DNA of 29,970 bases from a virus. Numbering within the stretch: the stretch's first letter is position 1; each line of letters starts with the position of its first letter. The notes beneath the pieces are model-generated. The model ran no database searches. It had not been told where the DNA came from and was given only the letters and a program-made list of their open reading frames with translations. Shown piece after piece: positions 1-29,970 of this stretch. The stretch lies in IMG/VR virus record IMGVR_UViG_3300013132_002041, positions 1-29,970 of that record. One strand, written 5' to 3'. The translations under genes and the position numbers were made by a program.

Positions 1-2217
1 TCAGATGTAACGCCTCGTCCAAATGGTTCAATCTGGTTAAAAACAAGTGCTACAGGTACTGGTGCCAACTGGGCTGTTAAAGAATATGTAGCAAACACTG
101 ATTCATGGACACAACTAAGTGCTCCGTTGTATGCAAGTGATGCGGCTGCTATCTATGGCTTAGATCCAGTAGCGGGCGGCGCAGGCCTAGCGGCAGGTAC
201 ACTATATGTTAAATATGACACATTAGGTACTAGCACATTATCATTTAAACCATATATTAAGAATGTGGCAGGCGTACTAACAATTACCGGTACTGTAGCA
301 GGCGGTTCTGCTACTTACACTGTTAATGATAGTTTCCGTTTAGATGTAAGTGTACCAGCGAGTGCTACATTATCTACAGCAACAGTTACACTAAGTGGTA
401 CAACAGCAACTTCTATGATAGCTGATGTGTTAGCTGCAGGCTTACCTAATATCACTGCTGGTGTAAATGCAAGCGGACAGGTATATATCCGTCACAATGC
501 GGGCGGCACTATCCAAATGACACAAATCACTGGTACACCACTTAACACAGCTGGTTTGTTTGATGACAACCATGTGCAAGTAATTTCAGCAGGTACAATT
601 TACCTAGCTAGCCCATTTACTGCGCTAACATATAACTATGGTGCTGATGCTCCGTACAGTAACCCAGCTGAAAATACCCTATGGTATTACAGCGATGCAA
701 CCGAAGTGGACATTATGATTCACGATGGTACTGGTTGGAAAGGCTACCAAAACGTTGCTAATGATTCACGTGGTTATGATTTAACTAACACAGACGCTAA
801 CGGTGTGATTGTTGCCGCAAGTCAACCAACAACACAAAGCGATGGCTCTAGCCAATTGGCAGCAGGTGATTTATGGTTAGATACTAGTGATCTAGCAAAC
901 TTCCCTGTACTATACCGTTATAACGGTATATCATGGGATTTAATTGATAACCAAGATAACGTGAGTTCAGATGGCATCTTGTTTGCAGATGCACGTTGGT
1001 CAGCAACAGGTAACTTAAATGTCATTACTGATACTATCCCAACTATTACTAGTTTGTTATCTAGCGATCACTTAGATCCAGACGCACCTGACTATCAATT
1101 GTACGCTCGTGGTACATTGTTATTCAATACACGTCGTTCAGGCTACAATGTTAAACGCTTTAAAGCTAACTATTTTACTGATGCAGAATTAGCAGTTGTG
1201 CATAGTACAGAAGCTGATGCATGGGTAAGTTATAGCGGTGAAGATCCTACAACAGGTGTTCCGTACTTCGGTTACAAAGCACAACGTAACACAGTGGTAC
1301 AAGCTATGAAATCAGCAGTTGCTTCTAGCACAACATTACGTGAAGAACAAACGCAATTTAACCTAATTACAGCCCCTGGATATACAGAACTTATCCAAGA
1401 CTTGATCACTTTAAACAACGATCGTTTAAACACAGCGTTCATTATCGGTGACAGTCCATTGAACTTAGCATCAGATAGTACAACTATTGACAACTGGTCT
1501 AAGAACTCAGCACTTGCTGCTGACAACGGCGAACAAGGTTTAGTGAGCCATAGTGAGTACTTAGGTGTTTACTATCCAAGCGGGTTAGCAACAAATTTAG
1601 ACGGTGAAAGCGTAGTTGTTCCGCCAAGCCATATGATGTTGCGTACAATGATTCGCAGTGATGCAGTTAGCTATCCATGGTTTGCTCCAGCTGGGGTACG
1701 TCGTGGTTTAATTGATAACGTAAGTTCAATTGGTTATGTTGATACAAACAATGACAATACATACAAGAGCATTGGTGTAACAAATGGTCTACGTGATGTA
1801 TTGTACTCAAACAACGTAAATCCACTAACAGTATTACCAGGTGTAGGGTTAGTAGCATACGGTCAAAAAACACGTAGCGCACAGACTTCAGCAATGGATC
1901 GTATTAACGTAGCTCGTTTAGTGGTTTACCTACGTACAGTTCTAGCTAAAGTTGCTGCACCGTTTATATTTGAACCAAACGATACTATTACACGTAACCA
2001 AGTTAAAGCGGCATTTGATGCTGTATTCAATGACTTAGTTGCTAAACGCGGTATCTATGACTTCTTGGTAGTTTGTGACACAACAAACAACACACCAGCA
2101 CGTATTGATGCTAATGAGTTGTGGGTTGATATTGCAATACAACCAGTTAAAGCAATTGAGTTTATTTACATTCCAGTTCGTTTACAAAATACTGGCGCAG
2201 CTTTAACAATTCAATAA
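1..2217 (+). CDS. gp18: Tail sheath protein gp18 (5' end outside window)
   Basis: Contractile sheath subunit that polymerises around the tail tube and contracts during DNA injection. The reading frame is open from base 1, so the gene begins upstream; the TTG near 127 is not a credible start. At least 738 residues lie here, longer than T4 gp18 (659). The last ~120 residues have the conserved sheath C-terminal pattern (VYLRTVLAKVAAPFIFEPND, then KRGIYDFLVVCD and VDIAIQPVKAIEFIYIPVRL). The N-terminal half is beta-rich with recurring W-containing units (GSIWLKTS, NTLWYYSD, GDLWLDTS, each followed by a GxxW segment), probably surface insertions on the sheath core. It is followed directly by gp19, as in T4 and its marine relatives. 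The identification is firm; the role of the inserted units is unknown. Confidence 0.93.
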   Translation, partial: SDVTPRPNGSIWLKTSATGTGANWAVKEYVANTDSWTQLSAPLYASDAAAIYGLDPVAGGAGLAAGTLYVKYDTLGTSTLSFKPYIKNVAGVLTITGTVAGGSATYTVNDSFRLDVSVPASATLSTATVTLSGTTATSMIADVLAAGLPNITAGVNASGQVYIRHNAGGTIQMTQITGTPLNTAGLFDDNHVQVISAGTIYLASPFTALTYNYGADAPYSNPAENTLWYYSDATEVDIMIHDGTGWKGYQNVANDSRGYDLTNTDANGVIVAASQPTTQSDGSSQLAAGDLWLDTSDLANFPVLYRYNGISWDLIDNQDNVSSDGILFADARWSATGNLNVITDTIPTITSLLSSDHLDPDAPDYQLYARGTLLFNTRRSGYNVKRFKANYFTDAELAVVHSTEADAWVSYSGEDPTTGVPYFGYKAQRNTVVQAMKSAVASSTTLREEQTQFNLITAPGYTELIQDLITLNNDRLNTAFIIGDSPLNLASDSTTIDNWSKNSALAADNGEQGLVSHSEYLGVYYPSGLATNLDGESVVVPPSHMMLRTMIRSDAVSYPWFAPAGVRRGLIDNVSSIGYVDTNNDNTYKSIGVTNGLRDVLYSNNVNPLTVLPGVGLVAYGQKTRSAQTSAMDRINVARLVVYLRTVLAKVAAPFIFEPNDTITRNQVKAAFDAVFNDLVAKRGIYDFLVVCDTTNNTPARIDANELWVDIAIQPVKAIEFIYIPVRLQNTGAALTIQ

Positions 2218-2223
2218 TATACG

Positions 2224-2257
2224 CAGATATTGGGAGGGGTAACCCCTCCCTAATCTG
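2224..2257 (+). terminator. Strong hairpin after gp18
   Basis: Perfect 8-bp stem GGGAGGGG (2232-2239) / CCCCTCCC (2243-2250) with a TAA loop, extended by CAGAT (2224-2228) / ATCTG (2253-2257). No U-run follows, so it may be a weak terminator or an mRNA 3'-end stabiliser that uncouples sheath from tube expression. Confidence 0.5.
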
Positions 2258-2268
2258 AGACAAAAAAT

Positions 2269-2288
2269 GGTAAATACTATAAAGTATT
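2269..2288 (+). promoter_or_regulatory. Possible degenerate late promoter before gp19
   Basis: GGTAAATA (2269-2276) matches the last six bases of the T4 late motif TATAAATA except the first two positions. An inverted repeat AATACT (2273-2278) / AGTATT (2283-2288) overlaps it. By the T4 rule +1 would be near 2282, leaving a short leader with the AAGGAAG ribosome site of gp19. Weak match. Confidence 0.35.
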
Positions 2289-2302
2289 AAAAGGAAGAAA
2301 AG

Positions 2303-2920
2303 ATGGCAACATCATCATTAACAAATTTTACAGTGCCGTTATCAACTAACCAAAGTGCTAGTTCTCAAGGTCTGTTAATGCCAAAATTAAAGTTCCGTTT
2401 CCGCGTAACTTTTTTAAACTTTGGCGTTACACAACCTACAACAGAGCTAACAAAACAGGTTATTGATTTTAAACGTCCTAGCGTAAGTTTTGAAAACATT
2501 ACTATACCTATCTATAACAGTCAGGTATATCTAGCAGGTAAACCAACCTGGGCTGAAGTCACATGTAATTTACGTGACGACGCTACGGGTGAAGTTACTA
2601 AACGTGTTGGCGAACAGATGCAGAAACAATTTGACTTTTTTGAACAAAGTTCTGCAAGTTCTGGTATCGACTACAAGTTTACTACAATTCTTGAAGTTCT
2701 TGATGGTGGTAATGGTGCTAATAACCCTAACATTTTAGAAACTTGGGAAATGTATGGTTGCTATCTAATGTCAGCAGACTACGGCGATAATAACTATAGC
2801 AGTAATGAGCCAATGACTGTTGGCCTAACTATCCGTTATGATAACGCATTACAAACACCAACGGGTGCTGGTATTGGTTCAACTATAACAAGAACATTAG
2901 GTACGGTTATCACTGGTTAA
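2303..2920 (+). CDS. gp19: Tail tube protein gp19
   Basis: Subunit of the rigid inner tube through which DNA passes. It has 205 residues, against 163 in T4. The fold signature is visible: a RFRVTFLNFG strand near residue 32, VDFKRPSVSFENITIPIYNS-like text near residue 55 (the loop/strand typical of T4-type tubes), a WAEVTCNLRDD strand, and a C-terminal ETWEMYGCYLMSADYGDNNY segment followed by a GLTIRYDNAL strand. An AAGGAAG ribosome site lies just before the ATG. It sits between the sheath gene and a second tube-fold-like gene, with a terminator behind it. Sheath-tube adjacency makes the call firm. Confidence 0.93.
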   Translation: MATSSLTNFTVPLSTNQSASSQGLLMPKLKFRFRVTFLNFGVTQPTTELTKQVIDFKRPSVSFENITIPIYNSQVYLAGKPTWAEVTCNLRDDATGEVTKRVGEQMQKQFDFFEQSSASSGIDYKFTTILEVLDGGNGANNPNILETWEMYGCYLMSADYGDNNYSSNEPMTVGLTIRYDNALQTPTGAGIGSTITRTLGTVITG

Positions 2921-2946
2921 TCCAGACGAAAAATTTACAAATTAAG

Positions 2947-2974
2947 AGCCCGGTTAAAATCCGGGCTTCTTTTT
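2947..2974 (+). terminator. Rho-independent terminator after gp19
   Basis: 7-bp stem AGCCCGG (2947-2953) / CCGGGCT (2961-2967), 7-nt loop, followed by TCTTTTT. Ends the gp18-gp19 transcript and lies just before a late promoter motif. Confidence 0.85.
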
Positions 2975-2977
2975 GGC

Positions 2978-2986
2978 GATAAATAA
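2978..2986 (+). promoter_or_regulatory. T4-type late promoter (GATAAATAA)
   Basis: GATAAATAA at 2978-2986, one base off TATAAATA in its first eight. With the motif at -13 to -6, +1 is about 2991, giving a 13-nt leader containing a TGGAA ribosome site before the ATG at 3004. Confidence 0.75.
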
Positions 2987-3003
2987 TATAAATGGAATAA
3001 CAT

Positions 3004-4002
3004 ATGGCACTTACTGATTTTTTAGGTGAATTAAGACAGTCAATAGCTCCGGATCAAAATATCCGCGACTTTCAACACGCCTCTCGCACCTTTATTGACA
3101 GTTTATACAGACTAAGTCCTAAACTAAGCACTCTATTCCATGTGTTTATTGATTTGAACGAAATAGTACAAACAGATCAAATTAGTCAAATTGAAATTGG
3201 CTTAATGGCTAAACAAATTCAATTACCTAGATTCAATGTACAGACTAAAACGCATAATTCTTACAACCGTAAGATGGTACAACAAGAACGTATTAATTAC
3301 GATCCTGTTGGTATTACGTTCCACGACGATAGCGCAGATCAAGTGGTTAACTTCTGGAAAAACTATTATCAATATTATTATAGAGACAGTGACTATCTTG
3401 CTAATGAAGAAACCTATAGATATGATAGTAAGTACCAGCAACGCCAGCAACAAGCCTGGGGATATAGCCCTGTAAAAAATGATGGTAATCAAAATTATAT
3501 TAAAGCTATAAGAATTTATAGCCTACATCAAAAGCGTTTTACATCTTATAATTTAATTAGACCTACTATAACAAGTTTTGCGCACGGGCAATTGGTCGCC
3601 GGTGATTATGCTCCCCTTGAACACACTATGCAAGTGCAATACGAAGCTATGTTATACGATAGCGGTCCGGTAAGTTCTGGAGTCGTACAAGGATTTGATG
3701 TTATACACTACGACAAGACTCCTAGTCCGTTACGTAATGCTGGTGCTGCACTAGGTGGCATTGAAGGAGTAATTAAAGGTGTACAACATGGTGATCTTGG
3801 GGCAATAGTTCACGGTGGTATTAACGTTTTTAATATTTTTACTGGTAGTGACGTGCAACTTAAGCAAGCACCGAGTATCGATTTAAGTAATATAGGAAAC
3901 GGTATTTTACGAGGGCAAAACCCATTTAGTAGTGTTTTTGCACCAACAAGTTCTACAGTGCAACAAGGAATAAGAAAGGCCATTGGGGGCTCTAGTGGCT
4001 AA
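3004..4002 (+). CDS. Tail-tube-like baseplate/tail-terminus protein (gp54-like?)
   Basis: A 332-residue virion protein, probably with a T4 tube-type fold. Residues ~40-110 read like gp19 in outline: FHVFIDLNE strand, IGLMAKQIQLPRFNVQTKT, then NRKMVQQERINYDPVGITFH. After this come a Tyr-rich helical stretch (FWKNYYQYYYRDSDY) and an EHTMQVQYEAMLYDSG strand, followed by a Gly/Ser-rich C-terminus. T4 baseplate proteins gp54 (320 aa, tube initiator) and gp48 (364 aa, tube cap) are tube paralogs of similar size, so gp54-like is the best guess. It has its own late promoter and comes between gp19 and two head/neck-type genes, so a neck tail-terminator role is also possible. Tube-like fold is moderately supported; exact identity is not. 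Confidence 0.55.
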   Translation: MALTDFLGELRQSIAPDQNIRDFQHASRTFIDSLYRLSPKLSTLFHVFIDLNEIVQTDQISQIEIGLMAKQIQLPRFNVQTKTHNSYNRKMVQQERINYDPVGITFHDDSADQVVNFWKNYYQYYYRDSDYLANEETYRYDSKYQQRQQQAWGYSPVKNDGNQNYIKAIRIYSLHQKRFTSYNLIRPTITSFAHGQLVAGDYAPLEHTMQVQYEAMLYDSGPVSSGVVQGFDVIHYDKTPSPLRNAGAALGGIEGVIKGVQHGDLGAIVHGGINVFNIFTGSDVQLKQAPSIDLSNIGNGILRGQNPFSSVFAPTSSTVQQGIRKAIGGSSG

Positions 4003-4011
4003 GGAATAACT

Positions 4012-4530
4012 ATGGCAATCAACGGAAACTTACCAGGGCAAACAGTAAATAGCCCTAGCACAACAAATTATTTTAATAACTTCTACGATCAAACTGTTAC
4101 CACCAGTCCAATGATTAATGATGCTGTGGTAGCGTATTTTCAAAATATCACAGGTGATTCAGAGACTGGGAAAAATCTAGCGGCCGCTATAATCTATACA
4201 GCATTACAACAAAATATAGATCCTATGAGTGTTATTGATCAGTTGAATCTACTAAGCGCACGAAATAGAGCGTCTGAACCCGAATATCACCCTGGCACTA
4301 CTAATCAGTATGCCCAAGATACTAATACCTACAATAGTCAAACAGGTGAATGGGAGACCAGCGGAACAAATTACGCAAAACCAGGACCTAGCGCCGCATA
4401 TAATCAACTTAACGAGTTAGATGCGTATCTAACAATGTTCCTTAACCTTAACCGTGTAAGCACGAGTCTATTGGGTATTAGTAATAGTCCTATAGTTAGC
4501 CCTTACGTTAAACGAACAATTCTGGCATAA
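4012..4530 (+). CDS. Virion-associated hypothetical protein
   Basis: 172 residues, not recognised. Asn/Thr-rich N-terminus, then a helical segment (INDAVVAYFQNITGDSETGK, LAAAIIYTALQQNIDPMSVI) typical of small T4-like phage virion proteins with a hydrophobic helix bundle. Next is a Pro/Tyr/Asn-rich middle, and the C-terminal helix LDAYLTMFLNLNRVSTSLLG is followed by VSPYVKRTIL. A GGAATAAC ribosome site lies before the ATG. Its stop overlaps the next start by one base (TAATG), so it is translationally coupled to the head-completion nuclease gene. That context suggests a neck or head-completion role; this is inference from position only. Confidence 0.6.
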   Translation: MAINGNLPGQTVNSPSTTNYFNNFYDQTVTTSPMINDAVVAYFQNITGDSETGKNLAAAIIYTALQQNIDPMSVIDQLNLLSARNRASEPEYHPGTTNQYAQDTNTYNSQTGEWETSGTNYAKPGPSAAYNQLNELDAYLTMFLNLNRVSTSLLGISNSPIVSPYVKRTILA

Positions 4531-4961
4531 TGGCTAAGTACGCTAACGGCAAATTTACAATTAAGAACGCAGAAAAATACATAGGTAAAAAAGTACCCAC
4601 GTATCGGAGTTCTTGGGAATTTGCTTTTATGAACTTTTGCGATAATAACCCAGCAGTAACACAGTGGGCTAGCGAAAGCATACAAATCCCTTACTTCAAC
4701 CCAGTACTAGGTAAACAAACAATCTATGTACCAGACTTTGTTATTATCTACCAAGATGTAAACAAAAGACAGCATGTAGAAGTAGTAGAAATTAAACCTT
4801 TATCTCAAGTAACTATGGAAACGGCTAAGTCAGTTAAAGACAAATATAGCGTAGCAATCAACATGGCTAAATGGGCCGCTGCAGATGCTTGGTGCAAGGC
4901 TAACAACATGCGTTTCCGTGTAGTAACAGAGCACGACATCTTTAAAAATCTCAAACGATAA
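4530..4961 (+). CDS. gp4: Head-completion protein, gp4-type nuclease fold
   Basis: 143 residues (T4 gp4: 150). A PD-(D/E)XK nuclease signature is visible: E30 in YRSSWEFAF, D69 in YVPDFVIIY, and E87-x-K89 in VVEIKP. The order E-(39)-D-(18)-ExK and the flanking WASESIQIPY segment match the TnsA-N-like / phage head-completion nuclease pattern. In T4, gp4 acts after packaging, when filled heads are prepared for tail joining. The start overlaps the previous stop by one base. The nuclease-fold call is confident; assignment to gp4 rests on size, motif and T4-like setting. Confidence 0.7.
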   Translation: MAKYANGKFTIKNAEKYIGKKVPTYRSSWEFAFMNFCDNNPAVTQWASESIQIPYFNPVLGKQTIYVPDFVIIYQDVNKRQHVEVVEIKPLSQVTMETAKSVKDKYSVAINMAKWAAADAWCKANNMRFRVVTEHDIFKNLKR

Positions 4962-4965
4962 AAAT

Positions 4966-4983
4966 AGTATTAAATACAATACT
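4966..4983 (+). promoter_or_regulatory. Possible degenerate late promoter inside an inverted repeat
   Basis: TTAAATAC lies inside the inverted repeat AGTATT (4966-4971) / AATACT (4978-4983), which abuts the ATG at 4984. If used by the T4 rule, +1 would be about 4982, leaving almost no leader. Weak motif. Confidence 0.3.
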
Positions 4984-5481
4984 ATGACACAAAAACTATC
5001 CGAATTATTTAACTTGCCTCCTATTGAAGGTACTACTCCTGAGGAAGCAGAATTAACCATTGAAGAAAATCGTGAAATGATTGAAGCAGTAGACGATGCT
5101 ATTGATAAGATTGATGCTGCATTGCCAATGGTGGGTGACCTAGACACCAGCGATAAAGAGTTAGATGAACTAAGTGATCTAGCCAAAGAAAAGTTTCAAG
5201 ATTTAATTGATCTAGGAATGAATGTAGAAGCTCGCTTTAGCGGGCACATCTTAGCCACAGCAGGCACACTGCTGGGCCATGCTATTACAGCTAAACAAGC
5301 CAAGCTAGATAAAAAGCTACGTATGGTTGATCTACAACTTAAAAAGGCACGTTTAGACCTGCAAGTTGAGCAGGCAAATAAAAAATCAGATGGCGACAAG
5401 ATAATTGACGCAGAAGACGGTCAGGGTGTAGTACTAGACCGTAACGAATTACTTAACCAATTACTTAACAAGAAAAGCTAG
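4984..5481 (+). CDS. gp16: Probable terminase small subunit gp16
   Basis: 165 residues; T4 gp16 has 164. Acidic N-terminus (TPEEAELTIEENREMIEAVD), a central helical part, then a segment like the end of the T4 DNA-packaging small-subunit family: EARFSGHILATAGTLLGHAI followed by KLDKKLRMVDLQLKKARLDL, a long amphipathic helix suited to ring oligomers. The small terminase recognises DNA and stimulates the gp17 ATPase. gp17 lies about 4.5 kb downstream here, separated by virion-type genes and a homing endonuclease, whereas in T4 the two genes are adjacent. Alternative: a generic coiled-coil virion protein. Confidence 0.6.
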   Translation: MTQKLSELFNLPPIEGTTPEEAELTIEENREMIEAVDDAIDKIDAALPMVGDLDTSDKELDELSDLAKEKFQDLIDLGMNVEARFSGHILATAGTLLGHAITAKQAKLDKKLRMVDLQLKKARLDLQVEQANKKSDGDKIIDAEDGQGVVLDRNELLNQLLNKKS

Positions 5482-5501
5482 TGTTTTTGATAAATAACAC
5501 T
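5480..5501 (+). promoter_or_regulatory. Late promoter GATAAATAA inside an inverted repeat
   Basis: GATAAATAA at 5489-5497, flanked by AGTGTT (5480-5485) and AACACT (5496-5501), a perfect 6-bp inverted repeat. Predicted +1 near 5502, giving an 18-nt leader to the ATG at 5520. Confidence 0.7.
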
Positions 5502-5519
5502 ATATATGGATCTTAACTT

Positions 5520-6119
5520 ATGAAGAATTTTTTAGAATATCTAAGCGAAACTCAAAAGATTTATGAATTTCGTATTAAAGTAGCTAACTGCGATCCTGCA
5601 GATAAGCTAGACTATTTAAAAGCTGGTTTAGAAGGTTACCAAGTTGAAAGTTTAGGAGTAGCTAAACGTTTGCCTATTAAAGCGAATGACATTGACTTTC
5701 CAAGCATTCAAAACTGTGAAATCTTTTTACTGGATGCTAGCCTTAAATATCCAGTAAACGATGCACAGTTGCGTGGTATCGTTGCTGAACGTTTAGGTTG
5801 CAGTCAATCACAGGTTGTTGTTGTTCCTGCTGCCAACCCAGAAGAACAATGGCGCTGGAATCCAGACAATGGTGAAATTAAAGAGTTCAAACAAGGTGAA
5901 GATGTACTAACACAACCACTTCCAGAAGCTACAGCTGAACAAAAGGCCGCAAGCAAGTTTTATTCAGAAGCAGGTACTATTCTAAAAGAGTTAAACAAAC
6001 CAGCAGAGTTTGAGATTGCAGGTAAAGACACTACTGTTGGTGGTGCTAAAGACCCTGCATACGGTAAAACAACAAATGATGTAGCAGTTGGTACAAAAAG
6101 CCCAGTAAAAGGACAATAA
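5520..6119 (+). CDS. Head/virion protein with capsid-targeting-like N-terminus
   Basis: 199 residues, not matched to a named T4 protein. The N-terminus MKNFLEYLSE resembles the short capsid-targeting peptides of T4 internal proteins, which end in hydrophobic-x-Glu and are cut by the gp21 prohead protease. A folded part follows (residues ~12-105) with alternating beta/alpha text, including FRIKVANCDPADKLDYLKAG and AERLGCSQSQVVVVPAANP. An EEQWRWNPDNGEIKEF segment and a disordered Gly/Thr/Lys-rich tail complete it. It is driven by its own late promoter, consistent with late virion expression. Four bases separate it from the next gene. Function unknown. Confidence 0.65.
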   Translation: MKNFLEYLSETQKIYEFRIKVANCDPADKLDYLKAGLEGYQVESLGVAKRLPIKANDIDFPSIQNCEIFLLDASLKYPVNDAQLRGIVAERLGCSQSQVVVVPAANPEEQWRWNPDNGEIKEFKQGEDVLTQPLPEATAEQKAASKFYSEAGTILKELNKPAEFEIAGKDTTVGGAKDPAYGKTTNDVAVGTKSPVKGQ

Positions 6120-6122
6120 GAA

Positions 6123-8471
6123 ATGAGCGATATGAAAATGTATAACATTCTAGGTATGTTTAAAAACCTAGTTAAATCTGATAAACCTGCTGAGGTTACT
6201 ACACCAAAAGAAACAGTATATGAAAGCGTGGAACCACGTGGTAGTATTACTGAAGCAGTTAAAGGCTTAGAAAGCAAATATGCTACATTTAAAGAAGCAA
6301 AGAAAGCTAAACCAGACTTTTTAGACGTAGACAAAGATGGCGATAAGGCAGAGCCATTTAAGAAAGCTGTTAAAGATAAAAAAGCCGTCGAAGAAGGTGC
6401 TGGTCCTTACACGCTCGATGATCCAAAGCATCCTAAGTTCAAAGCTAACTACGAAAAATATAAAAAAGCTCACCCAGACTGTACACTAGCAGAGTTTGTT
6501 GCAGCCATGCGTAAGAAAGAAAAAGGTCTGAACGAAAGTCAAGCAGTTGTTATTGGCGGCAAAGAAGTTGATTTGAATAGTTTAGAATTTGAAAACATAA
6601 ACAAATGGGACGCACCTGATTACTCAGACGCTTATTGTGTTGCGGCTAGTTTTGTTGATGGTACTCCGCTATCAGAAGTTGAGCTTGATCAATTAGAAAG
6701 CAAGTACAGTGCTGAAGTACATACAGCTATACACAATAGTCTACATGAAGCGGCCTACGATGAGCCAGCAGCACCAGATGCTGACGCTATTGCTAAACGC
6801 AAACGTCTACAGGCTATTAAAGATCGTCAAGAAGATGAACATGGTTATGGCGCAGAGCGTAACACACCAATCCGTAAAGTTGCTGGTAAAGCCTACGGTG
6901 GTTCTGCACAGAAAGATGTAGCAGAACCAGATGAGTTAGAAGAATACACACAAGCTGAATACGATCAAGCGATTGGTGATTTTAAAGCTAAAGGTGGTAA
7001 GGCACAACAACTACCACCAGGTAGTGCTAAGAATCCCATCTCAACAGCAAGTCGCCACATTGGCGGCCGCAGTGAAATTGGTGGTGGCAAAAAATCAGGC
7101 AAAGCTGCACAAGCTACATCAAGCAAAGCGGTAGTTGACGTGTATGAAAAAGCACCTCCAGGCGCTAAAGCTGAACGTATGGTTAAACATATTAAGAAAG
7201 GCTATGCTAAAGACGGCAAATTATCTAAGAAAGAAAAAGGTATTGCTTATGCTACAGCATGGAAAGCTAAGAAAGCTGGCGTCGTAGAAGCTACACAATT
7301 TGGTGATAAAATTGCCAATAGCAAAGCTGAATTGAAAAAAGCTAAACCAGCAATGGTTAAAGAAAGTCGTGTTATGGAAGAAACAGATTACTTCTACGAA
7401 AAAGTAGCTAAAGCTCTAGCTGAGAAAAATTCGTACTTAGACACAGCAGGTAGCGAATTCAATGATGCTGTACGTAAAGAAATGGTAGCACAAGGCATTC
7501 CACCTAACAAGGCTCGTAACATTTTAACAATGGACGAAGACTTCTTAAGCGACGTGGCTACATCATACGGTCACTACTGTCAAATTGACGCACATTCACC
7601 TTTACCGGCTGAAATTGATCTAGGTGGAGTAAAAGAATTAGATGAGATTGCTCGTCTAGCAGGGTTACCAACTAAAGAAGCAACATGTGAAGGTTGCGGT
7701 ATGGTAGAATCATCATGCTCATGCCAACACGAAAGCACAATGGGTGCAGTAGCAGGCGGATTAGCAGGTGCAGCATTAGGTAAATCACCTGCGGCAGCTA
7801 GAGTTGGTGCCGCAATAGGTGACCAGTTAACAAGTGAAGAAGAACTAGATGAAAGAGAGCAATTCCAATCTATGCCACAAGGTTATGCTTCTGGTACTCC
7901 TAAAGCGCCAGCGGTGAATCCTAACGTTAAGTCTACATTTGACAAAAGCAAACTAAACCCAATGCGTGAAGAAGAAATGGAAGAAGGCAACGAATTCTCA
8001 GGTGCACTAGCTAAAGCTAAAGCTGCAGGTGCTAAAGAATTTGAAGTTGACGGTAAGAAATACACTGTTAAAGAAGATATTAGTGTAAACATTTCTGCAA
8101 GCGGCGAAGATGATAGTGTTAATTTAATTCGTAAATTAGCAGGTATGAATATGATTAACCACACATTGGGCGGCACTAAAACTGACAAGATAGTAGGACA
8201 ATCACTTGGAGAGCCAGAACAGGCGCCTGAAGAAGTTAGCGTAGCTGACCTAACACAAGACGAAAGCCTAGAAGAAGAACGTGACGTAGAATACACAAAC
8301 ACACCTAACGAAAAAATTGCAGGTGTAGATGCAGCTATTCCTAGTGGAACTGATTTAAATCGTGCTAAGAAACAGTACAAACGTGAATATCCAGGTGATA
8401 ACCCAATGGCTGTTAAAGAAGAAGCTCTTTGGAAATCATACGAAGCAATGATTAGTGACGTTAAGAAGTAA
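6123..8471 (+). CDS. Large modular virion-type protein with Cys motif and LAG motifs
   Basis: 782 residues, Lys/Ala/Glu-rich, built from short modules of a kind I associate with T4-like marine phage structural proteins. In order: an EF-hand-like acidic loop (FLDVDKDGDKAEPFKKA, ~residues 66-82); HPKFKANYEKYKKAHPDCTL; a DAYCVAASFVDGTPLSEVEL domain (~160-200); a basic module RMVKHIKKGYAKDGKLSKKE then IAYATAWKAKKAG (~345-385); a helical part; DEIARLAGL; a C-x2-C-x6-C-x-C cluster (CEGCGMVESSCSC, ~527-539); a Gly-zipper-like AVAGGLAGAALG; AKAAGAKEFEVDGKKYTVKE; and a second LAG motif NLIRKLAGM. This suggests an internal head protein or scaffold-like component. It precedes a 31-residue ORF by one base. 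The modules are seen in the sequence; the role is inference. Confidence 0.6.
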   Translation: MSDMKMYNILGMFKNLVKSDKPAEVTTPKETVYESVEPRGSITEAVKGLESKYATFKEAKKAKPDFLDVDKDGDKAEPFKKAVKDKKAVEEGAGPYTLDDPKHPKFKANYEKYKKAHPDCTLAEFVAAMRKKEKGLNESQAVVIGGKEVDLNSLEFENINKWDAPDYSDAYCVAASFVDGTPLSEVELDQLESKYSAEVHTAIHNSLHEAAYDEPAAPDADAIAKRKRLQAIKDRQEDEHGYGAERNTPIRKVAGKAYGGSAQKDVAEPDELEEYTQAEYDQAIGDFKAKGGKAQQLPPGSAKNPISTASRHIGGRSEIGGGKKSGKAAQATSSKAVVDVYEKAPPGAKAERMVKHIKKGYAKDGKLSKKEKGIAYATAWKAKKAGVVEATQFGDKIANSKAELKKAKPAMVKESRVMEETDYFYEKVAKALAEKNSYLDTAGSEFNDAVRKEMVAQGIPPNKARNILTMDEDFLSDVATSYGHYCQIDAHSPLPAEIDLGGVKELDEIARLAGLPTKEATCEGCGMVESSCSCQHESTMGAVAGGLAGAALGKSPAAARVGAAIGDQLTSEEELDEREQFQSMPQGYASGTPKAPAVNPNVKSTFDKSKLNPMREEEMEEGNEFSGALAKAKAAGAKEFEVDGKKYTVKEDISVNISASGEDDSVNLIRKLAGMNMINHTLGGTKTDKIVGQSLGEPEQAPEEVSVADLTQDESLEEERDVEYTNTPNEKIAGVDAAIPSGTDLNRAKKQYKREYPGDNPMAVKEEALWKSYEAMISDVKK

Positions 8472-8472
8472 T

Positions 8473-8568
8473 ATGGCAGTAAAGCTACACGTAGAATATT
8501 TTTTAGTATGTTTATGTGTAGCTTTAGTAAGAAGCTTACGCAAAATTTGTAAACTATTTAAACTATGA
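8473..8568 (+). CDS. Candidate 31-residue hydrophobic small protein
   Basis: A short ORF that exactly fills the gap between two genes. ATG at 8473 is one base after the previous stop, and the TGA overlaps the next ATG as ATGA (8565-8568). Translation starts MAVKLHVEYFLVCLCVALVR and ends SLRKICKLFKL. It has a ~13-residue hydrophobic core followed by a basic tail, the positive-inside layout of a single-pass inner-membrane peptide. The ribosome site is only a weak AAGAAG. It may be a real micro-protein, or a leader that couples translation to the next gene. Confidence 0.45.
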   Translation: MAVKLHVEYFLVCLCVALVRSLRKICKLFKL

Positions 8569-8951
8569 AAATTAATGAAATCATTGTAGAAACTCGCGGT
8601 GAAGGTCCTGTTCCTAAAGAACTAGAAGATAAAAGTATGGGCGGGGTTATCCGTATGCGTGATGTGGGCGGCTACGATCGTACCTATCACTTAAATCGTA
8701 TCATGATGGCAGCGGCTATGGCCGACGGCCAAGACGAACGTCCAGTTGATATGGATAGCTCTAGCTTTGTAGAAAAATACAATGTAGCAATACCATTTAG
8801 TGATGCAGAAGAACTAATGATGTATCAGGCCATGGCTACTATTCCTACAGACGGTAAAGAATTAGTTAAACGCGGTCGCAGTCAAGAAGCCGATGATACA
8901 AACAAACAAAGTCCTATATCGCCTCGTAAGAAAAACAAATACGGAGTATAA
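8565..8951 (+). CDS. Small virion-type protein with capsid-targeting-like N-terminus
   Basis: 128 residues. The N-terminus MKINEIIVE has the (I/L)-x-E ending of T4 capsid-targeting peptides. The body has GGVIRMRDVGGYDRTYHLNR, a Met/Ala-rich helix (IMMAAAMADG), an acidic PVDMDSSSFVEKYNVAIPFS segment and a basic tail. No catalytic motif is recognised. The start overlaps the stop of the 31-residue ORF by four bases. It sits in the run of late virion-type genes before gp17, so a packaged internal protein is plausible; this is inference. Confidence 0.6.
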   Translation: MKINEIIVETRGEGPVPKELEDKSMGGVIRMRDVGGYDRTYHLNRIMMAAAMADGQDERPVDMDSSSFVEKYNVAIPFSDAEELMMYQAMATIPTDGKELVKRGRSQEADDTNKQSPISPRKKNKYGV

Positions 8952-8952
8952 C

Positions 8953-9180
8953 GTGGACGAATTAGATCAAATTAAACAGCTTGCTGGGGTAACTCAAAAC
9001 GTAGGAAAACTGCAAGAATACAAAGGCTACGGTAGCGTTAAAACTGATGGTAGTAACATGAGTATTACTGCTAATGAAAAGATTCAACACCAAAACAGCA
9101 ATAACATCCAACCTGGTACACAGGAATGGTTTAGATTGTGGTTTGCGAAAACAGGAATCACCGGAGAAACTCCCTTCTAA
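8953..9180 (+). CDS. Small protein with LAG motif, GTG start
   Basis: The frame is open from 8893, but the likely start is the GTG at 8953, two bases after the previous stop and with GGAGT at 8943-8947 as ribosome site. The product is 75 residues and begins DELDQIKQLAGVTQNVG. That opening repeats the (D/E)-hydrophobic-x-x-LAG-hydrophobic motif found twice in the 6123-8471 protein and at the C-terminus of the 11536-13866 protein. The rest is polar (TDGSNMSITANEKIQHQNSN) with a C-terminal QEWFRLWFAKTGITGE. Function unknown; the shared motif suggests it takes part in the same assembly. Confidence 0.55.
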   Translation: MDELDQIKQLAGVTQNVGKLQEYKGYGSVKTDGSNMSITANEKIQHQNSNNIQPGTQEWFRLWFAKTGITGETPF

Positions 9181-9200
9181 ACTTAACTTCGCAAAACTAG

Positions 9201-9230
9201 TTCTAACAGATAAATAACTATATGTTAGAA
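9201..9230 (+). promoter_or_regulatory. Late promoter inside an 8-bp inverted repeat at the homing endonuclease start
   Basis: GATAAATAA (9209-9217) is the loop of a perfect 8-bp inverted repeat TTCTAACA (9201-9208) / TGTTAGAA (9223-9230). The 3' arm covers the last two bases of the ATG (9222-9224). With the motif at -13 to -6, +1 is 9222, the A of the ATG. Read-through transcripts would fold and hide the start; transcripts from the late promoter would lack the 5' arm. Confidence 0.65.
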
Positions 9231-9950
9231 AACAAATACACCTCTTATTATAACAATATTATCAACAAAGCTAAAAATCGTCTATTAGATGGGTATTATG
9301 AAACCCATCATATTATTCCTAAATCGCTCGGCGGCACCAATCTTAAAGAAAATCTTGTAAACCTAACAGCCCGTGAACATTTTATTTGTCATCTTCTACT
9401 TACTAAAATGTATGAAGGTGATGCTAAAAGTAAAATGATACATGCTGCTTGGGCTATGACAACATTAGAAAATGAATTTCAACAAAGATACAAAATAACA
9501 TCAAAAATATATGAATCTCTGCGTATTGAATATGCAGAACTTGTTTCTAATAGATTATCCGGAAAACCTGGAAGAAAACATTCTGAGGAAACTAAAAAGA
9601 AATTGTCTTTAGCGATGGCAGGCAAATCAAATGGCCCAATGAGTGAAGAATCTAAAAGAAAACTATCCGAATCAATGAAGGGTAAAAACGTAGGAAAAAA
9701 ACGTACACTAGAACAAATTCAACAACAGTCACTACGACAAACTGGTAAGAAAAGAGCACCGCATTCTGAAGAAACAAAAGAAAAATTACGACTAGCTAAT
9801 CTTGGAAAAAAGAAAGCCCCCGACACTATAGAGACTCGTGTTAAAAAATCATTGGCATCAAAAGGCAAAACTAAATCGCCTGGCCAGGTTGCAAAGCAAC
9901 GAGAATCATTGTTGAATTATTACAAACAAAAAAAGATGGGACATAAGTAA
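9222..9950 (+). CDS. Free-standing HNH homing endonuclease with NUMOD3 repeats
   Basis: 242 residues. The HNH core is near the N-terminus: ETHHIIPKSLGG (H-H pair ~residues 28-29), NLKENLVNLTAREHFICHLL (central N and distal H). Basic NUMOD3-type DNA-binding repeats follow, of the form HSEETKKKLSLAMAGKS, MSEESKRKLSESMKGKN and HSEETKEKLRLANLGKK. It is very Lys-rich and more AT-rich in codon choice than its neighbours, as expected for a mobile gene. It lies between a small virion gene and gp17, four bases before the gp17 ATG. Such enzymes cut an empty allele and are copied in by repair; the target was probably this packaging locus of a relative. No intron is visible. Confidence 0.9.
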   Translation: MLENKYTSYYNNIINKAKNRLLDGYYETHHIIPKSLGGTNLKENLVNLTAREHFICHLLLTKMYEGDAKSKMIHAAWAMTTLENEFQQRYKITSKIYESLRIEYAELVSNRLSGKPGRKHSEETKKKLSLAMAGKSNGPMSEESKRKLSESMKGKNVGKKRTLEQIQQQSLRQTGKKRAPHSEETKEKLRLANLGKKKAPDTIETRVKKSLASKGKTKSPGQVAKQRESLLNYYKQKKMGHK

Positions 9951-9954
9951 ATGT

Positions 9955-11523
9955 ATGGCAACAGCAAAAGGTACAGATAACGTCCTTGTTAAAAAGCCCC
10001 ATCAACAAACGGCATTTACACAAGAACAATTACAAGAATTTGCAAAATGCGCAGACCCAGTAACTGGCCCTGAGTATTTTATGAGTAACTACTTCTACAT
10101 ACAACACCCCACTAAGGGACGTATGTTGTATCAACCTTTTGACTACCAAAAACGCCTAATCGATACATATCACAACTACCGCTATAGTATATCGCTAATG
10201 CCCCGACAAACAGGTAAGTCAACAAGTGCCGCAGGTTACTTGTTATGGTACGCTATGTTCGTGCCAGATAGTACTATCCTAATTGCCGCACACAAATTTA
10301 CAGGCTCACAAGAAATTATGCAACGTATTCGTTACGCTTATGAAAGCGTACCGGACTTTATACGTGCTGGTGCAGTGAGTTACAACAAAGGTAGTATTGA
10401 TTTTGACAATGGTAGTCGTATTGTAAGTGCTACAACAACAGAAAATACAGGTCGTGGTATGAGTATTTCATTACTATACTGTGACGAGTTCGCATTCGTT
10501 AGACCTACCATAGGCCGAGAATTTTGGACTTCAATTAGTCCCACACTAGCAACTGGTGGTAAATGTATTATTACATCAACGCCTAACAGTGATGAAGACC
10601 AGTTTGCTCTCCTATGGAAAGGTGCTAACAAGTGCTTTGACGAATTTGGAAACCCAACTGAAGTGGGTGTTAACGGATTTAAATCATATCGTAGTTACTG
10701 GAACGAACACCCCGACCGCGATGAAAAATGGGCTGCTGAACAGCGAGCACAGTTAGGTGATGAACGTTTCCGCCGAGAGATGGACTGCGAATTCATTATC
10801 TGGGATGAGACCTTAATTAATCCTACTACACTTATTGAGATGTCTGGCTTAGATCCTATAGAGCGCCAAGGTCAAGTTCGTTGGTACAAGAAACCTGAAG
10901 CGCAGTATACCTATGTTGTCGCTATGGACCCAAGTTTGGGCACAGGGGGCGATCCTGCAGCTATACAAATCTTTGAACTACCTACATTTAAACAAATTGG
11001 CGAGTGGCAACATAATAAAACACCAGTGCAACAACAAGTGGGTATTTTGACTGAAATTGTTCGTTATTTAAATGAAACAGTAAGCCAAAATAATATCTAT
11101 TACAGTGTTGAGAACAATACCTTAGGAGAAGCTGCACTTATCTGTATCAATGAAATTGGTGAAGAGAACATCAAAGGTATTTTCTTAAGTGAACCCAAAC
11201 GTGCAGGTAGTGCTCGTAGATATCGTCGTGGATTTAATACAACTAACAGCACAAAAATTTCAGCTTGTGCTAAACTTAAAAATCTAATTGAAAGTAAGCG
11301 TATGACTATTGTAAGTAAACCGCTACTATCAGAACTTAAAACTTTTGTAGCCAATGGGCCTAGCTTTGCAGCCAAGCCGGGTGAAACAGATGACCTGGTT
11401 ATGGCACTAGTATTAATAGTGCGCATGTCTATGCTCTTACAAAGTTTTGACAGTCAAATTGACTCTACAATGAAAGACAGTCTCGAAGATGTAATTGAGC
11501 CTATGCCTTTCTACATTATGTAG
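9955..11523 (+). CDS. gp17: Terminase large subunit gp17
   Basis: ATP-driven DNA packaging motor and headful nuclease. 522 residues (T4: 610), shorter at the N-terminus. ATPase domain: Walker A PRQTGKST (83-90) and Walker B LLYCDE (173-178, D177/E178), with a ITSTPN coupling motif near 207-211. RNase H-like nuclease domain: D325 in VVAMDPSLGTGGD, E386 in YYSVENN and D480 in GETDDLVMAL, the three metal-binding acids. The ATG at 9955 follows the homing endonuclease stop by four bases; an overlapping upstream ATG at 9951 opens only a very short frame. It ends at a late promoter for the next gene. Complete and apparently functional. Confidence 0.97.
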   Translation: MATAKGTDNVLVKKPHQQTAFTQEQLQEFAKCADPVTGPEYFMSNYFYIQHPTKGRMLYQPFDYQKRLIDTYHNYRYSISLMPRQTGKSTSAAGYLLWYAMFVPDSTILIAAHKFTGSQEIMQRIRYAYESVPDFIRAGAVSYNKGSIDFDNGSRIVSATTTENTGRGMSISLLYCDEFAFVRPTIGREFWTSISPTLATGGKCIITSTPNSDEDQFALLWKGANKCFDEFGNPTEVGVNGFKSYRSYWNEHPDRDEKWAAEQRAQLGDERFRREMDCEFIIWDETLINPTTLIEMSGLDPIERQGQVRWYKKPEAQYTYVVAMDPSLGTGGDPAAIQIFELPTFKQIGEWQHNKTPVQQQVGILTEIVRYLNETVSQNNIYYSVENNTLGEAALICINEIGEENIKGIFLSEPKRAGSARRYRRGFNTTNSTKISACAKLKNLIESKRMTIVSKPLLSELKTFVANGPSFAAKPGETDDLVMALVLIVRMSMLLQSFDSQIDSTMKDSLEDVIEPMPFYIM

Positions 11524-11534
11524 ATAAATAATGT
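11513..11534 (+). promoter_or_regulatory. Late promoter with flanking inverted repeat, leaderless start
   Basis: GATAAATAA at 11523-11531, overlapping the gp17 stop. ACATTAT (11513-11519) and ATAATGT (11528-11534) form a 7-bp inverted repeat around it. Predicted +1 is 11536, exactly the A of the next ATG. Confidence 0.7.
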
Positions 11535-11535
11535 T

Positions 11536-13866
11536 ATGAGAGAAATTAATAAAATCGCAGAAGGCCTATTTGAGAAAATTCGTGACCGATTTGAAGATGT
11601 TAGTTTGGGTGATGAAAATGCACATGCTACACAAAATCCAGAAGATGCACGTTTTTTCAATTTTGACTATGTAGTTGATGGTCACAACTACGGCAATATT
11701 ACACTTAGCGTCATTGATGAAACAAGTCTGAAAGTTTATTTTAGTAAAAACATCAGTCACGACCTAGATGACGAGCAACGCAAGCATTGGTACAGTTTCC
11801 TTAGAGAACTGCGTGAATTTGCTAAACGTAATCTACTAAGTTTTGAGCCACGTGATATTACACGGTCAACTCTTAAACACCGCGATATCCAACAAATTTC
11901 TAAAGCTGATAACACATACGATAAAGACGAAGTTATTGGCGAAAGTCGCTTATATGGTACTAGCCGTAGTAGCTATGAAAATGATGGCCCTGTGCGTATT
12001 ATTATCCGCCACAGCGATCATATTAACCCAGAATCTCGTGGAAGTCGTAGCCGTAAAATCCGTGCTATGTACTTAGAAAACGCAGAAGGCGAACGTCTAA
12101 AACTACCACACAACAGTCTACGCTATGCTCGTGCTATGGCCCGTCATTTACAAGAAGGCGGCAGCATCGGTGATGAGTTTGGACAGCACATTACAGAAAT
12201 TGCAGAAGAGTGTAGCAAGTTAAAACCATTTAAATCTGCTATGATTCGCAGAGTATTTGAAGATGGCGAAACGCAGGCAATGGTAGAAGCTGCATTTGAA
12301 TACCACGGCCTACTAAAAGACACACTAGGTAAAATGAGCGGTCGTAAGGGCTACCAACAATGTAAAGAACAGTTTGTTGCTACTAGTACCAGCTATGTTC
12401 CAGAAGAAGATTTTGATGCTGACAGTGTCAGAGAACGTTTTGTAAAACGTACATATAATGATCGCATGAATGATGCGCTACCTATTGTATACAAGGCTTA
12501 TAACATGAAGAAAACTAATAAAATGGCAGAAGCCTTTGAAGGCTGGGCAAACAATGTAGCAGAAAGCTGGGACGAGGATGAAGAAGGCGTTAAACAATGG
12601 GGTATAGAACCTATTAACGTTGATGACTTGGCTGATTTATTTGCTGAAGAATTACCACTAGGTGTCGATGCTGTAAATGCTATTAATGCTGTCAGTGGTG
12701 TTATTAATAGTAACGAATTGGATGAAGTACTCTTGCACACAAGTAAAGCAAATCCAGAATTGGACGCTCGTGATGTAATTTTATCATGGTTGGAATCAAA
12801 TGTACCAGCAGTGTTCCAAGAATTACAAAATGAAATTAACGAATCAGAATCCGGAGATTCACCATTTGACCGTATGAGCAGAGCGGAATTATTAGATTAT
12901 TTAAACCTAAACCCACTAAAAGCACAAAATATTCCAAACGAAGAACTACGTGCTGCCGCAGAAGAACGCTCGCTCGATATGACAGAGGGTAATACCTACG
13001 GTAGTTACGGTGCAGTATATGAAGATGATGAAGATCAAGTGGAAAGTATCACTTCAGCAATCGTACGTAGAATATTAAACAATATTGGCCAACACAGTGA
13101 ATTATTAAGAAAAGCAGGACCAGACGGTGTACTTAATGCTGCACGTGACGTAGCAAGTTTTCACGCACCGGTAGAAGAATTGGGCTCGAGTGACATCAGC
13201 AACATGGTTCGTGAAGTATACCTTGAAGTTGGTGTAGACTACCCGGAACTAAATGAAACTCCGTTACGTCAAGCAAGAACACCAAGTAAAAAAGCCCGCG
13301 ACGCAAAATATTATGATTACCTAGCAAGAACGTTAGGTGAAAATTTAGAATCAATGGCTCCAGCAGATAGTTCTAGCCCTTTAACTCACGCACATGAAGC
13401 ATACTGTGATGCTTGTGATCGCACAGCAGACCAATGTGTTTGTGATGATGAACTAGATGAAGGTCGTGTAAAAGAAGTTAGTATAGATCTTGAAGAACTG
13501 ACAGATGAAGAATTCAAGGCAAAATATGGAAAAACCAAAGAAGAAGTAAAACAAGCACTGTCAGAAGGTCTATCAGGCTTACAAAAATTAGGCGCTGGCG
13601 CGGCATTAATTGGTGCATTATCAACTAACGCATACTTAGATAATAAAGCAGTAGAATCGAGTCCGCAAGTACAAAAACTAGAACAACTATATCAGCAAGC
13701 ACTAGCAAATGATGACGTTCAAAAAGCAAATGAATTAGAAGATAGAATTGAAAATCTTAAGGCACGCATTGAACTAGGCAAAGGTGAAGTACTAGATAAA
13801 GACGGTAACCCGATCGAACCAAAATACGAAAGTATACAAGATATTAGAACTCTAGCAGGCTTATAG
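11536..13866 (+). CDS. Large virion-type protein with gp21-like cleavage site and Cys motif
   Basis: 776 residues, acidic, not matched to a named T4 gene. The N-terminus MREINKIAE|GLF fits the T4 prohead-protease rule (L/I)-x-E before Gly. The folded N-terminal part (to ~130) contains FNFDYVVDGHNYGNITLSVI. Basic, helical and acidic segments follow, with repeated tracts such as NKMAEAFEGWANNVAESWDE. A C-x2-C-x6-C-x-C cluster (CDACDRTADQCVC, ~623-635) resembles that in the 6123-8471 protein. Near the C-terminus are a hydrophobic helix GLQKLGAGAALIGALSTNAY and a coiled-coil, ending in IRTLAGL. It is expressed from its own late promoter immediately after gp17. Likely an internal head or virion protein. 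Confidence 0.6.
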   Translation: MREINKIAEGLFEKIRDRFEDVSLGDENAHATQNPEDARFFNFDYVVDGHNYGNITLSVIDETSLKVYFSKNISHDLDDEQRKHWYSFLRELREFAKRNLLSFEPRDITRSTLKHRDIQQISKADNTYDKDEVIGESRLYGTSRSSYENDGPVRIIIRHSDHINPESRGSRSRKIRAMYLENAEGERLKLPHNSLRYARAMARHLQEGGSIGDEFGQHITEIAEECSKLKPFKSAMIRRVFEDGETQAMVEAAFEYHGLLKDTLGKMSGRKGYQQCKEQFVATSTSYVPEEDFDADSVRERFVKRTYNDRMNDALPIVYKAYNMKKTNKMAEAFEGWANNVAESWDEDEEGVKQWGIEPINVDDLADLFAEELPLGVDAVNAINAVSGVINSNELDEVLLHTSKANPELDARDVILSWLESNVPAVFQELQNEINESESGDSPFDRMSRAELLDYLNLNPLKAQNIPNEELRAAAEERSLDMTEGNTYGSYGAVYEDDEDQVESITSAIVRRILNNIGQHSELLRKAGPDGVLNAARDVASFHAPVEELGSSDISNMVREVYLEVGVDYPELNETPLRQARTPSKKARDAKYYDYLARTLGENLESMAPADSSSPLTHAHEAYCDACDRTADQCVCDDELDEGRVKEVSIDLEELTDEEFKAKYGKTKEEVKQALSEGLSGLQKLGAGAALIGALSTNAYLDNKAVESSPQVQKLEQLYQQALANDDVQKANELEDRIENLKARIELGKGEVLDKDGNPIEPKYESIQDIRTLAGL

Positions 13867-13892
13867 TAAAATTACAATTATAATTTCGATTA

Positions 13893-13919
13893 AAAAGGAC
13901 CTACGGGTCCTTTTGTTTT
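13893..13919 (+). terminator. Rho-independent terminator before gp32
   Basis: 9-bp stem AAAAGGACC (13893-13901) / GGTCCTTTT (13906-13914), TACG loop, then GTTTT. Ends the gp17-side transcript. Confidence 0.88.
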
Positions 13920-13949
13920 GGCTAAAATTTGGCTATATTGCTCTTGTGA

Positions 13950-13958
13950 GATAAATAA
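13950..13958 (+). promoter_or_regulatory. T4-type late promoter upstream of gp32
   Basis: GATAAATAA at 13950-13958; +1 near 13963 gives a ~66-nt leader to the gp32 ATG. A second partial motif TATAAATG lies at 13974-13981. T4 gp32 represses its own translation through its mRNA leader; this AU-rich leader could serve likewise, but no pseudoknot was worked out. Confidence 0.6.
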
Positions 13959-14028
13959 TTATAACGTATAGTATATAAATGCTAGACGTTTTAGGCATAT
14001 TTTAAGACCATCTTATAGGAGAAACATT

Positions 14029-15048
14029 ATGGCAACATCATTAGCAGAAATTCGTGCAAAATTACAAGCACAAGAAACCCGCGGTCAAGGCGGCGGTCAA
14101 TCACAAGGCGACAACGCTATCTACGCTCACTGGAACATTCCAGAAGGCACATCAGCAAGAGTAAGATTTTTACCAGACGGCAACACAAAGAACGATTTCT
14201 TTTGGGCGGAACGTTTGATGATTAACTTGTCTTTTGCAGGCATTAAAGGTCAACCAGATAGTAAACCAGTAACCGTACAAGTTCCATGTGTGGAAATGTA
14301 TGGTGAAGCTTGTCCAGTTCTTGCTGAAGTGCGTACTTGGTTTAAAGATCCAAGTTTAGAAGAAATGGGTCGTAAGTATTGGAAGAAAAAATCATACTTG
14401 TTCCAAGGTTTTGTGCGCGAGAATCCACTAGCGGATGACCAAACACCAGCAAATCCAATTCGTCGTTTCATTATTAGTCCACAAATCTTTAACTTGGTTA
14501 AAGCGGCCCTAATGGATCCAGAACTAGAAAACCTACCAACAGACTACCAAGGCGGTTTAGACTTTACTGTAAGCAAAACATCTAAAGGTGGATATGCTGA
14601 CTACAGTACAAGTAAATGGTCGCGCAAAGAGTCTGCATTAACAGCAGATGAAGCAGCAGCTATTGAGGCAAATGGTTTGTATAACTTATCAGAGTTTCTT
14701 CCTAAGAAACCAAGTGACGTTGAGTTGAAAGTTATCAAAGAAATGTTCGAAGCTTCGGTAGATGGTCAAGCATATGACACAGAACGTTGGGGTGCTTACT
14801 ATCGTCCACGTGGTGTTAGTGCACCAGCAGGTAGCGCAGCTCCTACCGCACAGGCAGCTCCTGCTCCTGTAGCTCAACCTGCACCAGTTGCAGCGACTCC
14901 GGTAGCAGAAGATGACGTTCCTTTTACTCCTGATCCAGTGGTAGCAGAAGATGCGACACCTACAGCACCAGTAACTACACCAGCAGGTGGCGGTCAACGT
15001 GCTGAAGACATCCTTGCGATGATTCGCAATCGTCAAAACAAAGCGTAA
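14029..15048 (+). CDS. gp32: Single-stranded DNA-binding protein gp32
   Basis: Coats ssDNA during replication, recombination and repair. 339 residues (T4: 301). The OB-fold core is recognisable: RVRFLPDGN, NDFFWAERLMINLSF, CVEMYGEACPVLAE, KYWKKKSYLFQGFVRENPL, NPIRRFIISPQIFNLV and GGLDFTVSKTSKGGYADYS. Only the Cys pair C..GEAC remains of the T4 His-Cys3 zinc site, so the zinc finger is probably lost. A long Ala/Pro/Val linker follows (PTAQAAPAPVAQPAPVAATP), and the protein ends in a short helix QRAEDILAMIRNRQ instead of the T4 acidic tail. TAGGAGAAAC is the ribosome site. It is flanked by terminators, so it is a separate transcription unit. Confidence 0.93.
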   Translation: MATSLAEIRAKLQAQETRGQGGGQSQGDNAIYAHWNIPEGTSARVRFLPDGNTKNDFFWAERLMINLSFAGIKGQPDSKPVTVQVPCVEMYGEACPVLAEVRTWFKDPSLEEMGRKYWKKKSYLFQGFVRENPLADDQTPANPIRRFIISPQIFNLVKAALMDPELENLPTDYQGGLDFTVSKTSKGGYADYSTSKWSRKESALTADEAAAIEANGLYNLSEFLPKKPSDVELKVIKEMFEASVDGQAYDTERWGAYYRPRGVSAPAGSAAPTAQAAPAPVAQPAPVAATPVAEDDVPFTPDPVVAEDATPTAPVTTPAGGGQRAEDILAMIRNRQNKA

Positions 15049-15056
15049 TTAAGCAC

Positions 15057-15079
15057 TGGGGGCCCTGCGCCCCCATTTT
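15057..15079 (+). terminator. Rho-independent terminator after gp32
   Basis: 7-bp GC-rich stem TGGGGGC (15057-15063) / GCCCCCA (15069-15075), loop CCTGC, followed by TTTT. It lies between gp32 and uvsX and may allow partial read-through. Confidence 0.82.
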
Positions 15080-15097
15080 CGATTAAAGGACAATTCT

Positions 15098-16168
15098 ATG
15101 GCTAAACCATTCGATCTGAGTAAATTCAGAAAAGGTATTACAAAAAGCATTGATGGCATCAGCATCGGCTTTAATGACCCAACTGATTGGGTTTCAACAA
15201 ACAACTACGCACTAAACTATTTGATCAGCGGTGACTTTAACAAAGGTATTCCGATGGGTAAAGTTACAGTATTTGCTGGCGAGTCTGGCGCAGGTAAATC
15301 GTTTATCTGTTCAGGTAACTTAGTTAAAAATGCGCAAGCTCAAGGCATTTATGTTATCTTAATTGACACAGAAAACGCACTTGATGAAGCATGGCTACAC
15401 GCACTTGGTGTAGATACTTCAGAAGATAAACTACTTAAACTAAACATGGCTATGATTGATGACGTAGCTAAAATGATTAGCGAGTTTGTTAAAGAATATA
15501 AAACACTACCAGCAGAAGAACGCCCTAAAGTGTTATTTGTACTTGACAGTTTAGGTATGCTATTAACACCAACTGATGTTAATCAGTTCGAAGCAGGTGA
15601 TTTAAAAGGTGATATGGGCCGTAAACCTAAAGCACTTACAGCACTTGTTCGTAACTGTGTAAACATGTTTGGTGATTTAAATATTGGTTTAGTAGCAACT
15701 AACCACACATACGCAAGTCAAGATATGTTTGACCCTGATGATAAGATTTCGGGCGGTCAAGGTTTCATTTACGCATCAAGTATTGTAGTCGCTATGCGCA
15801 AACTAAAACTAAAAGAAGATGAAGATGGCAACAAGATTAGCGAAGTTAAAGGTATTCGTGCCGCATGTAAGATTATGAAAACACGCTACGCTAAACCATT
15901 TGAATCAGTTCAGGTTAAAATTCCATACGAAACAGGTATGAATCCCTACAGTGGTTTAGTAGATATGTTTGAAAGTAAGGGATTATTATCCAAGGACGGT
16001 AACAGTCTTAAATACACACTAGCAGATGGTACAGTCATCAAGCAGTTCCGCAAAGCATGGGAACGTAACGAAGATGAATCGTTAGATAAAGTAATGAAAG
16101 ACTTTACAGCTAACCCGCATAAAGAAGATGTTAAATCTGCCACAGTTGAAGAGGATTTGGAAGAATGA
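15098..16168 (+). CDS. uvsX: Recombinase UvsX (RecA/Rad51 family)
   Basis: ATP-dependent strand-exchange protein that drives T4-type recombination-dependent replication. 356 residues (T4: ~390). Walker A is GESGAGKSF (61-69); Walker B is LFVLDS (~146-151). The LIDTENALDE segment (88-97) gives the ATPase glutamate region, and GLVATNHTYASQDMFDPDDK to SGGQGFIYASS is the DNA-binding L2-like region. The ribosome site is AAAGGAC. The stop overlaps the next start as ATGA, and a UvsY-like gene lies two genes on, giving a recombination operon uvsX-ORF-uvsY. Complete. Confidence 0.96.
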   Translation: MAKPFDLSKFRKGITKSIDGISIGFNDPTDWVSTNNYALNYLISGDFNKGIPMGKVTVFAGESGAGKSFICSGNLVKNAQAQGIYVILIDTENALDEAWLHALGVDTSEDKLLKLNMAMIDDVAKMISEFVKEYKTLPAEERPKVLFVLDSLGMLLTPTDVNQFEAGDLKGDMGRKPKALTALVRNCVNMFGDLNIGLVATNHTYASQDMFDPDDKISGGQGFIYASSIVVAMRKLKLKEDEDGNKISEVKGIRAACKIMKTRYAKPFESVQVKIPYETGMNPYSGLVDMFESKGLLSKDGNSLKYTLADGTVIKQFRKAWERNEDESLDKVMKDFTANPHKEDVKSATVEEDLEE

Positions 16169-16407
16169 GTATCGAAATTGATGTAGTGTGCGAAGTGTGG
16201 TTAACGTGTAAAGAGTATATTAACCCTAAAGATCGACAGGCCGCAGCTGACCATGTTGTTAGTGTTGTGTCAGATCATAATTTATTAGACCGCGATCTTA
16301 AGGCGGTTGGGGGCACTGACAGTTACTTAAAACGTGCTGTAGAAGAATACTTAGGTGAAGAAGTAGAAGAGCCCGATTATGATGAAGACGAGGACGAAGA
16401 CTATTAA
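16165..16407 (+). CDS. Small acidic protein between uvsX and uvsY
   Basis: 80 residues, not recognised. N-terminal IDVVCEVWLTCKEYINPKDR and AADHVVSVVSDHNLLDRDL look helical; GGTDSYLKRAVEEYLGEEVE leads to an extremely acidic tail (EPDYDEDEDEDY). It is coupled to uvsX by ATGA and to the UvsY-like gene by TAATG. An acidic tail in a recombination operon could mimic DNA or dock on UvsX or gp32; this is inference. Confidence 0.7.
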   Translation: MSIEIDVVCEVWLTCKEYINPKDRQAAADHVVSVVSDHNLLDRDLKAVGGTDSYLKRAVEEYLGEEVEEPDYDEDEDEDY

Positions 16408-16862
16408 TGTGGTATAGTCGTGTAGTTGCTAGCTTGGGTGCTATCCCAGATTTCATTGATTATTATGAAAACGAACTAGCACAGGCTAAAAAAGAAATTA
16501 GCACCTACGGTAATATTGAAAAAAACCTGGCTAACTTGCCTGGTATTACAGAACATCGCTTCAATCAACTACAAGAGATTGAAGCGGTGCTCAATTATCT
16601 TAATATACAATTACGTAAAATTCGTCAAACACATTACAAAAAGTATTTAGAAGCGTATGCTCGCGCACTAACAAGTCGCGATGCAGAAAAATATGCAGAA
16701 GCAGAAGATGAAGTTATTGACATGGAAACAATCATTAACGAAGTGGCACTGCTACGTAACAAATGGTTAGGTGTAATGAAGGGCTTAGAAAGCAAAAACT
16801 TTATGTTAGGGCATATTACACGTCTACGTACCGCAGGCATGGAGGATGCGACAATTGGTTAG
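16407..16862 (+). CDS. uvsY: UvsY-like recombination mediator
   Basis: In T4, UvsY loads UvsX onto gp32-covered ssDNA. 151 residues (T4: 137), mostly helical. The C-terminus SKNFMLGHITRLRTAGME aligns by eye with T4 UvsY SRGFAIKHIQDMRAFE, and the preceding part (DEVIDMETIINEVALLRNKW) fits the helical oligomerisation region. The repeated basic/aromatic segment RKIRQTHYKKYLEAYARAL could hold ssDNA. The position directly behind uvsX supports the call. The start overlaps the preceding stop by one base. Good confidence from context plus C-terminal pattern. Confidence 0.78.
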   Translation: MWYSRVVASLGAIPDFIDYYENELAQAKKEISTYGNIEKNLANLPGITEHRFNQLQEIEAVLNYLNIQLRKIRQTHYKKYLEAYARALTSRDAEKYAEAEDEVIDMETIINEVALLRNKWLGVMKGLESKNFMLGHITRLRTAGMEDATIG

Positions 16863-17766
16863 GCATAGTTTAAGCGTATTAAATCTAATTCAGCAATATG
16901 ATATATTTTTAGAAAGTATACATCATATAGCTATTATGGGCTGCGGCGCAAGTGAAGATGTAGAATGGTGGGCTACACTGCTGAATAATAACGAACCCCC
17001 AGAGCCTTATAATTTTTCCTGCCATGTGGTTGATATAGACAGTAGTAAGTTGGCACAGTTACCCAACCTTAAAAACATTCATAAAGTAAATGCTGGGTTC
17101 GATGACGACTATATATTTCCTGTTCCTGTAGATTTTATCTATGCGCACGATTGTTTACAGTATAGTACAAATCCTTTAGCTACCTTAGCTAAATGGAACA
17201 GTTATATGAACACCAATGGTATGTTATTACTAAGTGTACCTCAGCATACAGGCATAGAATATGATCGACAATATAGTCGAGGCTACAGCGGATGTTATTT
17301 TCACTATACTCCAATTAGTCTAATTTATATGTTAGCTGTAAATGGATTCGATTGTCGTGACGCATACCTACTAAAACGTTTTCAAGATCCTTGGATTAAC
17401 TTGGCTGTATATAAATCTGATGTAGCCCCTATGGATCCTAAAACTACAACCTGGTTTGATCTAATAGAAAAGAACCTATTGCATCCAAGTATAGTTGATA
17501 GTATAAACGCCAATGGCTTTCTTAAACAAGAAGAAATCTGCATGCCATGGCTGGATAAAGAGTTGTATTTCATTGACTATATCAGTCAAATGATGGAAAT
17601 ACCTGCAGCAACAGAGACCACCGGGGTCGTTGAGGGGGTAATAGTTAAATCAGATAAAACTACAATAGCACAACCTGCTATCGTTGAAGTCAAAACCGAA
17701 ACACTAAAACCTAAAATTATTAAGAGCAAACCCCCAACAAGAAAGAGCTACAAACGTGGTGAATAA
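16846..17766 (+). CDS. SAM-dependent methyltransferase-like protein
   Basis: 306 residues, class I Rossmann methyltransferase pattern. Motif I is IAIMGCGASED (28-38), the acidic ribose-binding position is in VVDID (61-65), post-I/IV-like text is VDFIYAHDCLQY (95-106), and MNTNGMLLLSVPQHTG (121-136) is the usual strand 5. The C-terminal ~70 residues are a low-complexity Lys/Thr/Pro tail. The ATG at 16846 abuts a GGAGG; a TTG at 16855 lies nine bases after it and is the better-spaced start. It overlaps the UvsY-like gene and is followed, with an 11-bp overlap, by the nucleotidyltransferase-cupin gene. The substrate is unknown; context suggests a sugar or small metabolite. Product SAH could be cleared by the hydrolase at 26696-27982. 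Confidence 0.7.
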   Translation: MRQLVRHSLSVLNLIQQYDIFLESIHHIAIMGCGASEDVEWWATLLNNNEPPEPYNFSCHVVDIDSSKLAQLPNLKNIHKVNAGFDDDYIFPVPVDFIYAHDCLQYSTNPLATLAKWNSYMNTNGMLLLSVPQHTGIEYDRQYSRGYSGCYFHYTPISLIYMLAVNGFDCRDAYLLKRFQDPWINLAVYKSDVAPMDPKTTTWFDLIEKNLLHPSIVDSINANGFLKQEEICMPWLDKELYFIDYISQMMEIPAATETTGVVEGVIVKSDKTTIAQPAIVEVKTETLKPKIIKSKPPTRKSYKRGE

Positions 17767-18520
17767 GGTTGTACTAGTAACAGGCGGATTTGACCCGTTG
17801 CACTCTGGGCACATCGCCTATTTCCAAGCTGCACGTAAACTAGGTGATATGTTGGTGGTTGGTGTTAATAGCGATGCTTGGCTAACTCGTAAAAAAGGTC
17901 GTGCGTTTATGCCTAGCACAGAACGCATTAACATTATTCAACATCTCAATATGGTTGATCACTGCATCTTATTTAACGACAACGATAACTCAGCACGTGA
18001 AGCAATTCGTAATGTTAAGATGATGTACCCAAACAGCCAAATTATCTTTGCTAATGGTGGCGATCGCACTCAAGAAAATATTCCAGAAATGACAGAGCAG
18101 GATGTGATCTTTAAATTTGGCGTGGGCGGAGAGGACAAAAAGAATTCTAGCAGTTGGATACTTGAAGAATGGAAAGCACCCAAGACTGTGCGCCCTTGGG
18201 GCTACTATCGTGTTCTACACGAAGTATCTGGCACTAAAGTAAAAGAGCTTACTATACAACCTGGGCAAACTTTAAGTATGCAAAAGCACTTAGAACGTTC
18301 AGAAGAATGGATGGTAGCAGAGGGTAAGTGTATGGTAGAGCATTATACATTACCATCTAATAGTTTAGTACAACAAATAATCTCTAAACATCACACATAT
18401 CATGTTAGCGTAAATCAATGGCATAGATTGTTTAATCCGTTTGATAAACCCTGTCACATCATTGAAGTTCAATATGGCGACTATTGTAGTGAAGATGATA
18501 TAGAGCGTAAAGATAAATAA
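17756..18520 (+). CDS. Nucleotidyltransferase-cupin fusion (HldE/GCT-like plus ManC-type isomerase domain)
   Basis: 254 residues. Residues 1-~140 are a cytidylyltransferase-type domain: VTGGFDPLHSGHIAYF with the HxGH motif (16-19) and VVGVNSDAWLTRKKGR, as in ADP-heptose synthase and glycerol-3-phosphate cytidylyltransferases. Residues ~146-254 match the C-terminal cupin of bifunctional mannose-1-phosphate guanylyltransferase/isomerase: RPWGYYRVL, KVKELTIQPGQTLSMQKHLE, RSEEWMVAEG, QWHRLFNP, and IIEVQYGDYCSEDDI at the end. In the usual QxHxHRSEHW metal site the second His is Glu here (KHLERSEEW), so isomerase activity is uncertain. Start is GTG at 17756 or 17759, overlapping the preceding gene. 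Likely makes or modifies an activated sugar. Confidence 0.82.
   Translation: MVNKVVLVTGGFDPLHSGHIAYFQAARKLGDMLVVGVNSDAWLTRKKGRAFMPSTERINIIQHLNMVDHCILFNDNDNSAREAIRNVKMMYPNSQIIFANGGDRTQENIPEMTEQDVIFKFGVGGEDKKNSSSWILEEWKAPKTVRPWGYYRVLHEVSGTKVKELTIQPGQTLSMQKHLERSEEWMVAEGKCMVEHYTLPSNSLVQQIISKHHTYHVSVNQWHRLFNPFDKPCHIIEVQYGDYCSEDDIERKDK
18512..18520 (+). promoter_or_regulatory. T4-type late promoter
   Basis: GATAAATAA at 18512-18520, its last TAA being the stop codon of the upstream gene. Predicted +1 near 18525 leaves a leader of about three bases before the ATG at 18528. Confidence 0.7.
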
Positions 18521-18527
18521 TAGTATC

Positions 18528-20066
18528 ATGAAAATACGCGAACTATTAATAGAATTTGTAGCACCTCCTGCACTAAAGGCACTAACACAGTTAGTTGATG
18601 CAGTAGAAGGCAACCAACTAACTCCGCAGGCACAACAGCAAGCTAAAGTAGTGCTGGCTAGAATTGAGTCAGAATTGGAAAAAACTGAACAAGCACAGCA
18701 ACAACCTGTAGCTGAACAGGTTAATTATGCACAGCTAGTTGATCAATTAGTTGGTAAACTCGAAGACAGATTAGAAAACCCGAACGAAACCCAAAAGATA
18801 CTTAGTGCTATGCGTCAGGCAGGCGTTAATGACCAAATGATTTATAAATTGATTGAATTAGGTCGAGAAGCAGAGTTCCAAGCAGGGTTAGAATGGAACG
18901 ATCAATTAAAAGCGAGTGCTATGGCATTAGCTGACAAGGTTGTGCGAAACAGTGAAATTATCCATGCTGCATTAGAAACAGAAACCCCAATTGCTATGTC
19001 AGAGGCAGCAGAAGTTGGTAGTTCAATGAAAGGCAAGATTGTAGACATCTTACGTACTATGTTTGAATTACCTTATCGCAACGAGCGCGAAAGACAAGCA
19101 TTTGAGCGTAAAAAACAACTTACAGCACAGTTTATGGAAAAATGCAAAGTTGGTGTTATTGACTTTAATGATATTATTGCCAACGACAAACCTGATGCTA
19201 ATATCGACGAATTAGTTCCAAGCCAGGACAGAGAAATTTATAGCGAAATCCGCGACAAAGCATTTGGCGCAGTACCTAGCACCACAGCAGGCGCATGGGG
19301 CCCAGGGGAGATTGGTCTTAGCCTTTTGGCTACTCCGGTTACCAAAGGCACAGTGGGAGATCTGCGTGTATTAACAAAAGATGGCGCTATAGAAGTTGAA
19401 TTAAAAGGTATGCAAGATGCCAAAGCTGGCGGCCGCTTTAACAGTAACGCTGTGGCCAAAGCCAAAGATGCTGCAAAACAATACAGAAGACATTTTGATA
19501 GTTTTTATAAAGGACTCAGCGAGATTATTAATGTTCCTGATCCAAGAGAAGCATTTACTGTAGTAAAAAATATAAAAACTGGTGCCACTAAACTCAAACG
19601 TCCCGAAACGTTTGACCTAGAAGCTATTAATAAAGTATGGAACCCAAAACTAATATTACCAGCTAGCCAAGCTAATCCAAAACGTGCGCTACAATTAACA
19701 AAACGTTTTCTAGCAGGCATAGCTGATTCTGCAGTATTAGATGAAGGTAAACAATATGCTAAAGACGCTATTCTTGAAATGACTCGAGACCCTGACATTA
19801 TTGTTATGAACGACGACGGCAGTTTTACGTTAAATTGGTTAGGCATCCAAGCAAATATTAGTAAAATATTGTACAGTGTTTACGCAGGAGTTGACAAGAA
19901 GGGTGTGATCATGTATTTTAATACTATGACCAGCAACTACTATATTGTCCAAGGACCTGATGATATGAAGAATCGTATCAAAGACGGCACTCTTAGAACA
20001 GGCAATAGCATTATTGACTTTGCGGCAGGACAAAGCCCTGCTAGTCCACAGGTTGGTATAGCGTAA
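18528..20066 (+). CDS. Virion-type protein with capsid-targeting-like N-terminus and a nuclease-like motif
   Basis: 512 residues, unnamed. The N-terminus MKIRELLIE|F fits a T4 capsid-targeting peptide with gp21-type cleavage. A Gln-rich helical stretch follows (to ~160), then conserved-looking helical text. Residues ~258-294 carry a PD-(D/E)XK-like arrangement: E261 in GPGEIGLSLL, D278 in GTVGDLRVL and E291-x-K293 in EVELKG. The C-terminus has DPDIIVMNDDGSFTLNWLG and a beta-rich end. It is driven by a late promoter with almost no leader. A packaged nuclease delivered with the DNA, or a head-maturation enzyme, is possible. The motif was found by eye and may be coincidence. Confidence 0.55.
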   Translation: MKIRELLIEFVAPPALKALTQLVDAVEGNQLTPQAQQQAKVVLARIESELEKTEQAQQQPVAEQVNYAQLVDQLVGKLEDRLENPNETQKILSAMRQAGVNDQMIYKLIELGREAEFQAGLEWNDQLKASAMALADKVVRNSEIIHAALETETPIAMSEAAEVGSSMKGKIVDILRTMFELPYRNERERQAFERKKQLTAQFMEKCKVGVIDFNDIIANDKPDANIDELVPSQDREIYSEIRDKAFGAVPSTTAGAWGPGEIGLSLLATPVTKGTVGDLRVLTKDGAIEVELKGMQDAKAGGRFNSNAVAKAKDAAKQYRRHFDSFYKGLSEIINVPDPREAFTVVKNIKTGATKLKRPETFDLEAINKVWNPKLILPASQANPKRALQLTKRFLAGIADSAVLDEGKQYAKDAILEMTRDPDIIVMNDDGSFTLNWLGIQANISKILYSVYAGVDKKGVIMYFNTMTSNYYIVQGPDDMKNRIKDGTLRTGNSIIDFAAGQSPASPQVGIA

Positions 20067-20092
20067 TTTCAATTTAATTTAGGATTTCAATT

Positions 20093-20554
20093 ATGTCACA
20101 ACTCAAAATTGTAGTAAATGTAAGTAAAGGAAGTCCGCTCACCGGAAACGCTTGGGTAGATATTCTATTTGGGGGCATTAGAGAAGTTGAGCACGCTGAA
20201 GTTAAATCGGCGTTTGATATCAATAATAGCACTCCGTTGGATGCAATTGAATTTACAGTTGACTACGATGAAACATTACATAATACTATAACAGTTTTAA
20301 ATACCCCAGAAACAATTGGCCCTATACAGATATATCATTTAGATTTTTTCATTGATGGAGTTGAGGCACAGTTAACTTGGCAAACAGCAATTAAAAATAA
20401 GCCATTGCGATTTGGCGGTGAGACTAGTCAAGTAATTACAAATCCTCATATTGATAATCCTGAGTTTTGTGGCTGGTGCTCTATACCTAATGTAAGCCCT
20501 GGTATGAGCATAACTTGGCCGATAGCAGATTTGATCAGAGTAACTGCAAACTAA
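20093..20554 (+). CDS. Beta-rich hypothetical protein
   Basis: 153 residues, not recognised. The text suggests a beta-sandwich: KIVVNVSKGSPLTGNAWVDI, AIEFTVDYDETLHNTITVLN, IQIYHLDFFIDGVEAQLTWQ, and a C-terminal CGWCSIPNVSPGMSITWPIA with a C-x2-C pair. No catalytic motif and no signal peptide. It might be a carbohydrate-binding or virion decoration domain. The ribosome site is TTAGGA. It is followed directly, with no spacer, by the glycosyltransferase-like gene, so both are probably made together. Confidence 0.55.
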   Translation: MSQLKIVVNVSKGSPLTGNAWVDILFGGIREVEHAEVKSAFDINNSTPLDAIEFTVDYDETLHNTITVLNTPETIGPIQIYHLDFFIDGVEAQLTWQTAIKNKPLRFGGETSQVITNPHIDNPEFCGWCSIPNVSPGMSITWPIADLIRVTAN

Positions 20555-21355
20555 ATGATCACGCGAATCTTGCTAATTGGTCCTAGTAGGATCAATGAAG
20601 CGGCTATCACCTTATCATTTGATGATAGACTGAATCCATTACCCGATAAGACTTATATCATCAGTCCGTATCCACAACACAAACTAGATAGTATATTTGC
20701 AGAATTTGGGGTAGACAGCTCTGCTTATACTCTATTAGATGATCTATACTTCGAACAGTTTTATGACCTAAGTCGTTACAAACACAATCATTGGTATTAC
20801 CAGCAAGCATTAAAATTTTGCGCAGTAGATCACTTCGACAGTGACTATTTCTTATTGCAAGATTGTGACCAAGTTCCTCTCAAACAGTTTGATTTTTTTG
20901 TCAACGGTAAACTAAACTTTAAAGCAGAAAATCTTTGGAATCCGTACCAAGAATTGTATGCTGAAATGGCAGAAAAACTTACAGGATTAAAACGTGTATT
21001 AAATTATAGTTTGGTAAACGAACTAATGCCCTACAGTAAACAAGATTGGGATAATCTTAAACAGTTACTTGAAGAGCGCAATAACTGTTTTTGGTTAGAT
21101 GCGTTTCCTAACATTAGAGAACTTGGCGAGCCCAAATGGCTAAGCGAATTTGAAATACTAGGCATTTATAAAACTAATCAGCCTGACGGCTGGACACATT
21201 ATCCTGCCACACCACAAGCGGCTATTAATAACTGGGATGATTTTTACATTATTGATTGGTCTAAACAAGACACAGTTAAGTTTCTAACACAGCCACTTAA
21301 GTATATGAGTCTGGCAGACGCAATTAAGGTAAGAGATTATCTCAAAAATATTTGA
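20555..21355 (+). CDS. Glycosyltransferase-like protein (DUF6492-type)
   Basis: 266 residues. N-terminal Rossmann-like start ITRILLIGPSRINEA, a DxD motif in DYFLLQDCDQVPL (D103, D105) as in GT-A enzymes binding nucleotide-sugar and a metal, and a WLSEFEILGIYKTNQPDG segment typical of the capsular-type transferases I associate with DUF6492. No membrane helix. The ATG follows the previous stop with no gap, and the gene ends just before a sigma70-like promoter. It may glycosylate a phage or host surface component, perhaps using sugars activated by the 17756-18520 enzyme; this is inference. Confidence 0.6.
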   Translation: MITRILLIGPSRINEAAITLSFDDRLNPLPDKTYIISPYPQHKLDSIFAEFGVDSSAYTLLDDLYFEQFYDLSRYKHNHWYYQQALKFCAVDHFDSDYFLLQDCDQVPLKQFDFFVNGKLNFKAENLWNPYQELYAEMAEKLTGLKRVLNYSLVNELMPYSKQDWDNLKQLLEERNNCFWLDAFPNIRELGEPKWLSEFEILGIYKTNQPDGWTHYPATPQAAINNWDDFYIIDWSKQDTVKFLTQPLKYMSLADAIKVRDYLKNI

Positions 21356-21380
21356 CACTTTAGGTTTTTTCAGTTAAACT
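21352..21380 (+). promoter_or_regulatory. Sigma70-like promoter for the omega operon
   Basis: TTGACA (21352-21357), 17-bp spacer, TAAACT (21375-21380). The -35 is perfect and the -10 matches 4 of 6. It lies 30 bases before the omega ATG and begins inside the end of the upstream gene. Suggests early, host-polymerase transcription. Confidence 0.65.
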
Positions 21381-21410
21381 AAAATACTAATCACCTAAAT
21401 AGGAATCATT

Positions 21411-21653
21411 ATGAAATCAACTCAACTCTCAATCGAACGGTATGATATCGACAAAGCATTAGAAGTATTTGACAACAATCAATTCCAGTTAATCCTTGCA
21501 TCGGCAGTGCGTGCCAGAGAAATTGCTAGCCAACGTGTATTCCAAGAACGCAACGGTGTTAAAGTCCCACACAAAAACAAACCAACAGTAGAAGCATTAT
21601 GTGAAATTGCTGAAGGTAAAATTGGTACAGAATATTTAAATAAAATTCGTTAA
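21411..21653 (+). CDS. rpoZ: RNA polymerase omega subunit homolog
   Basis: 80 residues. Omega wraps the beta-prime C-terminus and aids polymerase assembly. The family core is present: NQFQLILASAVRAREIAS (like the NRFxLxLxAxxRARQ helix), then KNKPTVEALCEIAEGKIG and TEYLN, matching the KPTVxALREIxxGKxG signature, best in betaproteobacterial omegas as I recall them. The N-terminal SIERYDIDKALEVFD corresponds to the DCLxxxxN region. Length matches bacterial omega (~67-91). It has a sigma70-like promoter and a TAGGAATC ribosome site. A phage copy could bias host polymerase toward phage promoters. Confidence 0.8.
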   Translation: MKSTQLSIERYDIDKALEVFDNNQFQLILASAVRAREIASQRVFQERNGVKVPHKNKPTVEALCEIAEGKIGTEYLNKIR

Positions 21654-21662
21654 GGAGAAATT

Positions 21663-21863
21663 ATGGCATTACCTAAAACAGCAGTGAACCTACACAAACA
21701 ATACAAGCGAATTGCTAGTACTATCTTAGATAAAAACGCACGTAGATTGTATCTAAATGCAATGATTGGTGCAGAAATTTCGTTTATGGCTGCTAAAAAT
21801 CGTAAGTTTAGTGATCCAGCAACAAGTCAACGTCCACGAAATAACGAAGCACCAAAAGATTAA
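21663..21863 (+). CDS. Small basic protein co-transcribed with omega
   Basis: 66 residues, not recognised. Helical, basic N-terminal part (AVNLHKQYKRIASTILDKNA, RRLYLNAMIGAEISFMAAKN) and a disordered polar tail (SDPATSQRPRNNEAPKD). It follows omega by nine bases with a strong AAGGAGAAA ribosome site, so both are one unit. A second transcription-modifying peptide would suit the context, but nothing in the sequence proves it. Confidence 0.65.
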   Translation: MALPKTAVNLHKQYKRIASTILDKNARRLYLNAMIGAEISFMAAKNRKFSDPATSQRPRNNEAPKD

Positions 21864-21866
21864 TTA

Positions 21867-22532
21867 TTATAGGGCTAGACCTAATAGATTGTACATAGGT
21901 TCTAGCCCTAAATTAATTGTAGAATATTGATAGTTTACGCCATCTAAAGTATAAATCTTGCCTAGTTCAGGCTCAAAATAACCAATAGTAGCAGCACCAA
22001 CAAATCTATGCTTAACATAGTTTAGTGGAACCCAGTACATTTTATAGTCACCTTTAACAGCATCAGTTGGGTGATTATTCTTTGGACTCCACCAAGCCAT
22101 TGGGTCAATCTTAATCATTTGCACCCAACGCCATTCTTTGCCGATAGTTGATAGTGCGTTCTTAAACGGCAAGAACTCTGGAAGCCATTCTATTTTAGCG
22201 GCGTTGCTGTCATAGTCCATGGTGTAGATGTATGTACCAGGATCAATATCTTTTGGAGTCTCTACATTCTTAAAGAGTTTCATGTAGTGTTCGTGAGCAG
22301 GAATGCCGTCAATGTTACATAAGTCTTTACAATTTAAGTTACCGGTAGAATCGCTGCGATACCACGCATAACTTTTTTGTATTCTTGGTGGAACCTGTAC
22401 AGTTTTAGCTAAGTTGTACATTTCGCTAACTTGGTCTAGCGGAATGTCGCTAATTGCAGTAAAGAAAGGATTATCTGAATGTTCTAGTCTGGGCAGACTT
22501 TGAAAAAATCTAATAGCTCTGTGATCTATCAT
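21867..22532 (-). CDS. Unknown protein, paralog B of the dioxygenase operon
   Basis: 221 residues from the ATG at 22532, chosen because MIDHRAIRFFQSL matches the start of paralog A (MIDVRTIRFFQGL). Shared blocks: AKT(V/I)(Q/H)(V/I)PPR, GNL near residue 60, LCN(I/T)DG(I/V)PAHEHY, GK(E/Q)WRWV(Q/M)(M/L)(I/V)(K/R)IDPM(A/G)WW, a Y-WxPLN strand, GYFEP(E/Q)(L/A)GK, and an identical YSTINLGLEPMYN near the C-terminus. Strand order resembles a double-stranded beta-helix (Asp/Asn hydroxylase-like), but expected metal histidines are not obvious: WWSPKNNH replaces the WWGPHVNV of paralog A. It is last in the operon and overlaps the preceding gene by 23 bases. No function assigned. Confidence 0.7.
   Translation of the reverse strand: MIDHRAIRFFQSLPRLEHSDNPFFTAISDIPLDQVSEMYNLAKTVQVPPRIQKSYAWYRSDSTGNLNCKDLCNIDGIPAHEHYMKLFKNVETPKDIDPGTYIYTMDYDSNAAKIEWLPEFLPFKNALSTIGKEWRWVQMIKIDPMAWWSPKNNHPTDAVKGDYKMYWVPLNYVKHRFVGAATIGYFEPELGKIYTLDGVNYQYSTINLGLEPMYNLLGLAL
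21870..21910. terminator. Bidirectional hairpin between convergent operons
   Basis: Perfect 10-bp inverted repeat TAGGGCTAGA (21870-21879) / TCTAGCCCTA (21901-21910), which can extend by ACCTA-like pairs across a bulged T. It overlaps the last codons of the minus-strand gene and lies right behind the plus-strand omega operon. AT-rich flanks but no clear U-run. Confidence 0.45.
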
Positions 22533-22977
22533 TGTTGAAACACCACTTCTCAATCGGCAAACCAAATGGCAAATAGAATATCCCGGGATTGTTGATCCAA
22601 CTAGCAGGCCTCCAATAACTAGGACCATACTCAGCTGGTGGATCGATATATTCTTCAGTTTCGCTATGTAGGAAACTAGCATTGTCTAGTAGCTTAACTT
22701 TGTCGATGTATAGGAAGTCTAGTTCTATATCGTCAATTTCCATATCAACGTTGGGCTTTGTGGGCCAAACTAATGCTAGTTGGTTTAATTGATCTACCGG
22801 ACAGTCAAATACAGTATCAATGCTGTAGAAAAACATATCTACATTACGATATATGTCAAAGTGAACACCGTGATCTTCAACAGTAAAAGGAAATTGTAGT
22901 TTGTTACAAAATACTTTTACATTAACATTTGTAACGGGCTCTAGTGCTTTAATCATTATCCTACAAGGTATAATCAT
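22510..22977 (-). CDS. Unknown protein between the two paralogs
   Basis: 155 residues from the ATG at 22977, which overlaps the upstream stop as ATGA; an internal ATG at 22956 (MIKALEPV) is an alternative. Beta-rich N-terminal half (NVNVKVFCNKLQFPFTVEDH, VHFDIYRNVDMFFYSIDTVF), an acidic middle (DMEIDDIELDFLYIDKVKLL), and a C-terminal Pro/Trp/Tyr-rich part GPSYWRPASWINNPGIFYLP. No known motif, signal peptide or membrane span. Coupled on both sides, so its product is expected to work with the paralogs. Confidence 0.65.
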   Translation of the reverse strand: MIIPCRIMIKALEPVTNVNVKVFCNKLQFPFTVEDHGVHFDIYRNVDMFFYSIDTVFDCPVDQLNQLALVWPTKPNVDMEIDDIELDFLYIDKVKLLDNASFLHSETEEYIDPPAEYGPSYWRPASWINNPGIFYLPFGLPIEKWCFNNDRSQSY

Positions 22978-23585
22978 TCACATACTCCGGTTATGTTATA
23001 CATGGGTTCTAGGCCAAGGTTAATAGTTGAATACTCATATATGTGTCCACGTTGTATATATGCCTTGCCTGCCTGCGGCTCAAAATATCCACTGTTCTGA
23101 CTAGCGAAGAACCGATTTTTAACTTGATTAAGAGGAATCCAATAGAGTGTATAGTCTTTGTCTTTATCTGCTGGGACATTAACATGCGGACCCCACCAAC
23201 CCATTGGATCAATACGCACTAGCATAACCCAGCGCCACTGTTTGCCTATAGGAGCTAATATGTCACGAAATAGTTCCATACCATCTGCCCATTGTAGATG
23301 CGGTTCATCAACTGCACTACCTGTAAATATTTTTTGATAGTGCTCGTGTGCCGGTACACCGTCTGTATTACATAGGTCAACACTGTATAAATTACCAGTG
23401 TGATCATCATTGAACCAACGATAACGTTTTCTCGTACGTGGAGGAATATGAATAGTTTTTGCTATATCGTGCATAGTGGATAATTTATCAGGAGCGATGT
23501 CAAACACTTCTTCAAAGAAGTGATGGTTAGAAGTGTTTGATTTATCTAACCCTTGAAAAAATCTGATTGTGCGAACATCGATCAT
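22974..23585 (-). CDS. Unknown protein, paralog A of the dioxygenase operon
   Basis: 203 residues from the ATG at 23585, which overlaps the dioxygenase stop as TAATG; the open frame extends 15 bases further but the paralog start fixes this ATG. Features: IPPRTRKRYRW (47-57), LCNTDGVPAHEHY (71-83), GKQWRWVMLVRIDPMGWWGP (114-133) with H134, LYWIPLNQVKNRFF (147-160), GYFEPQAGKAY (166-176) and YSTINLGLEPMYN (185-197). The order resembles the Asp/Asn beta-hydroxylase-type double-stranded beta-helix, with H134 at the first metal position, but the expected distal HS(V/I)N reads YSTIN. Possibly a divergent or non-catalytic member; otherwise unknown. Confidence 0.7.
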   Translation of the reverse strand: MIDVRTIRFFQGLDKSNTSNHHFFEEVFDIAPDKLSTMHDIAKTIHIPPRTRKRYRWFNDDHTGNLYSVDLCNTDGVPAHEHYQKIFTGSAVDEPHLQWADGMELFRDILAPIGKQWRWVMLVRIDPMGWWGPHVNVPADKDKDYTLYWIPLNQVKNRFFASQNSGYFEPQAGKAYIQRGHIYEYSTINLGLEPMYNITGVCE

Positions 23586-24631
23586 TATGCAACAGACCAA
23601 AGACCTTCGGTAGCAATTTTCATCATATTCATACGTTCACGGCGTTGTATATTGTACTCTTCTTGATAGAATGGAACATATTCGTCGGCAATATCGTAGT
23701 CAAACTGGATACGAAGACCCACGCGGTTAGGACTAATACCATTGTTTTCAATTTTACGATTGTGTACAGTAATGCTGTTATCAAAGATTAAGATATCTTT
23801 ATCGCTTTGGTACCAGTGTTCGTACATGTATTCTGGTTGTATAACACCTTCCCAGATACGGTTGTATAACTTAGTTGATTCTTCCTTGCTCATACCTTTA
23901 AAGTAATCAAATGTAGTAGCAGGTAAGTGTAGTCCTTTAATACCACCCGGGCTCTTGATAACCAATGGTACTTCACCGTTTGGAATAGGACATTGATTAT
24001 TATTGTAAAACTGTTCTTGTTCTTCTTTGAGCACAGGGTTTAACATCGCTGGGCGGTAGTTATTAACTGTGATAAGTTCATCTAGTTCACTACGGAAACT
24101 CTCTGATTGCTTTTCATACCAGTCAACAGTGGTGGCGAACCCTGTGCAGCTACCCTGCATACTTTCCCAGCCCATTAAGGCTACACCTGGGGTAAATGCA
24201 GGATCAGCACATTCGTTACTATGCCATTTTAGTTCGCCATTATCAAAAATACCTAAAGGTTCACCTTTAGAATTTAGTTTACCTGTAACACGGACCATTC
24301 CAGGACGACGTTTGTCAATTTGCCATAGGCGACCTAGACGTAGTTCATTCTTATCGCCTTCGTCAAGCAGGTTATTCAGAACAAGCTCTTTAACTGGCTT
24401 ACCGTACTTTAGATAAAAGTTCAATGGGCGACTGTAACGTGCTGTGCCCCATTGTTTAAATAAGTCATAGTACGTGTCGTAGTTGATATCGTTACCGCGA
24501 ATAATAGTAACTAGTGATTCTAAATGGATTTTACCAATTTCCATCCATTCTTCGTGTGTGATGTTGTTAAGATCTACGTCATCAATAAACACACCAAAAC
24601 GACCTAGACCAGGGATCTTACTAACTTTCAT
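23585..24631 (-). CDS. TauD/TfdA-like Fe(II)/2-oxoglutarate dioxygenase
   Basis: 348 residues. TfdA-type signature: KWHSNECADPAF (~136-147) at the HxD position, a distal His in ILIFDNSITVHNRK, and a following RVGLRIQFDY that supplies the oxoglutarate-binding Arg. The strand LMGWESMQGSCTGFATTVDW fits the family. The usual metal-binding Asp is Asn here (HSN, with Glu next), so metal binding may be altered. The ribosome site is CGGAGA. First gene of the minus-strand operon, coupled to paralog A by TAATG. Substrate unknown. Fold confident, activity less so. Confidence 0.78.
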   Translation of the reverse strand: MKVSKIPGLGRFGVFIDDVDLNNITHEEWMEIGKIHLESLVTIIRGNDINYDTYYDLFKQWGTARYSRPLNFYLKYGKPVKELVLNNLLDEGDKNELRLGRLWQIDKRRPGMVRVTGKLNSKGEPLGIFDNGELKWHSNECADPAFTPGVALMGWESMQGSCTGFATTVDWYEKQSESFRSELDELITVNNYRPAMLNPVLKEEQEQFYNNNQCPIPNGEVPLVIKSPGGIKGLHLPATTFDYFKGMSKEESTKLYNRIWEGVIQPEYMYEHWYQSDKDILIFDNSITVHNRKIENNGISPNRVGLRIQFDYDIADEYVPFYQEEYNIQRRERMNMMKIATEGLWSVA

Positions 24632-24835
24632 AAAGTTCTCCGAGTAAAAATATATTATAAAATAACTAAAATATTAAAGCAAGAGCTAGTGAAGAACTTC
24701 ACATACGATATTACCGGGCCCACGCATTTAAGACATAGAGGTCGGGCAATTCGACGTCGATACTGAAGACCGGCGTTGCACAAGTATTTATGTAAAAAAT
24801 TTGACTAATGTTTTATTTCGCTATATAATAGTAAT
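24632..24835. promoter_or_regulatory. Divergent intergenic region with palindromes
   Basis: 204 bases between the minus-strand dioxygenase and plus-strand acyltransferase. It contains, on the minus strand, TATAAT (24659-24654) with a weak TTGCTT 17 bases upstream and a CATAAATA late-like motif (24792-24785). In between is a GC-rich island (24711-24780) with the perfect palindrome TCGACGTCGA (24751-24760), GGGCCC (24716-24721) and GTGAAG-AA-CTTCAC (24689-24702). No ORF or tRNA found. It could be an operator region or a structured 5' leader of the minus-strand operon. Confidence 0.5.
24801..24829 (+). promoter_or_regulatory. Near-consensus sigma70 promoter, leaderless start
   Basis: TTGACT (24801-24806), 17-bp spacer, perfect TATAAT (24824-24829). 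The ATG at 24836 begins seven bases after the -10 end, which is the expected +1, so the transcript is probably leaderless. Confidence 0.8.
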
Positions 24836-25510
24836 ATGACTAAACCTTTAATATTTTTAGGTACTTGTGCGAATATTATTCGATACAAAGATGCAGCAGA
24901 ACGCCAGGGCTATACGGTTGTTGGTGTACTTGACAGTGATTGGTACGGTAACAGGCCTGATTATTTGGGTATTCCGGTATTAGACACAGAACAAGCCATA
25001 GACAAATATAAAGATTCGCATGAGTTCTTCGTAGCTACCAACTGGACTATAGACCCAAACCACGTGCGTGATACTCAAAAACGTAAAATGTTGATTAACT
25101 TAGTGCGCGAGCATAATGTTAATTGCATTAACCTGATTGACCCTACTAGTTACATCGGTACAGGCACACAAATAGGGCAAGGCGTTTATATTGCCTACTG
25201 TGCTATGATTGAGCCAGGTACTATTATTAAAGATTTTGCACAAGTGCATGACTTTGTTGGCCTGGCACACGGAACAGTAGTAGGAGAAAATACTATTATT
25301 CAGCGTCAAGCAGGACTTCATGCAGACATTGGTGATGACGTTTATATAGGCATGTGGGCCAAAGCATACAAGCCGGGGTTATTAAAAATAGGCAATCGTG
25401 CAATAATTAATCCTAGCCTGTACGTTGCTCGTGACGTTGCAGAAGGTGAACAAGTGCGTTTGACCAAAGATAGTATTAAAATTTATCAACATGGAATTAA
25501 AATAGAATAG
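24836..25510 (+). CDS. NeuD/PglD-type sugar O-/N-acyltransferase
   Basis: 224 residues. N-terminal Rossmann-like half: PLIFLGTCANIIRYKDAAER, then GYTVVGVLDSDWYGNRPDYL and GIPVLD, as in the sugar-binding domain of NeuD/PglD. C-terminal left-handed beta-helix built of hexapeptide repeats: IGTGTQIGQGVYIAY, IEPGTIIKDFAQVHDFVGLA, VVGENTIIQ, IGDDVYIGM, IGNRAIINPS. The His in HDF or AHG is a candidate catalytic base. It transfers an acyl group, usually acetyl from CoA, to an amino or hydroxyl group of a sugar nucleotide. The ACP gene follows by two bases, so an ACP-bound donor is possible. A diverged copy of its last ~22 codons appears in the scar at 25762-25878. Confidence 0.82.
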   Translation: MTKPLIFLGTCANIIRYKDAAERQGYTVVGVLDSDWYGNRPDYLGIPVLDTEQAIDKYKDSHEFFVATNWTIDPNHVRDTQKRKMLINLVREHNVNCINLIDPTSYIGTGTQIGQGVYIAYCAMIEPGTIIKDFAQVHDFVGLAHGTVVGENTIIQRQAGLHADIGDDVYIGMWAKAYKPGLLKIGNRAIINPSLYVARDVAEGEQVRLTKDSIKIYQHGIKIE

Positions 25511-25512
25511 GA

Positions 25513-25758
25513 ATGGATATGGATAACATTGAAGAAGTTTTAAAACAAATTGTCGCTGACCAGTTGGGTCGTAACGTAGATGAGATAGATATTAGTCACG
25601 AACTAGTAAACGATCTTGGAGGAGACTCATTGGATGCTGTTGAGATTACAGTTTCTATTGAAGAAGAGTTTGGTATTAAGATTCTAGATTCTGAATATGT
25701 TGACATAAAATCACTAGAAGAGTACGCTGACTTAATTAAAGCAAAATTGGAAAAATAA
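25513..25758 (+). CDS. Acyl carrier protein
   Basis: 81 residues. The phosphopantetheine site GGDSLDAVEI is present with S39 as attachment residue; the flanking LVNDLGGDSLD and VSIEEEFGIKI are classical ACP text. Strongly acidic, four-helix size. Needs a host phosphopantetheinyl transferase for activation. The start may be the ATG at 25513 or 25519; TAGGAAT upstream suits the latter better. Placed two bases after the acyltransferase and before the pseudogene scar. It may feed an acyl group to that enzyme or tie into host lipid synthesis; the partner is inference. Confidence 0.93.
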   Translation: MDMDNIEEVLKQIVADQLGRNVDEIDISHELVNDLGGDSLDAVEITVSIEEEFGIKILDSEYVDIKSLEEYADLIKAKLEK

Positions 25759-25761
25759 AAT

Positions 25762-25878
25762 ATGGACTATAAAGTAAAAGACATTGGCCTAGCAGAATAG
25801 GGTCGTAAAGAAGGTGAACAAATTAGACTAACAAAAGAAAGCATCAAAGTATACCAGCACGGTATTAAAATAGAATGA
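25762..25878 (+). pseudogene. Chimeric gene scar: SAH-hydrolase 5' end fused to acyltransferase 3' end
   Basis: The first 17 codons read MDYKVKDIGLAE-stop-GRKE and line up codon for codon with the SAH hydrolase at 26696 ([17 protein letters not shown]), with TAG in place of the Trp codon. The same frame then continues GEQIRLTKESIKVYQHGIKI-E-stop, which lines up with the C-terminus of the acyltransferase at 24836-25510 (GEQVRLTKDSIKIYQHGIKI-E). The fusion lies around 25807-25815 at a shared AAAGAAGG-like stretch. Both parts differ from the intact genes at many third positions, so this is an old or foreign copy. Its TGA overlaps the next ATG as ATGA. Confidence 0.88.
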
Positions 25879-26657
25879 GAATAATCCCAATCAACAAATG
25901 CCCAAAGAATAATATAGGGTTTGGAACAGGCTACGGTGGTAATCATTTGAGATGGATGCTCTTATTATCAGATGAATATAACTTTAATTTTAAAGTACCT
26001 GAAGATGAGTACCTTCAGGTAAAGGGCGAAAGCTGGCCCAGATACGATGATTATATCTATAATAATTATAACGGCATAAGTGACAGTATCAGATACGAAA
26101 TGCAAGGTCGGTTATCCAATGACATTGAATTTGACAATATTAAAAACAAATTAAAGTTCATTGAAGAGAGTGTATATCCTATAACAAGGACCTGGCATAA
26201 CTGGATAGAAGTTGAATATAAGTATAGATTTGCATTTGATCAATTGATTGAAGCAAAACATACGCCACACATAGGTGGCACATTTGATAACCCTAACAAC
26301 AAAACACTATTGTTAGTGTTAGAACCAAAAACAGCATATAAAGCTATTGTAAAATATTCAATTTTTAAAACAACAAATAACTTCAATAAACCAAACGAAT
26401 TTATTCAGACATCGATAGAATATAATGAAGAATGTTTGCAATTAGCGAAATCAAACAGTCACATCAAAACCATGCCCTGCGATAGTTTATTCAGCAGTGA
26501 TATTCTGGATCGTACATGGTATGAGGAACTTGTAACTTATTTTGGATTAACCAATCGGTATGAAGATGCTAGTTATATACATAAAATTTGGTACAGCCTA
26601 ACTAAAAATGCAGAAAGAGAAATAGTCGAGTTCTTTAATGAATTGTATAAGCAGTAA
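25875..26657 (+). CDS. Unknown protein, possibly sulfotransferase-like
   Basis: 260 residues. N-terminal GFGTGYGGNHLRWMLLLS resembles in outline the phosphosulfate-binding loop of sulfotransferase-type P-loop proteins, and the end (TWYEELVTYFGLTNRYEDAS, then HKIWYSL) resembles the Tyr/Leu-Phe-Gly-Leu and His-x-x-Trp ending of that group. The middle is Tyr/Asn/Lys-rich and clearly more AT-rich than the neighbours, suggesting recent acquisition. It starts with an ATGA overlap on the pseudogene scar, as if it once was coupled to a full acyltransferase gene. Sulfotransferase is a guess; an unknown small-molecule transferase is equally possible. Confidence 0.5.
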   Translation: MRIIPINKCPKNNIGFGTGYGGNHLRWMLLLSDEYNFNFKVPEDEYLQVKGESWPRYDDYIYNNYNGISDSIRYEMQGRLSNDIEFDNIKNKLKFIEESVYPITRTWHNWIEVEYKYRFAFDQLIEAKHTPHIGGTFDNPNNKTLLLVLEPKTAYKAIVKYSIFKTTNNFNKPNEFIQTSIEYNEECLQLAKSNSHIKTMPCDSLFSSDILDRTWYEELVTYFGLTNRYEDASYIHKIWYSLTKNAEREIVEFFNELYKQ

Positions 26658-26695
26658 AATTAAGTAATAGTTTTAAAATATAATAGAGGATCAAT

Positions 26696-27982
26696 ATGGA
26701 TTACAAAGTCGCAGATATTAGCTTGGCCGCATGGGGCCATAAAGAAATAGCCATTGCAGAAACAGAAATGCCAGGATTAATGGCAGTCCTTGAGGAATAC
26801 AAAGATGAACAACCATTAGCTGGTGCTCGTATTGCAGGTAGTCTACATATGACTATTCAAACAGCAGTGTTGATTAAAACGTTAGTAGCGTTGGGCGCAA
26901 GTGTACGCTGGTCAAGCTGTAACATTTTCTCAACACAAGACCACGCTGCGGCCGCAATTGCCGATTTGGGTATTCCTGTGTTTGCTTGGAAAGGCGAAAC
27001 AGAAGATGAGTACTGGGGTTGCATTGAACGAACAGTAAGTGGCCCGGGCGACTGGAAACCTAATATGATCTTAGATGATGGACACGATCTTACATGGTAT
27101 ATCCATAAACATCATCCTGGGTTACTAGATGATATCCGCGGTGTAACGGAAGAAACTACAACAGGCATACACAAGATCAATGAAGCCATCGGCCGCGGCG
27201 AGTTTAAACTACGTGCTATTAACGTAAACGATAGTGTGACTAAAACTAAATTTGATAACTTATACGGATGCAGAGAAAGTCTAGTAGACGGTATCAAACG
27301 TGCAACAGACAGTATGATTGCAGGTAAAGTTGCTGTGGTAGCAGGCTATGGTGACGTAGGTAAAGGTAGTGCTGCTAGTCTTAAAGCATTAGGTGCACGT
27401 GTTTGGGTTACAGAAATTGACCCAATTTGTGCCTTGCAAGCCGCCATGGAAGGGTACTATGTAACTACTATGGACTTTGCCGCATCACACGCTAACATCT
27501 TTGTAACGGCGACTGGTAACATCAATGTTATCACACATGATCATATGGCTAAGATGAAACACAATAGTATTGTTTGTAACATTGGTCACTTTGACAGTGA
27601 GATTGATGTTGCTAGTCTTGCTAATTACGAGTGGGAAGAAATTAAACCTCAAGTCGATCATGTTATTTTTCCTGACGGTAAACGTATTATCCTGTTGGCT
27701 AAAGGACGACTAGTAAACTTAGGATGCGGCACGGGCCACCCAAGCTATGTTATGTCAAATAGCTTTACTAATCAGGTTCTAGCGCAAATTGAAATGTATA
27801 ATAATTGGGAAAACTACAACCCAGGGCATTTATATTTGTTACCTAAACATCTAGATGAGAAAGTTGCCAAACTACACCTGGCACAAATAGGTGCGCATTT
27901 AACAGAGTTAACAGAAGCACAAGCAGAGTATATTAGTGTGCCTATTAATGGTCCTTACAAATCGGATACATATCGATACTAA
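26696..27982 (+). CDS. ahcY: S-adenosylhomocysteinase
   Basis: Hydrolyses SAH to adenosine and homocysteine, relieving product inhibition of methyltransferases. 428 residues, full length. N-terminal part: [20 protein letters not shown] and [12 protein letters not shown]. Catalytic region: [11 protein letters not shown] (127-137), [11 protein letters not shown] (150-160) and [19 protein letters not shown] (179-197) with K183 and D187. NAD-binding [14 protein letters not shown] (217-230) and the acidic E240. The C-terminal [10 protein letters not shown] carries the conserved Lys/Tyr that reach the neighbouring subunit's NAD. The residue after DDG is His where bacterial enzymes usually have Gly. 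AGAGGA is the ribosome site, with TATAAT at 26679-26684. A terminator follows. It appears functional. Confidence 0.96.
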
Positions 27983-27988
27983 AATAGA

Positions 27989-28013
27989 GTGTGGCGTAAT
28001 TGCCACACATTTT
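27989..28013 (+). terminator. Terminator after SAH hydrolase
   Basis: 7-bp stem GTGTGGC (27989-27995) / GCCACAC (28002-28008), loop GTAATT, followed by ATTTTA. Confidence 0.75.
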
Positions 28014-28053
28014 ACAAATTTTACCAAAAGTATGTCAAAAAGCCACAGATTTG

Positions 28054-28082
28054 TTGACACAGATCTATAAATAAATTACACT
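28054..28082 (+). promoter_or_regulatory. Dual promoter of the porin gene: sigma70-like plus phage late
   Basis: TTGACA (28054-28059), 17-bp spacer, TACACT (28077-28082; 4 of 6). Within the spacer lies a perfect T4-type late motif TATAAATA (28066-28073), +1 about 28079. The gene could be read early by host sigma70 polymerase and late by the phage-modified enzyme. Confidence 0.65.
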
Positions 28083-28133
28083 GAAATAGTATACACTATA
28101 TTAGTGTTATCCAAAATTAGGAGAACTAAAGTA

Positions 28134-29312
28134 ATGAAGAAAAGTTTATTAGCAACACTATTAGCTGGTTTGTTCGCAACATCAGCACAAGCTGGTATTG
28201 TAATTCCGGCAGGTGAATGGACATTGGACATTAACGGTAACGTTAATGCTTATGCTTCTATCAATAATGCTAAAGACAGCAACGTTATCGCTGGCGGTAT
28301 AGCAACTGTTAAAGACGCACGTGGTGAAAGCCACACGCAAGGCATCAACACTGGTTTGTTACCTGTGTCATTGGGCATCAGTGGTAAATCACGCCAAAAC
28401 GATCTAGATATTGGTTTTACTATCAGTATCCAACCAAACGTGTCTGATAATTCAGCAACAGGCGACACAGCAGCTCCATTGTTCCGTCAAGCATATTTGA
28501 CCGTTGGCGATGCTAGCTGGGGTACTGTTAAGCTAGGTAAAGACATTGGTGTTTTTGCTAGCGAGTCAATTCTTAACGATATGACATTGTTAGGTGTCGG
28601 TGGCTATTCAGCTGGTACAGCATTCCCAGGTAGTGGCGCAGCTACAACCTACGGTGGCATTGGTACTGGTTATATCTACCCAGCATGGAAAGCTCAAGTA
28701 GCTTATTCAACACCAAACTTCAATGGCCTACAAGCTACTGTAGCTATTACTAACCCTAACCAAACAAGCGGTAATGAATTATATCAAGACCGTTTTGGTT
28801 ATGAAGGTAAAGTTACATACGATTACCTAGCAGGTGACGTAAAAGGTCGTGTATGGTCAAGTGCTGCAAGTTATAAAGTTCAAACAGCTTCAGCTGGTGA
28901 ATACACAGCTTACGCTTGGGACTTGGGTGCTACTGCTAACTACGGCCCATTTGGTGTTGTTGGTACATACTACAATGGTAAAGGTGCTGGTACAACTACA
29001 TTTGGTTCAAACGGTGTAGATGCTAACGGTTCACGTCGTGACAGCGATGGTTACTATGTACAAGGTACATACGTAACGCCAATTAAAACTAAAGTTGGTG
29101 TTGCTTACGGTCGCAGCAACTTAGACAAAGCTAACGGTTCAGACCTAGCTAATCTAGTTGATTACAATGAGCGTATCACTGTTGGTGCTTACCACCCATT
29201 AACTAAGAGCTTAAACTTAGTTGCTGAATACAATCGTGTTACTTCTAAAGCGCACAACGGTTTAGAGAACGAAAGCGATACATACTCAGCAGGTGCTATC
29301 TTATTCTTCTAA
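28134..29312 (+). CDS. Outer-membrane porin (Gram-negative general porin family)
   Basis: 392 residues from the ATG at 28134, chosen for its AGGAGA site and because a signal peptide then starts correctly: MKKSLLATLLAGLFATSAQA, cleaved before GIVIPAGEW. The frame is open 30 bases further upstream. The mature part is a beta-barrel: alternating strands such as WTLDINGNVNAYASI, SLGISGKS, WGTVKLGKDIGVFASES (the usual L3-loop lead-in of trimeric porins), QVAYSTPNFNGLQATVAI, and a terminal YSAGAILFF ending in Phe, the outer-membrane assembly signal. Codon style is like the phage genes around it. The family suggests a betaproteobacterial source. In a phage it might change nutrient uptake or replace a surface receptor. 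Followed by a strong terminator. Confidence 0.9.
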   Translation: MKKSLLATLLAGLFATSAQAGIVIPAGEWTLDINGNVNAYASINNAKDSNVIAGGIATVKDARGESHTQGINTGLLPVSLGISGKSRQNDLDIGFTISIQPNVSDNSATGDTAAPLFRQAYLTVGDASWGTVKLGKDIGVFASESILNDMTLLGVGGYSAGTAFPGSGAATTYGGIGTGYIYPAWKAQVAYSTPNFNGLQATVAITNPNQTSGNELYQDRFGYEGKVTYDYLAGDVKGRVWSSAASYKVQTASAGEYTAYAWDLGATANYGPFGVVGTYYNGKGAGTTTFGSNGVDANGSRRDSDGYYVQGTYVTPIKTKVGVAYGRSNLDKANGSDLANLVDYNERITVGAYHPLTKSLNLVAEYNRVTSKAHNGLENESDTYSAGAILFF

Positions 29313-29338
29313 GAATACGTTAGTTATCCACAAAACAG

Positions 29339-29364
29339 AAAGCCCCGCAAGGGGCTTTTTCTTT
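29339..29364 (+). terminator. Rho-independent terminator after porin
   Basis: 8-bp stem AAAGCCCC (29339-29346) / GGGGCTTT (29351-29358), GCAA tetraloop, followed by TTCTTT. Confidence 0.93.
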
Positions 29365-29409
29365 AATGTAACTGTAATCTAAATTGTAATCTTAGATTTT
29401 AATAGATTT

Positions 29410-29417
29410 TATAAATA
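29410..29417 (+). promoter_or_regulatory. Perfect T4-type late promoter
   Basis: TATAAATA at 29410-29417; +1 near 29423, two bases before AAGGAGGT (29425-29432), the strongest ribosome site in the window. Three TGTAA units occur just upstream (29366-29391) but are not evenly phased. Confidence 0.75.
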
Positions 29418-29436
29418 TCTTACCAAGGAGGTAACC

Positions 29437-29598
29437 ATGATGAAACAAAGTAAATTAGTCGCTAAGTTGTATCGTGCTTGTCTCGACCACGATACAGAAA
29501 CAATCAATGCTCTACGTAAACTAGAGTTTAAAAAGATTGTGAAACACAAGGCCGAACACAAGCCTTTCAACACCAAGTGGTCAGTAGTTAAGATCTAA
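29437..29598 (+). CDS. 53-residue basic protein with its own promoter and terminator
   Basis: Translation MMKQSKLVAKLYRACLDHDT, then ETINALRKLEFKKIVKHKAE and HKPFNTKWSVVKI. Basic (many Lys/His), likely a small helical pair followed by a short strand. A near-perfect Shine-Dalgarno AAGGAGGT lies 4 bases before the ATG, a perfect late promoter precedes it and a terminator follows, so it is a stand-alone, strongly expressed late gene. No family recognised; a nucleic-acid-binding or host-takeover peptide is possible. Confidence 0.75.
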   Translation: MMKQSKLVAKLYRACLDHDTETINALRKLEFKKIVKHKAEHKPFNTKWSVVKI

Positions 29599-29614
29599 CT
29601 GCTTCAACTTAACG

Positions 29615-29640
29615 AACCCGCCTAGTGCGGGTTTTATTTT
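29615..29640 (+). terminator. Terminator after the 53-residue gene
   Basis: 7-bp stem AACCCGC (29615-29621) / GCGGGTT (29627-29633), loop CTAGT, followed by TTATTTT. Confidence 0.9.
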
Positions 29641-29646
29641 GGCTAA

Positions 29647-29690
29647 ATGTAATCATCTTTTTATCTTTTTGTAACACAACTGTAATCTTA
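29647..29690 (+). promoter_or_regulatory. Pho-box-like array upstream of pstS
   Basis: Four 7-bp units spaced exactly 11 bp apart: ATGTAAT (29647), TTTTTAT (29658, degenerate), TTGTAAC (29669) and CTGTAAT (29680), each followed by 4 bases. This is the geometry of PhoB binding sites (7-bp direct repeats, CTGTCAT-like, with 4-bp AT-rich spacers). A TAAATA -10-like element starts 11 bases after the last unit (29698). Confidence 0.72.
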
Positions 29691-29728
29691 GTATGCTTAA
29701 ATATTTAGAGTAACAAAGGAGATTATCA

Positions 29729-29970
29729 ATGTCAATTAGACAATTTAACAAATGGTTTATGTATGTGATTGCAGTATCAGCAATAGTAGCAGCAAGTGTA
29801 CAATACGCACACGCCGCAGAAAAAATTATTAAAATTGACGGTAGTTCAACCGTTTATCCTATAACAGAAGCAGTAGCAGAAGAATTCCAAAACAAAACTA
29901 AAATTAAAGTAACCGCAGGCGAAAGCGGTACTGGCGGCGGCTTTAAAAAGTTTTGTCGTGGCGAAACAGA
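29729..29970 (+). CDS. pstS: Phosphate-binding protein PstS (3' end outside window)
   Basis: Periplasmic phosphate receptor of the Pst ABC transporter. The first 80 codons are present. Signal peptide of about 30 residues: basic MSIRQFNKW, hydrophobic [15 protein letters not shown], and QYAHA before AEKIIKIDG. The mature start has the family pattern [17 protein letters not shown] and [16 protein letters not shown], whose Ser/Thr and Gly residues bind phosphate. An AAGGAGA ribosome site lies seven bases before the ATG. A Pho-box-like array precedes it. Phage pstS is well known in T4-like cyanophages, where host PhoB controls it; here the box resembles the proteobacterial type. Confidence 0.93.

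Follow-up and report, generated by a model that had tools for sequence, protein, structure and literature searches.

A virus record of 29,970 bases, which is referred to here as the window and is probably a fragment, encodes a true homologue of the RNA polymerase omega subunit, as confirmed by sequence and by predicted fold. This phage omega is no isolated oddity but belongs to a family found in large T4-related uncultivated phages. The core of bacterial omega is largely kept across the family, while the N-terminal residues that hold the alarmone ppGpp at Site 1 of the polymerase are replaced. The best explanation that we can offer, and one that we hold tentatively, is that the phage subunit would replace host omega and yield a polymerase without Site 1.

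Phages usually reprogramme the RNA polymerase of their host by means of sigma factors, anti-sigma proteins or modifying enzymes, and a replacement core subunit would be a different strategy. Among the open-access papers searched, none described an omega subunit encoded by a phage. What omega and ppGpp Site 1 do is itself still debated. Omega residues 2-5 coordinate the phosphates of ppGpp, and an omega from which they are deleted no longer supports ppGpp binding at Site 1 (PMC7676912). The Site 1 contacts are made by the main chain of Ala2, Arg3 and Val4; Site 1 controls elongation, pausing and backtracking, and the stringent response of Escherichia coli runs through Site 2, not Site 1 (PMC10191844).

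Results

The window encodes an RNA polymerase omega homologue

An earlier, sequence-only reading of the window had proposed that an 80-residue product carries the omega core, and both elements of that core, the RAREI helix and KPTVEALCEIAEGKIG, are present (Table 1). The RpoZ family models support the assignment. The product matched Pfam RNA_pol_Rpb6 (PF01192) with an E-value of 4.4e-9 and a score of 36.7 bits (cut-off 26), and NCBIfam TIGR00690 (rpoZ) with an E-value of 2.3e-8 and a score of 34.0 bits (cut-off 23.6). When a profile of ten phage homologues was searched against the PDB, it returned 22 sequences, all of them RNA polymerase omega. Structure prediction gave the same identity: an AlphaFold model of omega made from 20 phage sequences had a mean pLDDT of 80.7, and its 36 best PDB matches in Foldseek were all RNA polymerase omega chains, with a best probability of 0.99 and query TM-scores of 0.41-0.58. 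The Foldseek E-values were weak (0.08 and up), as is expectable at 80 residues, and the ranking was exclusive. Two outcomes that the sequence-only reading had named as refuting it, the absence of an RpoZ match and a predicted structure other than that of omega, thus did not occur. A chance open reading frame or a misread motif is ruled out by the two profile matches, by the Foldseek ranking and by the purifying selection described below. The same reading held that omega is no part of the T4 gene set, and this agrees with our searches, in which PF01192 was not matched in T4, nor in PA5oct, GAP32, Atu_ph07, Phosso or Vibrio phage 2.275.O.

Searches identified T4-type genes in the window for a UvsY-like protein and for a large terminase about 55% identical to that of Pseudomonas phage PA5oct, and the order of the T4-type genes agrees with that in PA5oct. 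Further translations are presumably those of sheath, tube, head completion and single-strand binding proteins and of UvsX. Host contamination as the source of the omega gene is ruled out by this T4-type module and by the recurrence of the gene in comparable surroundings on many viral contigs.

Table 1. Positions of features in the window (ORF, open reading frame; aa, amino acids)
Feature	Position	Strand	Description
-35 element	21352..21357	+	TTGACA, from sequence; TTGAC(A/C/T) kept upstream of omega homologues
-10 element	21375..21380	+	TAAACT; 17-nt spacer; most homologues have TATA(A/C)T
Omega Shine-Dalgarno-like site	21401..21404	+	AGGA, from sequence
Omega ORF	21411-21653	+	80 aa, ATG start; RpoZ/Rpb6 family
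p66 Shine-Dalgarno-like site	21652..21657	+	AAGGAG, from sequence
p66 ORF	21663-21863	+	66 aa, ATG start; basic, predicted pI 10.5
Hairpin	21870..21910		14-pair stem, between p66 end and convergent gene 21867-22682 (-)
HNH/NUMOD3 homing endonuclease-like gene	9222-9950	+	Directly before large terminase
Cytidylyltransferase-cupin fusion	17756-18520	+	Cytidylyltransferase domain fused to mannose-6-phosphate isomerase-type cupin
Two-copy family, one copy	21867-22550	-	About 200-227 aa, ending YSTINLGLEPMYN...
Two-copy family, other copy	22974-23582	-	Diverged copy of the same family
Hexapeptide-repeat transferase	24836-25510		Adjoins acyl carrier protein
Acyl carrier protein	25513-25758	+
S-adenosylhomocysteinase	26696-27982	+	428 aa, E 1e-126
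Porin	28104-29312	+	392-402 aa; Gram-negative Porin_4, E 1.6e-23; signal-peptide-like start

A conserved sigma-70-type promoter precedes the omega gene

The omega gene had been said to possess its own promoter with a perfect TTGACA -35 element and to be co-transcribed with a 66-residue basic protein. The -35 element is present and conserved across the homologues. Taken alone, the window promoter is not significant, 53 such sites having been found against 49.9 in shuffled sequence; it becomes significant because it is conserved across homologues. For each of 45 distinct omega genes, we scored the top-ranking site in the 90 nt before the gene on a scale with a maximum of 12; the mean was 10.76, as compared to 7.91 for 392 control ORFs from the same loci. 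The spacer of this sigma-70-type site measures 17 nt in 44 of the 45 genes, and in those 44 the end of the -10 element lies 21-34 nt from the start codon (the start in locus L108 having been corrected). Since the genes upstream of omega vary among loci, the promoter belongs with the omega gene. A second, very divergent omega type, described below, has a perfect TTGACA-17-TATAAT 20 nt before its start. The element can thus be taken, from its conservation, as a real promoter of strong sigma-70 consensus. Unmodified host polymerase should transcribe omega from such a promoter, and transcription is hence probably early. T4 late promoters (TATAAATA) gave no signal in the window, with 2 found and 4 expected.

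The p66 ORF starts 9 nt past the omega stop codon. The hairpin beyond it has a z-score of -4.7, with none of 200 shuffles folding equally well; it is without a T-tract and is a possible end of the omega-p66 transcription unit. The 9-nt gap and the downstream hairpin are consistent with the predicted co-transcription of omega and p66 as a two-gene unit. In the same phage group, a 187-aa gene that appears peroxiredoxin-like by eye has a conserved TTGACC-18-TATAAT of its own (L013 11915, L031 8324, L040 8307).

Phage omegas form a family under purifying selection

Scans of IMG/VR gave 14 loci and then 51 loci, with 45 distinct predicted omega products, and the contigs that carry the main-set phage omega reach 329 kb. 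The second omega type lies at 2962-3222 of a 356-kb contig (L260; IMGVR_UViG_3300023174_000036). The situation among 50,697 phage records is different: tblastn with the omegas of the window, of locus L063 and of E. coli found no genuine phage omega there. Matches in isolate phages look like bacterial contamination (for instance 100% E. coli omega in "Campylobacter phage" and Salmonella records). Seven "phage" records with bacterial rpoZ are MG065691, MG065686, OR845831, OR851528, AFYI01000003, AGRM01000003 and CAKLQH020000003, and six of the seven are identical to E. coli omega across the 75-aa query. Large Acinetobacter contigs annotated with rpoZ in the phage collection are also contamination-like.

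No PHROGs family was matched by the window omega, and no close relative turned up when bacterial genomes were scanned with the profile of the phage omegas; by profile score, Burkholderiales-type omegas were the nearest among the Pseudomonadota tested. In a tree, 44 phage omegas and 43 Pseudomonadota omegas were split by one branch with support of 98/85. Built from few columns (67) and with bacterial sampling from Pseudomonadota only, the tree shows a long separation of the phage sequences from these bacterial omegas and says nothing on their source. Pairwise dN/dS lay at 0.03-0.22 in the omega gene and at 0.06-0.11 in that of p66. Both genes are under selection, which in omega is strongly purifying.

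p66 is a conserved but not obligatory partner

The 66-residue basic neighbour, called unknown when first noticed, is a conserved protein that matched no known family. Its predicted structure is a two-helix hairpin (residues 12-20 and 24-45) followed by a flexible basic tail, RKFSDPATSQ. Searches of Pfam, NCBIfam, PHROGs, PDB sequences and Foldseek/VIA yielded nothing convincing for p66, whose fold may be one absent from these collections, and no DNA-binding domain was recognised in it. The sequence-only reading suggested that p66 may be another polymerase-binding peptide. It does not resemble the T4 late co-activator gp33: PF16805 was matched by none of the nine p66 members scanned, and a separate PF16805 protein coexists with p66 in a 216-kb contig (G008).

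The p66 gene is the commonest neighbour of omega. It lies directly downstream in 27 of the 45 cases and within 1 kb in 3 more, and is absent downstream in 13; the pairing extends to L108, a 216-kb contig that is very divergent. p66 was found in each of the nine large contigs searched, of which seven carry omega, and the two genes stand apart in four of these seven (G001, G002, G004 and G005). The other contigs, G007 and G009, have p66 and no omega in their sequenced part. At locus L011, a tRNA-like sequence (by eye) directly follows omega. Where p66 occurs without omega, it often has a TTGACA-type promoter of its own (L067, L080, L104), or it follows a 79-aa gene bearing such a promoter (L085, L096, L107). 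The pairing of omega with p66 is strong, then, without being obligatory. Members of the 79-aa family (MKYTQEQIIELAKEVE...) that stand before p66 with a sigma-70-type promoter are found at L088 5748-5987, L096 5691-5930 and L107 5750-5989; the family had no PHROG match.

Phage omegas depart from bacterial omega at the N terminus and at position 52

We compared 88 proteobacterial omegas with 44 phage omegas, comprising 40 of the main group and 4 outlying ones, in an alignment whose N-terminal part was fixed on a motif common to both, (V/I)-(E/D)-x-(C/A)-L. The RAR, V-x-A-L, E53 and G57 of the bacterial core are largely retained in phage. The majority residue is the same on both sides at R26, A27, R28, V48, A50, L51, E53 and G57 (E. 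coli numbering); R26, V48 and G57 occur in 40/40 main-group members, and L51 is also largely invariant.

The departures are concentrated elsewhere. In all 88 sampled proteobacterial omegas, MAR(I/V)T at residues 1-5 and Arg52 are invariant, Met1, Ala2, Arg3 and Thr5 being so individually. Every main-group phage omega, in contrast, has Glu at position 2 (40/40) and Asn or Asp at position 5 (40/40), with Tyr or Val at position 4 and an N terminus that is longer by 6-9 residues. Arg3 is retained in about half of the phage omegas. Arg52 is found in none of the 44: the main group has Cys, Ile, Leu, Tyr, Val or Ala in its place, and the 4 outlying omegas likewise lack it. The window omega reads IERYD at positions 1-5, behind a 7-residue extension, and has Cys at position 52, while the omega of the 356-kb contig is without MAR and has Glu at position 52 (by eye). 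Glu9 is invariant and the extension is kept in the 40 main-group members.

The sequence-only reading suggested that a phage omega could replace or supplement the host subunit and steer polymerase toward phage promoters. We found no direct support for steering. The clearest differences from host omega, the changed N terminus and the loss of Arg52, suggest altered ppGpp sensing rather than altered promoter choice. Residues 2-5, by which omega holds ppGpp in Site 1, are replaced in the phage proteins, and the phage omega therefore probably makes the host polymerase blind to ppGpp at this site. Arg52 enters the argument through its invariance in the sampled bacterial omegas.

Other genes of the window

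The nearest bacterial relatives found for the porin, which come from sphingomonads and other Pseudomonadota, share only about 30-35% identity with it; a porin made by a phage could change the host surface. The S-adenosylhomocysteinase gene is found downstream of omega or p66 at L003, L013, L036, L092 and L096 as well; the enzyme had three matching records in the phage collection, two of them contamination-like. The acyl carrier protein and the adjoining transferase apparently form a small acyl-transfer module, and a host-like TauD-family oxygenase gene is also present. The two-copy family, whose members are separated by an unrelated 155-aa gene, had no Pfam match. A protein similar to the cytidylyltransferase-cupin fusion is encoded just upstream of omega at L011.

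Discussion

Beta-prime was not found in seven phage contigs, some of them incomplete, whereas a gp55-like late sigma is present in four contigs and a clear gp33-like co-activator in one. To judge from this absence in partly incomplete contigs, these phages most likely rely, as T4 does, on the core enzyme of the host, and the phage omega would become part of that enzyme or influence it. The mechanism that we propose would begin with an omega homologue maintained by purifying selection in large T4-related phages and transcribed early, by unmodified host polymerase, from its strong consensus sigma-70 promoter. Because no beta-prime was seen in the phage contigs searched, the product would take the place of host omega on host beta-prime. 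The resulting polymerase would be without ppGpp Site 1, given the replacement of residues 2-5, the acidic residue at Ala2, the 6-9-residue extension and the missing Arg52. When ppGpp is high, as in starvation or infection stress, such an enzyme would undergo less ppGpp-enhanced pausing and backtracking, which would help the long transcription units of these phages. p66, presumably expressed from the same promoter, would probably act in the same early programme.

Other roles for the phage omega have to be weighed against this mechanism. Close to the steering idea of the sequence-only reading is a role as a recruitment platform, in which the phage subunit would likewise replace host omega, and a phage regulator, p66 or another, would dock on it and direct the polymerase to phage promoters. 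The GafA protein activates the genes of the gene transfer agent RcGTA through direct omega binding (PMC9638019), and p66, which lies behind the omega promoter, is the gene most often found beside omega, also in the divergent L108. Yet p66 is separable from omega, the two being apart in four large contigs and p66 standing without omega in two more, and it has no recognised DNA-binding domain; we regard this role as unlikely. Alternatively, an extra omega might serve to fold and stabilise beta-prime and so sustain polymerase numbers during a long infection, with ppGpp and promoter choice irrelevant. Help with beta-prime folding and assembly is what omega is best known for (PMC7700224; PMC5811629), and conserved core motifs and a strong promoter would suit such a supply role. 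We nevertheless think it quite improbable, as it leaves unexplained the family-wide changes at the N terminus and Arg52, and also why the main-group members, all 40 of them, have Glu9 and keep the extension.

The long branches that separate the phage proteins from bacterial omegas, and their longer loop after the RAREIA helix, would be in keeping with a re-use of the omega fold, either to sequester or displace the partners of host omega or to bind another host protein. The residues of the bacterial invariant core (R26, V48, L51, G57) are largely invariant in the phages too, however, and we give this idea little credence. Hardly credible at all is a passenger gene, picked up recently from a host and without selected function. 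The window phage does bear host-like genes, namely those for S-adenosylhomocysteinase, acyl carrier protein and porin, but the omega gene has a dN/dS far below 1, a promoter conserved in nearly all homologues, a long separation from bacterial omegas and no close bacterial relative by the family profile. The tree, the conserved promoter and dN/dS all contradict the passenger reading.

Replacement of host omega with loss of Site 1, the reading we tentatively prefer, has weak points of its own. The Site 1 contacts are main-chain contacts, and the site could survive the substitutions by themselves; the N-terminal extension is the stronger argument for its loss. About half of the phage proteins, moreover, still have Arg3. 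The Site 1 features might never have been present in the ancestral omega, as only Pseudomonadota were sampled for the tree. Since the stringent response of E. coli runs through Site 2, the benefit of losing Site 1 may be modest. Doubt weighs more heavily on the broader proposal that large T4-related phages, among which there are at least two omega types, would swap in a Site 1-removing subunit to obtain alarmone-insensitive elongation and would employ a dedicated small partner. Natural omegas that keep the core while consistently losing Site 1 features offer a tool to separate the structural role of omega from its role in ppGpp sensing, and they suggest that phages can be hindered by ppGpp through its action on the elongating polymerase.

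Comparison with known systems

The phage proteins share with bacterial omega (RpoZ; TIGR00690, PF01192) the RF-x-L-x-L-x-x-x-x-RAR helix, the K-P-x-V-x-A-L-x-E-I-x-x-G motif, the C-terminal helix and the predicted fold. They differ from it in being phage-encoded, in their 6-9 extra N-terminal residues, and in the loss of MAR(I/V)T and Arg52; in addition, the RF motif is preceded by one more residue, and the loop that follows RAREIA is longer. Giant eukaryotic viruses encode Rpb6-family subunits along with a whole polymerase. A virus-encoded member of the omega/Rpb6 family is thus common to both, whereas beta-prime was found in none of the seven phage contigs searched here. T4 modifies host RNA polymerase early in infection through AsiA and Alt/Mod, among others, and late through the sigma factor gp55 and the co-activator gp33. 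The remodelling of the host core by small phage proteins is a shared principle, and gp55-like and gp33-like genes are found in relatives of the window phage; T4, however, has no omega and works by add-on factors, whereas the phages described here supply a core subunit. Finally, in the GafA-omega system of RcGTA (PMC9638019), a virus-like element is likewise expressed through an omega subunit. There, the omega is that of the host and the element contributes a regulator that binds it; in the present case, the omega itself is encoded by the phage.
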